Of a DNA stretch of 64,000 bases, positions 1 to 64,000 are shown piece after piece. Source of the stretch: Brevibacterium luteolum (lineage in GTDB: Bacteria > Actinomycetota > Actinomycetes > Actinomycetales > Brevibacteriaceae); assembly GCF_013004595.1 (NCBI RefSeq), contig NZ_JABEMC010000010.1:1-64000 (forward strand), read 5' to 3'. How positions within the stretch are numbered: position 1 is the stretch's first letter; each line of letters begins with the position of its first letter. The notes under the pieces are model-generated. The model was not told where the DNA came from. It made no database searches and saw only the letters and a program-made list of their open reading frames with translations. The position numbers and the translations under genes are program-made.

Positions 1-154
1 TCCAGTGAAGCCGAGCGGGAAGCCGCCTACGAGACGTTCCTCCACGACTACAATCAGCATCGAGCCCACACCGCTATCGGAGGCCTCACCCCAGCCGACC
101 GCGTTCACAACCTCACGGGGAACTACATCTAGGAACTAAACCCAGGACGGTTCA
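1..154 (+). mobile_element. 3' end of an IS3-family insertion sequence
   Basis: The frame open from base 1 to the TAG at 130-132 encodes about 43 residues ending in HTAIGGLTPADRVHNLTGNYI-type sequence, the usual C-terminus of an IS3/IS481-type DDE transposase (integrase core). Just downstream, the reverse strand starting at 154 reads TGAACCGTCCTGGG, which looks like an IS3-type terminal inverted repeat, so the element probably ends at about 154. The rest of the element lies left of the window. The family assignment is firm; the exact end is inferred. Confidence 0.7.
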
Positions 155-314
155 AGGGCTCGAGGCCGTGCTCGCGCAGGCGGGAGTCACGGACCCAGGC
201 TTGCAGGGCTGATTTCGAGATCCCGAGGTCAGCACAGACCTGCTTCTGGGTCATTCCGTCGCCTACGAGCTCGAGCGCTGATTGCTTGAACTCATCGGTG
301 TAGATCTTGGGCAT
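129..314 (-). pseudogene. Truncated IS3-family OrfA (HTH transposase subunit)
   Basis: The reading frame begins MPKIYTDEFKQSALELV and contains the helix-turn-helix MTQKQVCADLGISKSALQAWV, which is the N-terminus of the IS3/IS911 OrfA DNA-binding protein. A complete OrfA has about 95-100 residues and a C-terminal leucine zipper. Here only about 53 residues remain before the frame runs into the neighbouring IS end at about 154 and stops at 129. It is therefore the remnant of an older IS interrupted by the IS3 end to its left. Downstream OrfB is absent. Confidence 0.8.
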
Positions 315-369
315 GACCTCTCACCTTCCTGGAATTTATCCAGTCGTGAAGTCAACCAAACCTTCAGCA

Positions 370-788
370 GTCCCGTGAGGCCGGCGACCGTGAGCGAGCC
401 GAGGAACTCGATGGCGACGGCGGTGCCGAGCGGGATGCGTGCCATAGCGGCGAGGAAGAACGTCGTCATGAAGCCGGTGACGATGCCGAGGACGAGCAGG
501 GCCGGCAGGTGGCGCAGCCTCAGGCTGCGCAGTGCAGGGCGGGGCGAGCGATGAGCCACAGGAACACGATGCCGAAGCTCATCCGAGGCGACGCCGTGCC
601 GGCCGGATCCACCTGGGCGATGACCGGTACGGACAGTGCGTTGGAGATCTGCACGGCGAGCATCGCCGCGACTGCCCTCGTCCACGGCAGCACCGTCGAC
701 GGTGCTGCTGCCGGCACGGCGGCCTGACGTCTGCTCACGGCTGCAGGAAACCGGTCGGGGCTGTCCGCGGTGGTGTCGTCTCAGACAT
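370..788 (-). pseudogene. Broken EamA/RhtA-type exporter
   Basis: Two reading frames together give the first part of an EamA-family (RhtA-like) amino-acid/metabolite exporter. The piece MLAVQISNALSVPVIAQVDPAG through IVFLWLIARP lies between 738 and about 535, and the continuation LPALLVLGIVTGFMTTFFLAAMARIPLGTAVAIEFLG lies in the next frame down to about 375. The frames change near 530-545. An upstream ATG at 788 with an AGAGGA ribosome site opens a frame that stops at 735, so a second frameshift near 737 is likely. Homology ends near 370, where IS-derived DNA begins; intact members have about 290 residues and ten membrane helices, and less than half is left here. It is not functional. Confidence 0.75.
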
Positions 789-908
789 GGCGGGATCCTC
801 TCGGTCGCCGGCGCTGCTTAGGTGCCCGGAAGCGGGTACTCGGGCACACCTCGGGCGCGGTGAGCAGGTTCCCGGACACCGCGGCTCCAGCACGTCCGGG
901 CGCGGTGC

Positions 909-1277
909 TCACAAGGCGAGGGCGTCGAACAGGATCGGATACAGCGGCAGCTGGAGCACACCGATGAGCAGGAAGATCGCAGTGGCGACGAAGCCGAGCA
1001 CCATCGCAGCGGTGGCGAACCGACGGCCCCGGCGGTGCTGCCGCAATCCGAACAGTGCGACGGCGAGCGCGATCACGAAACCGAGCAGCTGGCCGATGAG
1101 CGCCGTCCACAGAATGATCCAGTTGAACCGGTATTCCGGTTCGGGTCCGAAGACGCCGTCGAGCGTATGGGTCATCGTGACACCGAGGCCGAGGTAGCCC
1201 ACGGTTGCCAGGCCGCCGGCAAGCGCCAGGAACGACCAGGCCAGCACCGCGATGCCGGCCGGGAACCACAGCGTCAT
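909..1277 (-). CDS. Small integral membrane protein, unknown function
   Basis: From ATG 1277 this is a 122-residue protein with four predicted membrane segments: roughly residues 5-27, 44-70 and 84-110, plus a short one near the C-terminus. I do not recognise a named family; the layout resembles small actinobacterial membrane proteins of unknown function. The start is uncertain. The ATG has GAGG directly against it, which is poor spacing, whereas the open frame continues upstream as a proline-rich stretch ([11 protein letters not shown]). That stretch could start at a CTG at 1385, which has GGGAG five bases before it and overlaps the aquaporin stop. That start would give 158 residues with a proline-rich cytoplasmic tail. 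It probably shares the aqpZ transcript. Confidence 0.65.
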   Translation of the reverse strand: MTLWFPAGIAVLAWSFLALAGGLATVGYLGLGVTMTHTLDGVFGPEPEYRFNWIILWTALIGQLLGFVIALAVALFGLRQHRRGRRFATAAMVLGFVATAIFLLIGVLQLPLYPILFDALAL

Positions 1278-1381
1278 CCTCGGCTGCGTCGGGGGTGCGG
1301 GGGTCGCGAGTCCAGCTGGGGCGGCCGATGTGTACCGTCCTGCTCGGGCGGGTGGACGGGGTGGTGGAGCGGGTGGCGGGT

Positions 1382-2161
1382 TCAGAGGTTCTCCCGTGTG
1401 AGGTCGGCGGGCCTGGAGGCGCGCTCTTCGAGGATCTCGGATCGGTTGGCGAACAGCAGTCCGTAGGTGAGCCCGGCGAATGCGGCTCCGGCGAGCGGGG
1501 CGAGGAAGAACAGCCATACCTGACTCAGCGGCTCGCCGCCTGCGAAGAGTGCCACGCCGAGCGAGCGAGCCGGGTTGACGGAGGTGTTCGATACCGGGAT
1601 CGAGACGAGGTGGATGAGGGTGAGGCTCAGGCCGATGGCCAGTGGGGCGAGCCCTGGGACTGCGCGGCTGTCGGTGGCGCCGAGGATGACGTAGAGGAAG
1701 ATGGCGGTGAGTACGAACTCGCAGATGAACACGGCCATCAGAGAGTATCCGTTCGGCGACAGGTCACCGTAGCCGTTCGTGGCGAAACCGTCTTGAGCGA
1801 TGGAGAATCCCGGCTTGCCCGAGGCGATGAGCAGCAACACCCCGCCTGCGGCGATTCCGGCGATGAGCTGAGTGAACCAGTACGGCGCAGCATCGCGCCA
1901 CGGCAGCCGGCCGGCCAGCACCGCACCAAGGGTGACGGCCGGATTGAAGTGGCCGCCGGAGATGTGGCCGACAGCGTAGGCCATGACAACGACTGTCAGA
2001 CCGAAGGCAAGGGCGACACCGAGGAAGCCGATGCCCATATTGATGTTGTCATCACCGACTACGGACGCGGCGAAGACCGCTGAGCCGCAGCCGCCGAAGA
2101 CGAGAACGAATGTGCCGAGGAATTCGGCGAAGATCTTTGACATCAGAGTTGGAGCTTTCAT
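1382..2161 (-). CDS. aqpZ: Aquaporin Z, water channel
   Basis: This inner-membrane MIP-family channel passes water along osmotic gradients. It has 259 residues, six membrane helices and both half-helix motifs: NPA in GGHFNPAVT at about residue 73 and NPARS at about 196. The selectivity filter is the water-specific type: Phe in ALAFGLT, His in IHLVSIP, Thr in SNTSVN and Arg in NPAR, matching E. coli AqpZ and not glycerol facilitators. I chose ATG 2161 because AAAGG lies six bases upstream; 2164 and 2143 are alternatives. The 5' end overlaps the end of the preceding unrecognised ORF on the same strand, and a small membrane protein follows at the stop. Confidence 0.92.
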
Positions 2162-2684
2162 CATCGGCCTTTCGCGCCATACACCAGGCAACCACGCCAG
2201 CACCTGGATTCCAGGATACTGCATCGACCGGCGCAGTTGCGCCGGCTCCCCAGGCTGAGAGCTTGACAGCGCTCATCACCCAGTACGAGCTGTCGAAGCC
2301 GTCGGCAAGCACCGTTGCCTCGATGTCCCTGCCGGTGACGTCGATGACCCAGGTGGGCTTCATGACCGGCTGCGGGCTCGCAGTCGCAAGCTCGAAGCCC
2401 ATCCCGAACCGGAACCGTTTGCGCACGGCGGTGGCAGCCAGCTGGCGGGCGGTGTCTGCGCCGGTACCGTCTGGTTGTTCACCCAGCACGGCGACAGGTG
2501 GGGGCCAGATCGCCGACGACGAAACACTGGAGATGAAGCTCGTGCCACCCGTGGCATCGACCATCACAGTGATCGGCGGCGTGGGGGTCTGCTCGTGGTT
2601 CGCACCGGAGACCGCCATTTCCGAGTTCACCAGATTCGGCAGCAGCACGAGCGCCATGACCAGCCACACCTTCAGCAGTCCCAT
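2052..2684 (-). CDS. Predicted secreted protein, unrecognised
   Basis: I do not recognise this protein. The start at ATG 2684 is well supported, with AGAAGG about six bases upstream. The N-terminus [24 protein letters not shown] is a plausible signal peptide. The mature part is Thr/Ser/Ala-rich (about residues 25-75) followed by a stretch with [12 protein letters not shown] and [15 protein letters not shown], suggesting a folded extracytoplasmic domain. The last 25-35 residues are Arg-rich and read through the aqpZ start region in another frame, so the true C-terminus may be earlier or the gene may carry a 3' frameshift. It is divergent from the lipoprotein operon across about 108 bp. Confidence 0.5.
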
Positions 2685-2725
2685 TTTTACCTTCTGGCAA
2701 CCACGAGTGTTCAAGACTGGGTCAT

Positions 2726-2742
2726 GTCCCGCTATTCGGGAC
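2726..2742. promoter_or_regulatory. Inverted repeat in a divergent intergenic region
   Basis: GTCCCG-CTATT-CGGGAC is a perfect 6-bp inverted repeat between the divergent starts at 2684 (-) and 2792 (+). Its place suggests an operator, possibly for the response regulator encoded in the downstream operon, but it could also be a small hairpin in a leader. Function is inferred from position only. Confidence 0.35.
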
Positions 2743-2791
2743 GTCGGCATGAAGGCTGTCGACAGCAGACGCAATTGATGGAGGCGATGAG

Positions 2792-3313
2792 ATGCGTAAG
2801 ATCGTGACACCCCGTGTGGTTCAGGTTTCGGCGGCGCTGTGCGGTGCTGTGCTTATCCTCAGCGCATGCGGAGGCGCCAGCCAGGAGATGGATGAGGACA
2901 CTGGGGGCGGCGCTGACAGTGCATCGACCGTTGAACAGTGGCAACATGACTTCACCGGCTGCATGAGCGATGAGGGAATCGAACTCGCCGAAGGCGGCGG
3001 CATTCCCGTCAACGCCGATGGTTCCTTCGGAGGTAGCGAAGACAGCGGCGACTTCGACAGGGCTCTGCAAGCCTGTGAAGAGAAACTCGGCCCGCCGCCG
3101 CAGGACGCGGAAGCCATCAGCGACGATGAGCTCGAGGCCCAGCTGCTGAGATTCGCCAAGTGCATGCGCGAAGCCGGCTACGATGCGCCGGATCCGGACT
3201 TCGGCTCGGGTGACGGGCCGGTCATCAGCGGTGTGCCTGACGCTGACCCGGAGGACGTCGAGCAGTGCTCAGCTGAGGCTGGCCTTCAGGCCGGCGCAGG
3301 TGTGGAGCAGTGA
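2792..3313 (+). CDS. Lipoprotein, first gene of an efflux/two-component operon
   Basis: This 173-residue protein has a classical lipoprotein signal: positive n-region, hydrophobic core and lipobox LSAC with Cys26 as the lipidation site. The mature chain is short, acidic and Gly-rich and contains four cysteines, including FTGCMSDEGIEL and FAKCMREAGYDAPDP. These paired 'C-M-[RS]-[ED]-x-G' motifs recur in actinobacterial lipoproteins found next to MacAB-like exporters. GGAGG precedes ATG 2792. It overlaps the next gene by four bases (GTGA), so it is translationally coupled. It is probably anchored outside the membrane as an accessory or sensor of the exporter; that role is inferred from context. 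Confidence 0.85.
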   Translation: MRKIVTPRVVQVSAALCGAVLILSACGGASQEMDEDTGGGADSASTVEQWQHDFTGCMSDEGIELAEGGGIPVNADGSFGGSEDSGDFDRALQACEEKLGPPPQDAEAISDDELEAQLLRFAKCMREAGYDAPDPDFGSGDGPVISGVPDADPEDVEQCSAEAGLQAGAGVEQ

Positions 3314-4368
3314 CCGCGCGCAAACGTCGCGCTGTTATCGTCTCGCTGATCGCAGCTGGCCTGCTGGCATCTGGTGCAGGTGGCTTCGCAATGGCTAGTA
3401 GGGTGCAGGACGAGGCCCCGGCGGCTGTGTCTGCGGCCGTCGAGACCGAAACCGCTGAGACAACCGATCTCACAGAACGCGTCGAGGTCAAAGGTACGCT
3501 CGGCTACGGGCCGACCCGCGAGCTCGGCACCGGGTTGTCGGGCACTTTGACATCTGTCGCGGACCCCGGAGACACTCTGCGGCCAGGCGATGAGCTGATG
3601 CGCATCGACGACCGGCCCGTCGTGGCGATGCGCGGTAAGCTGCCGGCGTGGCGGGACTTCGAGATGGGTATTTCGAAGGGCCGCGATGTCAAACAGCTGG
3701 AGGAGAACCTCGCCGAGCTCGGCTACTTCAAAGGCAAGCCAAACCAGCGCTTCGACCGCTCAACTGCAGCTGCGATCGGCCGGTGGCAGAAGGCCGTCGG
3801 CCTACCGCGCAATCAGAAGATCGAGCGTGGGCGAGTGGTCTTCCTGCCACGGGACGCGCGAGTCCACAAGCAGCTGGTGGAAGCTGGCGGACAGACCGGC
3901 GGCAGTGTCCTCGAATTGACTGACGCAACTCTGTTCGCCACCGCGGAGGTGCAGCCCAAACAGCTGGATCTGCTGCAGGAAGGTCAAGAGGTCACAGTCG
4001 GTCTGCCCAACGGCAAACAGACTGAAGGCGTCGTCGAGAAGGTCGAACCTGCGGTTGAGAAGGCGGACAGCTCGGGAGAGAAGAGCGTCAAGGTTCCAGT
4101 GCGGGTGGCGCTTAAGGATCCGCCCTCTGCCGACTCCTATGCGAACGTTCCCGTCAGTGTGCTGGCTTCGCGAACCGTTGCCGAGAATGTACTTGCGGTT
4201 CCGGTGCGTGCCCTTCTCGCCGAGCCCGGCGGAGGATTCACCCTCGAAGTGGTCAAAGACGATGCTGTTGAGCGAGTTCCGGTGGAACTGGGAAGGTTCG
4301 CCGATGACATGGTAGAGATCACCGGTGGCGAACTGGCAGCCGGCGACCAGGTGGCGGTGGGGGAATAA
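3310..4368 (+). CDS. Membrane fusion protein with peptidoglycan-binding domain
   Basis: This 352-residue periplasmic-adaptor-like subunit belongs to an ABC exporter of the MacA type. One N-terminal membrane anchor (about residues 8-28) is followed by a short lipoyl/barrel segment, then a PG_binding_1 domain at about 123-165 (DVKQLEENLAELGYF ... TAAAIGRWQKAVGL), and a C-terminal beta-barrel/membrane-proximal region. The inserted peptidoglycan-binding domain suits a monoderm, where the adaptor would dock on the cell wall instead of an outer-membrane channel. The start is GTG 3310, overlapping the lipoprotein stop; the stop at 4368 overlaps the ATPase start by one base. Confidence 0.85.
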   Translation: MTARKRRAVIVSLIAAGLLASGAGGFAMASRVQDEAPAAVSAAVETETAETTDLTERVEVKGTLGYGPTRELGTGLSGTLTSVADPGDTLRPGDELMRIDDRPVVAMRGKLPAWRDFEMGISKGRDVKQLEENLAELGYFKGKPNQRFDRSTAAAIGRWQKAVGLPRNQKIERGRVVFLPRDARVHKQLVEAGGQTGGSVLELTDATLFATAEVQPKQLDLLQEGQEVTVGLPNGKQTEGVVEKVEPAVEKADSSGEKSVKVPVRVALKDPPSADSYANVPVSVLASRTVAENVLAVPVRALLAEPGGGFTLEVVKDDAVERVPVELGRFADDMVEITGGELAAGDQVAVGE

Positions 4369-5075
4369 TGCCTCCGGATCCGCTTCTGTCCGTACAGAAC
4401 GTCTCACGCCGCTACGGGTCTCCTCCGACGACGGCGCTTGATTCGGTGAGCTTCGACGTCCACGCAGGCGAGCGCGTCGCCATCATTGGGCCGAGCGGTT
4501 CGGGCAAGACGACGCTGCTCAACCTCATCGGCACGCTCGACCGGGCCACGAGTGGAGAGGTGCTGCTCGCAGGTCACCGCGTCTCAGATGCCAGTGACGC
4601 CCAGCTGTCGGCGCTGCGGGCGCACCTCATCGGATTCGTCTTCCAGCAGTATCACCTGGACGAGTCGCAGACCGCAGTCGACAACGTCGCATCCGGTCTG
4701 CTGTACCGCGGGACTGCCGTGCACGAACGGCGAGAACGCGCGAATGAGGCCCTGGCGCGCGTCGGTTTGTCCCAGAGCGCCGGGCACATCCCGAAACAGC
4801 TCTCAGGCGGGCAGCGGCAGCGGGTGGCGATTGCACGTGCGGTTGTCGGTCACCCACCGCTGCTGCTGGCAGACGAACCGACCGGTGCTCTGGACACACG
4901 CTCAGGCGCCCAGGTCATGGACATCCTCGAAAACCTCAATGCGGCCGGCACCACCGTGCTGGTGATCACCCATGACAGGGAAGTCGCTGCACGGTTCCCA
5001 CGCCAGATCGCGATCCGCGACGGTGCTGTCGAATTCGATACCGGCCCTGTGCTGCACGAAAGTGATACGAAATGA
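4368..5075 (+). CDS. ABC transporter ATP-binding protein, MacB/LolD type
   Basis: This is the 235-residue cytoplasmic ATPase that powers the adjoining FtsX-type permease. All motifs are intact: Walker A GPSGSGKTT at 41-49, Q-loop VFQQ near 91-94, signature LSGGQRQR at 145-152, Walker B LLLADEP with catalytic Glu170, D-loop LDTRSG and the H-loop His in VITHDRE. Size and the LDR..SGEV region match the LolD/MacB subgroup, which performs mechanotransmission or export rather than import. It overlaps both neighbours, showing an obligate operon. Confidence 0.93.
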   Translation: MPPDPLLSVQNVSRRYGSPPTTALDSVSFDVHAGERVAIIGPSGSGKTTLLNLIGTLDRATSGEVLLAGHRVSDASDAQLSALRAHLIGFVFQQYHLDESQTAVDNVASGLLYRGTAVHERRERANEALARVGLSQSAGHIPKQLSGGQRQRVAIARAVVGHPPLLLADEPTGALDTRSGAQVMDILENLNAAGTTVLVITHDREVAARFPRQIAIRDGAVEFDTGPVLHESDTK

Positions 5076-6271
5076 GCGCTCCCACCGCCATACACACCTC
5101 GCGCCTGCGCGGCATCGATCTGATGCGCCTGGGCTGGCACGGTGTCCGCGCCCATCCAGCCCGTGCGACTCTCTCCGCCTTAGGAATCGCCATCGGCATC
5201 GCTGCAATGATCTCAGTCATCGGACTCTCTCTGTCGAGCCAGGCCAAAGTGCAGGAGCAGCTGGCAGCGCTTGGCACCAATATGCTGACTGTATCCCCCG
5301 GAGAGTCCTTCAGCGGCCGTAAGGCCTCACTGCCTGCCGACTCTGCAGAGCGCCTGCGGCGCATCAACGGCGTCGAACAGGTCAGTTGGATCGCCGAGCT
5401 GGAAGGCGCGCAGGCATACCGCAACACCCACATCGACCCCCGCCAGACGAACGGGCTGACGGTCGCTGCGGCAGATGAACAGCTGCTCAGGGTCACCTCG
5501 GCTCAGCTTCGGAACGGGACCTGGTTCAACCGCGCCACCGCCCAGTACCCCACCACTGTGCTCGGTGCCACCGCAGCCAAACGCCTCGGGATCGCTGCAC
5601 CCGGATCGCACATCACTGTCGACGGTGTCGGCTATGCGGTACTTGGGATTCTCGAGCCCTCGGCCTTGGCCCCGGAGCTCAACACATCTGTGCTCGTCGG
5701 TGGAGCCCAAGCTCGACAGCAGCTGGGGTTCTCGGGCTCACCGACGACCCTTTTCGAACGTTCAGCGGAGGACTCCGTCCCTCAGGTGCGCGAGCTCATT
5801 CCTTCGACGCTGAACGCGCAGCGACCCAATGAGGTCAGCGTCAGCCGGCCGTCTGACACCCTCGCTGCGCAGAACGCCATCGACACCGTGTTCACCGGCC
5901 TGCTCGTCGGCGTCGGGTCGATTGCGCTGCTCGTCGGCGGCCTCGGCGTAGCGAACATCATGGTAATCACCGTGATGGAGCGGAGGCGGGAGATCGGCCT
6001 GCGCAGGGCACTGGGCGCCACCCGGGCGCACATCCGCAAGCAGTTCATGGTTGAATCGGTGCTGTTGGCGACTTACGGCGGCCTGGCCGGAACCGTGCTC
6101 GGCGTCATGTGCACAATCATCGTATCGATCATCAATGGCTGGACACCGACGGTTCCACTCATCGTCCCGCTGCTCGCCGTCACCATCACCCTCATCGTCG
6201 GCGCCGTCGCTGGTGTGGTGCCGGCAATCAGGGCAGCCAACACTTCGCCGACAGCGGCACTGAACACATGA
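5072..6271 (+). CDS. FtsX/MacB-type ABC permease
   Basis: This 399-residue permease has the FtsX plan: one N-terminal helix (about 30-55), a large extracellular MacB_PCD domain (about 56-270), then three C-terminal helices with the conserved ERRREIGLRRALGA cytoplasmic coupling loop at about 309-323. It pairs with the ATPase and the peptidoglycan-binding adaptor as a tripartite envelope exporter. The substrate is unknown; relatives export antimicrobial peptides or lipoproteins, or relieve antibiotic stress. The start at 5072 overlaps the ATPase stop (ATGA). The regulator gene follows after 34 bases. Confidence 0.92.
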   Translation: MSAPTAIHTSRLRGIDLMRLGWHGVRAHPARATLSALGIAIGIAAMISVIGLSLSSQAKVQEQLAALGTNMLTVSPGESFSGRKASLPADSAERLRRINGVEQVSWIAELEGAQAYRNTHIDPRQTNGLTVAAADEQLLRVTSAQLRNGTWFNRATAQYPTTVLGATAAKRLGIAAPGSHITVDGVGYAVLGILEPSALAPELNTSVLVGGAQARQQLGFSGSPTTLFERSAEDSVPQVRELIPSTLNAQRPNEVSVSRPSDTLAAQNAIDTVFTGLLVGVGSIALLVGGLGVANIMVITVMERRREIGLRRALGATRAHIRKQFMVESVLLATYGGLAGTVLGVMCTIIVSIINGWTPTVPLIVPLLAVTITLIVGAVAGVVPAIRAANTSPTAALNT

Positions 6272-6305
6272 TGCTGTCCAACGCACCCACCACTCGGAGG
6301 CGACC

Positions 6306-6992
6306 ATGCGGGTATTGATCGTTGAAGACCAGGAGTATATGGCCGAGGCCATCCGCGAAGGCCTCGCACTGTCGTTGATCTTCGCCGATGTTGTTTCGGA
6401 TGGACATGAGGCGCTGGCTGCAGTCGAGGCTGCCGAGTACGATGTGATGCTGCTCGACCGGGATATCCCTGGAGTCCATGGCGACGAAGTGTGCCGCAGG
6501 CTCGACCAGGCAGCTGATCGACCGGCGATACTCATGGTCACGGCTGCTGGCCAGGTGCAGGAGAAGGTCGAGGGGCTGTCCTTGGGCGCGGATGACTATC
6601 TGGCCAAGCCGTTCGAATTCGTCGAGCTGGTCGCGCGCGTACGGGCGCTGGGCCGCCGGCGCTTCACACCCCGCCCCACCCGATACCACGCAGGCGGCGT
6701 GACGCTCGACCCGTTCCGGCACGAGGTGACCCGAAACGGCCGGCAGATCCGGCTGACCCCCAAGCAGTTCGCGGTCCTGGAATCGCTCATGCGCGAGCCC
6801 GGCCGGGTGGTGAGCGCTGAACAGCTGCTGACCGAGGCCTGGGACGAGAACGCCAATCCCTTCACACAATCGGTGAAGGTCACGATCAGCGCCCTGCGCC
6901 GCAGGCTTGGCGACCCCTGGATGATCAGGACCGTACCGGGTGCCGGCTATACGGTCGATCCGGACGTTCCAGACGAGACGGCAGGTACATGA
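6306..6992 (+). CDS. OmpR/PhoB-family response regulator
   Basis: This 228-residue DNA-binding regulator has a receiver domain (1-115) with the acidic pair Glu7-Asp8, phospho-acceptor Asp51 in MLLDRDIPG and Lys101 in YLAKPF, then a winged-helix Trans_reg_C domain (about 130-222) with RLTPKQFAVLE and VSALRRRLGD-type recognition sequence. GGAGG lies just before the ATG. It overlaps the kinase by four bases (ATGA), so the two are a cognate pair. Their position in the exporter operon implies autoregulation of the exporter in response to envelope or drug stress. Confidence 0.93.
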   Translation: MRVLIVEDQEYMAEAIREGLALSLIFADVVSDGHEALAAVEAAEYDVMLLDRDIPGVHGDEVCRRLDQAADRPAILMVTAAGQVQEKVEGLSLGADDYLAKPFEFVELVARVRALGRRRFTPRPTRYHAGGVTLDPFRHEVTRNGRQIRLTPKQFAVLESLMREPGRVVSAEQLLTEAWDENANPFTQSVKVTISALRRRLGDPWMIRTVPGAGYTVDPDVPDETAGT

Positions 6993-8236
6993 TGGCCACC
7001 AAACAGAGCGGCCGGTTGCCTCGCCACCACCGGTTCAGTGCCCGTACCCGGTTGGCGTTCTCCTATGCGGTGCTCGTCATCATCTGCGGTGTCGTGTTGC
7101 TGACGGTGCTTGTGGCCTATCTGGGGTTCGGCCCCGAATACTCCTTCGGACCGGTTGCCGCTCATGACGACGGGGAGTCGGTGATCATCGTTCCCGACCA
7201 CCCGGAAGGCGGCAGCTTTGCGGTCGAGGTGCAGAGCCGAGAAGATCTCATCACACTGCTCATCACCGTCTCTGCAGTGGTGCTCACAGCACTCTCTGCG
7301 CTGAGTTCTGTGGCCGCATGGTGGCTCGCCGGGCGGATGCTGCGTCCCCTCGCACGCATCAACGAGGCCGCCCGGATTGCAGCCAGCGGGCGCTTGGACC
7401 ACCGGATCGGTCTCAGCGGGCCGCGCGATGAGATCGTGAACCTGGCACAGACCTTCGATGCGATGCTCGACAGCATCGAACGTTACAACGCCTCACAGCG
7501 CAGATTCGCGGCCAACGCCTCGCATGAGCTGCGCACTCCGCTGGCAGCGACGAAGACGATCATCGACGTTGAGCTGGCTAAGCCGGATCCAGTCAATCGG
7601 GAGGTGCTCGAACGTCTGGCGCACCTCAACGCGCGCAGCACACGCACCGTCGAGTCACTGCTGGATCTCGCCGAAATCGAAGCCGGCGAGGAACAGACAA
7701 CTGCGGTCGAGCTCGATGAGATCGCCAGCGAAGTTATCGACCAGTATGTCCCCGCTGCCTCTGCACGGGGGCTCAGCGTCGAACGCCGTTTGGCTCCAGC
7801 CGTTGCACAGGGTGAGGGGCGGCTGCTCATCCAGATGGTGCAGAACCTGGTTGAGAATGCGGTCCGACACAACTGTGACGACGGTCTCATCAGGGTGTGC
7901 ACTGCCATGGTGCCGGCTGCTGAGGGAGCAGCAGAAGCGCAGCTGCTGATTGAGAGCTCCGGCCGACGCCTCGACCCCAAGGTGGTCGCCGGTCTGACCG
8001 AGCCGTTTCGCACTGGGCAGGGGAGAGCGGCTGGAAACAGCCGAGGGTTGGGGCTGGCGATCGTCGCAGCGATCGTCGATCGCTCACACGGCAGACTCGA
8101 TCTCGCTGCCCGTCCCGGCGGCGGGCTGATCGTGACCGTCACTCTGCCTCGTGCTGAGGCCAATCCAGCTGCAGCCACAGCGCAGGCAGGGGCTGCAGAT
8201 CCGAAAGCTGGAGGTTTATCCTCAGCCCGTGAGTGA
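6989..8236 (+). CDS. Sensor histidine kinase
   Basis: This 415-residue membrane kinase has two transmembrane helices (about 24-46 and 90-118) enclosing a short extracellular loop of about 45 residues, a HAMP domain (about 113-165), a HisKA domain with SHELRTPLA (phospho-His179), and an HATPase_c domain with the N-box NLVENAVRHN and a G-rich loop near GNSRGLGLAIV. The very small sensor loop is the intramembrane/cell-envelope sensing layout common for kinases linked to ABC exporters. The C-terminal 25 residues are Ala-rich and probably disordered. Confidence 0.92.
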   Translation: MMATKQSGRLPRHHRFSARTRLAFSYAVLVIICGVVLLTVLVAYLGFGPEYSFGPVAAHDDGESVIIVPDHPEGGSFAVEVQSREDLITLLITVSAVVLTALSALSSVAAWWLAGRMLRPLARINEAARIAASGRLDHRIGLSGPRDEIVNLAQTFDAMLDSIERYNASQRRFAANASHELRTPLAATKTIIDVELAKPDPVNREVLERLAHLNARSTRTVESLLDLAEIEAGEEQTTAVELDEIASEVIDQYVPAASARGLSVERRLAPAVAQGEGRLLIQMVQNLVENAVRHNCDDGLIRVCTAMVPAAEGAAEAQLLIESSGRRLDPKVVAGLTEPFRTGQGRAAGNSRGLGLAIVAAIVDRSHGRLDLAARPGGGLIVTVTLPRAEANPAAATAQAGAADPKAGGLSSARE

Positions 8237-8288
8237 GCAAGCGGAGACTCTGTCTGCATTCTCCGCTGATCGCTTCGACACCTGTCGT

Positions 8289-8495
8289 GCCGCGGGCACG
8301 AAGATCCTCGCCGGCCGGCCATGCACCCGAGCCAGTCGGTGAGCACCCGGCCGGTCGTCAACGAGGCGACGAGGGTCTTGAACGACAACGTGTTGGTCCG
8401 TGTCGATTCGTCCGTGAGCCACACCTGCCGCACGCCCAGTGCCGCAGCTGCCGCAGGCAGCTTCCGCAGCGGTGTCGGCGCAGTCCCGGTGCCGC
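8289..8495 (-). pseudogene. Relic of a PLP-dependent ammonia-lyase/threonine-synthase-like enzyme
   Basis: The 415-bp interval between the kinase and the aminotransferase holds no intact gene. On the minus strand one frame reads TPLRKLPAAAAALGV, then QVWLTDESTRTNTLSFKTLVASL and GRVLTDWLG. This matches the N-terminal domain of fold-type II PLP enzymes such as diaminopropionate ammonia-lyase, where the pattern is 'LGV..VWLKDES.R...NSFK.LGA', and it includes the PLP lysine in SFK. Only about 65 residues remain, and the frame then passes out of homology on both sides. I read it as a decayed fragment. Confidence 0.6.
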
Positions 8496-8651
8496 GTGCG
8501 GGCAGCGTGTGAGCAGCGCTTGCGCTGTGAGCGTGGCCGCGCGTATGACCCAGCATGAGCTGCCGCCGTCACCAGCCAGCGGCTGGAGACTGCGGCCATC
8601 GACTCATGTCTATCGCTCATATCCCAGTCACGCACAGACTGCCGCGAGATC

Positions 8652-10061
8652 TCAATGAACCCGCTCGACGTAGTCGTCTGCGATGTCGAGGGCGCGGTCG
8701 ATGACGTTCAGGCCCTCGAGCACCTCGTCATCGGGGGTGTTGAGCGGTGGGACGACGTGGATGCGGTTGAAGTTGGTGAACGGCAGGACGCCGTTCTTCT
8801 TGATCTCCGCGCTCACGCGGTCCATCGCCTCCGATGAGCCGCCGTAGGGGGCCAGCGGTTCACGCGTCTCGGCGTTGGCCACCAGCTCGATGGCCCAGAA
8901 GCATCCCATGCCGCGCACCTCGCCGACAGACGGGTGGTTGGCTTCGATCTTCTCCAGGTACGGGCCGATGACTTCTGCTCCGAGCCGCTTAGCGTTCTCG
9001 ACCATCGCTTCATCGCGCATGGCGTTGATGGTGGCGACCGCTGCTGCTGTGGCCAGCGGGTGTCCGGAGTAGGTGAGCCCGCCGGGGTATGCGCGCTCAG
9101 CGAATGTCTGACGGATCTCGTCGGAGATGATGACACCGCCTAAGGGTACGTATCCTGAGTTCACGCCCTTGGCGAAGGTGATGAGATCGGGTGTCACACC
9201 CCAGTGGTCGATGGCGAACCACTCACCGGCGCGGCCGAATCCGGCCATCACCTCGTCGGCGATGTACATGATCCCGTACTTGCGGGTCAGCTCCCGGACG
9301 CCTGCGAGGTATCCCGGCGGCGGGGTGTAGATGCCGGCGGTGCCGGGAATCGACTCGAGCATGACGGCGGCGATGTTCTGGGGCCCTTCGAGCACGATCA
9401 TGTCTTCGAGGTGGCGCAGGGCGCGTTCGGTCTCTTCGGTCTCGTCGGCTGAGCCGAAGTACGAACGGTAGGTGTAGGCCGGCATGAAGTGCACGACGCC
9501 TGCACCAGGGGTGTCGTTGGCGAAGCGACGCGGGTCACCGGTGAGGTTGACCGCCAGTGTGGTGCCGCCGTGGAAGCTGCGGTAGGCGGTGAGCACCTTC
9601 TGACGGCCGGTGTGCAGGCGGGCCATGCGCACAGCATGCTCGTTCGCGTCAGCACCGCCGTTGGTGAAGAACACGCTGTTGAGACCCTCGGGCGCCAATT
9701 CGCTGATGAGCCGGGCAGCCTCGGAGCGGGCTTCGTTCGCGTGCGAGGGTGCGATCGTGCACAGGCGGGCTGCCTGATCCTGGATCGCCTTGACGACCGT
9801 CGGATGCTGGTGGCCGATGTTGGTGTTAACCAGCTGCGAGGAGAAGTCGATGTACTCGTTGCCATCGGCGTCCCACAGCCGAGATCCCTGGGCGGCTGCG
9901 ACTGCCATCGGGTCGATCGTGTCCTGGGCGGACCACGAATGGAAGACGTGCTTGCGGTCGAGTTCCTTGCCGCGCCGGGCCCGGTCCAGATCGTCCTGGG
10001 TGTACGGACGGCTGCCCGCCTCCTGCCTCTGGTCGCTGGCGGTGACATTCCGGTCTGTCAT
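8652..10061 (-). CDS. Class III (omega) aminotransferase
   Basis: This 469-residue PLP-dependent aminotransferase is probably beta-alanine/omega-amine:pyruvate-type. Class III landmarks are intact: phosphate-binding region TNGGADANEHAVRMAR at about 133-148, Asp269 in YIADEVMAGFGR contacting the PLP ring nitrogen, and Schiff-base Lys298 in TFAKGVNSGYVPLG. It is followed in reverse order by the semialdehyde dehydrogenase transcribed just before it. Transamination would yield malonate or methylmalonate semialdehyde, which that enzyme oxidises. A clear ribosome site (AAAGGAG) precedes ATG 10061. The exact amine substrate is not determined by sequence. Confidence 0.88.
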   Translation of the reverse strand: MTDRNVTASDQRQEAGSRPYTQDDLDRARRGKELDRKHVFHSWSAQDTIDPMAVAAAQGSRLWDADGNEYIDFSSQLVNTNIGHQHPTVVKAIQDQAARLCTIAPSHANEARSEAARLISELAPEGLNSVFFTNGGADANEHAVRMARLHTGRQKVLTAYRSFHGGTTLAVNLTGDPRRFANDTPGAGVVHFMPAYTYRSYFGSADETEETERALRHLEDMIVLEGPQNIAAVMLESIPGTAGIYTPPPGYLAGVRELTRKYGIMYIADEVMAGFGRAGEWFAIDHWGVTPDLITFAKGVNSGYVPLGGVIISDEIRQTFAERAYPGGLTYSGHPLATAAAVATINAMRDEAMVENAKRLGAEVIGPYLEKIEANHPSVGEVRGMGCFWAIELVANAETREPLAPYGGSSEAMDRVSAEIKKNGVLPFTNFNRIHVVPPLNTPDDEVLEGLNVIDRALDIADDYVERVH

Positions 10062-10105
10062 GGTTTTCTCCTTTGAAGCTGCTGGCTGCGTGTCCGGTGC
10101 GGTGA

Positions 10106-11599
10106 TCAGCCGTTGGTCGGGAATCCCAGGTTGATGCCGAGCTGGCTGGGGTCCTGCCAGCGCTTGGTGATGACCTTGCCGCGGGTGAAGAAGTGCACGC
10201 CCCCAGCTCCGTGTGCGTGGGTGTCGCCGAACAGGGAACTCTTCCAGCCGCCGAAGCTGTAGTAGGCCATCGGCACCGGGATCGGCACATTCACGCCGAC
10301 CATTCCGACCTGGACCTCATTCTCGAATCGGCGGGCCGCCCCGCCGTTGTTTGTGAAGATGGCGGTGCCGTTGCCGTACTTGTTGTCGTTGATGAGGGCC
10401 AGGCCCTCATCGTAGGACTTCACGCGCACGACGCTGAGGACGGGCCCGAAGATCTCGTCCTGATAGATCGACATATCCGGTGAGACGTTGTCGAACAGCG
10501 TCGGGTTGAGGAAGGCATCGACGGAGTCGGCATCGACGTCTCCTTCGCGCCCGTCGATGACGAGCGTTGCTCCAGCCTCCACACCGGCGTCGATGTAGCC
10601 GGCGACCGTGTTGCGGTGCTCGACGGTGACCAGCGGGCCCATATCGGTGCCCCGGGTGCCGTCGCCGACCTTCAAGGAGCGGGTTCGCTCAGCAATCTTG
10701 GCGACGAGCTCATCGGCGATGTCCTCGACTGCCACGACGACCGAGATCGCCATACACCGTTCGCCGGCTGCGCCGTACCCGGCGTTGACTGCGGCGTCGG
10801 CGGTGATGTCGAGGTCAGCATCAGGCAGCACGAGCATATGGTTCTTCGCGCCCCCGAGCGCCTGCACGCGCTTGCCGTGGGAGGTCGCAGTCTCGTAGAC
10901 GTACTTGGCGATCGGAGTCGAACCGACGAACGACACGGACGCTACGCGCTCATCGCTGAGGAGCGTGTCGACCGATTCCTTGCCGCCGTGCACGACGTTG
11001 AAGACGCCGTCGGGCAGTCCTGCTTCCTTCCACAGTTCGGCCATCCAGTTCGCAGCCGAGGGATCCTTCTCCGAGGGCTTGAGGACGACGGTGTTGCCGG
11101 CGGCGATGGCCACGGGGAAGAACCACATCGGCACCATGGCGGGGAAGTTGAACGGCGAGATGATCGCAGACACGCCGACCGGCTGGCGCACCGAGTGCAC
11201 ATCGACGGCAGCCGAGGCGTTCTCCGTGTGACCGCCTTTGAGCAGGTGCGGCATGCCGCAGGCGAACTCGACGACCTCCTGGCCGCGGCTGATCTCACCG
11301 AGCGCGTCGGCGAGCACCTTGCCCTGTTCGGCGGTGATGATCTCAGCGAGCTCCTCCTTGCGCGCGTTGAGCAGCTCCCGGAAGGCGAACAGCACTGCGG
11401 TTCGCTTCGACAGCGAGGTGTCCCGCCACGCAGGGAACGCGTCACTGGCGGCGGCGATCGCCTGCTGCGTCCGCTCGGTGTCAGCCAGGGGCACGCGGCC
11501 TGAGACGACGCCCGTTGCCGGGTTGACGATGTCAGCGGTGCGCGCACTGTCGCCTTCGGTCACCGCGCTGCCGTTGATCCAATGTGCCAGAGTCTCCAT
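10106..11599 (-). CDS. mmsA: CoA-acylating methylmalonate-semialdehyde dehydrogenase
   Basis: This 497-residue aldehyde dehydrogenase converts (methyl)malonate semialdehyde, NAD+ and CoA to propionyl- or acetyl-CoA with CO2 release. The catalytic Cys282 sits in GERCMAIS, the Met/Ala context typical of MmsA/IolA; SPFNFPAMVPMWFFP at 148-162 and LGGAKNHMLVLPDAD are also characteristic, and the general-base Glu of ordinary ALDHs is replaced by this AKNH segment. The longer open frame upstream is not coding; ATG 11599 with GAGAGG fits family length. It is the first gene of a unit with the aminotransferase and is divergent from the PucR regulator. Confidence 0.9.
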   Translation of the reverse strand: METLAHWINGSAVTEGDSARTADIVNPATGVVSGRVPLADTERTQQAIAAASDAFPAWRDTSLSKRTAVLFAFRELLNARKEELAEIITAEQGKVLADALGEISRGQEVVEFACGMPHLLKGGHTENASAAVDVHSVRQPVGVSAIISPFNFPAMVPMWFFPVAIAAGNTVVLKPSEKDPSAANWMAELWKEAGLPDGVFNVVHGGKESVDTLLSDERVASVSFVGSTPIAKYVYETATSHGKRVQALGGAKNHMLVLPDADLDITADAAVNAGYGAAGERCMAISVVVAVEDIADELVAKIAERTRSLKVGDGTRGTDMGPLVTVEHRNTVAGYIDAGVEAGATLVIDGREGDVDADSVDAFLNPTLFDNVSPDMSIYQDEIFGPVLSVVRVKSYDEGLALINDNKYGNGTAIFTNNGGAARRFENEVQVGMVGVNVPIPVPMAYYSFGGWKSSLFGDTHAHGAGGVHFFTRGKVITKRWQDPSQLGINLGFPTNG

Positions 11600-11798
11600 C
11601 GAAACCTCTCCCTGATGTGAAGATGCGGGGTGCTGCGAACCGACGACACCGGCGTGATCGACCCCACAATGCCCGAGGCCAGTATCACGCGCACGGCCGC
11701 CGCGCACACTGGACGGCCTGTCAACCTGGCACACGGAATCATGACAGACTGTAAACTGAGGGCATGCGCGCTCATCCGTCCTGTCAGCAGAGCCTGAG

Positions 11799-13406
11799 GT
11801 GAGCCCGCAGATCGGGACGGGCCGGGAGGGCGTCACCGTCCGCACGGTGCTCTCGGTGCCCGAGCTTGAGCAGACGCAGCTGACCGTCCTCTCCGGTGAG
11901 AACCGGCTTGACGCGGCAGTGCGATGGGTCCACATCGCTGAGACCGAGGACGTCGCCTCCCTGCTGGAAGGCGGGGAGTTCCTGCTGTCGAGCGGACCGG
12001 CGTTCCGGCTCAACGTCGATCGCACGCGCGCGTTCCTCCTGCGTCTGGAGAAAGCCGGCGCCGCGGCGTTCGCAGTCGAAATCGTCACGGAGGACGATGA
12101 ACCGGACGCGTCGTCCCTCGAGGTGCTGCGCGCAGCGAGTGTCGGCCTCCAGATCCCCGTCATCGCGCTGACAGAACGGGTCCGGTTCGCCCGCATCACC
12201 CAGGCAGCCCACCGCCTGCTCATCGCCGAACATCTGGAGTGGATCGAACGCACGCGGGAAGTGCATGAGGTGTTCACCGAGCTCAGCATCGGCGGGGCGG
12301 ACGAGGCGAAGATCGTCGAGACGACCAGCGACCTGCTCAACACCCCGGTCGTCCTCGAAGACGCCGCCCATCGCATCCTGAGTTTCGAACTGTGTGACAT
12401 GACCGAGGACGAGCTCTTCGACGAGTGGCCGCTGCACAGCGGCCGGGCGGTGCCCGTCGGGATGAAGCAGAACCGGTGGGGCAGGCTCGCCGCCCCTTTC
12501 GCAGACCCGACCGACCGCTACGCCGCCGAGGTGCTCGAGCGCGCCGGTCAGGCCATCACCCTCGTGCGGATGGCGACCCAGCATCAGCGGGACCTGCTGC
12601 TCAACGCCACCGACCGCTTCCTCGGCGAGCTTTCGACACACACGCAGATGACAGACCAGGTCGCTGCGCTGCGATCGCAGCGATACGGAATGAGCCGATC
12701 GGCGGCATACACCGCTGTGGCACTGCACACGGCCGACGTTTCGGATGCCGCTGGAGTCGATCTCTCCGACTACCAACTCGAAGAGCGCCGCGTTCGAAGC
12801 GAGCTCATCGCCGTCAGCCGAAGCCTGGGCCTCTCCGCCCTGACCGGCACATGGCGCTACGGCACCGTCGTCGCCCTGGTGGGCTTCCCCACCGACGCAG
12901 TGGATGCGCCCCTCACCGAACTCAGCCGTACCCTGTCAGTCAATCTGAACCGGTCGATCACGATCGGAGCGGGCCCACCACGCGACGGAGTCCTCGCCGC
13001 GGGCAGGGATCTGGAGACAGCGGTCGAGACTGCCCGGATCGCCGCAGGGATGTCGGTGCGCGAGCGGCCCTTCTACCGGTTCGCCGATCTGCGGCTCAAT
13101 GGCCTCATCGCCGGCCTGGCCGATGATGCGCGGATGCGCGTCTTCGCCGAAAGCGAGCTGGCACCGCTGCTCGGCACCGGCGCAGACGCGTCTTCGGCGC
13201 CTGACCATGCGGCGCTCGACTTCCTCCAGACCTATGTGCTGGCTGCTGGGAACAAGACTGAAGTGGCAACCAAGCTGGGCATCAGCCGCCCGGTCGTCTA
13301 TGACCGCGCTCGGCGCCTGGAGAAGCGACTCGGCGTCTCACTCGAAGATGCCGAATCCCGCGCCGCGCTGCTGATGGCGCTGCTGTGGTGGCGCTCACAG
13401 AACTAG
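11799..13406 (+). CDS. PucR-family transcriptional regulator
   Basis: This 535-residue regulator starts at GTG 11799 after GAGG. Domains in order are a PucR-like N-terminal domain (about 10-130, RWVHIAETEDVASLLEGGEFLLSSG), a central GGDEF-like CdaR segment (about 290-420), and a C-terminal PucR helix-turn-helix (about 470-530, NKTEVATKLGISRPVVYDRARRLEKRLG). Such proteins activate purine, amine and GABA/beta-alanine catabolic genes. It is divergent from mmsA across about 200 bp and is the likely local regulator of mmsA and the aminotransferase. Confidence 0.9.
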   Translation: MSPQIGTGREGVTVRTVLSVPELEQTQLTVLSGENRLDAAVRWVHIAETEDVASLLEGGEFLLSSGPAFRLNVDRTRAFLLRLEKAGAAAFAVEIVTEDDEPDASSLEVLRAASVGLQIPVIALTERVRFARITQAAHRLLIAEHLEWIERTREVHEVFTELSIGGADEAKIVETTSDLLNTPVVLEDAAHRILSFELCDMTEDELFDEWPLHSGRAVPVGMKQNRWGRLAAPFADPTDRYAAEVLERAGQAITLVRMATQHQRDLLLNATDRFLGELSTHTQMTDQVAALRSQRYGMSRSAAYTAVALHTADVSDAAGVDLSDYQLEERRVRSELIAVSRSLGLSALTGTWRYGTVVALVGFPTDAVDAPLTELSRTLSVNLNRSITIGAGPPRDGVLAAGRDLETAVETARIAAGMSVRERPFYRFADLRLNGLIAGLADDARMRVFAESELAPLLGTGADASSAPDHAALDFLQTYVLAAGNKTEVATKLGISRPVVYDRARRLEKRLGVSLEDAESRAALLMALLWWRSQN

Positions 13407-13583
13407 GGAGCAACTCCCCCGGTAGCGCGTCCTCCGCATGCGGTAACCGTCTTGCCTCAAGCGAGATTCCCAGGCGCTCCGCTGAGCCCACCGGCACCCC
13501 GGACGGAAAGCCTCCCGGACTCCGGCATAGCCACCAGTGGCAGCTGATGCAGGGAAGGATCGGAACAATTTCCAGCAAAACCC

Positions 13584-13612
13584 TTGACTATTAGAACATA
13601 TCACCGAATAAT
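13584..13612 (+). promoter_or_regulatory. Predicted promoter and left-end hairpin of the TnpB element
   Basis: TTGACT at 13584 and AATAAT at 13607 are spaced by 17 bases, just ahead of tnpB at 13619. The same stretch holds the inverted repeat CTATTA...TAATAG, which could be the subterminal hairpin of the element's left end. It is strikingly AT-rich compared with the surrounding sequence. The 13407-13583 stretch before it shows no gene. Confidence 0.45.
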
Positions 13613-13618
13613 AGATTC

Positions 13619-14779
13619 ATGAAGGTGGTGAAGCGAGCGTACAAATTCCGCTTCTACCCGAGCCCTGAGCAAGCGGAACTGCTCAATCGGACTTTCGGGT
13701 GCGTGCGCCTCGTCTTCAATCTGGCTCTACAAGCGCGGACAGCGGCATGGGAGTCGAACCGATGCAATCTGAGCTATGCGGATACTTCTGCGATGTTGAC
13801 TCAATGGAAGCGGAGTAGCGAGTTTGCGTTCCTCAACGAGGTCTCTTCGGTGCCTCTCCAACAGTCGCTGCGTCATCTTGAATTCGGCTTCAAGCGATTC
13901 TGGAAGAGGCAAAGTGCCTATCCTCGTTTCAAGTCCAAGCGCAGGTCGAAAGCGAGTGCCGAGTTCACCGCCTCAGCATTCCGCTGGGATGGCAAGCAGC
14001 TTCGACTGGCGAAAATGGCTGAGCCTTTGGACATTGTGTGGTCTCGCTCGCTGCCAGCCAACGCCGTTCCGTCGACGGTGACAGTGTCGCGTGATCGAGC
14101 TGATCGTTGGTTCGTATCGATCCTGGTAGAGGAGACACTCGCAGAGCCACCAGCCGCTAAGAGCAATGCAGTCGGTATAGACCTAGGCTTAGAATCTCTA
14201 GCGGTACTGTCAACCGGAGAGAAGATTGACAATCCTCGCCATGAACGCAGGGATCGAACTCGCCTGATCCGGGCCCAGAGACGCCTAGCGCGCAAGCAGA
14301 AGGGGTCAGCCAACTTTTCCAAGGCAAGAGTGAAGGTCGCGCGCATCTATGCTGCGATTGCTGATCGCCGTCGAGACCATTTGCACAAGCTCACCACTCG
14401 ACTCGTCCGCGAGAACCAAACGGTCGTGATCGAGAACCTGTCAATTCAACAGCTGAGGGCCAAGGGAGGGAGACGGAAGACGGGCTTGAACCGCGCAATG
14501 TCAGATGCGTCATGGGGAGCGTTGCGATCCATGCTGGAATACAAGTCTCGATGGCATGACAGGAATTTAATTGTCATCGATCCGTGGTTCCCATCGACGC
14601 AGTTGTGCTCCCAGTGCGGTGCAGTTACTGGTCCTAAGAGTCTTGATGTGAGGGCGTGGACGTGTGCCTGCGGCACACACCACGATCGCGACGTAAACGC
14701 CGCAACGAACATACTGGCTGCGGGGCTCGCAGTCACTGTCTGTGGAGATGGAAGAAGACTTGTTCGCGGTCACGCGTGA
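13619..14779 (+). CDS. tnpB: TnpB RNA-guided nuclease (IS200/IS605-type OrfB)
   Basis: This 386-residue TnpB starts with the OrfB_IS605 N-terminal domain (KRAYKFRFYPSPEQAELLNRTFG). The split RuvC site appears complete: Asp188 in VGIDLGLESLAVLS, Glu272 in VVIENLSIQQL and Asp358 in DRDVNAATN. A zinc ribbon is formed by Cys330/Cys333 and Cys349/Cys351. These proteins cut DNA next to a short target motif using a guide RNA made from the element's right end. No TnpA transposase is present, so it is a solitary, non-autonomous copy. Codon use is less GC-rich than in its neighbours, consistent with transfer. It lies between PucR and IclR genes and interrupts neither. Confidence 0.92.
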   Translation: MKVVKRAYKFRFYPSPEQAELLNRTFGCVRLVFNLALQARTAAWESNRCNLSYADTSAMLTQWKRSSEFAFLNEVSSVPLQQSLRHLEFGFKRFWKRQSAYPRFKSKRRSKASAEFTASAFRWDGKQLRLAKMAEPLDIVWSRSLPANAVPSTVTVSRDRADRWFVSILVEETLAEPPAAKSNAVGIDLGLESLAVLSTGEKIDNPRHERRDRTRLIRAQRRLARKQKGSANFSKARVKVARIYAAIADRRRDHLHKLTTRLVRENQTVVIENLSIQQLRAKGGRRKTGLNRAMSDASWGALRSMLEYKSRWHDRNLIVIDPWFPSTQLCSQCGAVTGPKSLDVRAWTCACGTHHDRDVNAATNILAAGLAVTVCGDGRRLVRGHA

Positions 14780-14783
14780 ACGA

Positions 14784-14853
14784 GCATCCGCCTGTGAAGC
14801 AGAAAGATCCGGATAGCGATATCCGGAAGCCGGTCGTGACGACCGGCGGATGC
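14784..14853 (+). ncRNA. Predicted omega (re)RNA scaffold of the TnpB element
   Basis: Five bases after the tnpB stop the sequence can fold into a three-way junction. An outer stem GCATCCGCC (14784-14792) pairs with GGCGGATGC (14845-14853). Inside are hairpin CCGGATA-GCGA-TATCCGG (14809-14826) and hairpin GCCGGTCG-TGA-CGACCGGC (14829-14847, sharing three bases with the outer stem). This is where known omega RNAs lie: overlapping the tnpB 3' end and the element right end, with the guide read from flanking DNA. The guide would begin shortly after 14853. Expression and the exact 3' boundary are inferred. Confidence 0.55.
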
Positions 14854-14986
14854 CAAGTGGTATGACTGGATGGCCGATGCCTTCCTGATCAATCGTGGTG
14901 CTGAAATCGCGAAGCATAGTGGGTGCGTTCACCGCCGGTGACACAGTATGGAATGCTTGCGACTGCCGCTGGCGTACCCTGAATCT

Positions 14987-15775
14987 ATGAACTCGACAGA
15001 CAGCTCAGTCGCAGATTCCCGCGCCTTCGAGCCCGGTGCGGACTCTGCGCTCGTGCGTGGGCTGCGGGTGCTCACCCACGTTGCTGAAGGCGGGGAGGTC
15101 AGTGCCCAGGATGTCTCCGCAGAGCTCGGCCTGCCGCTGTCGACGACGTACCGCTACCTTAAGACACTCACCGACTTCGACCTCATCGAAAAGCAGCACG
15201 GCCGCTTCGTTCCCGGTTGGCGGCTCTCGGCCTGGTCCGGCCAGGACATCACCCGCACCCGGCTCATCGAAGTCGGCCACTCCTTCCTGCAGGGTCTGAC
15301 GAATCGCACCGGCAAGGTCTCAGTGCTCACCGTGCGCGCCGGGCACAATGCCGTGTGTCTGCGTCAAGTCTCCCCGAGCGCCGATACTGGTATCTCGTTT
15401 CGCATCAACCAGGTGCTGCCGATCTACCGCGGTGCCGGTCAGCGCGTGTTGCTCGCCTACGCACCGCCGGCTGTCATCGAAGGCGCACTGCGCGCTGTCA
15501 GCGCTGATGCCGCCGCTGATCACGCAGCACTCGCCCGCCGTCAGCACCTCATTGCCGATCTCAAGGACATCCGCGCCCGCGGGGTCGCGGTCTCCCACGG
15601 CGAGCTCATCGACAACGCCATCGCCGTGGCCGCCCCCGTGCGCGTCGGCGGAGAGGTCATCTGCTCCCTAGCTGTAGCCGGGCAAGCCGACCGAGTGCCG
15701 GCGAACCTCGTGAAGTCACTGACGCCGGTTCTCACCTCCGCAGCTGCAGAACTCGGCGCCGAACTCTCCACCTGA
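14987..15775 (+). CDS. IclR-family transcriptional regulator
   Basis: From ATG 14987 this is a 262-residue regulator (an in-frame ATG at 14948 is the alternative). The N-terminal winged helix (about residues 18-75, with VSAQDVSAELGLPLSTTYRYLKTLTDFDLIE) is followed by the IclR effector-binding domain (about 90-255, with RAGHNAVCLRQVSP and the conserved RGVAVSHGEL segment). IclR proteins usually control the adjacent catabolic genes; here these are the P450 and ammonia-lyase on the same strand. An imperfect palindrome TTCACCGCCGGTGAC sits about 45 bases upstream. Confidence 0.88.
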   Translation: MNSTDSSVADSRAFEPGADSALVRGLRVLTHVAEGGEVSAQDVSAELGLPLSTTYRYLKTLTDFDLIEKQHGRFVPGWRLSAWSGQDITRTRLIEVGHSFLQGLTNRTGKVSVLTVRAGHNAVCLRQVSPSADTGISFRINQVLPIYRGAGQRVLLAYAPPAVIEGALRAVSADAAADHAALARRQHLIADLKDIRARGVAVSHGELIDNAIAVAAPVRVGGEVICSLAVAGQADRVPANLVKSLTPVLTSAAAELGAELST

Positions 15776-15955
15776 ACCGCACCTCGCCTGCCCCCCACCC
15801 TGCCGACTTCCCTCCCCAGCCCACCGAACGCACCACCTTCCCAGCCCATGAGATTGGCGCGGGCGCCACACCTCGGCGACGGCTACCGTGAGGGCAGACA
15901 CACCCGGCAGCCTGCCGCCGACTGCCGCCGACCGCACTCACTCCCGGAGGTTCCG

Positions 15956-17152
15956 ATGACGGCCCTCACCACGACCACGCTGGCCGATGACCCGTACTCA
16001 CCTGAGGTGCTGCGCGACCCGTACCCGTTCCTCACCCGCCTGCGCGAAGCCGGGCCGGCAGCCTGGCTGGAGAAGCACCAGGTCCACGCCTTCGGCCGCG
16101 ACGCCGAGGTGCGCGAGATCCTTGAGGACTGGGAGACCTACATCTCCGGAGCCGGGGTCGGGATTGTCAACATCCACCACAACCCGCCGCTGCGCAAGCC
16201 GGGCATCCTCGAAGTCGACCCGCCCATCCACACGCGCATGCGCGAGGCCATGACCGGGGTCATCAACCCCCGCAGGCTGCGCCCGCTGCGCAAGGGCTTC
16301 GCCACCTATGCCAAGACCGTGCTCGACGATGTGCTCTCCGGTGACTGCGCCTTCGACGCCGCCGAGGTGGCCGAACGGTTCGTGCTGCGCGTCTTCGGCG
16401 ACGCGGTCGGGATCCCGCGCGAGGGCCGGGCGGAGAACCTACCGGCCCAGGGAGCGGCGAACTTCGCGACCTTCGGCCCACAGAATGACGTGGCCCGGGC
16501 CCATATCGAAGCCGCAGAGGGCACATATGACTGGGTGCTGGAGAACTGCGCTCGCGAGGTGCTCAACACCTCGGGAATGGGCGCCCAGATCTGGGAGTTC
16601 GCCGACGCCGGGACGATCGACGCTGATGAGGCCACGCTGCTGGTGCGCGCGATGCTCTCAGCCGGGCTCGACACGACGATCTTCGCAATCACCAACACCC
16701 TCAATGCCCTGGCCCAGCACCCTGACCAGTACGCCCGCGTGCACGCCGACCCAAGCCTGGCGAAGTACGCGATCGACGAGGCGTTCAGGTGGGACTCGCC
16801 TTTCCAGTCCTTCTACCGCACCACGAGCCGAAACACGACGATCGGCGGAGTCGACCTGCCGGCTGAAACGAAGGTTCTCGTCTTCCCCGGCTCGGCCAAC
16901 CGCGATGAGTCGAAGTGGGGTCCTGATGCGCATGAGTTCCGTATCGACCGGGATGCCAGCGGGCACCTGACCTTCGGCATGGGCATCCACCAGTGCGTCG
17001 GCCAGCCGATCTCGCGGATGGAGATGGATGCGTTCTTCTCCGCCTTCTGCGCCCGGGTCGCACACCTCGAACCGACCGCCGAACCCGAGCCGCTCATCCA
17101 CACCACACTGCGCTCCTATACCTCGGTGCCGCTGAAAGCGACACCTGCCTAA
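15956..17152 (+). CDS. Cytochrome P450, CYP199-like
   Basis: This soluble 398-residue bacterial P450 starts at ATG 15956 behind CGGAGG. The oxygen-activating I-helix AGLDTT is at 236-241, the ExxR pair is Glu275/Arg278 in DEAFRWD, and the haem ligand is Cys347 in FGMGIHQCVGQ. The stretch VLVFPGSANRDESKWGPDAHEF and the GVGIVN...KPGILEVDPPIH region resemble CYP199A and related class I P450s that oxidise or O-demethylate para-substituted benzoates and cinnamates. No redox partner is fused; the phthalate-reductase-type flavoprotein at 20513-21682 could serve. The likely substrate is an aromatic acid, by inference. Confidence 0.88.
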   Translation: MTALTTTTLADDPYSPEVLRDPYPFLTRLREAGPAAWLEKHQVHAFGRDAEVREILEDWETYISGAGVGIVNIHHNPPLRKPGILEVDPPIHTRMREAMTGVINPRRLRPLRKGFATYAKTVLDDVLSGDCAFDAAEVAERFVLRVFGDAVGIPREGRAENLPAQGAANFATFGPQNDVARAHIEAAEGTYDWVLENCAREVLNTSGMGAQIWEFADAGTIDADEATLLVRAMLSAGLDTTIFAITNTLNALAQHPDQYARVHADPSLAKYAIDEAFRWDSPFQSFYRTTSRNTTIGGVDLPAETKVLVFPGSANRDESKWGPDAHEFRIDRDASGHLTFGMGIHQCVGQPISRMEMDAFFSAFCARVAHLEPTAEPEPLIHTTLRSYTSVPLKATPA

Positions 17153-17162
17153 GCCGCCCGGC

Positions 17163-17240
17163 CACCGCGGCGCCAGGCCCTACGGCCACTGCGACCCCAG
17201 GCCCTCTGGGCACTGCGACCCCGGGCCCTCTGGGCACCGT
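17163..17240. repeat. 24-bp short tandem repeat between P450 and lyase genes
   Basis: The unit CACTGCGACCCCRGGCCCTCTGGG occurs at 17187-17210 and 17211-17234 with one difference. A diverged copy precedes it (17163-17186) and a partial copy follows. It starts 11 bases after the P450 stop and fills most of the spacer before the lyase gene. Confidence 0.8.
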
Positions 17241-17310
17241 CGCCGCCGCCGCCCGCACACTGCCGGCGCACCACGCCATCTGACCGTCCGATCTGCGAGG
17301 AGACCCGCAC

Positions 17311-19053
17311 ATGACCGCACGTCCGCACTCGAACCTGCACCACGCTACTGCTCCGCTGCCCGGCCAGCCGGCCTCGACCGAGGAGTTCGACGGCCCGGTG
17401 CTCACTCTCGGCGAATCCGATCTGAGCCTGGCCGAGATGGTCGACGTCGCCCGGCACCGCCGCCGTATCACCCTCGCCCCGGCCGCCCAGGAGGCCTGCC
17501 GGGAGTCACGCGCCTGGCTCGATGATGTCATCGACCGAATGAAGGCAGGCGAGGACGTCGAGGCGATCTACTCGGTCAACACCGGTTTCGGCTCACTGGC
17601 CGGCCGGCAGGCGTTCCCCAGTGCCAGCGATGCCGCGGAGCTCTCCCGCCGGCTCATCCTCGCTGATGCCGCCGGCATCGGCCGGCTCGTCGATGAAGAG
17701 GTCGTCCGGGCCACCATGCTCATCCGCATCCAGTCGCTCATCGCCGGTCATTCGGCGATCTCCTGGCCGCTGGTCGAGGGGCTCGTCGCGATGCTGAATC
17801 ACGATGTGTGGCCGGCGGTGCCCGAATACGGTTCGCTCGGCGCTTCCGGAGATCTCATCCCGCTGGCCCACATCGCCCTCGTTCTCACCGGCCCGCCGAC
17901 CGGTGAGGATAAGCCTGAGGATTCCGGTGAGGCGGTGCTTGACGGGAAGATCGTGCCCGGCACCGAGGCGATGGCCGCCGCGGGCATCGACCGGGTGCCG
18001 GTCGGCGCCAAGGACGGGCTCGCACTTCTCAACGGCACCTCGTTCTCCCTCGCCCAGACCGCGCTCGCCGCCTGGGATGCGACGACGCTGTTGGAGACAG
18101 CGCTGGTGACGGCGTCGATGACGATCGAGGCGCTGCTGGGCTTCGGTGATGCGTTCATCGACGAACTGCACACTGTACGCAGGCAGCCCGGCCAGATCGC
18201 CGTCGCCGCCCGGATGCGGGAGCTCATGGCCGACTCCCAGCTCATCACCGGCAGCCGGGCCGCCGACCCGGACCGGCAGCCGCCGCAGGATGCGTACTCG
18301 CTGCGCTGTGTGCCGCAGGTGTTCGGCCCGGTCGCTGACACGCTCGACTTCACCATCGGGATCATCGAACGCGAACTCAACGCCGCAACCGACAACCCGC
18401 TCGTCTTCCCGCAGCTGCCGCGCCCACTCAAGGCCGTCTCCGGCGGGAACTTCCACGCCGAATACGTCGCCTTCGCCGCCGATTTCCTCTCGATCGCGGT
18501 CACCGAGATCGGCAACATCACCGAACGGCGGATCTTCCGCCTCGACGACGGGACGCTGAACCGTGGCCTGCCCGACATGCTCGTCGACTCCGCGCAGGTC
18601 GGCATGGACTGCGGGTTCATGCTGCCGCAGTATCTGGCCGCGGCCCTCGTCTCCGACTGCAAGACCCTTGCACACCCGGATGCCGTCGATTCGATCCCGA
18701 CGTCTGCGAACCAAGAGGACCACGTCTCGATGGCCAACAACGCCGGCCGTCACCTGCGCCAGATCGTGGCCAACATCGAAGCCGTCGTCGGCATCGAACT
18801 CCTCATGGCCGTCCAGGCCCTCGAACTGCGCGTAGCCGCCGGGCGTCCCGACGGCCGGTCCGTGACCCGCGAGGAGATCTCGTCTGCCGGCCGGCGCGTC
18901 ATCGACATGCTGCGCTCGACGACCGACACGCAGGGCCGCCCGATCGCCCACCTGACCCAGGACGTCGTGCTCTACCCGCAGGTCCGCACCGCAACTGCTC
19001 TCGTCAAGGATGGGGCTGTCGTGCGCGCCGCGGATGCTCAGGTGGCGCGCTGA
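17311..19053 (+). CDS. MIO-dependent aromatic amino acid lyase (HAL/PAL family), specificity unknown
   Basis: This 580-residue enzyme eliminates ammonia from an amino acid to give an aryl-acrylate. The MIO cofactor triad Ala178-Ser179-Gly180 lies in GSLGASGDLIPLAH. Catalytic Tyr87 (YSVNTGFG), the Asn of LLNGTSFS, QDAYSLRC with its carboxylate-binding Arg, and NQEDHVSM are all present. It aligns best with histidine ammonia-lyase, but the selectivity pair that is Ser-His in HAL (LVLSHAAGIG), and Phe-Leu or His-Leu in PAL/TAL, is Ala118-Asp119 here. It is therefore unlikely to be ordinary hutH, and no other hut gene is nearby. It lies between the P450 and an MFS carrier. Confidence 0.85.
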   Translation: MTARPHSNLHHATAPLPGQPASTEEFDGPVLTLGESDLSLAEMVDVARHRRRITLAPAAQEACRESRAWLDDVIDRMKAGEDVEAIYSVNTGFGSLAGRQAFPSASDAAELSRRLILADAAGIGRLVDEEVVRATMLIRIQSLIAGHSAISWPLVEGLVAMLNHDVWPAVPEYGSLGASGDLIPLAHIALVLTGPPTGEDKPEDSGEAVLDGKIVPGTEAMAAAGIDRVPVGAKDGLALLNGTSFSLAQTALAAWDATTLLETALVTASMTIEALLGFGDAFIDELHTVRRQPGQIAVAARMRELMADSQLITGSRAADPDRQPPQDAYSLRCVPQVFGPVADTLDFTIGIIERELNAATDNPLVFPQLPRPLKAVSGGNFHAEYVAFAADFLSIAVTEIGNITERRIFRLDDGTLNRGLPDMLVDSAQVGMDCGFMLPQYLAAALVSDCKTLAHPDAVDSIPTSANQEDHVSMANNAGRHLRQIVANIEAVVGIELLMAVQALELRVAAGRPDGRSVTREEISSAGRRVIDMLRSTTDTQGRPIAHLTQDVVLYPQVRTATALVKDGAVVRAADAQVAR

Positions 19054-19105
19054 GTCCTGCGCTGAGCCCGGCACTCGCCCTCAGGCCGTCTCCTGGCTGC
19101 AGCAG

Positions 19106-19163
19106 CTCGGCTGGCCACAGCAGGCAGCGGATCCCTCGGCTGGCTGCAGCAGGCAGCGGACTC
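19106..19163. repeat. 29-bp tandem repeat downstream of the lyase gene
   Basis: Two near-identical units starting CTCGGCTGGC and ending GCAGCGGAYYCC lie at 19106-19134 and from 19135, with a few substitutions. A further partial CCTGGCTGCAGCAG lies just upstream at about 19092. The 230-bp lyase-MFS spacer holds this repeat and the MFS ribosome site, and no gene. Confidence 0.75.
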
Positions 19164-19286
19164 CGCGGCTGCCAGCCTGGTGACCGGATACGATGGACTG
19201 TCGCCTGCCGCGCTGCGCACACCAGTCGCACGGGGCGCGCCGGTGCACCAGAACCCACGGCTGAGAGAAGGAGCGCGCTGCTTGCA

Positions 19287-20510
19287 ATGACCGCCCAGAG
19301 TGAGCCGTTTCGCACCAGCCGAGGCCTTGATGCGCTCGCGCTGGTCTGCCTCGTGCTCATCGCCGCGAGTCTGCGTCCAGCGGCCACCTCGCTGGGCCCG
19401 GTGCTGGCCGAGGTCACCGACGCCTTCGGCCTGACGGCCTGGCAGTCCGGGCTGCTCACTGCCTTCCCCGGCCTCGTCTTCGCCGCCTGCGGACTCATCG
19501 CCTTGCCGCTGCTGGAACGGGCAGGCCTGTTCGGGGCGCTGACGATCTCGTGTGCGTGCACGGCCACCGGTGTCATCGCCCGCGCCCTGTCGGACACCTG
19601 GCCGGGTTTCGCGACGCTGACGGTGCTCGCGCTCATCGGCATGGCGCTGGGCAACGTCGTCCTCCTCGTCTACGTCAAGGCCCGCTTCCCGGCCCGCGGC
19701 CAGCTCGCCGCGACCGTCTTCACCGTCTCGCTCGGCCTCGGCGCCACCCTGCCCTCGCTGCTGACCGCCCCGCTGACCGGGCAGGCTGGCACATGGCGGG
19801 TGGGTCTGGGCTTCTGGGCGGTCATCCCCGTCACTGCTCTGCTCGCCTGGCTCGTGCTGCGGGCTGCCGGCTCGGTGCCGCGCCTGGCTGGTCCTCCCGC
19901 TCCCGAGGCGGGCGGCACCCGCGTGCGCAAGCGCATCGTGGCCTCGCCGAAGGCCCGCTGGATGGCGCTGTTCTTCGGCTTCCAGTCCGTCAACGCCTAT
20001 GTGCAGTTCGGGTGGCTGCCCCAGATCTACCGCGACGGCGGCCTCGATGCCGTCGCCGCCGGGATCATGATCGGCATCGTCGCCTTCTCCGGCATCCCCG
20101 GCGGGTTCCTCGCCCCGCAGCTCATCGTCCGCGACATCTACCCACGCGCTTTCATCATCAGCTTCGCCGCCGCCTCGACCGCCGGCTACACCGGCCTGCT
20201 CATCAGCCCCGCTGCCGCACCGGTGATGTGGGCAGTGCTGCTGGCCTACGGCGGCTTCGCCTTCCCTGCCGTGCTCGCGCTCATCACCCGGCGCACGACC
20301 GATGTCACCGTCACCGCCTCGACCTCGGCATTCGTCCAGTCCGGCGGTTACATCCTCGCGGCCGTCTGCCCGATGATCGTCGGTGCGCTGCTCGGTCTGA
20401 CCGGCGGCTGGACGGCCCCGATCGTCTTCATGATCGGCATCAGCGTGCTCATGGGGCTGACCGGCGCACTGGCGGCAGCGCCGGGCAGCGTCGACGAGGA
20501 GCTCGTCTAG
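19287..20510 (+). CDS. MFS transporter, CynX/NimT-like
   Basis: This 407-residue inner-membrane carrier has twelve predicted helices. The N-terminal ASLRPAATSLGPVLAEVTDAFGLTAWQSGLLTAFPGLVFA stretch is characteristic of the CynX/NimT (cyanate / 2-nitroimidazole) branch of the MFS, whose members carry small organic anions or nitrogen heterocycles. AGAAGGAG lies upstream of ATG 19287. It follows the lyase on the same strand and is probably the uptake or efflux partner of that pathway. It converges on the reductase with only two bases between the stops. Confidence 0.88.
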   Translation: MTAQSEPFRTSRGLDALALVCLVLIAASLRPAATSLGPVLAEVTDAFGLTAWQSGLLTAFPGLVFAACGLIALPLLERAGLFGALTISCACTATGVIARALSDTWPGFATLTVLALIGMALGNVVLLVYVKARFPARGQLAATVFTVSLGLGATLPSLLTAPLTGQAGTWRVGLGFWAVIPVTALLAWLVLRAAGSVPRLAGPPAPEAGGTRVRKRIVASPKARWMALFFGFQSVNAYVQFGWLPQIYRDGGLDAVAAGIMIGIVAFSGIPGGFLAPQLIVRDIYPRAFIISFAAASTAGYTGLLISPAAAPVMWAVLLAYGGFAFPAVLALITRRTTDVTVTASTSAFVQSGGYILAAVCPMIVGALLGLTGGWTAPIVFMIGISVLMGLTGALAAAPGSVDEELV

Positions 20511-20512
20511 GC

Positions 20513-21682
20513 TCAGATGTCGAGGACGAGCCGGTCGGTCTGGGCACGTGAGACGCAGATCATCATCGTCTCCTGCGCCTCCTTCTCCTCACCGCTGAGC
20601 ACATGATCGCGGTGATCGGCCCGCCCCTGCAGGATCGTCGTCTCACACGTCCCGCACGTGCCCTTCTGACATGAGCTCAGCGTCCGCACCCCGGCAGCAC
20701 CCAGGGCTGCGAGGATCGACTGACCGCAGGCCACCTGCACTTCCGCGCCACTGGTCGTCTCGACGGTGAAGGCGGTATCCGCGCCCGAGGCGCCGGCCGC
20801 TTCGGCCTGACCGCTGCCGGTGGCCTCGACTGCCGGTGGGGCGTCGTCGTCGAAGTCCTCGAAGATCACCTCGATGCCCTCGGCCTCCATCCCGGCGGCG
20901 AGCGCGCGCATGAGCGGAACCGGCCCGCACGTGTAGACGACCGGACCGCACGCGGAGGCGACGGGACTGCCGCCGGTGCCCTCCGCCTCGGGCGCGGTGC
21001 TGCCGGACGGATGCGTGCTGGCGGTGGCGAACCAGTCGCGGGCCAAGGCAACGACATCGGGCCGACCGGTCTCGGCGGTGATGCGCACGTCGACGCACTC
21101 GGAGCCGTGGGAGTCGATGAGGTCGTCGGCGAAGGCCATGAGTTCGTTGCGGCGGCCGACGTAGATGAGGTGCCAGTCGAGGCCGGCGTCCTCGGCGTCG
21201 TGGATCATCGCGGAGATCGGGGTGATGCCGATCCCGCCGGCGACGAACAGCATCGGCGAGCGGCGCTGGTAGCCGAAGGTGTCGCGCGGGCCGCGGATGA
21301 GCAGGCTGGTGCAGTCGGCGAGGTGCTCGTGCAGCCAGTGGGAGCCGCCGCGGCCGGTCGGCTCGTTGAGGATCGCGACCCGCCAGCCGTCGCTGCCATC
21401 GGGTTTCGAGCACAGCGAGTAGTGGCGGATCGCCGGGCCGTCGGGCAGCGGGATCGCGACTTCGAGGTGCGCGCCGGGGGTGAACGCCGGGTCAGCGCCC
21501 AGCGGCGGGGCGAAGGTGATGGACAGGATGCCGCGGGCGACGGTCGTCAGTGATTCGATGCGGGCAGGTCTGAAGCCCTGCCGGATGAGCATGTCGATGT
21601 CCGGTCCGTCGAAGCTCGTGATCGACGGGCTGCCGGCGAGCGGCTGGGCCGGCTCGGTGCTGGTGTCTGCGAGTGCTCTCAC
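20513..21682 (-). CDS. Phthalate-dioxygenase-reductase-type oxidoreductase (flavin, NAD, 2Fe-2S)
   Basis: This 389-residue electron-transfer protein has a flavin-binding barrel (about 45-150, with HYSLCSKPDG), an NAD-binding domain (about 150-300, AGGIGITPISAMI and YTCGPVPLM) and a C-terminal plant-type [2Fe-2S] ferredoxin with CQKGTCGTC plus a distal Cys in MMICVSRA. The start is GTG 21682 with AGGAGG eight bases upstream; the long upstream open frame is antisense to the next gene. Such single-chain reductases feed Rieske oxygenases or P450s. No Rieske oxygenase is present, so the neighbouring P450 is the obvious partner. A Pro/Ala-rich linker separates the NAD and ferredoxin domains. Confidence 0.87.
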   Translation of the reverse strand: MRALADTSTEPAQPLAGSPSITSFDGPDIDMLIRQGFRPARIESLTTVARGILSITFAPPLGADPAFTPGAHLEVAIPLPDGPAIRHYSLCSKPDGSDGWRVAILNEPTGRGGSHWLHEHLADCTSLLIRGPRDTFGYQRRSPMLFVAGGIGITPISAMIHDAEDAGLDWHLIYVGRRNELMAFADDLIDSHGSECVDVRITAETGRPDVVALARDWFATASTHPSGSTAPEAEGTGGSPVASACGPVVYTCGPVPLMRALAAGMEAEGIEVIFEDFDDDAPPAVEATGSGQAEAAGASGADTAFTVETTSGAEVQVACGQSILAALGAAGVRTLSSCQKGTCGTCETTILQGRADHRDHVLSGEEKEAQETMMICVSRAQTDRLVLDI

Positions 21683-21862
21683 GCCTGTCCCCTCCTGCCG
21701 GCCGGCGGTCGCGGCGGCATCTGTGATCTGCCTCTCGGTGCTGTACATTCTCAGCGATCCGCGCCCGCGGAGGCGACGCCGGTTCCCGAGCGCTGAGAAA
21801 CTCCCACCCACCCGCATCCGAGCCCCGTTCCCTGGCGCCGATCGCGCTGTTACCGTGGCGGC

Positions 21863-22918
21863 ATGACCACACCCGATGCCGCCCGCCCAGCTGTCACCGC
21901 GCTGCTGTCCACCGACCGTCCGCTCGTCGGCGCCCCGATGGCCGGCGGTGCCACCACACCCCGGTTGGCGGCGACGATCGCTGCCGCAGGCGGGTTCCCG
22001 TTCCTGGCCGGCGGCTACCTCACCGCCGAGGCCCTGACCGTCCAGATCGATGAGTTCCGGCAGCTGGCCGGTGATGTGTCCTTCGGCGTCAATCTCTTCG
22101 TGCCCGGGCAGGCTGTCGTTGATGAGACTGCGTTTGCCGCCTATGCCGACCGGCTCGCCCCGCTGGCCGATGCGCTCGACGCGCCGATCAGCGTCCGCCC
22201 GGTGATGGACGATGACCATTTCGAGGAGAAGCTCCAGGCGCTGCTGGCCGACCCGGTTCCGGTGGTCTCGCTGACGTTCGGGCTCCCCGCCCCCGAGGCG
22301 GTTGCGCGTCTGCATGCGGTCGGCACCTGCGTGCTCGCCACGGTGACGGACGCGCCTGAGGCCGAGGCGGCGGCCGGGATCGGCTGCGATGGTCTCGTCG
22401 TGCAGGGCAGCCGGGCTGGCGGGCATGCCGGCACACATGATCCGCTGCAGGCGGTGGCCGAGGTTGAGACCGCTGATCTGGTGCGCGAGGTGCGTGAGCG
22501 GGTGGATCTGCCGGTCATCGCCGCTGGTGGTGTCGACGGTCCCGAGGCGGTGGCCGCCCTGCTCGAGGCCGGTGCCCTGGCCGTGCAGGTCGGCACGCTG
22601 CTGCTGCGCACGCATGAGGCCGGCACCTCGGCGGTGCACCGGCAGGCACTCGCCGACCCAGACTTCACCCAGACCGCACTGACCCGGGCGTTCACCGGGC
22701 GGCTGGCTCGGGGTCTGCGCAACCGGTTCATCGACGACTACGCCGCTTCTGCTCCGCCTGCCTATCCGCAGGTCCATCACCTGACCAAGCCCATCCGCAC
22801 CGCGGCGGCGAAGGCAGGCCAGCCCGATTGGGTGCACCTGTGGGCCGGGACGGGCTGGCAGTCGACGCGCGAGGAGCCGGCTGCTGAGACGCTCGCCCGG
22901 TTGACCCCGCCGCGCTGA
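21863..22918 (+). CDS. Nitronate monooxygenase / 2-nitropropane dioxygenase family
   Basis: This 351-residue FMN-dependent TIM-barrel enzyme has the APMAGG opening strand at 24-29 and the class I motif QGSRAGGHAGTH with the catalytic His188, followed by PVIAAGGVDG and the FMN phosphate loop QVGTLLLRT. Class I enzymes oxidise alkyl nitronates such as propionate-3-nitronate, protecting against nitro-toxins. It is divergent from the reductase over 180 bp and converges with the gamma-glutamyltransferase gene. It could detoxify or process a nitro compound carried by the NimT-like transporter; that is inference from proximity. Confidence 0.85.
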   Translation: MTTPDAARPAVTALLSTDRPLVGAPMAGGATTPRLAATIAAAGGFPFLAGGYLTAEALTVQIDEFRQLAGDVSFGVNLFVPGQAVVDETAFAAYADRLAPLADALDAPISVRPVMDDDHFEEKLQALLADPVPVVSLTFGLPAPEAVARLHAVGTCVLATVTDAPEAEAAAGIGCDGLVVQGSRAGGHAGTHDPLQAVAEVETADLVREVRERVDLPVIAAGGVDGPEAVAALLEAGALAVQVGTLLLRTHEAGTSAVHRQALADPDFTQTALTRAFTGRLARGLRNRFIDDYAASAPPAYPQVHHLTKPIRTAAAKAGQPDWVHLWAGTGWQSTREEPAAETLARLTPPR

Positions 22919-22921
22919 GGG

Positions 22922-24814
22922 TCACCGTCCGGCGGCGTATCCCTGCATGCCGCGTGAGTTCGCGGCCGCCTGCATGATCCCGGTCTCCGGGTCGCAGGTG
23001 ACGCAGGAGAGCCGACCGAGTGACCAGTCCCCTGCCCGGGAGACGTCGTGGCCGCGGGCGATGAGCCCGGCGATGACCTCATCGCCGAGCCGGTCCTCAA
23101 CCACAACGCCGCCGGGAGTCCAGGTGCGCGGCCAGAACGAGCCCGGCAGCGCGGTCGTGTGGAACGCCGGTGCGTCAATCGCCTGCTGCGGGGTGTAGCC
23201 GCCGACGAGCATCCGCAGGATCGCCAGCAGCTGCCACTGATCCTGCTGATCCCCGCCCGGCGTGCCGATGGCGATCACCGGTGTGCCGCCACGGCTGATG
23301 AGCGTCGGGGTGAGCGTCGTACGCGGGCGCTTGCCGGCGGCCAGCCGGGAGGGGGAGTCCTCATCGAGCCACATCATCTGCAGACGGGTGCCGAGGCAGA
23401 AGCCGAGGGCTGGGATGAGCGGGGAGGACTGCAGCCAGCCACCGGACGGGGTGGCGGAGATGATGTTGCCCCACCGATCGATGACATCGAGATGACAGGT
23501 GTCGCCGCGCACCGCACGCGGGGTGGCGTTCGTCTGCATCGTCGGCTCACCGGCACCGGCTGCCGAACCGACAGAGGCTCCCGCATCGGCACCGACCGCC
23601 TGGGCCGGCAGCTCGAACTCATCACCGGTCACCAGCGGCGGCACGAAACCAGGCTCGCTTGCGTCGCGGAGCCCGGGCCGGAAGTCGAGGGAGGCCCACT
23701 CGCTGATGAGCTCGCGCCGGCTGGCCGCGTACTCCTCACTCAGCAGAGTCTCCAGATCGACCTCTCCGTGACCGTAGTGGGTATCGCGGTCGGCGAGCGC
23801 GAGCTTGAGAGCTTCGAGGATCGTGTGCGCGCCGCGCTCGGTCGACGGGTCGAGGTCCGCGTCTTCGAAGCCGTCGAGGATCCGCAGGGTCTGCAGCAGC
23901 ACCGGGCCCTGCCCCCACGGGCCGGTCTTGGCGATCGTGTGGCCGCGGAACTCGATCGACACCGGCTCCTCGTACCCGGCTGAGAACCCGGCCGTGTCCT
24001 CGACGGTGAGCACCCCGGCGTGCATGGTGCCACTTGAGTGCATGTGCGGTTCGCGGATGAACGCGGCGGCTTCTTCGGCGACGAAGCCCTCGCGCCACTC
24101 CCGCCTGACCGCCTCGATCCGGGCGACCCGCACGTCGCGATCAGCCCCACCGTCCCCGGCAGCCCCGCTATCCCCAGCCGGCCCGGCCTCATCGCCAGCC
24201 GCCAGCAGCCGCCTGAGCGTGCCCGCATACCCGGGCATCCTCACAAGATCACCGGGCTCGGGCACCTGACCGCCGGGCAGCCATTGCGCGGCTGAACTGG
24301 GCCAGTGCGCCCGGAACGTCTCAGCTGCCGCAGCGACCGCAGCACAGGTGCCGGCGTGGATCGGGTGGCCGTTCTCGGCGTAGCCGATCGCGTATGCGAG
24401 GACATCGGCGATGTCCCAGCTGCCGTGATCGCGCAGCAGCACCAGCCACGCATCGACCGCACCCGGTACGGCCGCAGCCAGCGCTCCGGCACCAGGGACC
24501 ATGTCGAGGCCCTCGGCACGGAAGTGCTCGATCGTCGCCCCGGCCGGGGCTGGGCCCTGACCCATGAGCACCTGCGGCACCGGCGCCTCGGCGGTGGCGA
24601 ACAGGCCGGTCATATCCCCGCCGGGGCCGTTGAGGTGGGGTTCGACGACGTGGAGGACGAACCCGGCCGCGACCGCTGCGTCGAAGGCGTTGCCGCCGCG
24701 TTCGAGGACCGCCTGCGCGGTCTGGGTGGCCAGCCAGTGGGTTGAGGCGCTCATGCCGAAGGTGCCCTGCAGCGTGGGGCGGGTGGTGGGATCCGGCGGT
24801 GGGGTGAACGTCAC
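22922..24814 (-). CDS. Gamma-glutamyltransferase-family Ntn hydrolase
   Basis: This 630-residue protein of the GGT family is synthesised as a proenzyme and cleaves itself before a conserved threonine. The probable nucleophile is the Thr in GDTCHLDVIDRWGNIISAT (GGT usually has TTH.SVVD..GN). The substrate-loop SGGWLQSSP and GTPGGDQQ motifs are also present. A short Asp/Gly-rich insertion lies near residues 205-225, and there is no signal peptide, so it is likely cytosolic. This fits cephalosporin-acylase-like or opine/oxamate-type GGT homologues as well as a true GGT; substrate is uncertain. Confidence 0.85.
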   Translation of the reverse strand: MTFTPPPDPTTRPTLQGTFGMSASTHWLATQTAQAVLERGGNAFDAAVAAGFVLHVVEPHLNGPGGDMTGLFATAEAPVPQVLMGQGPAPAGATIEHFRAEGLDMVPGAGALAAAVPGAVDAWLVLLRDHGSWDIADVLAYAIGYAENGHPIHAGTCAAVAAAAETFRAHWPSSAAQWLPGGQVPEPGDLVRMPGYAGTLRRLLAAGDEAGPAGDSGAAGDGGADRDVRVARIEAVRREWREGFVAEEAAAFIREPHMHSSGTMHAGVLTVEDTAGFSAGYEEPVSIEFRGHTIAKTGPWGQGPVLLQTLRILDGFEDADLDPSTERGAHTILEALKLALADRDTHYGHGEVDLETLLSEEYAASRRELISEWASLDFRPGLRDASEPGFVPPLVTGDEFELPAQAVGADAGASVGSAAGAGEPTMQTNATPRAVRGDTCHLDVIDRWGNIISATPSGGWLQSSPLIPALGFCLGTRLQMMWLDEDSPSRLAAGKRPRTTLTPTLISRGGTPVIAIGTPGGDQQDQWQLLAILRMLVGGYTPQQAIDAPAFHTTALPGSFWPRTWTPGGVVVEDRLGDEVIAGLIARGHDVSRAGDWSLGRLSCVTCDPETGIMQAAANSRGMQGYAAGR

Positions 24815-24924
24815 GGCAGCTCCTTCGCATCGGCTGCCTTCAGCCTACCGGTCACGCAGCCGCACCGCGCCCGAGGCGCTGGCCACCTGAAGAGACGGCG
24901 AGCGGACCGCCCCTTCTGTGCTAT

Positions 24925-24940
24925 GTTCGTGGATACGAAC
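24925..24940. promoter_or_regulatory. Palindrome in the nrdI promoter
   Basis: GTTCGT-GGAT-ACGAAC, a perfect 6-bp inverted repeat, lies 37 bases before the nrdI start. It overlaps a possible -10 element (TATGTT). It does not match the NrdR box consensus or the actinobacterial LexA box orientation, so the cognate factor is unknown. Confidence 0.45.
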
Positions 24941-24976
24941 TTCATTCTTCGCTATCACTAACTGCAGGAGGTTGCG

Positions 24977-26538
<1,562 letters not shown>

Positions 26539-26596
26539 CGACCGGCCGGGGCCGGATGGTCGGAACTCCGCCACCTGGTCCCAGCCATCTGCTGGT

Positions 26597-26812
26597 TCAG
26601 TGCTTCTCGACAGCTTTCCAGCCGAGCAGCGCGCCGCCGATGAGCCCCAGCACGCCGAGCGCGATCATCGTGTACTGAACAGGTGAACCGGCGAAGGGGG
26701 AATTGAAGCTCGTGCCGACCGTCCACCCGAGCACCAGGAGGAGACCGACGACGACGAGCACAGCACCGATGATCATTCTGCGCCGGTGGATGCGGACGTG
26801 CTTCTCAGCCAT
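26597..26812 (-). CDS. Small two-helix membrane protein
   Basis: This is a 71-residue protein from ATG 26812 with a basic N-terminus (MAEKHVRIHRRR), one helix at about 13-32 and a second at about 46-66, and a short polar loop (GTSFNSPFAGSPVQ). The family is not recognised, but length and layout resemble small actinobacterial membrane proteins of unknown function. It is convergent with nrdF and divergent from the DUF308 protein. Confidence 0.65.
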   Translation of the reverse strand: MAEKHVRIHRRRMIIGAVLVVVGLLLVLGWTVGTSFNSPFAGSPVQYTMIALGVLGLIGGALLGWKAVEKH

Positions 26813-26984
26813 GAGGCAGTACCCGTTTCTGTCGAGGATCCGGCGGCACCGGAAGCGTGTCCGGCTCAGCGTACGGCACGTGCCTGGCAATTCACCCGGG
26901 AATACCCGCCACGCCTGCGTCGTTGCCCAGTGCAGGAGAACCGCCGGCCGCATCCCGTCCAGCGGCCGGAGAACAGGAGCCCCC

Positions 26985-27689
26985 GTGACCAGCCCCTCCG
27001 CTGACAGCCACAGCAATCCGCTCGCCGCCCTGCAGCGCCGTGCCCGCAACGGCCTCGTCATCCAGGGTGTGCTCGCCCTGCTCATCGGGGTCATCATGGT
27101 CGTCTGGCCGGGCGCGAGCCTGCAGGTCTTCGCCTGGCTGATGGCCGCTTGGCTCATCGTCAACGGCATCCTGGGACTCGGTGCCTGGCTGCGCGGACGC
27201 ACCACCGGCGGCCGCGGCGGCGGGGCGCTGGCCTTTGCCGGCATCCTCTCCCTCGTCCTCGGCATCATCGTGCTGCTGCTGCCGGAGACCGCCGTGTTCG
27301 CGATCGTGCTGTTCATCGCCTTCTGGGCGCTGGTGCTCGGCCTCATGCAGGTCTTCGGCGCGTTTGCCTTCCGCCGCATGGGCGCGCGCAGCTGGTGGAT
27401 CATGCTCATCAGCGGCATCGCCGGTGTGGCGATCGGCTTGCTGCTCGTCATCAATCCCGCGGCCGGCGCGGTCTCGCTGCTGTGGCTCATCGCCGCGTTC
27501 CTCATGCTCGCCGGCGTCATCGCGATCGTGCTCGGCCTCCGCATCGGCCGTGCCACCCTGCCGAGTGCCCCGGCCGGCTTCGGCCGCACCGGATTCGGAC
27601 CGGCCGGCCACGGCGGCCCCGTCGTGGAGTCCGAGACCGTCGACAATCCCGACGAGGACGACCCGGGCCAGCCGCCCCAGCTGCGGTGA
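26985..27689 (+). CDS. HdeD/DUF308-family membrane protein
   Basis: This 234-residue protein from GTG 26985 (AGGAG upstream) has six predicted membrane helices in three repeated hairpins. The repeats GVLALLIGVIMVVWPGASLQV, GILSLVLGIIVLLLPETAV and GIAGVAIGLLLVINPAAG show the 'G.......P' repeat of the HdeD/DUF308 family. HdeD is linked to acid stress in enterobacteria; the actinobacterial role is unknown. The C-terminal 40 residues are polar and probably cytoplasmic. A strong bidirectional terminator follows. Confidence 0.82.
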   Translation: MTSPSADSHSNPLAALQRRARNGLVIQGVLALLIGVIMVVWPGASLQVFAWLMAAWLIVNGILGLGAWLRGRTTGGRGGGALAFAGILSLVLGIIVLLLPETAVFAIVLFIAFWALVLGLMQVFGAFAFRRMGARSWWIMLISGIAGVAIGLLLVINPAAGAVSLLWLIAAFLMLAGVIAIVLGLRIGRATLPSAPAGFGRTGFGPAGHGGPVVESETVDNPDEDDPGQPPQLR

Positions 27690-27712
27690 CGACCGCCTCG
27701 GGACCGGACACC

Positions 27713-27750
27713 ACAGCGCCGCCGCAGGATCGCTCCTGCGGCGGCGCTGT
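27713..27750. terminator. Strong bidirectional terminator hairpin
   Basis: ACAGCGCCGCCGCAGGA and TCCTGCGGCGGCGCTGT form a perfect 17-bp stem with loop TCGC between two convergent genes (stops at 27689 and 27763). There is no clear T-tract, as is common in high-GC actinobacteria. Confidence 0.85.
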
Positions 27751-27762
27751 CGTCTGCAGGTA

Positions 27763-29370
27763 TCAGTCCCGGCCGGGATCCGTGCCCGAGGCGGTGGTTC
27801 CGGCCGCACTGGCCCCCGGTCCCGAGGTGCCGGTGACCCCGGTGCCGGTGCCGTTGCGTCCGTTGCGGGCTTCGTAGGCGGCATCATCAGCGGCATCGTG
27901 GTCGCGCACGATCTGCTCAGCCGACTCGTCGGTGCCCTTGCGCGACTGGTGCATGAACCGGTCGGAGCGCTCGGGGTCCGGCTTCGTCATGAGCGAGACC
28001 GCGACGTAGAAGATGAGGCTGAGGCCGAGTCCGATGAAGATGCGGGTCGGGCCGTCGTTGGGCCAGAAGTACGGCAGCGGCAGGCCCAGTTCGACGAGGA
28101 AGCCGTAGATCGTGAAGCCGGAGCCTGCGATGATGCCGGCGACTGCGCCCTTCTGGTTCGCACGACGCCAGAACAGACCGAGGATCATCGGGAAGAACAT
28201 GCCGGCGGCCAGGATCTCGCTGGCCAGGCCGAGCAGGATGAGCGCTTCGGGCAGCCGGATGGCGATGAGGAACCCGAGGACCGAGGCGATGAGCGTGCCG
28301 ATCATGCCCACGCGCACCTTCTGCTTGTCAGAGACCCGATTGCGTTTGATCTTCGTGTACAGCTCGGTCATGTACAGCGAGGACAGGTTGAGCGTCGTGC
28401 AGATCGTCGACATGATCGCTGCGGCGATGCCGATGAAGACGAGCACACCGAAGATCGGCCAGAACCGCTCACCGGCCAGGGTGGCGACGACGCCGTTCTC
28501 CGGGACGGTGGGGAACACGCCGATCGAGGCGATGCCGGCGGCGACGACGAGGAAGTACAGCGGAATGAAGTACGACAGCGCGTAGCTGGCGGTCTTGCGG
28601 GCGTCACGCGGGGTGCGGCCGGCCTGCATGCGCTGCCAGGCTGCGCCCTCGATGAGGAAGGCGAGCGCGAAGCTGACGACGAAGGCGATGTTCGGGGTGA
28701 AGCCGGCGAACAGGTTGAAGTAGTCATCGGGCCGTTCGGTCGTCGCCCGCTCCATGACCGGTTCGAAGCCGCCGGAGAGGATGAGTGCACCGACGAGTGT
28801 GATGAGCAGGCCGAGCAGCAGCAGACCGAACTGGATCGTCTCGGTCAGCACGACGGCGCGGAAGCCGCCGATGGTGGCGTAGAAGATTGCGACGACGATG
28901 CCGATGAGCACGGCGAGGACGAAGTTGATCCCGAAGAACGCGGCGAAGAACTTGCCCAGCGCCACCATCTGGGAGGCGCCCCAGACGACCATGTAGATGC
29001 CCATGACGAGTGAGAGCAGCGTGCCGGTCAGGCGCCCGTAGCGCATGTTCATGACGCCGTCTTGGCTCAGCACGCCGATGCGGCGGATGATCGGGCCGAT
29101 GAAGATGAGGGCGACGACTGCGATGACCGTCGGTCCGCCGAGCACCCACCAGGAGCCCATGCCCTGCTCGTTGGCGGCATCGATCGAGATGAGGGCGGAG
29201 TTGCCGCCGTACCAGGAGGCGGCGAAGGCCATAGCGAGCATCCAGGCGGGCATGGTCCGCCCGCCGAGGAAGTAGTCCGTGCCGGAGTCGGCGCGCCGGC
29301 GGTAGAACGACAAGGCGATGAGCACGCCGAAGTAGGCGAGCAGTGCGAGGACGAACCAGAGCGGATTCAT
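27763..29370 (-). CDS. Sodium:solute symporter (SSS family)
   Basis: This 535-residue inner-membrane Na+-coupled transporter has about thirteen helices. SSS landmarks include YFLGGRTMPAWMLAMAFAASWYGG near the N-terminus and the conserved GGFRAVVLTETIQ region in helix 5/6. The last 70 residues are hydrophilic and Gly/Thr-rich, containing TTASGTDPG. The monocarboxylate/pantothenate branch seems nearest, so a carboxylate is the likely cargo. It is the third gene of the unit CaiB, acyl-CoA dehydrogenase, symporter, starting 28 bases after the dehydrogenase. Confidence 0.88.
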   Translation of the reverse strand: MNPLWFVLALLAYFGVLIALSFYRRRADSGTDYFLGGRTMPAWMLAMAFAASWYGGNSALISIDAANEQGMGSWWVLGGPTVIAVVALIFIGPIIRRIGVLSQDGVMNMRYGRLTGTLLSLVMGIYMVVWGASQMVALGKFFAAFFGINFVLAVLIGIVVAIFYATIGGFRAVVLTETIQFGLLLLGLLITLVGALILSGGFEPVMERATTERPDDYFNLFAGFTPNIAFVVSFALAFLIEGAAWQRMQAGRTPRDARKTASYALSYFIPLYFLVVAAGIASIGVFPTVPENGVVATLAGERFWPIFGVLVFIGIAAAIMSTICTTLNLSSLYMTELYTKIKRNRVSDKQKVRVGMIGTLIASVLGFLIAIRLPEALILLGLASEILAAGMFFPMILGLFWRRANQKGAVAGIIAGSGFTIYGFLVELGLPLPYFWPNDGPTRIFIGLGLSLIFYVAVSLMTKPDPERSDRFMHQSRKGTDESAEQIVRDHDAADDAAYEARNGRNGTGTGVTGTSGPGASAAGTTASGTDPGRD

Positions 29371-29398
29371 CGGGTGTTCCTTTCTTTTCCCGGGCTGG

Positions 29399-30544
29399 CT
29401 ACACTGCCAGGGCCCTGGAGATGATGGTGCGCTGGATCTCCGAGGAGCCCTCGTAGATCCGGTAGATGCGCACGTCGCGCGCATAGCGCTCGAGTGGGAA
29501 GTCGCGGGTGTAGCCGTAGCCGCCGTGGATCTGCAGCGCCTCATCGGTGATGAAGCCGGCTGCCTCACTGGCGACGAGCTTGGCGGTGGCCGATTCGAGG
29601 GTGAAGTCGGCACCGGAATCGCGCACCGCTGCGGCCTCCATCGTCAGCAGCCAGGCGGCACGGTGCTTGGCATGCATGTCGGCGAGTTTGAAGGCGATGC
29701 CCTGCAGCCGGTTGATCGGCTTGCCGCCGATCTTGCGCTCCTTGGCCCAGGCGATCGCAGCATCCAGCGCCGCTCGGCTGATGCCCAAGCTCATGGCGGC
29801 GACTTCGATGCGGCCTCGGTCGAGCACCCGCATCGCGGTGGCGAATCCCTGTCCCTCCTCACCGAGGAGGGCGTCGGCGGGCAGTTCGGCGTCGATGACG
29901 AACTCGTAGATCGGGCTGCCGCGCAGGCCCATCGTCTTCTCCGGCGGGTTGAAGCTGATGGCCTCGCCGAGCTCGCCGGGGCGGACGAGGAAGGCGGAGA
30001 TGCCGCGGTGGGCGGCTTCGGGGTCGGTGATGGCGAAGACGACGATGAAGTCGGCGAAGCCGGCGTTGGTGATGAAGTGCTTGGTGCCCTTGAGCCGCCA
30101 GCCGGTCTCGGTGCGTTCGGCACGGGTCGACATCTCCGCCGGGTTCGATCCGGCGCCCGGTTCGGTCAGTCCGAAGGCGCCGATGAGCTCACCCTCGGCT
30201 GCCGCGGGCAGAATGTCCTGGCGCTGGGCGTCGGTGCCGCCGAGCAGCACGGCGTCGGTGGCCAGATAGTGGGCGGTGATGATCGAGGCGGTCGATCCGC
30301 AGCCTTCGGCCACGGCGGCGACCATGTGGCTCATCGCCACCGACCCCACCCCGGGTCCGCCGTATTCGGCGGGCAGGTTGAGTCCGAGCACCCCGACCTC
30401 GCCGAGGGTGGCGATGACGTCGTCGGAGACGCGTTCGTTCGCATCCGCCTCGGCGGCCTGCGGGGCGAGCACGTCGCGCGAGACTGCGCGTACGGCGTCG
30501 ATGAGCTCCTGTTCGTCAGCGGTGGGTTCGAGGTTCATCCTCAC
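29399..30544 (-). CDS. Acyl-CoA dehydrogenase
   Basis: This 381-residue FAD flavoprotein oxidises an acyl-CoA thioester to the 2-enoyl-CoA. FAD-contacting FGLTEPGAGSNPAEMST, KHFITNAG and the C-terminal QIHGGYGYTRDFPLERYARDVRIYRIYEGSSEIQR are intact, with the catalytic Glu in YEGSSE as in short/branched-chain enzymes. The GTG at 30544 overlaps the CaiB stop (GTGA); ATG 30538 is an alternative with GAGGAG. The neighbouring CoA-transferase probably supplies the substrate. Confidence 0.92.
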   Translation of the reverse strand: MRMNLEPTADEQELIDAVRAVSRDVLAPQAAEADANERVSDDVIATLGEVGVLGLNLPAEYGGPGVGSVAMSHMVAAVAEGCGSTASIITAHYLATDAVLLGGTDAQRQDILPAAAEGELIGAFGLTEPGAGSNPAEMSTRAERTETGWRLKGTKHFITNAGFADFIVVFAITDPEAAHRGISAFLVRPGELGEAISFNPPEKTMGLRGSPIYEFVIDAELPADALLGEEGQGFATAMRVLDRGRIEVAAMSLGISRAALDAAIAWAKERKIGGKPINRLQGIAFKLADMHAKHRAAWLLTMEAAAVRDSGADFTLESATAKLVASEAAGFITDEALQIHGGYGYTRDFPLERYARDVRIYRIYEGSSEIQRTIISRALAV

Positions 30545-31692
30545 TCCTCGTCAGTCGGGTGCGCAGCGGTCAGGGCGTCGTTGTGCTCGCCGAGCTGCGG
30601 GACCGGCAGGTCGCTTGCGGCTCTCGTTCCGTCGACGAGCAGCGGGTGGGCGATGAAGCCGTGCCCGAGGCGGGGGTCGCGGGCGTGCAGATCGCGTTCG
30701 GCTCCCAGGTCGCTGGTGAGAGCGTCTGCCAGGTTCCACACCGGGGAGGCCGGCACGCCGGCAGCATCGAGCAGTGCGCACATGTCTGCGACAGTGCGCG
30801 AGGCGGAGACCCCTTCGATCTCGTTGCGCAGAGCCTCATCATTGGCGCTGCGGTCGGCGTCGGTGGCGAAGCGGGGGTCGGCGGCGAGTTCGGGCTTGCC
30901 GAGTGCCTCGGCGAGCACGGCGAAGAGCCGGTCATTGGCCACCGCGATGACGAACAGGCCGTCGCTGGCTTCATAGGTGTCGAAGGGCGCCGACACCGGG
31001 TGCCGGTTGCCCACCCGCGTGGGGGCGGTGTTCGTGGCGGCGTACATGGCGGAGTTCGTCGGCTGCATGGCGAGCATGACGTCGAACATCGGGATGTCGA
31101 TGTGGGCTGGCGCGCCGGTGCGCTCACGGCGCACAAGGGCTGCGGAGATGCCGAAGGCGGCGAAGACGCCGGCGGAGACATCGGCGATCGATTCGCCGAC
31201 GCGGGTCGGCGGCCCGTCGGCGAAGCCGGTGGTGGCCATGAGTCCGGAGAGCGCTTGGATCACGGTGTCGTAGGCCGGACGCTTCGTCTGGCTACCCGTC
31301 TGGCCGAACCCGGAGATCGAAGCGTAGACGATATCGGGTTTGATCGCTGCGACGTCGTCGTAGGACAGGCCGAGCTTGGCGGCGACGCCGGGCCGGAAGT
31401 TCTCAACGACGACGTCACAGGTTGTGATGAAGGCGCGCAGCCGCTCAAGGCTTTCGGGGTCTTTGAGGTCGGCTTCGATGCTGTGCTTGCCGTGATTGAG
31501 GCCGGAGAAATAGGTGCTCTGCGCGTCGATGAACGGTCCGAGATGCCGGGAGTCATCACCACGGCCGGGCATTTCGATCTTGAACACCTCAGCACCGTGG
31601 TCGGCGAGCATGCGGGTGCAGTACGGGCCTGCCAGCACGCGGGAGAAGTCGGCGATCCGAATGCCGTCGAGAAGCGGAGGTGATGCAGTCAT
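30541..31692 (-). CDS. CaiB/BaiF-family (class III) CoA-transferase
   Basis: This 383-residue family III CoA-transferase begins LLDGIRIADFSRVLAGPYCTRMLADHGAEVFKIE, with GLNHGKHSIEADLKDPE and the active-site Asp in PAYDTVIQALSGLM. It moves CoA between carboxylic acids, typically from succinyl-CoA. It is the first gene of the CaiB, dehydrogenase, symporter unit, so it likely activates an imported acid. ATG 31692 is chosen; ATG 31698 is two codons upstream, and neither has a strong ribosome site. Confidence 0.88.
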   Translation of the reverse strand: MTASPPLLDGIRIADFSRVLAGPYCTRMLADHGAEVFKIEMPGRGDDSRHLGPFIDAQSTYFSGLNHGKHSIEADLKDPESLERLRAFITTCDVVVENFRPGVAAKLGLSYDDVAAIKPDIVYASISGFGQTGSQTKRPAYDTVIQALSGLMATTGFADGPPTRVGESIADVSAGVFAAFGISAALVRRERTGAPAHIDIPMFDVMLAMQPTNSAMYAATNTAPTRVGNRHPVSAPFDTYEASDGLFVIAVANDRLFAVLAEALGKPELAADPRFATDADRSANDEALRNEIEGVSASRTVADMCALLDAAGVPASPVWNLADALTSDLGAERDLHARDPRLGHGFIAHPLLVDGTRAASDLPVPQLGEHNDALTAAHPTDEE

Positions 31693-31698
31693 AGGCAT

Positions 31699-32008
31699 AT
31701 GCTGGCCGCTGCATACAAAGTCTGGGAAGACATGCCCACGGTGAATAGTCCAGCATGTCGGACAGGCAGTGGGCGGCACCACATCAAGCCTTACCGACCG
31801 TGCCGACAAGACCCGTGAGCTGCGACAGGCCGCCCGGCCATGACAGTCCACCCGCCGGAAGCAGGCTGCCCGCCGCGAACAGGCCAGCCGACGGGAACAG
31901 CGAGATGCCGCCGCAGACAGAGATGCACCAGGGAAACACATACCGGAGTAGTGAAATGTACGGGCTTCCCTGGTGCGGCAACCTCACTCCACAACCCACT
32001 CTAGCACC
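31699..32008. other. Intergenic stretch without a recognisable gene
   Basis: About 310 bases between the CaiB gene and the iron box. Short open frames exist on both strands but lack ribosome sites or family resemblance. It probably contains the CaiB promoter; no clear -35/-10 pair is visible. Confidence 0.5.
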
Positions 32009-32027
32009 TTAGGTAAGGCTTACCTAT
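32009..32027. promoter_or_regulatory. DtxR/IdeR iron box
   Basis: TTAGGTAAGGCTTACCTAT matches the DtxR/IdeR consensus TTAGGTTAGGCTAACCTAA at nearly every position and is a near-perfect palindrome. It is centred about 86 bases before the thiol-transferase start. Iron-loaded DtxR family repressors bind such sites. Confidence 0.75.
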
Positions 32028-32046
32028 AGGTCCACAAGAAAAAGGC

Positions 32047-32062
32047 TGTGACGTCAGTCACC
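32047..32062. promoter_or_regulatory. CRP/GlxR-type site at -41.5 of a predicted promoter
   Basis: TGTGA-CGTCAG-TCACC fits TGTGA-N6-TCACA except for the last base. A -10-like TATAGT lies at 32084-32089, placing the transcription start near 32096 and the site centre at about -41.5, the class II activator position. No -35 is evident, which fits activator dependence. Confidence 0.5.
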
Positions 32063-32103
32063 GTATGATTTAAGTTTCAATTATATAGTGGTAGAGTGAG
32101 CAT

Positions 32104-33171
32104 ATGTCCGAGAACCCCACCCCCCGCGATCACCGCGGCACCCAGTCTGATGAGAATCCCGAGCACTCGACTGCCGGCGTCTATGTCTCCGAGGGCAAGG
32201 CGTTCACCCGGGATATGAACTACATCGACGACCGCATCGTCGCCGACCCGCAGACAGCTGAGAAGTCCCACCCCGATCAGCAGCTGTGGCCCGTTGAAGC
32301 CGGCCGCTACCGGCTCGCGGCCGCCCGGGCCTGCCCGTGGGCCAACCGCACGCTTATCGTCCGGCGACTGCTCGGCCTCGAGGACGCGCTCTCGCTCGCC
32401 TTGGCAGGACCCACCCATGACGAGCGATCGTGGACCTTCGACCTTGACCCTGGCGGAGTGGACCCGGTGCTCGGCATCGAGCGCCTTCAGCAGGCCTACT
32501 TCGCCCGCTGCCCCGACTACCCGCGCGGCATCACGGTGCCGGCGATCGTCGAAATCGAAAGCGGCCAGGTCGTGACCAATGACTTCAACCAGATGACCCT
32601 CGACTTCTCGACCGAGTGGACCGCCCACCACCGCGAGGGCGCCCCCGACCTGTACCCGGAGGCGCAGCGGCAGGAGATGGACGAGCTCATGCAGTGGGTG
32701 TTCACCGAGGTCAACAACGGCGTCTACCGGTGCGGGTTCGCAGGATCCCAGGAGGCCTATGACGAGGCCTTCGAGAGGTTGTTCTCCGCACTCGACACGC
32801 TTGAAGCCCGCCTGCAGGACCAGCGGTTCCTCATGGGCGCAGCCATCACCGAGGCCGATGTCCGCCTGTTCACCACGCTCGCCCGTTTCGACGTCGTGTA
32901 CTACTCGCACTTCAAGTGCAACCGCCAGCAGCTGCGCGACTTCCCGAACCTGTGGGCCTACGCCCGCGACCTGTTCCAGATGCCCGGCTTCGGCGACACG
33001 GTCGACTTCCAGCAGATCAAGGACCACTACTACATCGTCCAGACGTCGGTGAACCCGACCGGCATCGTCCCGCTCGGCCCCGATACCTCCGGCTGGCACA
33101 CCGCCCACGGCCGCGAATCGCTCAGCGACCGTCCGTGGGGTGAGGGCACCGCCCCCGAACCGATCAGCTGA
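32104..33171 (+). CDS. Xi-class glutathione/mycothiol S-transferase-like reductase
   Basis: This 355-residue protein belongs to the ECM4/YqjG (S-glutathionyl-hydroquinone reductase) family. Its thioredoxin-like N-domain has the signature ACPWANRT with catalytic Cys77, followed by IPAIVEIES-like TVPAIVEIESGQVVTNDF and a helical C-domain with the conserved YYSHFKCNRQQLRDFPNLWAYARDLFQ. In actinobacteria without glutathione the likely thiol is mycothiol. It would reduce thiol adducts of quinones, which could arise from aromatic catabolism encoded next door. It is preceded by an iron box and a CRP-like site. Confidence 0.88.
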   Translation: MSENPTPRDHRGTQSDENPEHSTAGVYVSEGKAFTRDMNYIDDRIVADPQTAEKSHPDQQLWPVEAGRYRLAAARACPWANRTLIVRRLLGLEDALSLALAGPTHDERSWTFDLDPGGVDPVLGIERLQQAYFARCPDYPRGITVPAIVEIESGQVVTNDFNQMTLDFSTEWTAHHREGAPDLYPEAQRQEMDELMQWVFTEVNNGVYRCGFAGSQEAYDEAFERLFSALDTLEARLQDQRFLMGAAITEADVRLFTTLARFDVVYYSHFKCNRQQLRDFPNLWAYARDLFQMPGFGDTVDFQQIKDHYYIVQTSVNPTGIVPLGPDTSGWHTAHGRESLSDRPWGEGTAPEPIS

Positions 33172-33227
33172 GGCAGTCGCTCGGCTGAGGCGAGCCCTGA
33201 GCTGCGGCAGTCCCTGAGCTGAGCCGC

Positions 33228-34049
33228 TCAGCCGAACGTCGGCTTGCGGCGCTCCTGGAAGGCGGCGAATCCCTCGCGATAGTCATCGCTGGTGCGGGCG
33301 CGCTCCTGCAAGAACGCCTCGGTGTCCCACACCTGGCCCAGGCGGGTGCGCTCATCGGCGAGGTTCTGGGTGAAGTGCTTCTCCATCCGGAACGTCTCGG
33401 CAGGACCTGTGGCCATCTTCGCGGCCTTGGCGCGGGCGAAGTCGAGCAGCTCACCGGCGGGGACCGCACGTGAGACGACCCCGGTGGCCGCCGCCTCGGT
33501 GCCGGTCATGAAGTCGCCGGTGAGGATCAAGTCCATGGTGCGGTGGTAGCCGAGCCGGTCGAGGAACACGGCGTGGGCGCCGGAGTCGAGGATCGCGCCG
33601 ATCGCGGCGAACGGCGAGCCGAACTTCGCATCCTCAGCCGCGTAGATGACATCGGCAGCTGCAGCCAGCCCGTAGCCCAGACCCAGGGCTGCGCCCTGCA
33701 CGACGGCGATGACGGGGATCTCGAGCGAGCGGATGGTGTCGAAGACCGGCCAGAAGTCGCTGTTGAGGAACTCGTAGGCGTCATCGGTCTCGACGTCGAC
33801 GCCTGCGATGTCACGGCCGGAGCAGAACACCGTGCCCTCTCCGCGCAGGATGAGCGCACGCACGGCCCCTTCGTCGATGAGCGGCAGCAGCGCCTCGACG
33901 TGGTCGAGCAGCGCACCGAGGGCATCGGCATCAAGCGCGTTGCGCGAGGCGGCGCCGTCGAGCACGATCTCAGCGACCGGCCCGATGGCTTCGGCCGGCG
34001 CGCTCGTCGTGTCCTCGGGGTTGGAGTGGGTTGAGGTGATGGTCGTCAT
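33228..34049 (-). CDS. paaG: PaaG-like enoyl-CoA isomerase/hydratase (crotonase fold)
   Basis: This 273-residue crotonase-fold protein has the oxyanion-hole CSGRDIAG at 76-83 and QGAALGLGYGLA at 118-129. Asp155 in AILDSGAH matches the single catalytic Asp of PaaG (PDGGG region), and the Glu found at the first hydratase position (PEI) is absent (SPF). That favours the ring-opening isomerase, which turns ring-1,2-epoxyphenylacetyl-CoA into the oxepin, over a simple hydratase. It follows paaE by 60 bases on the same strand as the last gene of the paa operon. Confidence 0.78.
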   Translation of the reverse strand: MTTITSTHSNPEDTTSAPAEAIGPVAEIVLDGAASRNALDADALGALLDHVEALLPLIDEGAVRALILRGEGTVFCSGRDIAGVDVETDDAYEFLNSDFWPVFDTIRSLEIPVIAVVQGAALGLGYGLAAAADVIYAAEDAKFGSPFAAIGAILDSGAHAVFLDRLGYHRTMDLILTGDFMTGTEAAATGVVSRAVPAGELLDFARAKAAKMATGPAETFRMEKHFTQNLADERTRLGQVWDTEAFLQERARTSDDYREGFAAFQERRKPTFG

Positions 34050-34109
34050 CGGGTTCCTTTCAGCCCTGCGGGGATCTGCCTGCGGCGCCCGTTCCAGCCG
34101 CCGGTGCTC

Positions 34110-35282
34110 TCACTGGTCGTAGTCGACTTCGACGCTGTCGCTGGTGGGCACCGACTGGCAGGTGAGCACGTAGCCGGTGTCGAGCTCATCGGGTTCGAGC
34201 GCGTAGTTATCCGCCATGTCGACGGTGCCGGTGATGAGCTTGGCCTTGCAGGTGCCGCACACCCCGCCGGCGCACGCGTACGGCACGTCGGGCCGGGTGG
34301 TGAGTGCGGCCGAAAGGATCGTGTCGGGGTTGTCCTGCGGGGTGGTGGCCTTGCCGGTGCGGCCGTCGAGGGTGAAGGTCACGGTGCGCACCGGTCCCGA
34401 GGCGGTGGTCGGCCTGCGCGGCCGGCGCGGGCCTGCGCGCCCCTCGCCCTCCTTGCCGGTGGTGAAGAGCTCGAAGTGGATCCTCGAGCGGTCGACGTCG
34501 TGGGCGTCAAGCGTGGTGCGGGCCATCTCGACCAGGGGCAGGGGGCCGCAGAGAAACCATTCGTCGACGGTCTCAGGCGGGATGACGAGTTCGAGCAGCC
34601 GCTTGAGCTTGTCCTCGTCGATGCGCCCGGAGTACAGCTCGGCGCTGCGCCCTTCGCCGGAGAGGAAGTGGTGGACGTCGAAGCGGCCCATGTGGGCATC
34701 TTTGAGGTCGGCGAGGTCTTCTAAGAACATCACATCGGTGCTCGTGCGGTTGCCGTAGATGAGCGTGAAGTGCACTCCCGGGTGGGTGCGCAGCACCGAG
34801 GCGGCCAGCGACATGACCGGGGTGATGCCTGAACCCGCGGCGATCGCGACGATGCGGCCGGTGTCGGCCTTCGTCAGCCGGGAGGTGAAGCTGCCCTGCG
34901 GGTTCATCACCGCGATCGTGTCGCCGATGGACAGGTCGTTGCGCACGTGGGTGGAGAACAGCCCGTCGGCGACTTCCTTGACGCCGATGCGCAGGGTCTT
35001 GCCGTCCGGGGGTGCGCAGAGTGAGTAGCTGCGGCGGATCTCGGTGCCGCCGATGGTGGTCCGCAGCGCGATGTGCTGGCCGGGGATGTAGGAGAACTCA
35101 TCGGAGAGCTCTTCGGGCACAGCGAAGCTGACTTCGACGGCGGTGGAGGTGAGTTCGCGGATGCCGTTGACCTTGAGGTCGTGGAAGCGCAGCCGCTGCC
35201 GAGGCGGGGCCGGGGTCTCAGGGGCCGGTGCGGTGGTGTTCTCGGCTGGGCTGGTGGTCTGGGTGTCAGAGGCTGCGGTCAT
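34110..35282 (-). CDS. paaE: Phenylacetyl-CoA epoxidase reductase PaaE
   Basis: This 390-residue reductase passes electrons from NADPH through FAD and a [2Fe-2S] centre to the PaaAC di-iron oxygenase. An FAD barrel (RRSYSLCAPP), an NAD domain (AAGSGITPVMSLAA, FLCGPLPLVEMA) and a C-terminal ferredoxin with CAGGVCGTC and the distal Cys in VLTCQSVP are in canonical order. The first 27 residues are a Thr/Pro/Ala-rich tail. It overlaps the paaD stop and ends the epoxidase set. Confidence 0.93.
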   Translation of the reverse strand: MTAASDTQTTSPAENTTAPAPETPAPPRQRLRFHDLKVNGIRELTSTAVEVSFAVPEELSDEFSYIPGQHIALRTTIGGTEIRRSYSLCAPPDGKTLRIGVKEVADGLFSTHVRNDLSIGDTIAVMNPQGSFTSRLTKADTGRIVAIAAGSGITPVMSLAASVLRTHPGVHFTLIYGNRTSTDVMFLEDLADLKDAHMGRFDVHHFLSGEGRSAELYSGRIDEDKLKRLLELVIPPETVDEWFLCGPLPLVEMARTTLDAHDVDRSRIHFELFTTGKEGEGRAGPRRPRRPTTASGPVRTVTFTLDGRTGKATTPQDNPDTILSAALTTRPDVPYACAGGVCGTCKAKLITGTVDMADNYALEPDELDTGYVLTCQSVPTSDSVEVDYDQ

Positions 35283-35872
35283 CAGTGCACCTTGAAGTAG
35301 TCGAAGGGCTCGAGGCAGTCACTGCAGCGGTAGAGCGCTTTGCAGGCTGTCGAGCCGAAACGGGAGAGTTCATGGGTGTTGAGCGAGTGGCACAGCGGGC
35401 ACTTGACAGCCATGCTCAGCCCGATCGGGCCGGCAGCGGCCTTGCCGGTCGGCGGAGCGATGCCGTAGGCGTCGAGTTTGGCCTTGCCCTCCTCGTTCAT
35501 CCAGTCGGTCGTCCAGGCCGGTGAGAAGACGAGTTCGACATCGACCTCGGTGGCACCGGCGGCGCGCGCGGCGCGCTGCACGTCGGCTCGGATCGTCTCC
35601 ATCGCCGGGCAGCCGGAGTAGGTCGGGGTGATGACGACGTGGGCGCGCAGACTGGCGTCCTCGCCAGTCCCCTGGCCTTCGCCGGTCTCCTGGCTCTCGC
35701 CGGTCTCGTTCGCCTCGCCGGCGGATTCGACCTCAACGGAGCGCAGGATCCCAAGATCCTCGATCGTCAGCACCGGGATCTCCGGATCGCACACGACGCG
35801 CACAGCGCGCACGATCGCCTCGGCGGTCTGGGCCGGTTCGGTCATCGGGGCGGCGGTGTCTGTGGCCATCAC
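35282..35872 (-). CDS. paaD: Phenylacetyl-CoA epoxidase accessory protein PaaD
   Basis: This 196-residue protein combines a MIP18/DUF59 domain (about 15-135: VCDPEIPVLTIEDLGILRSVEV, TPTYSGCPAMETI) with a C-terminal zinc ribbon (CPLC...CSDC, with an extra Cys in STACK). PaaD is needed for epoxidase activity, probably in cluster maturation. An acidic Glu/Gly/Thr repeat insertion (GEANETGESQETGEGQGTGE) interrupts the DUF59 domain; its DNA is a run of imperfect 18-bp repeats. Confidence 0.9.
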   Translation of the reverse strand: MMATDTAAPMTEPAQTAEAIVRAVRVVCDPEIPVLTIEDLGILRSVEVESAGEANETGESQETGEGQGTGEDASLRAHVVITPTYSGCPAMETIRADVQRAARAAGATEVDVELVFSPAWTTDWMNEEGKAKLDAYGIAPPTGKAAAGPIGLSMAVKCPLCHSLNTHELSRFGSTACKALYRCSDCLEPFDYFKVH

Positions 35873-35884
35873 GATCGGTCCTCC

Positions 35885-36814
35885 TCACCAGGTGGCGCCG
35901 GGATGCTGGCGGGCGAGCACCTGCATCTCGGCGAGGATGTAGCCCAGGTGCGGTGAGTGCAGGCCGAAGCGTCCCTGCCCGCGCGCTGGCGGGATCTCCG
36001 GGACGCTCAGCGTCGCGGTCTCAAGGATCTCGGCCAGCTGGGCGTCGAACTCCTCTCGCAGGCCAGCCGCACTCACGGCCACTCCGGAGTCGATGAGGTC
36101 GGCGAACGGGCTGTCGTCGAACAGCTCGTCGACATACGGCCACATCATCTCCAGGCCGGCCTGCATGCGGCGGTGGGATTCCTCGGTGCCGTCACCGAGC
36201 CGCACGGTCCACATGCTGGCGTGTTCGACGTGGTAGTCGACTTCCTTGATCGACTTCGCCGCCACTGCGGCGAGGAACTCGTCGGTCGAGTCGAGCAGGC
36301 CGCGGTAGAGCAGCTGCTGGTACAGGCTGGTGAGCAGCACCTTGGCGATCGTCTGCCCGAAGTCACCGTTGGGCTGTTCGACGAGGGCGCAGGAGCGGAA
36401 TTCGGACTCGTCGCGGAAGTAGGCGAGTTCGTCCTCGGTCTTGTCCAGGCCGCGACCGGCGTACTGCAGGAACATCCGCGCAGCCCCGAGCTGGTCGAGC
36501 GCGATGTTCGTCAGCGCGATGTCCTCTTCGAGTTCAGGTCCCTTGGCGACGAGCTCCCCGAGGCGCTGGGCGGTGATGAGCGCGTCGTCGCCGAGCATGA
36601 GGGCGTAGCGGGCGACGTCCTCACTCGGCACGGAGGTGATCGTCGCCGTCAGCGGGACGCCGGCGCCAGGCAGCAGCGGGTCGACTTCGAGTTCGTCGCC
36701 GACAGTCGGCATGCCCTGGGCTGCCGGCTGGACAGGCGGTGCCGGTTCGACTGTCTCGTAGTCCTCCGGGGCGTGCGCTTCGGCCTCAGGAGTGGGGTTG
36801 GTCTCGGTGCTCAC
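35885..36814 (-). CDS. paaC: Phenylacetyl-CoA epoxidase structural subunit PaaC
   Basis: This 309-residue ferritin-like partner of the catalytic PaaA subunit contains GDDALITAQRLGEL, EEDIALTNIALDQLGAARMFLQYAG and the KEVDYHVEHASMWTVRLGDGTEESHRRMQ stretch typical of PaaC. The GTG at 36814 overlaps the paaB stop (GTGA). The first 45 residues are an acidic Pro/Glu-rich extension not seen in E. coli PaaC. Confidence 0.92.
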   Translation of the reverse strand: MSTETNPTPEAEAHAPEDYETVEPAPPVQPAAQGMPTVGDELEVDPLLPGAGVPLTATITSVPSEDVARYALMLGDDALITAQRLGELVAKGPELEEDIALTNIALDQLGAARMFLQYAGRGLDKTEDELAYFRDESEFRSCALVEQPNGDFGQTIAKVLLTSLYQQLLYRGLLDSTDEFLAAVAAKSIKEVDYHVEHASMWTVRLGDGTEESHRRMQAGLEMMWPYVDELFDDSPFADLIDSGVAVSAAGLREEFDAQLAEILETATLSVPEIPPARGQGRFGLHSPHLGYILAEMQVLARQHPGATW

Positions 36815-37161
36815 AGGTGCGGCACCCCCTCGGCGCGGGTGTAGAAGGTCGGGTGGCGGTAGACCTTGTCGGCGGCCGGTTCGAAGTAGGAGTCCTTCGA
36901 GTCCGGTTCCGAGGCGGTGATCTGCTCGCTCGGCACGACCCACAGCGACACGCCTTCGCTGCGGCGGGTGTAGAGGTCGCGGGCGTTGGCCAGGGCCATG
37001 CGTGCGTCAGCGGCGTGCAGGGAGCCGGCGTGGACGTGGGAGAGGCCGCGATTGGGGCGGATGAAGACCTCCCACAGCGGCCAACCGCCGGTCGGCGTGC
37101 TGCCTGCCGAGGAGCCGTTGGTGGTGTTCTCCGTGCCCGAGGCGGTGGTCGGGTGGGTCAT
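36811..37161 (-). CDS. paaB: Phenylacetyl-CoA epoxidase subunit PaaB
   Basis: This 116-residue small bridging subunit of the epoxidase has WPLWEVFIRPNRGLSHVHAGSLHAADARMALANARDLYTRRSEGVSLWVVPSEQITAS, the PaaB core. ATG 37161 lies one base after the paaA stop. The N-terminus carries TTASGTENT, another instance of the ACCGCCTCGGG DNA motif. Confidence 0.93.
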   Translation of the reverse strand: MTHPTTASGTENTTNGSSAGSTPTGGWPLWEVFIRPNRGLSHVHAGSLHAADARMALANARDLYTRRSEGVSLWVVPSEQITASEPDSKDSYFEPAADKVYRHPTFYTRAEGVPHL

Positions 37162-37162
37162 A

Positions 37163-38173
37163 TCAGCTGGCCTCCTGGTAGGCGTCGGCGGCGCGACGGG
37201 ACTGCTTGGCGGCGTACGCGGTGGCGGCTTCGCGCACCCATGCGCCGCCTTCATGGGCGGCTCTGCGGTTGGCGATGCGCAGGTGGTTGGATGGTCCGCG
37301 GCCCTTGAGGACCTCCTTGAACTCCGTCCAGTCGATCTCGCCGAAGTCGTAGTGGCCGCGCTCGTCGTTCCACTTCAGGTCCGGATCCGGCAGGGTCAGG
37401 CCGAGGACCTCGGACTGCGGGACGGTCATGTCGACGAACCGCTGGCGCAGCTCGTCGTTGGAGAAGCGCTTGATATTCCACGCCATCGACTGTGCCGAGT
37501 TCGGAGAGTCGGCATCCGGTGGGCCGAACATCATGAGCGAGGGCCACCACCAGCGGTTGACGGCGTCCTGGGCCATGGCCTTCTGCGCCTCGGTGCCGTG
37601 GGAGAGTTCGTAGAGGATCTCGAAGCCCTGGCGCTGGTGGAAGGACTCTTCCTTGCAGATGCGCACCATCGACCGGGCGTACGGGCCGTAGGAGGCGCGG
37701 CACAGCGGCACCTGGTTGCAGATCGCGGCACCGTCGACGAGCCAGCCGATCGCACCCATGTCCGCCCAGGTGGGGGTGGGGTAGTTGAAGATCGAGGAGT
37801 ACCGGGCGGTGCCCTCGATGAGCTGCTCGGTCATGGTGTCGCGGTCGATGCCAAGCGTCTCGGCGGCCGAGTAGAGGTACAGGCCGTGGCCGGCTTCGTC
37901 CTGGACTTTGGCCATGAGGATCGATTTGCGCTTCAGACTCGGGGCGCGGGTGATCCAGTTGCCCTCGGGCTGCATGCCGATGATCTCGGAGTGGGCGTGC
38001 TGGCCGATCTGCCGGATGAGGGTCTTGCGGTAGGCATCGGGCATCCAGTCGCGCGGCTCGATCCGGCCTTCGGCGGCGATCCGGGCGTCGAATTCGGCCT
38101 GCGCCTCGGTGGTGTCGGGCTGGCCGTCCTGGGTGGGTACGGCAGTGGGTGCCGGGCGGTCTGCGGTGTGCAT
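37163..38173 (-). CDS. paaA: Phenylacetyl-CoA epoxidase catalytic subunit PaaA
   Basis: This 336-residue di-iron oxygenase epoxidises the aromatic ring of phenylacetyl-CoA. Iron ligands are visible in [17 protein letters not shown] and [12 protein letters not shown] (the E..H pairs), with the early Glu near [18 protein letters not shown] precedes ATG 38173. It is the first gene of paaABCDE-paaG; a TetR-type palindrome sits 26 bases upstream of the start. Confidence 0.95.
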
Positions 38174-38198
38174 CGTTGCTCCTCTGCAGATCAGAATT

Positions 38199-38216
38199 AC
38201 TGACCATTTGTTCAGA
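38199..38216. promoter_or_regulatory. Predicted PaaR operator, paaA promoter
   Basis: ACTGACC-ATTT-GTTCAGA is an imperfect palindrome matching the sites before paaI (39844) and paaZ (46028). It lies 26 bases upstream of the paaA start. The TetR-family gene downstream of paaK is the probable ligand-responsive repressor. Confidence 0.6.
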
Positions 38217-38584
38217 TAATAGTAACCGGTGTGACGTGGGCCTCGCAAGACTGGGTTTCGGGCACGTTCGTCAACAGCTCTCCGGCGGACCCGATCCTTG
38301 CCGAGCAGACGCGGCTGACCCGTCGGGAATCCCGAGAGATTCGCCCCGACTGCTACATTCGGGGTAGCCGTTGCCGCGGCCGCCGCCCCCAAACCACCAT
38401 TGGTTCGTACCGACGTCGAGGACGCTTAAGCGCTCCAAGAGGGTGACAGGACCCTTGATCACCCACGGGGTCTTCTACTAGCCGCATCCGCCGCTACCAG
38501 GCAGACCGCGAGGCGGGCGACAGGGTATTTGTGACAACCGTCGCTGCACGCCACTGGTCATGAGTGCGCCTGCCACCGCGATGA
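38217..38584. other. Intergenic stretch without a recognisable gene
   Basis: About 370 bases between the paaA promoter and the 3' end of the Abi gene. No open frame shows family resemblance or a ribosome site, and I see no RNA gene, repeat or IS end. Confidence 0.5.
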
Positions 38585-39502
38585 CTATCGCGCCCAGAGC
38601 GCGAGGTTCGCCCAGCCCTCAGGGGCTCCCGTTCGCGCCAGCGGGACGATCTCGTTGTCGGGGTAAGTACGTAACAGCGCCGGCAAATGCTCCGCCGACG
38701 AGAGGCCGAGTTCCCGGTGCAAGTACTGGATCAGCGTGAGTTGGCCGAAAGCCCGGTTCATTCCCCCAGCCACCGGAATCAGCCGCCGGTCGTCGCTCAG
38801 CTTGGGTTTGATGTCGTAGACGCGGTTAAACATCCGAGCATGATGTGCCGCGTAGTTACGTACGATATTCAGCGATTTCAACCAAGACTCAAGCTGCGGG
38901 GCTTTCAGCTGACATTGGTCAGCGATGCGGTTGCGGACGATATTCGGCGACATGCCGTACAGGTGGGAAAGCATACCCCAGTCCATAATTTCCACTGCAG
39001 CCCAGATGGGCATATCCCCGCTGTATTTTGCTTTGTGATGAGCGACGAAGTCTTCTCTGGAAGCCTTCAAAGCAGCTGTGTATTTTCCTAGCCAGACTTC
39101 ATGCATACTGCGGCCGTCGTTGCGTCGCTGACGTGCACGCGGGGCTAAGAGGTTTACGGACAGGTGGACCAGCGGATCGATACGCCCCAGTTCGTATCCG
39201 AGCATGGCTCGAACGGCCAGCTCGACTCGGTCCAGCTCGTTGAACACAGCATGCCGCAACCGCTCGTCAAACCCATAGAGCGCAATAACCAAGTCGAACG
39301 ATGCGCCATCGACGAACTCGTCTAGCGCCTCGCCTGTGGCTGGGGCAAAGCGGCGCATCGGATACCAATATCCCGACAAACGATAGTAGTTGAGCCGAGT
39401 CAGAAGGTGCTCGGCACGAACTGGGTCCTCGACACGCATCCCACGCGAACGCAGCAGCTCGACCTGCTCTGCGTACGTTTTGAACTGCTTCGCCAGAGTC
39501 AC
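38585..39502 (-). CDS. Abi_2-family abortive infection protein
   Basis: This protein resembles AbiD/AbiF (Abi_2, PF07751 type). The N-terminus KTYAEQVELLRSRGMRVEDP and the NYYRLSGYWYPMRRF motif are characteristic, and the C-terminal half has a HEPN-like R-x4-H element in NIVRNYAAHHARMFNRVY, a possible RNase site. GTG 39502 is chosen because an extended ribosome site AGGTGATC lies eight bases upstream, giving 305 residues; upstream GTGs at 39514 and 39550 are weaker. It is less GC-rich than the paa genes around it and is probably acquired. Role: phage defence by growth arrest, inferred from the family. Confidence 0.85.
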   Translation of the reverse strand: MTLAKQFKTYAEQVELLRSRGMRVEDPVRAEHLLTRLNYYRLSGYWYPMRRFAPATGEALDEFVDGASFDLVIALYGFDERLRHAVFNELDRVELAVRAMLGYELGRIDPLVHLSVNLLAPRARQRRNDGRSMHEVWLGKYTAALKASREDFVAHHKAKYSGDMPIWAAVEIMDWGMLSHLYGMSPNIVRNRIADQCQLKAPQLESWLKSLNIVRNYAAHHARMFNRVYDIKPKLSDDRRLIPVAGGMNRAFGQLTLIQYLHRELGLSSAEHLPALLRTYPDNEIVPLARTGAPEGWANLALWAR

Positions 39503-39843
39503 TAGCGGGATCACCTTTTCAGCAAACGAAGACCGGCCCTGGACTCCCACCGAAGTGGGCAGCGGAACCGGTCATGTTACTTGGGATTTTACCGCAACTG
39601 ATGCGCACGAGACCACCTGCCGCTGAAACTCTTGGACAGTGTCAGAACCGGGCCGCGACTCCAGCCGATCACATCGCGAAAAGTTCGCACGTTCGCCTGT
39701 CACCACCACAGCCTTCCGATCCGCACCTACACCGCCCCGCAGTTACAGCTAGCATCACACTCAGATTCGCTCGCTGCATCCCACCGGATCTTGAGACATT
39801 TCGCCCGTGTGGTTGACAGCACAGTCCTCGAGGGTGGACATTT
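39503..39843. other. Intergenic stretch upstream of paaI
   Basis: About 340 bases with no recognisable gene. A CCCAC-CGAA-GTGGG hairpin lies at 39545-39558, ahead of the Abi gene. It should contain the divergent promoters for abi and paaI. Confidence 0.45.
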
Positions 39844-39861
39844 AATGACCAAATGGTCGTT
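39844..39861. promoter_or_regulatory. Predicted PaaR operator, paaI promoter
   Basis: AATGACC-AAAT-GGTCGTT, with a perfect GACCA/TGGTC core, lies 29 bases before the paaI start. It shares 12 of 13 central bases (GACCATTTG.TCA on one strand) with the paaA site. Confidence 0.6.
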
Positions 39862-39890
39862 TAATCGCCGCGTGCTCAAGGAGGAGCCCC

Positions 39891-40337
39891 ATGACCGACA
39901 CTCAGCCCGCCCCTCAACTCATCGGCGGACAGGAGCACACCGGCCCCGAGGCGATGTACGCCAACGATCTGGCCTCCCGCCACCTCGGGATCAGCCTCGA
40001 TGACCACGGCGACGGTCACGCGACCTGCTCAATGACCGTGACCGAGACGATGGTCAACGGCCACGGCATCACCCACGGCGGCTACGTCTTCCTCTTCGCC
40101 GACACGACCTTCGCAATGGCCTGCAACTCCATCGGCTCGGTGACCGTCGCCTCGGGCGGGGACATCACCTTCCTGCGCCCGAGCCGCACCGGTGACACGC
40201 TCACCGCCCACGGCAGGCGGGTGGCTGCCACGGGACGCTCGGGCATCTACGACGTCGAGGTGTTCCGCGGCGAGGAGCTCATCGCCGTCTACCGCGGCCG
40301 CTCCCGCACCCTGCCGGCACCGCCGACCGGCCGCTGA
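39891..40337 (+). CDS. paaI: Hydroxyphenylacetyl-CoA thioesterase PaaI
   Basis: This 148-residue hotdog-fold thioesterase has the PaaI signature VNGHGITHGGYVFLFADTTFAMACNS, with the catalytic Asp in LFADT and the HGG helix. It hydrolyses dead-end CoA esters to release CoA. AAGGAGGAG precedes ATG 39891. It is co-directional with paaK and paaR, forming the second paa unit. Confidence 0.93.
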   Translation: MTDTQPAPQLIGGQEHTGPEAMYANDLASRHLGISLDDHGDGHATCSMTVTETMVNGHGITHGGYVFLFADTTFAMACNSIGSVTVASGGDITFLRPSRTGDTLTAHGRRVAATGRSGIYDVEVFRGEELIAVYRGRSRTLPAPPTGR

Positions 40338-40390
40338 CCTCTCCCAACCGACCCGCTCCCCTGCCGCTGAGACGAAGGAGTCCTCACCTC

Positions 40391-41761
40391 ATGGCCGACC
40401 CCACCGCCCCCTCCACGACCACCGCCTCGGGAACGGGTGCCCAGCGGCACCTCGGGCAGGCACCGGACCCGCAGACCCTCGATGCCGAGGAGCGCATGGG
40501 CCTTGATGAGCTGCGCGCCCTGCAGCTCGAACGGCTCAAGGCCAGTGTTCGCCACGCCTATGAGAACGTGGAGCACTATCGGCGCTCGTTCGCCGCGGCC
40601 GATGTGCACCCCGATGACATTCAGAGCCTGGAGGACCTGCAGAAGCTACCCTTCACCCGCAAGTCCGACCTGCGCGACAACTACCCCTTCGGAATGTTCG
40701 CTGTGCCCCGCGACCAGGTCGCCCGCATCCACGCATCCTCGGGCACCACCGGCAAGCCGACGGTCGTGGGCTACACGAACGACGACATCAACTGCTGGTC
40801 GGCGCTCATGGGCCGGTCGTTGCGGGCCGCCGGCGCCCGGCCGGGCCAGATGCTGCACAACGCCTATGGCTACGGCCTGTTCACCGGCGGGCTCGGGGTG
40901 CACACCGGTGCGGAGCGCTCCGGTTACACCGTCGTGCCGATCTCCGGCGGGCAGACCCCGCGCCAGGTGCAGCTCATCCAGGACTTCCAGCCCGAGATCA
41001 TCACCTCGACGCCGACCTACCTGCTCACGATCGCCGACGAGTTCGCCCGGCAGGGCATCGACCCGGCCGAGACCTCGCTCAGGACCGCGGTGTGCGGTGC
41101 CGAACCGTGGACCGATGGGATGCGCCGGGAGATCGAGCGGACCTTCGGCCTCGACGCCGTCGACATCTACGGCCTGTCCGAGGTGATGGGCCCAGGTGTG
41201 GCGATGGAGTGCGCGGAGACGAAGGACGGCCCGACGATCTGGGAGGACCACTTCTACCCGGAGATCGTCGATCCGTTCACCGGCGAGGTGCTGCCCGACG
41301 GCACCGAAGGCGAGCTCGTCTTCACCTCGCTGACCAAGCAGGCCACCCCGATCATCCGCTACCGCACCCACGATCTGGCCAGCCTGCTGCCGGGCACCGC
41401 GCGGCCGGCGTTCCGGCGGATGTCGCGGATCACCGGACGCTCCGATGACCTCATCATCATCCGCGGCGTCAACCTCTACCCGGCACAGGTCGAAGAGGTC
41501 ATCTTCGACTTCGAGCAGCTCAGCCCGCACTTCCAGCTCGTCCTCACCCGCCCGGGCCGCATGGATGAGCTCACCATCGAGGTCGAGGCGCGCCCGGACC
41601 TGCCGACGAGCGCCTGGCAGGCACTCGAGCGTCGGCTCGCCGCGCGGCTCAAGGAGACGGTCGGGGTGACCTCGACGGTCATCATCGTCCACCCCGATAC
41701 GCTGCAGCGTTCGGTCGGCAAGCTCAAGCGCATCATCGACCGTCGCGAGGACATCCGATAG
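40391..41761 (+). CDS. paaK: Phenylacetate-CoA ligase
   Basis: This 456-residue adenylate-forming ligase converts phenylacetate, ATP and CoA to phenylacetyl-CoA, the entry step of the pathway. The P-loop-like ASSGTTGKPTVVGYT, YGLSEVMGPG and IIRGVNLYPAQVEEVI (hinge and A10 regions, with the C-terminal VGKLKRI lysine) are all intact. The N-terminal 20 residues are a Thr/Ala/Gly tail including TTTASGTGAQ. It starts 54 bases after paaI. Confidence 0.95.
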   Translation: MADPTAPSTTTASGTGAQRHLGQAPDPQTLDAEERMGLDELRALQLERLKASVRHAYENVEHYRRSFAAADVHPDDIQSLEDLQKLPFTRKSDLRDNYPFGMFAVPRDQVARIHASSGTTGKPTVVGYTNDDINCWSALMGRSLRAAGARPGQMLHNAYGYGLFTGGLGVHTGAERSGYTVVPISGGQTPRQVQLIQDFQPEIITSTPTYLLTIADEFARQGIDPAETSLRTAVCGAEPWTDGMRREIERTFGLDAVDIYGLSEVMGPGVAMECAETKDGPTIWEDHFYPEIVDPFTGEVLPDGTEGELVFTSLTKQATPIIRYRTHDLASLLPGTARPAFRRMSRITGRSDDLIIIRGVNLYPAQVEEVIFDFEQLSPHFQLVLTRPGRMDELTIEVEARPDLPTSAWQALERRLAARLKETVGVTSTVIIVHPDTLQRSVGKLKRIIDRREDIR

Positions 41762-41833
41762 GCAGATGCGGCAGGGCGGTCGCGGTGTGCTCGCCGCGGC
41801 CGCGCAGCTGCTCTTTCGCCCTAAGATGGTGGG

Positions 41834-42439
41834 ATGACTGTGCAGACGGGGACACCGCGCCGGCGCGGCCGGCCCGGATACGACCGCGAAACGCTCATCG
41901 AGCGCTCCATCGAGATCTTCAACGAGCGCGGTTATCACGGCACATCGATGGACGCACTCGCCCGCGAGCTCGGGATCACGAAATCGGCGATCTACCATCA
42001 TGTCGGCTCGAAGGAAGACCTCCTGGAGCAGGCCATCGCCCAGGGCCTCAATCAGCTCTTCGCCGTCATCGACTCCCAGGACGCCCGCACCGAGATCTCT
42101 GCCGAAGAGCGGCTGCGAGCGGTCATCCGCCGCAGCGTCGAGGTGCTCATCACCTACCGCGACTCCGTCGCCCTGCTGCTGCGGGTGCGCGGCACCTCGG
42201 CGGCAGAGCGGCGGGCACTCGAGAAGCGCCGCGAGATCGATGAGCGCACCCGCGCACTCGTCGAGGCCGCGATCGCCGAAGGATCCCTGCGCAGCGACAT
42301 CGACCCCGGACTCATCACCCGCCTGCTCTTCGGGATGGTCAACTCGCTGACCGAGTGGTACCGGCCGCGCCCAGACCGCGACGCCGAAACCGTCGCGGAT
42401 GCCGTGGCGACGATCGCCTTCGAGGGGCTGCGGGCGTAG
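41834..42439 (+). CDS. paaR: TetR-family regulator, probable PaaR
   Basis: This 201-residue repressor has an N-terminal helix-turn-helix (IEIFNERGYHGTSMDALARELGITKSAIYHHVGSKEDLL) and an all-helical ligand domain of the TetR_C_6/PaaR sort. It lies 72 bases after paaK on the same strand, and three paa promoters in the window carry a common TetR-like palindrome. Phenylacetyl-CoA is the usual inducer of PaaR proteins. The name rests on context and is not certain. Confidence 0.75.
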   Translation: MTVQTGTPRRRGRPGYDRETLIERSIEIFNERGYHGTSMDALARELGITKSAIYHHVGSKEDLLEQAIAQGLNQLFAVIDSQDARTEISAEERLRAVIRRSVEVLITYRDSVALLLRVRGTSAAERRALEKRREIDERTRALVEAAIAEGSLRSDIDPGLITRLLFGMVNSLTEWYRPRPDRDAETVADAVATIAFEGLRA

Positions 42440-42485
42440 TCAGCGTTGCTAGGCTCGGGCTGGACACGAACTCGACGCTGACCGG

Positions 42486-43469
42486 TCACTCCCCTGGTAG
42501 CGGCAATGTCGCCAGAAGATCTGCAGGAAGCATCTGACGCAGCACATCGTTACGCTCAGACTGCTGCTGAACGAAGCTCATCACTGGCGTGTTTCCGGTT
42601 TCGGTGAGCAGGTCGATCATCGACTGCGCATCGTGCTGCAGCCGAATGTAGGCACTGCCGGTTTCGGCTCCCAAATATGCCGGGCGTCCGACCGCCTTGG
42701 CAAAAGCCTCGGCGAATCGGAGGAGCCACAATCGAGCATCTTCAGCTGACAACGACTGTGCCTGGTGCTCACGGAATACTCGCTCGCACGCAACCGAATT
42801 CAGCCAGGAGCCATCCGCGCCTCGTTCATTTGTGTAAAGACGCCCGGAGCGAGAGAAGACATCCATGCGGCTGACGTGCGGAAGGGCTTCGAGTGCGGCG
42901 ACGACATTCGCAGCCTCTGCAAGTGCGGACTCATGCGCGCTCGGAGGCGCCCATCGTCCGAGGTGGGGGTATCCGCGATCGAGTGAACGCTCCTCAGCAG
43001 ACAGGCGCGAAACAGCTGGGGGTGTCGAAACCGCGACCACGTGCACTCGATAACCGGCTGACGCGAAACGCCGCACCGTCGCCGTCACCATCACTGCGTC
43101 GCGGAAGGTTCCTTCCAGCAGGATCGAGTATCGATGCGATCTCCCGTACTCGAGCGCGCGCCGGACGAGGCCTCCTGACACCGGAGCAGTCTCGTTTGGC
43201 ATGGCGAGCGGTTCTTCCAGCGCCAGATGCCTGTACGCCGGGTGAAACTCGCGCAGGTCGTCGCAGGTGATCTCGACAAGGTCCTCGCTGCGATACTCAG
43301 CGGTCACTGCGAACTGGGCGCGTGTCTTACCAGCGGCAGGCTGGCCACCGAGGAGTATGAGGATCGGATTCCGCCGCGGCCGGTGTCCGTCGAAAAGGTC
43401 GTTCTTGACGTCACGTCCGAAGACGTGATCGAGCCACGCCTCCGACCCGACTTCGGCGCTGCCCTCCAC
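42486..43469 (-). CDS. Zeta-type toxin (UDP-sugar kinase fold)
   Basis: This 327-residue P-loop protein has Walker A GGQPAAGKT at 41-49, the catalytic Asp pair in ITCDDLREFHP (70-71), and LLEGTFRD as in zeta toxins, which phosphorylate UDP-GlcNAc and block wall synthesis. The GTG at 43469 overlaps the stop of the small upstream gene, forming the usual antitoxin-toxin order. The C-terminal 120 residues go beyond the kinase core. It lies between paaR and paaZ, foreign to the phenylacetate genes. Confidence 0.85.
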   Translation of the reverse strand: MEGSAEVGSEAWLDHVFGRDVKNDLFDGHRPRRNPILILLGGQPAAGKTRAQFAVTAEYRSEDLVEITCDDLREFHPAYRHLALEEPLAMPNETAPVSGGLVRRALEYGRSHRYSILLEGTFRDAVMVTATVRRFASAGYRVHVVAVSTPPAVSRLSAEERSLDRGYPHLGRWAPPSAHESALAEAANVVAALEALPHVSRMDVFSRSGRLYTNERGADGSWLNSVACERVFREHQAQSLSAEDARLWLLRFAEAFAKAVGRPAYLGAETGSAYIRLQHDAQSMIDLLTETGNTPVMSFVQQQSERNDVLRQMLPADLLATLPLPGE

Positions 43470-43747
43470 TAGCCGACCAGCGCCTTGATCTGATCCTTCC
43501 AGGCTGCATCTTGGGCGATGAGGACGGCCCGGTCCTCTGGATCGAGCGCACGGACCTGCTGCTTGAGCAACCTGCGTCGCGACGCCCAGAATTCGCGGTC
43601 CTCCTCGGAAGCGGAAGAGTCGCGGCGGGCGAGAAACTCTGCTGAGAGGACCGACGATGTGTGCCGGGCAACGTCATACAACATCGCTGTCGAGATGCCC
43701 GCGTAACCGCTGACAACTGTTTGTTCTGATGCTGCGCTCTGAGACAT
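43469..43747 (-). CDS. Predicted zeta antitoxin (epsilon-like)
   Basis: This 92-residue, mostly helical protein (FLARRDSSASEEDREFWASRRRLLKQQVRALDPED) has a stop codon that overlaps the zeta start. Position, size and charge fit an epsilon-like antitoxin, though the sequence is not closely like the firmicute epsilon protein. ATG 43747 follows an AGGAGG-like site (rev of 43750-43758). Confidence 0.72.
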   Translation of the reverse strand: MSQSAASEQTVVSGYAGISTAMLYDVARHTSSVLSAEFLARRDSSASEEDREFWASRRRLLKQQVRALDPEDRAVLIAQDAAWKDQIKALVG

Positions 43748-43872
43748 GGTCGGCCTCCTATCTTCGATCCCATTCTAATGGGGTGGGTTCCCAGTCAGAA
43801 CCTCGAAGCGGCAACTCGATTGAATGTGCCGTGGCGCGGCTCGGGTCTCACCGATCCGAACGTTTTCGGCAC

Positions 43873-45963
43873 TCAGCTCTTGCTCTTCCCGGCTTCCTTC
43901 TCGACCAGGGTGAGCACGTCGTAGGTGGCGACGATGTCGTCGTTCTGGTTGGTCACGAGCGCATCCCAGCGGACTTCGCCGTACTCATCAGTTTCGCGCG
44001 GGGTGATCTGCTTGGCCGTCAGCGTCACGGTCAGCTCATCTCCCGGTGAGACCGGTGTGATGAAGCGCAGGTTCTCCAAGCCGTAGTTGGCGAGCACCGG
44101 GCCGGGCTCGGGCTTGACGAACAGGCCGGCTGCGAACGAGACGACGAGGTAGCCGTGGGCCACACGGCCGGGGAAGAAGGGGTTGGCAGCTGCGGCCTCT
44201 TCATCGGTGTGGGCGTAGAAGGTGTCGCCGGTGAACTCGGCGAAGTGCTCGACGTCCTCCAGGGTCACCTCGCGCGGGCCGCCGACGATCGTGTCGCCGA
44301 TGCGCAGCTCGCTTAAGTCCTTGCCGAAGGGGTGACCGCCCTCAGTCCGGCGGGCGGCTTCAGGAGTCCAGGTGCCGGTGATCGCAGTGAGCATATCAGG
44401 TGAGGCCTGGATGGCGGTGCGCTGCATGTAGTGCAGCACCGAGCGGATGCCGCCGAGCTCCTCTCCCCCGCCGGCGCGGCCGGGCCCGCCGTGCACCAGG
44501 GTGGGCAGCGGTGAGCCATGGCCGGTCGATTCCTTGGCGTCGTCGCGGTCGAGGACGAGGATGCGGCCGTGCCAGGGCGCGGTGCAGAGGACGACCTCGC
44601 GGACGACCTCGGGGTCGTGGCTGACGACCGAGCCGACGAGCGAACCGCGGCCGCGGGCAGCGATCTCAACAGCCTCGGAAAGCGAGCTGTAGGGCACGAG
44701 CGTGGCGACCGGGCCGAAGGCCTCGACGTCGTGGACGGCATCGACGTCAGCGGCGGCCTTGAGCAGAGTCGGGGGCACGAACGCACGTGAAGCCGACCCC
44801 TCCCCCGATGCGCCGGCCGCCTCGCCGCCGCACACTACCTCTGCGCCGGCGGCTGTCAGGGTGCCGATCGCCTCACGCACATCGTCAGCCTGGTCAGCGG
44901 AGACGAGCGGGCCCATGCGGGTCGCCTCGTCGTGCGGGCTGCCGACGGTGACGCCGGCGAGCGTGCCGGCCACCGCCTCGGCGACGGCGTCGAGGTGCTC
45001 GGCGGGCACGAGCGCACGGCGGATGGCGGTGCACTTCTGGCCGGCCTTGGCGGTCATCTCGGTGACAAGCTGGCGGACGTAGAGGTCGAACTCCTCGCTG
45101 CCGGGACCGGCGTCGGGACCGAGGAGGGAGAAGTTGAGCGAGTCGGCTTCGGCGAAGAAGCGGGTGCCGCGCTCGGTCACGCAGGCATGGGAGGCGAGCG
45201 TCCGGGCGGTGGTCGCCGAGCCGGTAAAGGCGATGGTGTCCTGTTCGCTGAGGTGGTCGAAGAGGTCGCCGGTCGACCCGCAGATGAGCTGCAGCGCACC
45301 TTCGGGCAGCAGGCCGGATTCGATGATGTCGGTGACAACGGCGTGGGTGAGCTGGGCGCCGTTGGTGGCCGGCTTGACGATGACCGGCTGGCCGGCGGCG
45401 AACATCGGCCCGAACTTCTCCAGCATCCCCCAGACGGGGAAGTTGAAGGCGTTGATCTGCACGGACACTCCCGGACGGGCGGTGCAGATGTGCTGGCCGG
45501 CGAAGGTCTGGCGCTTCGACAGGCGCTCGACGCCGCCGTCGAGGTAGACGGTCGAGTTCGGCATCTGCCGGCGGGCGACCGAGGAGTAGGAGAACAGCGT
45601 CGAGATGCCGCCGTCGATGTCGATGAGGCCATCGCGGGCGGTCGCGCCGGTGGTGAGCGAGATCGCGTGGTAGCGGTCGCGGCGCTCGTTGAGGTAGGTG
45701 GCCAGGGCCTTGAGGATGACGCCGCGCTGGTGGAAGGTCAGCGCACGCACGGCCGGCCCGCCGGTGTCGCAGGCGTGGGCGACGACGGCTGAGAAGTCGA
45801 TGCCCGCAGACGACACGCCGGCCAGTGCGGTGCCGGTGGCCGGGTCGCAGATCGTGCGTACGTGCGGCTGAGATCCTTGCGAAGTGTCGTCGGCCGTTCC
45901 CGAGGTGTCGGCGGCGGGGGCAGTCCATGTCCCGCAGGCGTAGGAGGTGAGGATTTCGGTCAT
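43873..45963 (-). CDS. paaZ: Bifunctional oxepin-CoA hydrolase / 3-oxo-5,6-didehydrosuberyl-CoA semialdehyde dehydrogenase
   Basis: This 696-residue fusion opens the oxepin ring and oxidises the resulting aldehyde. An N-terminal ALDH domain (about 1-520) carries the nucleophile Cys in KAGQKCTAIRRALVP and the FNFPVWGMLEKFGP segment. A C-terminal MaoC-type (R)-hydratase domain (about 545-690) carries FAEFTGDTFYAHTDEEAA and FFPGRVAHGYLVVSFAAGL. A shared operator is found 65 bases upstream. It is divergent from the Lrp-type regulator. Confidence 0.95.
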   Translation of the reverse strand: MTEILTSYACGTWTAPAADTSGTADDTSQGSQPHVRTICDPATGTALAGVSSAGIDFSAVVAHACDTGGPAVRALTFHQRGVILKALATYLNERRDRYHAISLTTGATARDGLIDIDGGISTLFSYSSVARRQMPNSTVYLDGGVERLSKRQTFAGQHICTARPGVSVQINAFNFPVWGMLEKFGPMFAAGQPVIVKPATNGAQLTHAVVTDIIESGLLPEGALQLICGSTGDLFDHLSEQDTIAFTGSATTARTLASHACVTERGTRFFAEADSLNFSLLGPDAGPGSEEFDLYVRQLVTEMTAKAGQKCTAIRRALVPAEHLDAVAEAVAGTLAGVTVGSPHDEATRMGPLVSADQADDVREAIGTLTAAGAEVVCGGEAAGASGEGSASRAFVPPTLLKAAADVDAVHDVEAFGPVATLVPYSSLSEAVEIAARGRGSLVGSVVSHDPEVVREVVLCTAPWHGRILVLDRDDAKESTGHGSPLPTLVHGGPGRAGGGEELGGIRSVLHYMQRTAIQASPDMLTAITGTWTPEAARRTEGGHPFGKDLSELRIGDTIVGGPREVTLEDVEHFAEFTGDTFYAHTDEEAAAANPFFPGRVAHGYLVVSFAAGLFVKPEPGPVLANYGLENLRFITPVSPGDELTVTLTAKQITPRETDEYGEVRWDALVTNQNDDIVATYDVLTLVEKEAGKSKS

Positions 45964-46027
45964 GGCGGCTCCTAAGATCGACGTCGTCGTCGTGCCCGCC
46001 GCTGGGTGCGCGGGCAGCGCTTTTCAT

Positions 46028-46045
46028 ACTAACCGTTCGGTCAGT
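46028..46045. promoter_or_regulatory. Predicted PaaR operator, paaZ promoter
   Basis: ACTAACCG-TT-CGGTCAGT has arms identical except for one base. In the opposite orientation it reads ACTGACC-GAAC-GGTTAGT, matching the paaA and paaI sites. It lies between paaZ and the divergent Lrp gene. Confidence 0.65.
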
Positions 46046-46097
46046 TATTGTCATGGGTACTAAGCTGTTGGCCAATCCGGACGCGAGGAGTCTGCAC

Positions 46098-46550
46098 ATG
46101 GCGCGTGACATCGATGACATCGACCGCCGGATCATCGCCGCCCTCGTCGCCGACTCCCGCTCGTCGATCCGGCAGCTGGCCGAGCGCGTGCACATCTCCC
46201 GCTCCGCCGCCCATTCCCGGCTCAACGCCCTCATCGAATCCGGTGCCATCCGCCGCTTCACCGCCGATATCGACAAAGCCGCCCTCGGCATGACCGTCTC
46301 GGCTGTCGTCGTCGTCAAGATCGGCGAGCGCCCGTGGCCGGATGTCCGCGATGACCTGGCCGCCCTGCCGTTCGTCGAGAAGGTCCAGGCCGTCAGCGGC
46401 GATATCGACGCGCTGCTGACCGTCAACGCGCCGTCGAACACTGAGCTGTCCCAGGTGATCCTGCGGCAGGTGCACGAGATTCCCGGCATCGTCTCGACCC
46501 GCTCGCTGCTCGTCCTCGACGAAGTCGACGGGCACCGCCCCGGCAGCTGA
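46098..46550 (+). CDS. Lrp/AsnC-family transcriptional regulator
   Basis: This 150-residue regulator starts at ATG 46098 with AGGAG upstream; an earlier in-frame ATG at 46053 lacks one. The N-terminal helix-turn-helix (DDIDRRIIAALVADSRSSIRQLAERVHISRSAAHSRLNALIESGAI) is followed by a RAM ligand-binding domain. It stands before the 2-oxoacid dehydrogenase operon, the frequent actinobacterial arrangement, and probably controls that operon in response to branched-chain amino acids or their keto acids. Confidence 0.88.
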   Translation: MARDIDDIDRRIIAALVADSRSSIRQLAERVHISRSAAHSRLNALIESGAIRRFTADIDKAALGMTVSAVVVVKIGERPWPDVRDDLAALPFVEKVQAVSGDIDALLTVNAPSNTELSQVILRQVHEIPGIVSTRSLLVLDEVDGHRPGS

Positions 46551-46759
46551 GCGGACTTTTCACACCACCTAGCGGTCACCGCCGACCGGGCCCGCTTGAC
46601 CCATCATGTCTAAAGCGCCCCGGTTCCGTTGCAGCCGTACGCAAACCGCCTCGGGCCTGGTGGACGAATGTCCCAGCACACCTGAGTCTCCACGCGCGTT
46701 CGTCCGATAAAGCGCTGACGGTCGGCCACCCGTCTGGCAGTGACCCGGTCTGCTGGTGC

Positions 46760-46775
46760 CGTGATCGCGATCACA
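46760..46775. promoter_or_regulatory. CRP/GlxR-type site before bkdA
   Basis: CGTGA-TCGCGA-TCACA matches TGTGA-N6-TCACA in all but the first base, with a perfect GTGATCG/CGATCAC palindrome. It ends 13 bases before the E1-alpha start, so binding would overlap the promoter or start and probably repress. Confidence 0.5.
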
Positions 46776-46788
46776 GGACGATGGTTGC

Positions 46789-47901
46789 ATGACTATCGAC
46801 ATTCCACGCTCTGCCGACGCCGCCAGGGAGGTGCCGTCGCTGCACCCGATCAGCTTCATCGACGAAGCCGGCCAGGTCACCGACGCCCAAGCACCCGACG
46901 GTCTGCGCATGCCCTCGGCTGACATGCTGCTCAAGCTCTACCGCCGGATGGTCATCGCCCGGCGCTTCGAAGCCCAGGTCACTGCGCTCACCCGCCAGGG
47001 ACGTCTGGCAACCTACCCGTCAGCCGCCGGCCAGGAGGCCTGCGAGATCGGGGCGGTGTCTGCGCTCAAGGACACCGACTGGCTCTTCCCCACCTACCGC
47101 GACTCCGCCGCCCTGCTCACCCGCGGGATTCCGGTGCCGGAGATCCTCGCAGCCTTCCGCGGCGACTGGCACTGCGGCTTCGACCCGCACGCCCACTGCA
47201 CCGCACCGGCAGCCACTCCCCTGGCCACCCAGGGCTTGCACGCCGCCGGCTTCGGCATGGCCGCCGCGCTGCGCGGTGAGGACACCGCGACCCTGACGTT
47301 CATGGGCGACGGCGCCACCAGCGAGGGCGATGCGCACGAAGCATTCAACTTCGCTGCCGTGTGGCAGACCCCGACGGTGTTCTTCATTCAGAACAACCAG
47401 TACGCGATCTCGGTGCCGCTGCGCGAGCAGACCAACGCCACCCTGCTGGCGGACAAGGCGATCGGCTACGGGATGCCCGGCTACTGCGTCGACGGCAATG
47501 ACGTCGCCGCCGTCTACGCCGTCGTCACCGCCGCGATCGACCGCGCCCGCGCCGGTGATGGCCCGACCCTGATCGAGGGCCTGACCTACCGGATCGAAGC
47601 GCACACGAACTCCGATGACCCGACCCGCTACCGCGACGGGGCCGAGGTCGACATCTGGAAGCGCCGCGACCCGATCGCGCGCCTGGAGTCCTACCTGCGC
47701 CAGACAGGTGCACTCGACGACGGCTCGGTCGAGGCGATCGCCGCCGATGCCGAGGAGTTCGCCGCCGAGGTCCGTGAGGCGATGAACACCGAAGCCGAGC
47801 GCAACCCGCTCGAGATCTTCGACCACGTCTACGCCCACGCCCGCCCAGCTCTGGCCGAGCAGCGCGCCCTGCTGGCTGCCGAGCTGGAAGAGGTGTCATG
47901 A
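46789..47901 (+). CDS. bkdA: 2-oxoacid (probably branched-chain) dehydrogenase E1 alpha
   Basis: This 370-residue thiamine-diphosphate subunit decarboxylates a 2-oxoacid. The TPP motif GDGATSEGDAHEAFNFAAVWQTPTVFFIQNN is intact, as is the phosphorylation-loop-like YRIEAHTNSDDPTRYR. The heterotetrameric E1 type and Lrp neighbour favour a branched-chain substrate over pyruvate, but this is not proven by sequence. It overlaps E1 beta by four bases. Confidence 0.85.
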   Translation: MTIDIPRSADAAREVPSLHPISFIDEAGQVTDAQAPDGLRMPSADMLLKLYRRMVIARRFEAQVTALTRQGRLATYPSAAGQEACEIGAVSALKDTDWLFPTYRDSAALLTRGIPVPEILAAFRGDWHCGFDPHAHCTAPAATPLATQGLHAAGFGMAAALRGEDTATLTFMGDGATSEGDAHEAFNFAAVWQTPTVFFIQNNQYAISVPLREQTNATLLADKAIGYGMPGYCVDGNDVAAVYAVVTAAIDRARAGDGPTLIEGLTYRIEAHTNSDDPTRYRDGAEVDIWKRRDPIARLESYLRQTGALDDGSVEAIAADAEEFAAEVREAMNTEAERNPLEIFDHVYAHARPALAEQRALLAAELEEVS

Positions 47902-48923
47902 CTGCTGAGATGACCACCGCCTCGGGCACGGAGACCGAGGCGAGCACACGCCCGGTGTCGATGACGACCGCACTCAACACCGCGCTGCGCGATGCGCTGG
48001 CAGCCGATGACTCCGTCGTCGTCTACGGCGAGGACGTCGGCCGGCTCGGCGGTGTCTTCCGCGTCACCGACGGGCTGCGCGGAGAGTTCGGCGCTGAGCG
48101 CGTGTGGGACTCCCCGCTGGCCGAATCCGGGATCATCGGCACCGCTGTCGGCATGGCGATGGCCGGGATGCGCCCGGTCGTCGAGATGCAGTTCGATGCC
48201 TTCTCCTACCCGGCGTTCGAGCAGATCGCGTCGCATGTGGCCAAGATGCGCAATCGCACCCGAGGACAGGTCGAGCTGCCGATCGTCATCCGCATCCCGT
48301 GTGCTGGCGACATCGGCGGTGTCGAACACCATTCGGACTCCTCGGAGGCCTATTGGTGCGCCACCCCAGGGCTGACGGTCGTCACCCCGTCGAACCCGGC
48401 TGATGCGTATTCGATGCTGCGTGAGGCGATCGCAAGCCCGGACCCGATCATCTTCATGGAGCCGAAGTCCCGCTACTGGTCGAAGGACACGCTGACCCTG
48501 CCGGTGCAGACCGCGTCGATGTATGAGGCGCAGGTCGTGCGTGAGGGCAGCGATGTCACGCTGCTGTCCTACGGCCCGACCGTGCGCACCGCGCTCGCCA
48601 CTGCTGAGGCCGGTGCCGAGGAGGGTGTATCGATCGAGGTCATCGACCTGCGCAGCCTCTCCCCCTTCGACGACGCCACCGTCGCCGCGTCGGTTGCGAA
48701 GACCTCACGGGCTGCTGTCCTGCATGAGGCCGCGCAGTTCTGCGGTTACGGCGCCGAGGTGGCAGCCCGGGTGACTGAACGCTGCTTCACCTCGCTGGCC
48801 GCCCCGGTGCTGCGCATCACCGGCTTCGACGTGCCGTTCCCGGCCCCGAAGCTCGAGGAGTTCTACCTGCCGACACCCGACCGCATCCTCGATGCCTTGG
48901 ACAAGTGGGAGTGGGAGCTGTGA
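47898..48923 (+). CDS. bkdB: 2-oxoacid dehydrogenase E1 beta
   Basis: This 341-residue transketolase-like subunit has EDVGRLGGVFRVTDGL, the AESGIIGTAVGMAMAGMRPVVEMQF segment and C-terminal DVPFPAPKLEEFYLP. It forms the alpha2-beta2 E1 with the preceding gene. The N-terminus MTAEMTTASGTETEAST is a non-conserved tail containing the ACCGCCTCGGG motif. It overlaps E2 by four bases (GTGA). Confidence 0.9.
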   Translation: MTAEMTTASGTETEASTRPVSMTTALNTALRDALAADDSVVVYGEDVGRLGGVFRVTDGLRGEFGAERVWDSPLAESGIIGTAVGMAMAGMRPVVEMQFDAFSYPAFEQIASHVAKMRNRTRGQVELPIVIRIPCAGDIGGVEHHSDSSEAYWCATPGLTVVTPSNPADAYSMLREAIASPDPIIFMEPKSRYWSKDTLTLPVQTASMYEAQVVREGSDVTLLSYGPTVRTALATAEAGAEEGVSIEVIDLRSLSPFDDATVAASVAKTSRAAVLHEAAQFCGYGAEVAARVTERCFTSLAAPVLRITGFDVPFPAPKLEEFYLPTPDRILDALDKWEWEL

Positions 48924-50446
48924 CCGCCACACACACGAGCACCGGCCAGGACTTCATCCTCCCGGACCTGGGCGAGGGTCTGACCGAGGCCGAGGTGGTG
49001 AGCTGGAAGGTCGAAGTCGGTGACACCGTCGCGATCGACGAGATCGTCGCCGAGGTCGAATCCGCCAAGAGCGTCGTCGACCTGCCCTGCCCCTATGCCG
49101 GTGTCGTCACCGCCCTGCACTTCGCCGAGGGCGACACCGTCCACGCCGGTCAGGCGATCCTGACGATCGGCGGCGAACACGGCAGCGCTGGAGGTAGCGC
49201 CGCCGGCAGCACTGGAGGCGGCGCCGCGGATGACGGTGCTGCTGACGGTGCGGGACCATCCGGCGGCGAGGACGTCGTGCCCGGCACGGCACTGCGCTCC
49301 ACCGACGGCGATGACACACCTCCCGCCCCCGGCGAGGAGAGCGAAGGCTCCGGTGCTGTGCTCATCGGCTACGGCACCAAGGAGGTCTCCGGCGCCACAC
49401 GCTCCGGCCGCCGCAGCTTCGGCAGGAAGACCGGTCACCAGGCCGCCCAGCCGCAGCCAGCAGCCCAAGCCCAGCCCTCGGCTGCGCCGGATACCGCGCC
49501 TGCCCCGGCCGCCCCGGGTGCCGCACCTGCCTCGGCTGAGGCGACCGGCGCCTCGGGCGCGGGGAAGTTCTCCCGCGTCGTCTCACCGCTGGTGCGCAAG
49601 ATGGCCGCCGACAACGGCTTCGTCGCCAAAGAGCTCACCGGCTCCGGACCCGGCGGCATGGTCATGCGCCGCGACGTCATGGACGAGATCGCCCGCCGCT
49701 CCGAAACCGGCACGCAGACAGGCGATACCGCGGCACCGGCTGCCACCGCCTCGGGTGCGGACACGGTCATCCCGCTGACCGGGCTGCGCAAGGTCGTCGC
49801 CGAACGGCTGTCCCGCTCGCGCCAGGAGGTCCCGGAGGCCACGATCTGGCTCGACGTTGACGCCACCGAGCTGCTGGCTGCCAAGAAGCAGCTCGAAGCC
49901 AAGCACGGCGAGAAGTTCTCGGTCATGTCGCTCGTCGCCCGGTTCGTCACCGCTGGCCTGCAGAAGTGGCCGATCCTCAACTCTTCTGTCGATGAGGCCG
50001 CCGGTGAGATCCGCGTGCATGCAGACGTCAACCTCGGGTTGGCCGCCGACACCCCGCGCGGGCTCATGGTCCCGGTCGTCCACGGTGCTGGCGGGATGAC
50101 ATTGCGGCAGCTGCGCGATGCGATCGGGGACAAGGTCGACAAGGCCTCAACCGGGCGCTTCGACCCCTCCGAACTGAGCGGCGGGACGTTCACGCTGAAC
50201 AACTACGGTGTGTTCGGCGTCGACGGATCGGCACCGATCATCAACCTGCCCGAAGTCGCGATGCTCGGCCTGGGCCGGATCAAGGAGCGGCCGTGGGTGG
50301 TCGACGGTGAGCTGACGGTGCGCAAGGTGATGTACCTGTCGTTCGTGTTCGACCACCGGGTGTGCGATGGCCGTGAGCCCAGCGAGTTCATCACCTTCAT
50401 CGCCGACTGCATCGAGAATCCCATCAGCTTCTTAGCTGATATCTGA
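48920..50446 (+). CDS. bkdC: 2-oxoacid dehydrogenase E2, dihydrolipoamide acyltransferase
   Basis: This 508-residue core subunit starts at GTG 48920. One lipoyl domain (about 8-82, lipoyl Lys in EVESAKSVVDLP) is followed by a Gly/Ala/Pro linker, the E3/E1-binding domain (about 220-255, SPLVRKMAADNGF ... GPGGMVMRRDV), and the catalytic domain (about 285-508) with the active-site motif DHRVCDGR near the end. No lpdA (E3) is encoded here, so the complex borrows it from elsewhere. A strong terminator follows. Confidence 0.92.
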   Translation: MTATHTSTGQDFILPDLGEGLTEAEVVSWKVEVGDTVAIDEIVAEVESAKSVVDLPCPYAGVVTALHFAEGDTVHAGQAILTIGGEHGSAGGSAAGSTGGGAADDGAADGAGPSGGEDVVPGTALRSTDGDDTPPAPGEESEGSGAVLIGYGTKEVSGATRSGRRSFGRKTGHQAAQPQPAAQAQPSAAPDTAPAPAAPGAAPASAEATGASGAGKFSRVVSPLVRKMAADNGFVAKELTGSGPGGMVMRRDVMDEIARRSETGTQTGDTAAPAATASGADTVIPLTGLRKVVAERLSRSRQEVPEATIWLDVDATELLAAKKQLEAKHGEKFSVMSLVARFVTAGLQKWPILNSSVDEAAGEIRVHADVNLGLAADTPRGLMVPVVHGAGGMTLRQLRDAIGDKVDKASTGRFDPSELSGGTFTLNNYGVFGVDGSAPIINLPEVAMLGLGRIKERPWVVDGELTVRKVMYLSFVFDHRVCDGREPSEFITFIADCIENPISFLADI

Positions 50447-50523
50447 GCTCGACCGGCCGCCAGCTCACAGGCGAATTGCTGACGCAGATCGTGGCGTGCC
50501 CGCGCTCATAGGAGCACGGCTGG

Positions 50524-50560
50524 GCCCCGGTCGGAGATCCACGGGATCTCCGACCGGGGC
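50524..50560. terminator. Strong hairpin terminator after the bkd operon
   Basis: GCCCCGGTCGGAGATCC and GGATCTCCGACCGGGGC form a perfect 17-bp stem with a 3-base loop, followed by TTTGT on the plus strand. It separates the converging bkdC and symporter genes (stops at 50446 and 50581). Confidence 0.85.
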
Positions 50561-50580
50561 TTTGTGCTGTCGAGGCAGCG

Positions 50581-51990
50581 CTACACCCGGGCAGGACGAT
50601 CGACCATAGCGGCCGGTTTCGTTGCGAGCGAAACGACGATCAGCACGACGATGGCGATCGGAGCGGCGATGACCACCGAACGGACTTCTTCGGCGGGGCC
50701 GAAGACCTCCCATAGGATTGTCGCGATCCCGCCGATCAGCATGGATGCCACTGCTCCCGCAGCGCTGGCACGCTTCCAGAACAGCGCCGCCAACACCGTG
50801 GGCGTCACCGCGGCCCCGTACATCGTGTAGGCGTACATCTGCAGTTCCAGCAGCGTGGGGAAGAACTGGACCATGACGAAGGCGAGCACGGCAACTGCAG
50901 CCACTGCGATTCGGCCGACGACAACCTGGCTGCGCTCGTGCGACGGTTCGCGACGGCGCCCACGGAACACGAGGTCGTAGACGATGTTGCCTGAGCATGT
51001 GAGCAGGTACGACGAACCGGTTGTGACGATGAGCGCCAGGGCGGCAACCAGGAGCGTCGCCCCAACGACTGCAGGGGTGAAGTCCCCTGCCGCAAGCCCG
51101 AGGATCGCCATATCGGCTTCAGACGATGGGTTCACGATCGTCGCTGCCGAGGCCAGCAGTATGATTGGCGCCACCATGAATATCGCACCGATAAAGAACA
51201 ACCCGGTTGCCTTGCGTGCGCTCGCCGGGCTCTGCGCAGCGGCAAGGCGCTGGTGCATGTTCTGGTCGCCAAGTACCAGGAGGAAGAGTGGGAGGAAGTA
51301 ACCCAGGATCTGCAGCGGGGTCAGTTTTCCGGTCACTGTGCGGAATGCCGGGTCGAGCTGGTTGACGTAGCCGCCGAAGCCGCCCAGGTCATGCACGAAA
51401 ACGAAGTACAGCGTTGCCAGCAAACCGATGACGATCAGCGCTGAAGAGAGGAAGTCGGTCCACGCTACGGATTTCAGTCCGCCTGACAGTGACAAGAAGG
51501 TGATGACGACAACGGCGATGAGCGTGCCCTGCACCTCGGACAGAGGTGTGATGAGGGTGAAGATGTAGCCTGCCCCGGTGAACTGGTACGCGGCGATCCC
51601 GATGAATGCGACGAGGACGACGATCGTACCGATGACACCCGTGGCCTGACCAAACCGTGCACGCAGCAGTTCTGGCACGGTGTGGAAGGAATTCTCGCGC
51701 ACTTTCTTCGCCATCAGAGACAGCGCGATGATTCCGACGAACGTGCCCAGGAAGAAGAAGACTCCCGGAATCGGCCCATTGGCGAAGATGAAGCTCGCTC
51801 CGCCGATGATCGAACCGGAACCGACGAAAGTCGCGAGCAGAGTGCCAGCGAGCACCCACGGTGGCAGGGATTGCCCGGCCAACATAAAATCCTCGCCGTC
51901 CTTCATCGCCGACTTACGAGAGAACCACGCAGCAACAAGGACCATGAGCAGTAGGTACCCGACCAGGACACTGATATTCACCACGGACAC
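50581..51990 (-). CDS. Sodium:solute symporter, RpiR-linked
   Basis: This 469-residue SSS-family Na+ symporter has about thirteen helices, with DFMLAGQSLPPWVLAGTLLATFVGSGSIIGG and the conserved SGGLKSVAWTDFLSS segment. It starts at GTG 51990 with AGGAGG. It is much less like the first SSS protein (27763-29370) than a recent duplicate would be. It lies downstream of the RpiR regulator with its own copy of the shared palindrome; the substrate is unknown, possibly a dipeptide or amino-acid derivative matching the amidohydrolase. Confidence 0.88.
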   Translation of the reverse strand: MSVVNISVLVGYLLLMVLVAAWFSRKSAMKDGEDFMLAGQSLPPWVLAGTLLATFVGSGSIIGGASFIFANGPIPGVFFFLGTFVGIIALSLMAKKVRENSFHTVPELLRARFGQATGVIGTIVVLVAFIGIAAYQFTGAGYIFTLITPLSEVQGTLIAVVVITFLSLSGGLKSVAWTDFLSSALIVIGLLATLYFVFVHDLGGFGGYVNQLDPAFRTVTGKLTPLQILGYFLPLFLLVLGDQNMHQRLAAAQSPASARKATGLFFIGAIFMVAPIILLASAATIVNPSSEADMAILGLAAGDFTPAVVGATLLVAALALIVTTGSSYLLTCSGNIVYDLVFRGRRREPSHERSQVVVGRIAVAAVAVLAFVMVQFFPTLLELQMYAYTMYGAAVTPTVLAALFWKRASAAGAVASMLIGGIATILWEVFGPAEEVRSVVIAAPIAIVVLIVVSLATKPAAMVDRPARV

Positions 51991-52049
51991 GGATCCTCCT
52001 CAGTTCGGCTGATAAGCATGCGTGAATAGTTACACGAATCACACCGTGG

Positions 52050-52065
52050 TGCAAGGACTTTTGCA
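52050..52065. promoter_or_regulatory. Predicted RpiR operator, symporter promoter
   Basis: TGCAAG-GACT-TTTGCA matches the site at 52970 in both arms except one base. It sits 60 bases upstream of the symporter start, in the 90-bp gap after the regulator gene. Confidence 0.6.
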
Positions 52066-52079
52066 GACTGCCCCGAGCG

Positions 52080-52964
52080 TCAGTCGAGAATCGCAGAAAC
52101 GTCCAACGCAGTCGGATCGTCCTTCACGACGCCAAGCCCATGCCAAAGCTGATCGACACGACGCAGGCTCTTCTCGACGTTCTCGCGATGTTCAGTGGCG
52201 ATGAGCTTGAGCACTGCCTGCACAACAGAGAACACTCCCGTCATCGACGGAAGGTACCGAGGACTTCCGCTCGACACGAGAATGGAGTGGTCGGCGGCTT
52301 CAGTCACAGCAGTCGAACGATCGGCGATGACGAGCAGAGGCACACCTCGAGAGGCGGCCTCCAGTGCCAGCTGATTGATGACGTCGGTGGTCTTCCAGAC
52401 GTTGAAGACCACGAGCACATCGTCTTCTCCGAGCCGCCTGGCGGCATTGATCTGCGCCGTGGCTGACCCGGCGTATTGCTCGACATTGAACCCGAAAAGC
52501 TGCGCACCATGCGCCAGCACACCGCCTGGCCCGGAACAGTAACCGGTCGCCAGGACCGCCGTACTGCGAGCCGAGGCGATCATCCGAGCGGCCGCAACCA
52601 TCTCGTCTTCGTCGATCGCCTCCAGCAGGAGCTCAAGCATCCGAATGTCTTCGGCGATCGAAGAACTCACTGTGCGATCAAAAGCAGCTTCACTCTGGCC
52701 CATAATGCGATCAGCAGTGAGGGTAGCGAGATAGTGGCCACGCAGGTCGGTCACGAAGTCCGGCCAGCCGCGATACCCCAGGTACTGAGCACAGCGCGTC
52801 GCTGAAGCAACGTTGACCCCGGCCATTGTCGCGACCTGCTGCGCAGTCGCGAACGCGGCAGTCTCAGGTTCAGACGAGATGACACCGAGCACACGCGCAA
52901 TCGCCGGAGAGGGAGTCCGGTCTCCAATGAGCTTCTCTATCCAGAGCACGGTGCCATCAGCCAT
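52080..52964 (-). CDS. RpiR/MurR-family regulator with SIS domain
   Basis: From ATG 52964 (AAAGGTG upstream) this is a 294-residue regulator. The N-terminal HTH_6 domain (about 5-80, ATAQQVATMAGVNVASATRCAQYLGYRGWPDFVTDLRG) is followed by a SIS domain (about 120-260, ILATG-like AVLATGYCSGPGG and VVFNVWKTTDVI). SIS domains commonly sense phospho-sugars, but RpiR members also control amino-acid or dipeptide genes. It is flanked by two copies of the same 16-bp palindrome, one before its own start. Confidence 0.88.
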   Translation of the reverse strand: MADGTVLWIEKLIGDRTPSPAIARVLGVISSEPETAAFATAQQVATMAGVNVASATRCAQYLGYRGWPDFVTDLRGHYLATLTADRIMGQSEAAFDRTVSSSIAEDIRMLELLLEAIDEDEMVAAARMIASARSTAVLATGYCSGPGGVLAHGAQLFGFNVEQYAGSATAQINAARRLGEDDVLVVFNVWKTTDVINQLALEAASRGVPLLVIADRSTAVTEAADHSILVSSGSPRYLPSMTGVFSVVQAVLKLIATEHRENVEKSLRRVDQLWHGLGVVKDDPTALDVSAILD

Positions 52965-52969
52965 CGTAT

Positions 52970-52985
52970 TGCAAACACCTTTGCA
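52970..52985. promoter_or_regulatory. Predicted RpiR operator between regulator and amidohydrolase
   Basis: TGCAAA-CACC-TTTGCA is a perfect inverted repeat, five bases upstream of the regulator start and 60 bases before the divergent amidohydrolase. Confidence 0.65.
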
Positions 52986-53045
52986 GCAGGTTACGTTTGA
53001 TCCAGACACAGCAGCTACCGCTTATCTGTCGGCAGGAGAGACCGG

Positions 53046-54272
53046 ATGCACCTAGATGAATCAATCACTGCTATCACCAACGTGCGGATTCTCGATCCAG
53101 TCACCGAAACCGTGTCTGAACCGCAGTCTATCCAGATCAACGGTGATCGGATTTCGAGCATCAGTGCGGCAAACAACGAGTCCGACTCCTCAATCGATGC
53201 CGGAGGAGCGATCGCGATACCCGGTCTCATCGACTGTCACGTTCACGTTCTGGCCAATACTGCAGACCTTGGACGCCTGGGTGATGAGTCGCCTGCATAC
53301 CTGACCGCGTCGGCCATCAACACGATGCAAGGTGCTCTCCGACGCGGTTTCACAACGCTTCGGGATGCCGGAGGTGCGGACTTCGGGCTGGCCAGGGCAG
53401 CTGCAGAGCAGCTATTCCTTGCACCTCGGCTGTTCTTCGGCGGGAAGGCTCTGTCTCAAACCGGCGGCCATGCCGATATGCGCGGACCGGGGACGTCCAT
53501 CGTCGACCAGCACCAGTGCTGCCCGCACATTGGGACGGTGTGCGACGGCGTCGATGAAGTCCGCAAGGCCGCTCGCATGCAGTTGCGGACAGGTGCGGAC
53601 CACATCAAGATCATGCTCTCGGGCGGCGTCGCTTCGCCAACCGACCGAATCGACTCTACACAGTTCTCTGATGAGGAGATTCGGGCCGCCGTCGAAGAGG
53701 CAGCCGCTTCAAACCGCTACGTTCTCGGACACGCCTACACTGCCCGCGCGATCAACCGTGGGCTGAAGCTCGGGGTCCGCTCTATCGAGCACGGCAACCT
53801 TCTCGATGACGAGAGCATCAGACTCTTCACTGAGAACGACGCGTTCCTCGTGCCGACTCTTGTGACTTATGAACGGTTGAAGGCCGAAGGAGTCCGCCAC
53901 GGACTGCCGCAGGCAAGCGCCGACAAGGTCGACAGTGTGCTCTACGCAGGCCTGAAGGCACTCGAAGCCGCGGATCAGGGCGGGGTCAACATCGCGTACG
54001 GCTCTGACCTGCTGGGTGACATGTGGAAATGGCAGAGCAAAGAGTTCGAGATCCGTTCGCAAGTCCAGTCCGCTGGTGCCGTCCTGCGTTCTGCGACAAC
54101 AGTGGCCGCTCGCCTGTTGGATCAGGAAGGCGAACTCGGAATCATCCGCGAAGGCGCTCAGGCCGATATTGTCCTCTTGAACGCCAATCCGCTCGATGAC
54201 ATTACTGTGCTGGCGGAACCGCAGAAGTCGGTGCGTCACGTTTTCGTCCGCGGAGGCCTGGTTCACGCATAA
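53046..54272 (+). CDS. Metal-dependent amidohydrolase (imidazolonepropionase/prolidase-like)
   Basis: This 408-residue amidohydrolase-superfamily enzyme shows the full metal centre: HxH in LIDCHVHVLAN, a carboxylated Lys in DHIKIMLSGG, His in VLGHAYTARA, His in SIEHGNLLDDE, and the catalytic Asp in IAYGSDLLGDM. The pattern matches the Sgx9260-type Xaa-Pro/Xaa-Lys/Arg carboxypeptidase group and related N-acyl amino acid hydrolases. It is cytoplasmic. Its shared operator with the symporter suggests import followed by hydrolysis of an amide or dipeptide. Confidence 0.88.
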   Translation: MHLDESITAITNVRILDPVTETVSEPQSIQINGDRISSISAANNESDSSIDAGGAIAIPGLIDCHVHVLANTADLGRLGDESPAYLTASAINTMQGALRRGFTTLRDAGGADFGLARAAAEQLFLAPRLFFGGKALSQTGGHADMRGPGTSIVDQHQCCPHIGTVCDGVDEVRKAARMQLRTGADHIKIMLSGGVASPTDRIDSTQFSDEEIRAAVEEAAASNRYVLGHAYTARAINRGLKLGVRSIEHGNLLDDESIRLFTENDAFLVPTLVTYERLKAEGVRHGLPQASADKVDSVLYAGLKALEAADQGGVNIAYGSDLLGDMWKWQSKEFEIRSQVQSAGAVLRSATTVAARLLDQEGELGIIREGAQADIVLLNANPLDDITVLAEPQKSVRHVFVRGGLVHA

Positions 54273-54356
54273 CCGATATAACTGCGGAGCGCTCATGCTA
54301 ATGGGCACGATTGCTGTCGACGGCTTCGTGGGACACCGATGATCAGTACCGCGGGA

Positions 54357-54415
54357 CGCGAAGTCGTGTGTTGCTAAGGCCGGCAACCGTTGCCGGCTCA
54401 GCGCACGACTTCGCG
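54357..54415. terminator. Nested hairpin straddling the selB stop codon
   Basis: An outer stem CGCGAAGTCGTG (54357-54368) pairs perfectly with CACGACTTCGCG (54404-54415, the last codons of selB). Inside is a second hairpin GCCGGCA/TGCCGGC (54379-54397). There is no T-tract. It may terminate both converging transcripts or protect the selB mRNA 3' end. Confidence 0.6.
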
Positions 54416-56206
54416 CAGGTTGCCGTCCAGCCGGCGGGTCCAGCCGCGGGAGTCGAGGTGTTCGAGCAGCGGGATCGCGATCCGGCGGGTGGTGCCGAGT
54501 GCCTGCCGGGCCTGGCTGGCGGTGAAGGGCTGGTCGAGTGCGGCCAGCACCCGCATCGCCTGGGCCGGTGCGCTCGGGAGCAGCACCACGCCCTCAGAGA
54601 TGCGGATGAGCCGGCCGGTCCGTTCGGCAGCCGCGAGCTCCCTGGAACCCAGGTTCAGCCGAGCCAGATCGTCGGCTTCCGGAGCGCTGAAGGGGCTGGC
54701 TGCCAGCTGCCGTTCGAGTGCGGCGATGCCCTTCTCCGCCCGGCCCAAATCAGCCCGCTGCTGCAGCGGGCGGATGAGCCCGTCGCGCTGCCGGAGCCTG
54801 GCGGCTTTGATGACGGCATCGAGCAGCTCTGCGTGCGGCAGTTCGAGAGCATGCGCGGCAGCCTGACGGCTGAGGCCTGGTGAGAGCGCATCGGTTTTAA
54901 GGTGGGCGGCAAGCAGCTGCCGCAGGCGAGACGCCCAGGTGCGCACCGCCTCGGCGGTGGCCAGCCAGTCGCCGATCGCAACGACGCCTGCCGGCAGCTG
55001 GACCCCAGCAAGCTCACCGATGTCGAATCCGAAGCGCCGAAGCGTCTCCACGCGCACTGCCTGCCGGCGGGTGACCTCGGCTGCCACCGACCCGCCAGCC
55101 GGCAGTTCGGCCAACGCCTCGGCGCGCCTGTGCCCGGCCCCGCGGCGGGTCAGGGCCGGCGGGTCGAGGTCGAGGACCTGCACGCCGGCAACCACCATCT
55201 TCGCCCCGGAGTCGCGCAGCACCATTCGATCACCGAGCTGCAGGGGCAGCGGCCGGCTGAGCTGCAGCCGCGCATGATCGGCATCGAAGGGCCGCAGCCT
55301 GGCCCCGATCGCAGCAGTGCCGATGTGGACGGTGATGTGCTCGCTGCCCTCATCGAGCGCCCCGCCTGAAGCCCATCGGACATCGACGGTGTCGGTGATC
55401 CACCAGTCGGCGGAGATGAGCGCGTCCCCACGGTGCACTTCGGCTGCCGGCATGCCGCGCAGGTTCAGTGCCGCCCGGCTCACCGGTTCGAGCACCTCGG
55501 ACTGCTGACCGCGGGACTGCAGCCCGCGGACGGTGACCTCATTCGGCTCGCCGGTCTCTTGCCCGATGAGCTGCAGCCGCTCACCTGCCCGCACCGTGCC
55601 GCCGGCGAGCGTGCCGGTGATAACCGTGCCCGACCCTGCGATCGTGAACGCCCGGTCGACCCACAGGCGCAGCCGGGTGTGAGGGTCCGGCTCCGGCAGC
55701 CCGGCAAGCACTCCGTCAAGAGCCCCGCGCACCTCGTCGAGTCCCTCACCGGTGACGCCGGAGCAGGCGACGATCGGTGCAGCGGCCAATCCGGTCCCGC
55801 GCAGTTCGGCACGCGCCCGGGCCGTCACCTCGGGCACGGCGTCCGGGGCGCGGTCACGGCGGGTGATGACGATCAGACCTGCCGTGATGCCGAGGGCTGC
55901 AATCGCGTCGCGGTGCTCGCTCGACTGCGCCTGCCAGCCTTCATCGGCGGCGATGACGAAACAGACGACGGGGACGGGTCCGAGGCCGGCGAGCATATTG
56001 CCGACGTAGCGTTCGTGGCCGGGCACGTCGACGAAGGCGACCTGGCGGCCAGACGGCAGGGCCGTCCACGCGAAGCCGAGGTCGATGGTCAGCCCGCGTT
56101 TGCGCTCTTCAGCCCACCGGTCGGGTTCGATTCCGGTCAGTGCCCGCACGAGCGTCGATTTGCCGTGGTCGACGTGCCCGGCGGTGGCGATGACGAAGCT
56201 GCTCAT
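54398..56206 (-). CDS. selB: Selenocysteine-specific elongation factor
   Basis: This 602-residue factor delivers Sec-tRNA to UGA codons at SECIS hairpins. The EF-Tu-like GTPase part has GHVDHGKST, DVPGHE and an atypical fourth motif (TRRD in place of NKxD), then two beta-barrels. The C-terminal half (about 370-602) is the winged-helix SECIS-binding region, with VLAALDQPFTASQARQALGTTRRIAIPLLEHLDSRGWTRR as the last winged helix. It overlaps selA by four bases. Confidence 0.94.
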   Translation of the reverse strand: MSSFVIATAGHVDHGKSTLVRALTGIEPDRWAEERKRGLTIDLGFAWTALPSGRQVAFVDVPGHERYVGNMLAGLGPVPVVCFVIAADEGWQAQSSEHRDAIAALGITAGLIVITRRDRAPDAVPEVTARARAELRGTGLAAAPIVACSGVTGEGLDEVRGALDGVLAGLPEPDPHTRLRLWVDRAFTIAGSGTVITGTLAGGTVRAGERLQLIGQETGEPNEVTVRGLQSRGQQSEVLEPVSRAALNLRGMPAAEVHRGDALISADWWITDTVDVRWASGGALDEGSEHITVHIGTAAIGARLRPFDADHARLQLSRPLPLQLGDRMVLRDSGAKMVVAGVQVLDLDPPALTRRGAGHRRAEALAELPAGGSVAAEVTRRQAVRVETLRRFGFDIGELAGVQLPAGVVAIGDWLATAEAVRTWASRLRQLLAAHLKTDALSPGLSRQAAAHALELPHAELLDAVIKAARLRQRDGLIRPLQQRADLGRAEKGIAALERQLAASPFSAPEADDLARLNLGSRELAAAERTGRLIRISEGVVLLPSAPAQAMRVLAALDQPFTASQARQALGTTRRIAIPLLEHLDSRGWTRRLDGNLREVVR

Positions 56207-57552
56207 CTGCCGTTCCCGAGGCGGCCGCCGGCAGCCCTGATGGCATCGGCGAGTGCCGGGTCCTGGTCTGCGGGGATGCAGCGCAGGTCGATGAGGCAGC
56301 TGCCGTCATGCACGCGCGGCAGGACGGCCGGGTCGCCGGTGCGCAGGGCTGGGGCGAAGTCCTCGGGCAGGGCGAGCGCCCAGCCCGGCAGCGGCACCCC
56401 GGTGCCGCCACCGCCGCCTACCCGGCCGTCATGTGCCACGACGGTGCCGCCGACCTGCGCGGTGAGGGCGTCGGTGCGGCGGCGCAGCTCAGCAGGGTCG
56501 GCGTGCAGCATCGCATGCACCGGGCTGGTGCCGGCACGCAGCGTAGCGTCGAGTGCGGCGAGGGTGAGCTTGTCGGCGCGGACGGCGCGGGCCAGCGGGT
56601 GACGGGCGAGCCGGGCGATCGTCTCAGAGGTGCCGAGCAGCAGCCCGGCCTGCGGGCCGCCGAGGAGTTTGTCACCGGAGGCGATGACGGCATCGGCTCC
56701 CGCCGCCAGGGCCGCCTCGATGCTCGGCTCGTCCGGCAGGACGGGATCGGCGCTCAGCAGTCCGGAGCCGACGTCGACGATGAGGGGCACGGAGTGCTCA
56801 CGGCACAGTGCGGCGAGCGCGGCGGTCTCGACGGCGGCGGTGAAGCCGGTGAGCGCGAAGTTCGAGGGGTGGACTTTGAGCACGCAGCCGGCTCCAGCGT
56901 CGAGGGCGGTGGCGTAGTCCTCTGGGTGGGTGCGATTCGTGGTGCCGACTTCGCGCAGCTGCGTGCCGGCAGCGGTGATGAGGTCGGAGAGCCGGAAGCC
57001 GGCACCGATCTCGATGAACTCCCCGCGGCTGATGACGATCCCACCGTGGCCGGGTCCCTCCTGCCCGCCTCCGCCGGCTGCCGGTCCCCCGCCCAGTGCG
57101 GTGGCGGCCAGCAGCAGCGCGGCCGCGCCGTTGTTGACGATGAGCGCATCCTCGGCATGCGGGCAGCGCTGCAGCAGGGCCGCCCGTGCTGCGGCTCCGC
57201 GCCGGGACCGGGCGCCGGAAGGCAGGTCGAGTTCGACGTCGACGTACCCTGCGGCATCGGCCAGGGCCTGCTGGGCGGGCTCGCCCAAGGGGGCGCGGCC
57301 GAGGTTGGTGTGGATGATGACGCCGGTGGCGTTGAGCACCGGGGTCAGGGAGGAGGCCCGCTGGGAGCCGACGGCCTCAAGCACCGTCTCGACCACCTCG
57401 GCGGCGGGGATCTCCCCGCGGCGGGCACGGGCCTGGGCGGCGCGCACGAGCCCGAGCACCACGCTGCGGCCGAGTGAGCGGCTGGCGGCGATGAGCTGCG
57501 GATGCTCCATGAGCCGGTCGGTGCGCGGGATGGCGCGACGCGGGTCCTCCAC
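56203..57552 (-). CDS. selA: L-seryl-tRNA(Sec) selenium transferase
   Basis: This 449-residue PLP enzyme converts Ser-tRNA(Sec) to Sec-tRNA(Sec) with selenophosphate. The PLP lysine lies in VIASGDKLLGGPQAGLLLG; VINTNLGRAPLGE-like VIIHTNLGRAPLGEPA and NNGAAALLLAATAL are conserved. GTG 57552 has GAGGAGG upstream. It lies just downstream of the tRNA-Sec gene on the same strand and is coupled to selB. Confidence 0.95.
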   Translation of the reverse strand: MEDPRRAIPRTDRLMEHPQLIAASRSLGRSVVLGLVRAAQARARRGEIPAAEVVETVLEAVGSQRASSLTPVLNATGVIIHTNLGRAPLGEPAQQALADAAGYVDVELDLPSGARSRRGAAARAALLQRCPHAEDALIVNNGAAALLLAATALGGGPAAGGGGQEGPGHGGIVISRGEFIEIGAGFRLSDLITAAGTQLREVGTTNRTHPEDYATALDAGAGCVLKVHPSNFALTGFTAAVETAALAALCREHSVPLIVDVGSGLLSADPVLPDEPSIEAALAAGADAVIASGDKLLGGPQAGLLLGTSETIARLARHPLARAVRADKLTLAALDATLRAGTSPVHAMLHADPAELRRRTDALTAQVGGTVVAHDGRVGGGGGTGVPLPGWALALPEDFAPALRTGDPAVLPRVHDGSCLIDLRCIPADQDPALADAIRAAGGRLGNGR

Positions 57553-57576
57553 GATCCTCCTCGACTCTGAAGCCAG

Positions 57577-57671
57577 TGGCGGAGGCGGACGGGAATCGAA
57601 CCCGCCAGACCGAGGTGCTCGGTCTCACCGGTTTTGAAGACCGGGGGGCCCACCAGGACCCGGACGCCTCC
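57577..57671 (-). tRNA. selC: tRNA-Sec (anticodon UCA)
   Basis: On the minus strand, GGAGGCG at 57671-57665 pairs with the CGCCTCC that precedes the encoded GCCA at 57580-57577. The anticodon loop CTTCAAA gives UCA (TGA on the plus strand, 57635-57637). A long variable arm GAGACCGAGCACCTCGGTCT and T-arm GGGTTCGATTCCC follow. About 95 bases, the long-variable-arm form expected for selenocysteine tRNA. Confidence 0.92.
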
Positions 57672-57705
57672 GCGCTCCAACCTACCACCACCTATACTCG
57701 CGGGC

Positions 57706-58755
57706 ATGGACATCACAGATGCACACACGTCCTCACCTCGACTGACATCGTTGGCCGCCGGCGGCGGCTGTGCGTGCAAGATCCCTCCCGGTGAGCTCGA
57801 AGACGCACTCGCAGCGCTCACCGGCCAGACCGGCCCTGATGTGCTCGTCGGCCTCGATGACGGCGATGATGCCGCCGCCGTGCAGATCCGCGGGGATCTG
57901 GCGGTGCTCTCAACAGCTGATTTCTTCACCCCGGTCGTCGACTCCGCCTACGACTGGGGGCGGATCGCTGCGGCGAATGCGCTCTCGGACATCTACGCGA
58001 TGGGCGGGGTGCCTGTCGTGGCGATCAACCTCATCGGCTGGCCGCGCGAGGTGCTGCCGATGGAGCTCATGAGCGAGGTGCTCGCCGGCGGGGTCGCGGT
58101 CGCCGAGGAGGTCGGCTGCCCGGTCATCGGCGGGCATTCGATCACCGCACCCGAACCGATCTACGGAATGGCTGTCACCGGGACCGCAGACCCGTCCCGG
58201 CTGCTGCGCAATGACGCCGCCGAGGCGGGTCTGCCGCTCACGTTGACGAAACCGCTGGGCGTGGGTGTGCTGAACAATCGGCACAAGGCCACTGGCGAGG
58301 TGTTCGATGAGGCGATCGAGACGATGACGACACTCAATGCCACCGCCTCGGCTGCCGCACTCGAGGCCGGGGTCACCGCCGCGACCGATGTCACCGGGTT
58401 CGGGCTGCTCGGGCATCTGCACAAGATGTGCCGGGCTTCCGGCATCGGCGCGGAGATCGACATGGCCGCCGTGCCGGTGCTCGATGCCGCGGTGCGCAGT
58501 CTGGCCGAGGGGTTTGTGCCCGGTGGGACGAGGCGCAATCTCGACTGGGTGCGCTCGGAGCTCGACGGTTCTTCTGCTGCCGACGGTTCCCGTTCGGTCG
58601 GCACTCTCGAGGTGGGTGCCGGGGTGAGCGAGGAGGACGTGCTCATGCTCGCCGATGCGCAGACGTCCGGTGGGCTGCTCGTCGTCGGTGAGCTGCCCGG
58701 CCACCCGGTCATCGGCGTCACCCGCGCCGAGCCTGGCATCAGCATCCGGCGGTAG
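57706..58755 (+). CDS. selD: Selenophosphate synthetase
   Basis: This 349-residue enzyme makes selenophosphate from selenide and ATP. The active-site loop is AAGGGCACKIPP with Cys22 (not Sec) and Lys25. The Asp residues of LVGLDDGDDAAAV bind metal-ATP; DFFTPVVDSAYDWGRIAAANALSDIYAMGG and VTAATDVTGFGLLGHL are conserved. ATG 57706 starts 34 bases from the divergent tRNA-Sec, so the two share a promoter region. Confidence 0.94.
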   Translation: MDITDAHTSSPRLTSLAAGGGCACKIPPGELEDALAALTGQTGPDVLVGLDDGDDAAAVQIRGDLAVLSTADFFTPVVDSAYDWGRIAAANALSDIYAMGGVPVVAINLIGWPREVLPMELMSEVLAGGVAVAEEVGCPVIGGHSITAPEPIYGMAVTGTADPSRLLRNDAAEAGLPLTLTKPLGVGVLNNRHKATGEVFDEAIETMTTLNATASAAALEAGVTAATDVTGFGLLGHLHKMCRASGIGAEIDMAAVPVLDAAVRSLAEGFVPGGTRRNLDWVRSELDGSSAADGSRSVGTLEVGAGVSEEDVLMLADAQTSGGLLVVGELPGHPVIGVTRAEPGISIRR

Positions 58756-58819
58756 TGCGCACAGCCTGAGTGCCGCTGGAGTTCGAGCGCATCAGAGGTG
58801 TCGGCGATAGGTTGGACAG

Positions 58820-60712
58820 GTGAGCGATTCAGACACCCGTACCAGCCGATCCGCGAACACTCGCAGCGCGCAGGAGATCCTCGAAGGGGTCTTCGGCTTT
58901 GATGCCTTCCGTGGGGATCAGGCCGAGATCGTCGAGCATGTCAGTGCCGGCGGCGATGCGGTCGTACTCATGCCCACCGGTGGTGGGAAGTCGCTGTGCT
59001 ACCAGGTGCCGGCTCTTGTGCGCGACGGCACTGGGGTGGTGATCTCACCGCTCATCGCGCTCATGGAGGATCAGGTCGCAGCGCTGCGCGCCAATGGCGT
59101 CCAGGCGGCCTTTCTCAACTCGACGCTGAGCTGGGAGGATGTCCAGCAGGTCGAGGCGGCGCTGCTCGCCGGTGAACTCGACCTGCTCTATCTGGCACCT
59201 GAGCGTCTCGTCCAGGAGCGCACGCTGGCCGTGCTGGAGCGCGCACGGATTTCGCTGTTCGCCATCGATGAGGCGCACTGCGTCTCTCAGTGGGGCCACG
59301 ATTTCCGCACCGACTATCTGGGCTTGGCGGTGCTGGCAGACCGGTTTCCCGGGGTTCCGCGCATCGCGCTGACGGCTACCGCGACGCAGGCCACGCACGT
59401 TGAGCTGACCGAACGCCTCAAACTCGACGGTGCCCGGCATTTCGTTGCGAGTTTCGACCGGCCCAACATCCAGTACCGCATCGAACCGAAATCCCGGGCG
59501 CGTCAGCAGCTGCTGCGGTTTCTGCGCACCGAGCATGCCGGGGATGCCGGGATCGTCTACTGCCTCTCCCGCCGCGGCGTCGAGCAGACAGCGGAGTTCC
59601 TGCGCGGCGAGGGCTTGGCCGCACTGCCCTATCATGCGGGTCTGAGTGAGGTGGAGCGGGCGGAGAATCAGCGCCGGTTCCTCCGCGAGGAGGGCATCAT
59701 CATGGTCGCCACGATCGCGTTCGGGATGGGGATCGACAAACCCGATGTGCGCTTCGTCGCCCATCTCGACCTGCCGAAGTCTGTGGAGGGCTACTACCAG
59801 GAGACGGGACGGGCCGGTCGTGACGGGCTGCCGTCGACGGCGTGGATGGCCTATGGTCTCGGCGATGTCGTGCAGCTGGGCAGGATGATCGACCAGTCAG
59901 AGGGTTCGGCGGCGCACCGCCGGCGCCAGCGTGAGCACCTTGAGGCGATGCTCGCCCTGTGCGAGACGGTCGAATGCCGCAGGGTGCAGATTCTGCGCTA
60001 CTTCGGCCAAGACGCCAGGCCCTGCGGCAACTGCGATACGTGTCTGCAGCCGCCCCGCACCTGGGATGCGACAGTGCCGGTGCAGAAGCTCATGTCAGCG
60101 GTCATCCGCCTCGACCGCCAGCGCGGGGAGCGCTTTGGGGCCGGGCAGATCATCGATGTGCTGCGCGGACGGGTCAGTGATCGTTCGACTGCTTCACGGC
60201 ATGAGGAGCTGAGTGTGTGGGGCGTCGGTGCCGATCTCTCCCCGGCGGTCTGGCGTTCGATCGTCCGGCAGCTGCTGGCCCGCGGGCTGCTGCAGGCCAT
60301 CGGCGATTACGGGGTGCTCGTCGTCCCGGAGGCGGCTGGTCCGGTGCTGCGCGGTGAAGAGTCTGTGCTGTTGCGCGAGGATGTGCAGGGTCCCGGCAAC
60401 CGGACTCCTCGGTCGGGCGACGGCGCATCTGCTGGGCCCGGTCGTAGCCGGCGCAGCCGAAGCGCTGCAGCAGAGCTGACCGGTGCTGATGCCGAGCTGT
60501 TCGAAACCCTGCGCTCCTGGCGCACCCGGGAAGCGTCGAGCCAGGGGGTGCCGCCCTATGTGGTGTTCTCCGATGCGACCCTGGTGGGAATCGTACGCGC
60601 TCGGCCCACCGACTCAGCCGCCCTCAACGAGGTCAGCGGCGTGGGTGCGACGAAACTCGACCGCTACGGTGACGCCGTCCTGGGCATCGTCGCCGAGGCG
60701 ACAGCTGACTGA
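58820..60712 (+). CDS. recQ: ATP-dependent DNA helicase RecQ
   Basis: This 630-residue helicase starts at GTG 58820. It has Walker [13 protein letters not shown], the DEAH box [16 protein letters not shown], motif [12 protein letters not shown], a zinc site ([18 protein letters not shown]), an RQC winged helix (about 425-490) and an HRDC domain at the C-terminus (about 555-630). A Gly/Ser/Arg-rich linker (about 515-550) separates RQC and HRDC. It acts in recombination and fork repair. It interrupts the selenium genes without obvious link to them. Confidence 0.95.
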
Positions 60713-60819
60713 GCTGTCCGGTCTGCCAGGTGCCGTCAGCACAGCCTCCGGGTGCCGTCGGCTCCGAAGGTGGCGATGACAATCGGGCCTTCCAGCTGCC
60801 GAACGGATCGGCAGCCGGT

Positions 60820-61968
60820 TCACCCAGCTGTCGTGATCGAGTCGTCGGTGATGCCGGCCGCTTGCCGGGCAGCGAGACGGTCCTTCTGCGGTTCGATGAC
60901 GTGCTTGGGGTCCTTCGTCGACTCCAGACCGGCTTCCAGGACGCCGAACCGGGTCAGAGCGGAGGCGGCCAGCAGCGCAGTTCCCGAGGCGGCGGCGACG
61001 AGCCGGTTGCCGGCGAACAGCGTGCCGATGCCGCCGGCGATCGCCAGGCGCTCAGCCCATGTGAGCTTGGCACCCGGCTTGCCGGTCTCGAGCGGCTCTG
61101 CTTCGGCCGGGTGCATGTGGTCCTTCATGACGTGCATGGCGACGACATCGCCGACCACGCCGAGGGCCGCGAGCGCCCGTGCTGGGGCGGTCTGAGCAGC
61201 GGGGGTCGTCACCATCGCAGCGCCGCCGGCAGCAAGACTGGCCGAGGAGACGAACACATACGGCAGGTGCTTGCGGGCTCCATGCCAGGTCGGCACGGCG
61301 GTGTCGGAGAGCAGCACGGCGGTGTAGGCGGCCAGGGGTGCCGCGAGCACTGCGGCTGCCAGCCCGGACGGCCCTTCAACTCCCCGCAGCACCGGACGCA
61401 GCGGGCCCAGCGGCAGCTTCTCACCGGTGAGGCGGTCGATCTCAGAGGCTGCGGCGACTCCCATCGGCGTGGAGAAGCCGGCGAGGATCCAGGAGCCGAG
61501 GCTCATCGGGGAGGTGACTTTGACGGTGCGCATCATGTTGAGGAACCGTTCGGGCCGGCCGAGGTCCATGATGAGGGCGACCGCGCCAGCGCTGACAGCT
61601 CCGAGGGCCGTCAGCCGCGTATTGCGGCGCAGCAGCTCCCGGCCGGTCAGCTGCGCGCCGAGAGCCAGCAGCCCGGAACCCCCGGCGAGCCCGCCGAGGA
61701 ACAGGTAGGTCGAGATCTCATGCCCCCACGGCGGGGCCTTGACAATGGGCCGGCCGTAATACGAGGTGAACTGCGCCTCGGCGACCATCGGCATCTCCCG
61801 CGAGCCATCCGCCACGCCGCCTCGGCGGCGGCCGCCGCCGGGACCGGCACCTCGGGCGCGGCCGCGGCCCTGAGCACCGTCGTCGCTGCGGGAGCGGCGG
61901 AACAGGTCGCGCCTGCGCCTCCGCGGCGGCTCGGGCGGGCGGTAGGAGTCGAATTCGCTGGTCGTCAC
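60820..61968 (-). CDS. Formate dehydrogenase membrane anchor, NrfD/PsrC-type
   Basis: This 382-residue membrane subunit passes electrons to quinone. A long Arg-rich cytoplasmic N-terminus (about 1-60) precedes eight or so helices starting at GHEISTYLFLGGLAGGSGLLALGAQL, with DLGRPERFLNMMRTVKVTSPMSLGSWILAGF as the NrfD core. GTG 61968 has GGGAGAG upstream and lies 11 bases after the iron-sulfur subunit stop. Confidence 0.88.
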   Translation of the reverse strand: MTTSEFDSYRPPEPPRRRRRDLFRRSRSDDGAQGRGRARGAGPGGGRRRGGVADGSREMPMVAEAQFTSYYGRPIVKAPPWGHEISTYLFLGGLAGGSGLLALGAQLTGRELLRRNTRLTALGAVSAGAVALIMDLGRPERFLNMMRTVKVTSPMSLGSWILAGFSTPMGVAAASEIDRLTGEKLPLGPLRPVLRGVEGPSGLAAAVLAAPLAAYTAVLLSDTAVPTWHGARKHLPYVFVSSASLAAGGAAMVTTPAAQTAPARALAALGVVGDVVAMHVMKDHMHPAEAEPLETGKPGAKLTWAERLAIAGGIGTLFAGNRLVAAASGTALLAASALTRFGVLEAGLESTKDPKHVIEPQKDRLAARQAAGITDDSITTAG

Positions 61969-61978
61969 GCGCTCTCCC

Positions 61979-63112
61979 TCATTTCCGGCCCCCGAGGAAG
62001 GCGAGCGCGGTCGCCGCGAGCATCCCGGCGGCGGCGATGCCGGCGGTTTTGAACATCTGCGGCAGGTCCTTCGTCGCCACGCGCGGGTCCGGCGGCAGGC
62101 CGTAGACCTCGGGTTCGTCGAGCAGCAGGAACACCGAGCCGGTGCCGCCGACGCCGTCATTGGGATTGGCGCCGTAGAGGCGGGCTTCGGTCATGCCCTG
62201 GGCGTGGAGGTCGCGGACGCGCTGTTCGGCAGTGGCGACCATGTCGGCCCGATCCCCGAACTTGATCGAGGTCGTCGGGCAGGTCTTCGCGCACGCCGGC
62301 TGGTCGCCGGCGACGAGCCGGTCGTAGCACAGGGTGCATTTGTTCGCCGTTCCCGGGTGCGGTACGTCCTGGTCGATCGGCTTGCCGGCAGCCGGGCTTT
62401 CGCGTTCGGCCGGGGGGTTGACGGTGCCGTCGTCGCGGCGTTCGATGACGCCGAACGGGCAGCCGGCCACGCACGTGCCGCAGCCGTTGCACACGTCGGC
62501 CTGGACGACGACGGTGCCGAACTCGGTGCGGAACAGCGCGCCGGTCGGGCACACGTCGAGGCAGCCGGCATGCGTGCAGTGCTTGCACACGTCTGAGGCC
62601 ATGAGCCACCGGAACTCCGGGGTGTCCGGCGGGGTGAGGCCAGTGTCTCCGATCGTCTCAGCGGCGGCGAGCGCATCGACCTGCGGGCCCCCGGCTGCTG
62701 CCGGTCCACCCGGTGTGGCAGCACCGGGTGTGGGGGTGTCGTCGTCACGGGTGCGCACGGTCGGCATGCCGAGGTTGACGAGCCTGCGGCCGGATTCGCG
62801 GGCGGCGGCGATCTGTTCGGCGTCCTGTTCGATGAAGGCGACGTGCCGCCACGTGTTCGCCCCGAGCCCGCCGGTGTTGTCGTAGGAGGAGCCGAGGAGT
62901 TCGAGGTTGCCGTCAGCGGGGTTGCGGTTCCATTCCTTGCATGCGACTTCACAGGCCTTGCAGCCGATGCAGATCGAGGTGTCGGTGAAGAAGCCCTTGC
63001 GTTCGTGGGTGTGCTCCCACCCGGTGGCTCCGGCCGGGTCGGCGGTGTCGCTCGGAGTGCTGGTCGCAGCGTTCGGGTGCTGTTCGGCCGGTGCCGTCAT
63101 CGGTGCGCTCAT
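61979..63112 (-). CDS. fdhB: Formate dehydrogenase iron-sulfur (beta) subunit
   Basis: This 377-residue subunit has four [4Fe-4S] clusters: CIGCKACEVAC, CKHCTHAGCLDVC, CNGCGTCVAGC and CTLCYDRL...CAKTC. A single hydrophobic helix near the C-terminus (AGIAAAGMLAATALAFL) tethers it to the membrane, as in FdnH. It carries electrons from the catalytic subunit to the NrfD-type anchor. It overlaps the catalytic subunit stop (ATGA). Confidence 0.93.
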   Translation of the reverse strand: MSAPMTAPAEQHPNAATSTPSDTADPAGATGWEHTHERKGFFTDTSICIGCKACEVACKEWNRNPADGNLELLGSSYDNTGGLGANTWRHVAFIEQDAEQIAAARESGRRLVNLGMPTVRTRDDDTPTPGAATPGGPAAAGGPQVDALAAAETIGDTGLTPPDTPEFRWLMASDVCKHCTHAGCLDVCPTGALFRTEFGTVVVQADVCNGCGTCVAGCPFGVIERRDDGTVNPPAERESPAAGKPIDQDVPHPGTANKCTLCYDRLVAGDQPACAKTCPTTSIKFGDRADMVATAEQRVRDLHAQGMTEARLYGANPNDGVGGTGSVFLLLDEPEVYGLPPDPRVATKDLPQMFKTAGIAAAGMLAATALAFLGGRK

Positions 63113-64000
63113 GACGAGCCCTCCTCCTTCTCAGGTTCGTGGAAGCGGTTGGCGACATCGACGTCGGCTCCGGCGTCGGCATCGTCTTCATGCGTATAGG
63201 CGCCCTGCTGGGCTTCCGGCGGAGTATCCCACTGGTCGCCGGGCCGGTCGTCCTGGTGTGCCTTGTCGGTCATGCGGCCTGCGGCGTCGATGAGGCCGGC
63301 GCGGCGCCGGTAGTCGTCGACGAGCTCTTCAAGCTCAGGGCCGCGTGGGCGCCGGCCGGGGATGATGTCGCAGGCACCGGTCTTCGAATCCTGGATGAGG
63401 ACGTTGGGGTCGAGTGTGATGCCGAGCAGATCGTTGACGGCGTCGCCGACGATGTGCGCCTGGGCGCCGACACCCCAGTGATACGGCAGCCCGATCTGGT
63501 GGACGGTGCGCTGGCTGCCGGCTGCTGCACTGCCGACGCGTATCGGAGTCACGCGCTCGGTGACGAGCAGCCGGACTTCGATCGCGGCGCGCGGGGAGAT
63601 GATCGTCGCCCAGCCATAAGGTTCAAGCCCGCGTTCGGCAGCCAGTTCCGGGGACACCTCGGCGAACAGCTCGGGCTGCAGCTCTGAGAGATAGGGCAGC
63701 CACCGGCTCATACCGCCGGCGGTGTGGTGTTCAGTGAGCCGATAGGTGGTGAAGATGAAGGGATAGACGCCTGCGCCTGCCTGCCCCGGCAGCGGAGCCA
63801 TGAGGTTGTCCCTGCGGTCGAACATCACTTGGGCGGGGCTGTGCTGCTGGCGATAGAGCGGGTTGGGCACCGGGGATTCCTGCGCCTCGTAATGGGTCGG
63901 CAGGGGCCCGTCGACGACTCCGGTCGGCGCGTAGAGCCAGCCCTTGCCGTCGGGCTGCATGACGAAGGCGTCGGCGCCGGTCAGCGCCGCCGGCCCGCCC
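63109..64000 (-). CDS. fdhA: Formate dehydrogenase catalytic subunit, C-terminal part (runs off window)
   Basis: The open frame continues to the window edge as GGPAALTGADAFVMQPDGKGWLYAPTG, the C-terminal molydopterin-binding domain of FDH-N/FdoG-type enzymes. About 297 residues are visible, with GVVDGPLPTHYE, the ANPLY-like PNPLYRQQ and LPYHWG segments. The Sec/Cys active site and N-terminal cluster lie outside the window. The adjoining selAB-selC-selD genes make a selenocysteine enzyme likely, but this cannot be read here. Confidence 0.9.
   Translation of the reverse strand, partial: GGPAALTGADAFVMQPDGKGWLYAPTGVVDGPLPTHYEAQESPVPNPLYRQQHSPAQVMFDRRDNLMAPLPGQAGAGVYPFIFTTYRLTEHHTAGGMSRWLPYLSELQPELFAEVSPELAAERGLEPYGWATIISPRAAIEVRLLVTERVTPIRVGSAAAGSQRTVHQIGLPYHWGVGAQAHIVGDAVNDLLGITLDPNVLIQDSKTGACDIIPGRRPRGPELEELVDDYRRRAGLIDAAGRMTDKAHQDDRPGDQWDTPPEAQQGAYTHEDDADAGADVDVANRFHEPEKEEGSS

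Follow-up and report, generated by a model that had tools for sequence, protein, structure and literature searches.

An ammonia-lyase of Brevibacterium luteolum with Ala-Asp in place of the Ser-His pair of HutH, a candidate N-methylhistidine lyase next to a CYP199-like P450

Introduction

To our knowledge, few natural substrates of MIO lyases are known and histidine degradation has rarely served as a template for other pathways. A lyase gene of Brevibacterium luteolum raises the question of which substrate such an enzyme takes when the residues 118 and 119, Ser-His (S-H) in HutH, are replaced by Ala-Asp (A-D), and when the gene is accompanied by a cytochrome P450. The window, i.e. the whole analysed stretch of 64,000 nucleotides (assembly GCF_013004595.1, contig NZ_JABEMC010000010.1, positions 1 to 64,000), contains the following features of this locus:

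14948..15775, forward strand: IclR-family regulator, conserved beside the lyase (family profiles, locus comparison)
15956..17152, forward strand: CYP199-like cytochrome P450, 398 aa, predicted N-demethylase (start picked by ribosome-binding site and homologues)
17311..19053, forward strand: MIO ammonia-lyase of the D/N119-C434 clade, 580 aa (ORF, family profile, tree, model)
17662..17667, forward strand: codons of Ala118-Asp119, S-H in HutH (alignment)
17842..17850, forward strand: codons of the MIO triad Ala178-Ser179-Gly180 (alignment)
18610..18612, forward strand: codon of Cys434, which co-varies with residue 119 (alignment)
19287..20510, forward strand: CynX/NimT-family MFS transporter, candidate for uptake (family profiles, locus comparison)
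20513..21682, reverse strand: PDR/VanB-type reductase (FNR-like with C-terminal 2Fe-2S), predicted redox partner of the P450 (GTG start with AGGAGG)

Results

The lyase and its active site

The lyase reading frame is open and intact and its ATG is preceded by a Shine-Dalgarno-like GAGGAG. The protein matches Pfam Lyase_aromatic (PF00221) with 528 bits and carries the Ala-Ser-Gly triad, the catalytic Tyr, LNGT and QEDH of the MIO aromatic ammonia-lyase/aminomutase family. HALs are the nearest solved structures, and the AlphaFold2 model (mean pLDDT 89.8, pTM 0.91) is matched best by the HAL of P. putida with a TM-score of 0.92-0.93 normalised on the target. The catalytic residues named in a first-pass annotation of this DNA (Tyr87, A178-S179-G180, L240-N-G-T243, S330-L-R-C333 and Q468-E-D-H471) are all kept at the numbers given there, and the Ala118-Asp119 pair that it had pointed out was confirmed by translation and alignment. 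Since this pair is invariant in 11 of 11 gene-carrying genomes of the genus, a sequencing error or a chance oddity was rejected. Residue 434, which co-varies with the loss of His119, had gone without mention; it is a Cys in the window lyase.

A lyase beside the HutH of the cell

The first-pass annotation had rightly reported that hut genes are absent near the lyase; a full canonical hut cluster lies elsewhere in the genome. It contains the second PF00221 gene of this genome (contig C19), where hutI, a hutH with S-H, a gene for a HutG-like hydrolase and hutF were found with hutU nearby. Evidently, the window lyase is not the cell's HutH. Its score of 507.6 lies below the cut-off of the NCBIfam hutH equivalog TIGR01225 (539.15) and its score of 533 above that of the broader NCBIfam subfamily PRK09367 (524), thus automatic pipelines would name it a histidine ammonia-lyase. 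S-H was found in 58 of 60 aligned lyases with His119 and in the canonical HutH loci checked, and A-D takes its place here. Neither the Phe-Leu or His-Leu pair of PAL/TAL nor a score above the PAL/TAL equivalog cut-offs was observed, and T. denticola 6S7J, taken as the reference for ergothionase, is the weakest PDB match with 24% identity in the fold alignment.

Distribution and phylogeny

Of 57 genomes of the genus, 11 (the window genome counted) carry orthologues with 77-95% identity, and outside of these none of 395 genomes drawn from the class gave a match above 348 bits (query against itself, 1260). A scan of 84,980 species genomes together with a plasmid search yielded about 40 loci of the same clade, which are 55-95% identical and spread over Actinomycetota and some Proteobacteria (Brevibacterium, Arthrobacter, Streptomyces, Pimelobacter, Agromyces, Leucobacter, Geodermatophilus, Mesorhizobium, Rhodobacteraceae and others). 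Of the named loci, that of B. gallinarum comes closest, with 95%. Within the clade A-D occurs in Brevibacterium, Cryobacterium, Salinibacterium and Agromyces, while the remaining members are mostly S-N, apart from a single S-D member and the most basal one, which is S-T. The aligned relatives outside the clade (up to about 50% identity) carry S-H in all but three cases, namely one T-H, one A-H and the A-D lyase of Acidaminobacter.

In the tree the clade is monophyletic and apart from the S-H lyases (support 100/99), and A-D forms a subclade of 9 rows with a single origin (100/99) which arose inside the S-N clade. The tree and alignment check proposed in the first-pass annotation, whether Ala-Asp marks a conserved clade, hence returned a supported subclade outside the S-H HutH, and its warning that a hutH label would mislead is upheld by the separate clade, the A-D pair and the canonical HutH elsewhere. 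Its deduction of a cationic substrate group from the acidic Asp119 found no support, as the closest sisters carry a neutral Asn with the same partner genes. Because these genes are shared and A-D arose once within the S-N clade, the charge argument was rejected. According to the alignment, the key change would rather be the replacement of a bulky His by a small Asp or Asn coupled to the exchange of Ser434 for Cys.

Co-variation of residues 119 and 434

Among 111 aligned lyases (one Cys434 sequence being without data at 119), Asp, Asn or Thr at position 119 coincides with Cys434 in 50 of 50 cases and His119 with Ser, Asn or Thr at 434 in 60 of 60, Asn or Thr being found in a few. Cys434 is present in every clade member; the position lies three residues ahead of the conserved Met437, which lines the HAL pocket. 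A-D together with Cys434 was also found in Acidaminobacter (L119), whose lyase clusters with Clostridia HALs on the tree, and C-N with Cys434 in three further Clostridia genomes (L205-L207). The double change thereby has three apparent origins, two of them in Clostridia lineages. At the same site the H82L exchange abolished the histidine activity of GkHAL (PMC11432326). Judging from the co-variation, a small Asp or Asn at 119 and Cys434 would free space for a substituent on a ring nitrogen.

Two types of neighbourhood

The loci of the clade fall into two types. Type I, to which the window belongs, comprises IclR and a CYP199-like P450, its most constant partner, with the PDR-type reductase in about 20 of 26 loci; type II is arranged as lyase-HutU-HutI-HutF, often with the same IclR. 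A homologous P450 was found in 26 of 40 loci, HutU in 11 and both in none. This mutual exclusion corresponds to a hypergeometric probability of ~1.6e-7 under the assumption of independent loci, which they are not. Parsimony on the lyase tree gives five P450/HutU switches, at least two of which are forced by well-supported branches, and the phylogeny-corrected sign test is not significant (p of 0.5 on the forced pairs), too few pairs being independent. Most naturally, the two modules would act on one and the same product of the lyase. The pairing with P450 and reductase and the alternative pairing with HutU, HutI and HutF, neither of which the first-pass annotation had noted, hold the greater part of the information about the substrate.

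Both types repeatedly have genes for polar amino-acid ABC transporters as neighbours; the CynX/NimT-family transporter adjoins the lyase only in the window genome and in B. gallinarum, other loci having other transporters. A HisC-like aminotransferase and a GlcD-like FAD dehydrogenase lie beside the lyase in some loci of each type (aminotransferase, in some cases with the dehydrogenase, in L067, L074, L076, L081, L083, L087 and L091), which suggests an entry of imidazole-lactate or -pyruvate analogues into the pathway. An S-H HutH is also encoded in 22 of 23 genomes examined over both types and HutU in 23 of 24; the type I Geodermatophilus (L092, genome G481) has neither. Since S-H HutH and HutU are kept in nearly all of these genomes, there would be no need for a further hut set acting on plain histidine.

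The NMO, GGT and nrd genes and the TnpB element near the lyase are not conserved with it and were discarded as parts of the system, as were hydantoinase A/B genes that lie upstream in B. gallinarum (L038) and are missing in the five further orthologous loci examined. The lone TnpB (IS605 OrfB-like) gene occupies positions 13619-14779 of the window (forward strand) between a PucR and the IclR gene; the same interval of B. gallinarum holds hydantoinase A/B and PucR-family genes and no TnpB.

The HutU of type II loci and the position of the modification

The type II HutU proteins form a subfamily with 66-86% identity within, 42-51% to the canonical HutU of the same genomes and 65% to the HutU adjoining the Acidaminobacter A-D lyase. 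HutU hydrates C5 of the ring, the position at which HutI then opens it, and the target of HutF is the formimino carbon (C2 of the ring). As this chemistry requires unsubstituted ring carbons, the modification should sit on a ring nitrogen. After ring opening Nτ is the terminal imino nitrogen, and an Nτ-methyl group would for this reason leave as methylamine at the HutF step; an Nπ-methyl compound would yield N-methylglutamate by HutF chemistry.

A HutU 60% identical to this subfamily was observed on Burkholderia/Paraburkholderia conjugative plasmids (L230:5164-12777 and L231), accompanied by an S-H lyase, two amidohydrolases and an M20-family hydrolase. This cluster is possibly of the ergothioneine type.

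The P450 and its reductase

The window P450 gives 336 bits to PbdA (9G9Q), and its nearest solved relatives are the CYP199 para-methoxybenzoate demethylases. The carboxylate site of PbdA, Arg84-Ser87-Ser237, by which CYP199A is recognised, is altered in the type I P450s: Ser87 is replaced by Gly and Ser237 by Ala in 26 of 26. Both active-site arginines are kept, one being Lys in L077. Due to the loss of both carboxylate serines, substrate binding must differ from that of CYP199, and by sequence the type I P450s are a subfamily separate from CYP199A. The window reductase is similar to phthalate dioxygenase reductase and to the reductase domain of CYP116B P450s. Together with a partner reductase, CYP199A enzymes carry out demethylation para to an aryl carboxylate; N-demethylation is a further activity of CYP199A4 (PMC11530827). 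By analogy, Nτ would be the para-like position of urocanate.

Discussion

From the genes, residues, clade, partners and hut genes observed, we infer substrate, product and order of steps. We lean slightly towards a lyase for a ring-N-substituted histidine, most likely Nτ-methylhistidine, whose product is demethylated by the P450 in type I loci. By ordinary MIO chemistry, as expected from the family, Nτ-methylhistidine would be converted to Nτ-methylurocanate and ammonia. The CYP199-like P450 and its PDR-type reductase would then, with O2 and NADH, turn methylurocanate into urocanate and formaldehyde, a step suggested by family chemistry and by the exchange of gene partners, and urocanate would enter the canonical HutU, HutI and so on, whose genes are present elsewhere in the genome. 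In type II loci the dedicated HutU, HutI and HutF would degrade the still-methylated product. Against this reading speak the type I Geodermatophilus with neither HutH nor HutU, the loss of both CYP199 carboxylate serines from the P450s, the HutU 60% identical to the type II subfamily that adjoins an S-H lyase on Burkholderia plasmids, and the small number of independent P450/HutU switches. We are evenly divided over the wider picture, in which N-methylhistidine is broken down first by a respecialised MIO lyase and then by a P450 that demethylates methylurocanate, this route is exchangeable with a dedicated methyl-hut pathway, and the exchange of His119 for Asp or Asn with S434C has evolved repeatedly as a specificity switch in the HAL family.

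The comparative evidence fits any ring-N substituent and leaves the nitrogen unfixed, therefore Nπ-methylhistidine (from anserine) or another ring-N-alkyl histidine, relieved of its group by the P450, has to be weighed. Such a substrate is unlikely: N-methylglutamate would be expected from it, yet the subset of neighbour genes examined contained no N-methylglutamate dehydrogenase, the preference of CYP199 for a group para to the side chain would resemble Nτ, and bacteria are already known to degrade Nτ-methylhistidine (Beliaeva 2022, as far as related in PMC11432326). A second, isofunctional histidine lyase (HutH2) with a tolerated pair, next to a P450 acting on something unrelated, would agree with the HALs as closest solved and family matches and with the hut-like operons of the type II relatives. 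We consider it doubtful, since an S-H HutH and HutU are already found in nearly every genome, known HALs are killed by loss of the corresponding His (PMC11432326), the pair co-varies with residue 434, and the P450 is the steadiest type I partner.

Degradation of hercynine, ergothioneine or S-methyl-ergothioneine, that is of an α-N-trimethyl or 2-thio histidine, is improbable. One type II HutU does score slightly higher for S-methylthiourocanate hydratase than for HutU, and the convergent Clostridia C-N lyases adjoin MTTB-family methyltransferases. However, the scores stay far under the family cut-offs (645 vs 880; 595 vs 930), a HutF step following HutI calls for a ring C2 without modification, ordinary urocanate would result from a plain α-N-trimethyl substrate and make a separate HutU needless, and the match to ergothionase is distant (24%). 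A lyase of the phenylpropanoid type acting on a methoxylated aromatic amino acid, e.g. O-methyltyrosine, with the P450 O-demethylating the cinnamate, would suit the O-demethylation of para-methoxybenzoates by CYP199 enzymes (PMC11530827). Such a lyase we regard as highly improbable, because the S-N sister lyases are coupled to HutU, HutI and HutF, for which an imidazole ring is needed, HisC-like aminotransferases recur, and the pair is unlike that of PAL/TAL.

Several related lyases were met alongside. HAL-family proteins that lack exactly the Ala-Ser-Gly triad (GSLGASGDL to GSLGY-L) but keep S-H and QEDH are encoded at:

L040:7783-9330, forward strand: triad-deleted HAL-family protein
L041:7416-9062, reverse strand: triad-deleted HAL-family protein
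L232:9965-11503, forward strand: triad-deleted HAL-family protein (Priestia megaterium plasmid)

The Brevibacterium copies lie beside BCCT betaine transporters and pass the hutH cut-off; the proteins may be MIO-free trimethylamine lyases of the hercynine/ergothionase kind. Two Clostridia loci (L226:7875-18581 and L228:1539-12110) have a Cys-Asn lyase with Cys434, next to which two MTTB-family methyltransferases and an iron-sulfur protein are encoded, together with HutI, FtcD, FchA and HutU, the full set being annotated in L226. They may represent an anaerobic way of demethylation that parallels the P450 route. The 3.6 Mb genome of Acidaminobacter hydrogenoformans (G482) gave eight PF00221 matches, some of them fragments, and three urocanases, and is an unusual expansion of histidine-type lyases. 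A search among plasmids for the Nτ-methylhistidine lyase of Bacillus returned only S-H in the Priestia and Cytobacillus plasmid lyases.

3-Methylhistidine is a major waste product of muscle protein and a clinical marker of muscle breakdown, and muscle protein is a possible source of N-methylated histidine. If the proposed methylhistidine route is true, an oxidative branch is added to the breakdown of 3-methylhistidine, a two-residue signature separates methylhistidine lyases from HutH in annotation, dozens of hutH labels are corrected in Arthrobacter, Brevibacterium and Streptomyces, and new biocatalysts for N-alkyl histidines become available. Our literature searches found no Ala-Asp HAL, no methylhistidine P450 and no lyase-P450 combination of type I.

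Among known systems, HutH (EC 4.3.1.3; P. putida 1B8F, T. acidophilum 7TQR, GkHAL) shares with the window lyase the fold, the MIO triad, the catalytic Tyr, Asn, Gln, Tyr, Arg and Glu positions, the conserved Met (437 in the window lyase) and, for 1B8F, about 37% identity, whereas A-D (S-N in the sisters), Cys for Ser at 434, the location outside a hut operon and the score below the hutH equivalog cut-off set the lyase apart. CYP199A (PbdA/PbdB and CYP199A4; PMC11530827) is alike in P450 family by sequence, in the separate reductase and in both arginines, and unlike in that all 26 type I P450s have Gly and Ala for the carboxylate-binding serines. The ergothionase and the thiourocanate and S-methylthiourocanate hydratase pathways likewise recruited a HAL-like lyase and a HutU paralogue for a modified histidine, but the clade lyase is only distantly related to ergothionase and the type II HutU stays well below the cut-offs of those families. 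A further known system is the bacterial degradation of Nτ-methylhistidine reported by Beliaeva, Atac & Seebeck 2022, as described in PMC11432326, PMC11591506 and PMC9960084. To the extent of these descriptions, the proposed substrate and the lyase step are the same and the type II relatives share the HAL-HutU-HutI logic, in contrast to type I, with P450 and reductase in place of a dedicated hydratase and imidazolonase, and to the HutF carried by type II loci. By this analogy, the type II loci may be the actinobacterial form of that pathway.

Follow-up and report, generated by a model that had tools for sequence, protein, structure and literature searches.

Genome annotation routinely labels RpiR-type regulators as phosphosugar sensors. 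What does such a regulator control, and what does it sense, when its gene lies between those of a symporter and an amidohydrolase, as in Brevibacterium luteolum? We analysed a stretch of 64,000 nucleotides from this organism (the window), in which open reading frames and domain searches delimit a module of three genes with two candidate operators:

50581..51990, minus strand: SSS-family symporter gene, 469 codons from GTG, Pfam SSF 135.2 bits
52050..52065, no strand: candidate operator 2, TGCAAGGACTTTTGCA, between rpiR and the symporter gene; at most one core mismatch in 12 of 12 same-genus carriers
52080..52964, minus strand: RpiR-type regulator gene (rpiR), 294 codons from ATG, HTH_6 and predicted SIS fold
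52395..52397, minus strand: W190 codon of rpiR, where classical SIS regulators have their second phosphate-binding Ser; position derived from the start of rpiR
52970..52985, no strand: candidate operator 1, TGCAAACACCTTTGCA, between rpiR and the divergent amidohydrolase gene; exact core in 12 of 12 same-genus carriers
53046..54272, plus strand: amidohydrolase gene, 408 codons, COG1228 prolidase/aminoacylase-like, Amidohydro_1 137.9 bits

Counted upstream from the rpiR start codon (ATG, 52964), operator 1 spans 6-21 bp; its distance to the amidohydrolase ATG at 53046 is 60 bp, and operator 2 ends 59 bp ahead of the symporter GTG (51990). If rpiR began instead with the GTG at 53009, the gene would be 15 codons longer and would include operator 1. 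The original prediction was that a 16-bp palindrome, TGCAAA-N4-TTTGCA, perfect at 52970 and nearly so at 52050, serves both promoter regions as a shared RpiR operator. None of the 12 specified bases differs at the first site and one differs at the second, the places were confirmed and the sharing is supported; the sixth base of each arm, in contrast, is not general, and the conserved form is TGCAA-N6-TTGCA (the core). A third match to the 16-mer within two mismatches was not found elsewhere in the 64,000-nt window. Taken alone, shuffles of the window are weak evidence for the palindrome: two or more 16-mer matches with up to two mismatches arose in 9 of 100 shuffles, and the figure for the 10-base core within one mismatch was 17 of 100. 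For the 2.97-Mb genome, base composition leads one to expect 0.02 exact 12-base matches and 0.76 exact cores. The exact core is present exactly twice, both times within the module (reversed control, 1), and the 16-mer within two mismatches at 13 places (one exact, three with one mismatch and nine with two; reversed control, 8). Many unrelated genomic copies were thus looked for and did not appear, which supports the idea of a self-contained regulon. A wider regulon through the two remaining one-mismatch sites was considered and rejected, as neither is promoter-like: one (L076) lies inside a coding region, presumably that of a sigma factor, and the other (L077) just past a gene end. For four of the nine two-mismatch sites, the surroundings were fetched and their open reading frames listed.

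Comparison within the genus decides that the palindrome is more than a chance occurrence. Among 60 genomes of the family, 57 of them from the same genus, the pair of rpiR and amidohydrolase genes is found in 12 of the 57 same-genus genomes (amidohydrolase identity at least 66%), in one of which (G051) the module is split across two contigs. In all 12, the core is present with at most one mismatch (mismatches counted by eye) at two places, between the divergent genes and before the symporter gene. Outside the module, exact cores are absent from six of 11 module-bearing Brevibacterium genomes, including that of the window, and number one in each of the other five, with reversed-pattern controls giving 0 to 5. 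The nearest named record is B. gallinarum Re57, whose regulator and amidohydrolase proteins are identical to those of the window over the aligned length. Although these proteins are the same, its symporter operator, CGCAAGGAATTTTGCA (L002, 1468-1483), differs from 52050-52065 by two base changes, and could serve in binding tests as a natural operator variant.

The arrangement extends well beyond this genus. A scan of named genomes, in which the best 80 of 114 regulator relatives were kept, reached 20 actinobacterial genera by name, plus one record labelled Vibrio cholerae; the 80 loci are interrelated and were fetched with patterns from the HTH region, so that the following counts are not independent trials. 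Sixty of these best 80 of 114 loci have an exact core ahead of the regulator gene, and 79 have one with at most one mismatch, compared with 0 exact and 0.25 one-mismatch cores per 80 loci in a shuffle control; the single locus without it (L134) has just 24 bp of upstream sequence. The spacing is fixed: exact arms separated by 10 bp occur in 6 of the 80 loci and by 11 bp in 2, and none were seen at 2-5, 7-9 or 12 bp. Of the 33 loci where a symporter gene follows the regulator (a list compiled by hand), 31 have a second operator there, vs none of the 47 others of the best 80; the two symporter loci without it are L163 and L109, where a one-mismatch site lies one base outside the scripted stretch. 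The proposed sharing of one operator between the promoter regions is thus supported by the conservation of both sites. An amidohydrolase gene was counted by hand within the fetched stretch at 67 of the best 80 of 114 loci, and the remaining 13 comprise 11 loci of Brevibacterium paralogues, one Corynebacterium locus with a DUF2891 gene and one contig end. Nine genomes from other genera contain 26 exact cores, of which 15 belong to the module; most of the excess outside it comes from Corynebacterium (2 of 8 in the module, against 4 for the control) and Leucobacter (2 of 5, against 0). Phylum-wide, a profile of the regulator matches 42 of 396 genomes. On sequence grounds, the regulator is a variant of a known family that is conserved far outside its own genome.

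The position of the core relative to likely promoters bears on its role. Spacings from 8 to 29 bp were scored from the hexamer that begins with the right arm of the operator, TTGCA, to a -10-like hexamer. On the symporter side, such hexamers occur at 17-18 bp in 9 of 31 distinct operators and at no other spacing, and on the divergent amidohydrolase side in 13 of 75, with one at most at any other spacing; a strict -10 hexamer at 17-18 bp is absent for most operators, the window's included (22/31 and 62/75). Toward rpiR there is no peak at 17-18 bp (6 of 77 at 21 bp and 4 at 10 bp). The symporter side of the window reads TTGCAC, 16 bp, TAACTAT on the minus strand, where the strict -10 test failed, and a consensus scan of the window found no promoter. 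Since the right arm occupies the place of a -35 box, repression by covering the -35 box appears to be the best reading, and the pattern fits a repressor.

The regulator itself combines an HTH_6 domain (28.6 bits in a six-frame search vs a cut-off of 28.3; 26.4 bits on the protein alone) with a C-terminal SIS domain seen in the predicted fold (pLDDT 89; Z 25.6 to 3SHO and 23.3 to MurR), the Pfam SIS score of 17.9 bits lying under the cut-off of 25. It resembles MurR, AlsR, YebK, NanR and RccR in its HTH_6 and SIS domains, predicted fold, divergent autoregulated layout and near-palindromic operator. In pneumococcal NanR (PMC12713135), Ser135, Ser179, Ser181 and Thr184 hold the phosphate, and effector binding is abolished in an S179A/S181A/T184A variant; we mapped these residues onto other RpiR proteins by motif. 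The S/T-x-S/T-G phosphate motif, which is common but not universal in the MurR/RpiR family, reads I-S-Y-S-G, I-S-H-T-G and V-T-H-S-G in E. coli MurR, YebK and AlsR and is absent from the window regulator, which has N188-V189-W190-K191 instead. The only other RpiR protein of the same genome in an HTH_6 search keeps it. Trp occupies the W190 position in all of the best 80 of 114 relatives and is invariant in a 42-row alignment; the next residue is Lys or Arg in most relatives and Met or Trp in six. The first-loop Ser is replaced by Cys in the window regulator and often by Tyr in relatives. Remnants of a phosphate site persist in T193, three residues past W190, and in the first motif Ser, which many relatives keep. 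Besides this Trp, what sets the regulator apart from the MurR/RpiR family is its operator, TGCAA-N6-TTGCA, and its partnership with an amide-type enzyme without sugar genes. The closest solved relative, 3SHO, the SIS domain of a Sphaerobacter thermophilus RpiR protein, likewise has V-W-R at the motif, which indicates that the Trp variant extends beyond actinobacteria; with at most 24% identity to the window regulator and no named ligand or regulon, it does not settle the effector. Because S-x-S-G is lost and Trp stands in its place, a non-phosphosugar effector is likely, such as a dipeptide, an N-acyl amino acid or a product thereof. This lends indirect support to the earlier suggestion that the SIS domain may sense something other than a phospho-sugar.

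The best solved relatives of the amidohydrolase are the M38 prolidases of COG1228, Sgx9260c (3FEQ/3N2C, 352 bits) and Sgx9260b (3MKV, 318.5 bits), with which it shares the metal residues, the oxyanion His and the carboxylate-binding Tyr. The catalytic residues H65, H67, H142, K188, H229, Y231, H249 and D321 are all present, and among its homologues seven of these eight positions are conserved in 66 of 66 and D321 in the 65 of 65 that cover it; their roles in the COG1228/M38 group (four metal His, an Asp, a carboxylated Lys, the oxyanion His and the Tyr) are those given in PMC10781821, which describes a related enzyme as an aminoacylase. Sgx9260c acts on Gly-Pro, Ala-Pro and N-acyl-proline (PMC11342369). 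In contrast to these prolidases, the function of the window enzyme is predicted from its sequence, and it scores 226.5 bits with the NCBIfam Xaa-Pro dipeptidase equivalog NF051886, short of the cut-off of 500. An amide of an amino acid is its likely substrate, and one of the proline type is plausible. A part of this enzyme in ochratoxin degradation by Brevibacterium is conceivable but not claimed here; ochratoxinase scores 161 bits vs 352 and 318.5 for the solved prolidases, and the paper that bears on this idea does not name Brevibacterium. The symporter (Pfam SSF cut-off, 22.8 bits) shares the SSS family with the sodium/proline carrier PutP and the pantothenate carrier PanF over most of its length. 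Scores with these nearest curated models are far under the equivalog cut-offs (PutP, TIGR02121, 119.8 of 515.5; PanF, 84.6 of 328), and its substrate is therefore not assigned. Regulator, amidohydrolase and carrier genes are what is conserved in the module, where no sugar enzyme came to light, and clustering of open reading frames from 26 chosen loci, a crude method in which many clusters are shadow frames, gave no further conserved function in the neighbourhood.

The reading that we prefer, with a probability of roughly 60%, is that of a local, autoregulated scavenging regulon in which RpiR represses the symporter and amidohydrolase genes through TGCAA-N6-TTGCA, and a small amide or its product is the effector. 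It starts from what can be read directly from the sequences (gene layout, the two sites with their spacing, conservation and near-confinement, intact catalytic residues and a lost phosphate motif), and we infer from there DNA binding, the sign of regulation, effector and substrate. The RpiR protein would bind the core at two places, in the divergent rpiR/amidohydrolase region and before the symporter gene; with the right arm in place of the -35 box at the target promoters, the bound protein would exclude RNA polymerase, and at operator 1 it would also lie over the rpiR leader and thereby regulate its own synthesis. The compound entering the cell would be a small amino-acid amide, for which an Xaa-Pro dipeptide or something similar to N-acyl-proline is the likeliest candidate, and either it or its cleavage product would bind the altered SIS pocket and release the operators. 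Symporter and hydrolase would then rise together, and the freed amino acid would be used. As the module has only three genes, effector and substrate are directly searchable.

Identical operators and targets would also be compatible with a phosphorylated effector, be it a sugar as before or some other metabolite, for which the pocket has rearranged. The match of the fold to phosphosugar-binding SIS domains (3SHO and MurR), the conserved T193 and the first motif Ser retained by many relatives speak for such a ligand, which we nevertheless consider rather unlikely, because the second motif Ser is Trp throughout the best 80 of 114 relatives, Cys has replaced the first-loop Ser of the window regulator and the module is without a visible sugar enzyme. 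The sign of regulation could likewise differ, the protein acting from the same palindromes as an activator that aids the polymerase when the effector is present. RpiR activators exist in pneumococcal NanR (PMC12713135) and Lactococcus GlaR (PMC6528599); an operator arm at the expected place of the -35 box argues against activation here, and we regard it as improbable.

Two further explanations concern the palindrome itself. It might be the site of another regulator that flanks rpiR by coincidence, and the core does occur beside a cupin-HTH gene (L206) and a distant RpiR gene (L203). Yet it accompanies this RpiR clade at 79 of the best 80 of 114 loci and its second copy is present only where a symporter gene follows, which makes a coincidence very improbable. 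That the palindromes arose by chance is in line with the 9 of 100 window shuffles that reach two matches, but is contradicted by the comparative data, both positions being conserved in 12 of 12 same-genus carriers and across genera, and we give it practically no credence. The local scavenging regulon under RpiR repression remains our preferred reading.

Beyond this locus, one may tentatively think of a large actinobacterial class of RpiR proteins, an idea we hold to be possible but somewhat doubtful, in which the SIS domain has turned into a sensor of amides, dipeptides or amino acids, with Trp at the phosphate place and one operator class, TGCAA-N6-TTGCA, serving varied scavenging modules. 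If true, these modules would pair a prolidase-like enzyme with either a symporter or a carrier of the MFS type, and those of relatives would contain genes for hydantoinase, oligopeptide uptake or aminotransferase. At a Nonomuraea locus (L148), an MFS-type carrier gene is divergent from the regulator gene and ahead of the amidohydrolase gene, with one operator; genes like it cluster in 8 of the 26 loci, in one case far from the regulator gene. A paralogue of the regulator in B. aurantiacum (L091) adjoins oligopeptide-transport genes, and in another genus of the family (L073) hydantoinase A and B genes precede the gene of a relative with 30% identity; the stretch from this regulator gene to one for a solute-binding protein contains a perfect 16-mer. 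The distant RpiR protein of B. gallinarum (24% identity; L203, 1653) has S-I-Q-R at the motif and no S-x-S-G; its gene is divergent from an aminotransferase gene, which is followed by one for an NMT1-like protein, and an exact core lies in between. Two RpiR regulators may thus share operators in one B. gallinarum cell. Exact cores were also located near homologous oxidoreductase/methyltransferase genes (59% identical) at L205 (1789) and L206 (1528). Because the latter adjoins a cupin-HTH regulator, the core alone is no proof of RpiR control, and a different regulator may use a similar palindrome there. RpiR-type HpxY near the oxamate genes of Klebsiella is reportedly a precedent. Searches of the open-licence PMC literature gave no title or abstract opening that mentions the operator TGCAA-N6-TTGCA or RpiR control of such an enzyme, and no paper on RpiR together with Brevibacterium. 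With a widespread group that lacks the motif and has a defined operator and amide-related partners, annotation as phosphosugar sensor may mislead, and the operator allows target prediction in many actinobacteria.

Several single loci deserve mention. In Corynebacterium propinquum (L129, 4852-5898), a DUF2891 gene (PF11199) takes the position of the amidohydrolase gene and both operators are kept. This one case hints that DUF2891 may act on a substrate similar to that of the amidohydrolase. A DUF2891 search matched 15 of 151 genomes, with regulator and operators in the fetched flanks at the C. propinquum locus only; the regulator was found in 3 of the same 151. The record labelled Vibrio cholerae 35D (L114) carries an Arthrobacter-like module and is probably mislabelled or contaminated. 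At three loci (L101, 5981/5993; L119, 6874/6886; L160, 5924/5936), core matches are paired at a shift of 12 bp and share one arm; such pairs could be tandem half-sites for a tetramer. Finally, the window also contains a selenocysteine cluster at 54398-58755, with tRNA-Sec on the minus strand at 57577-57671 surrounded by open reading frames that are putatively selB, selA and selD.
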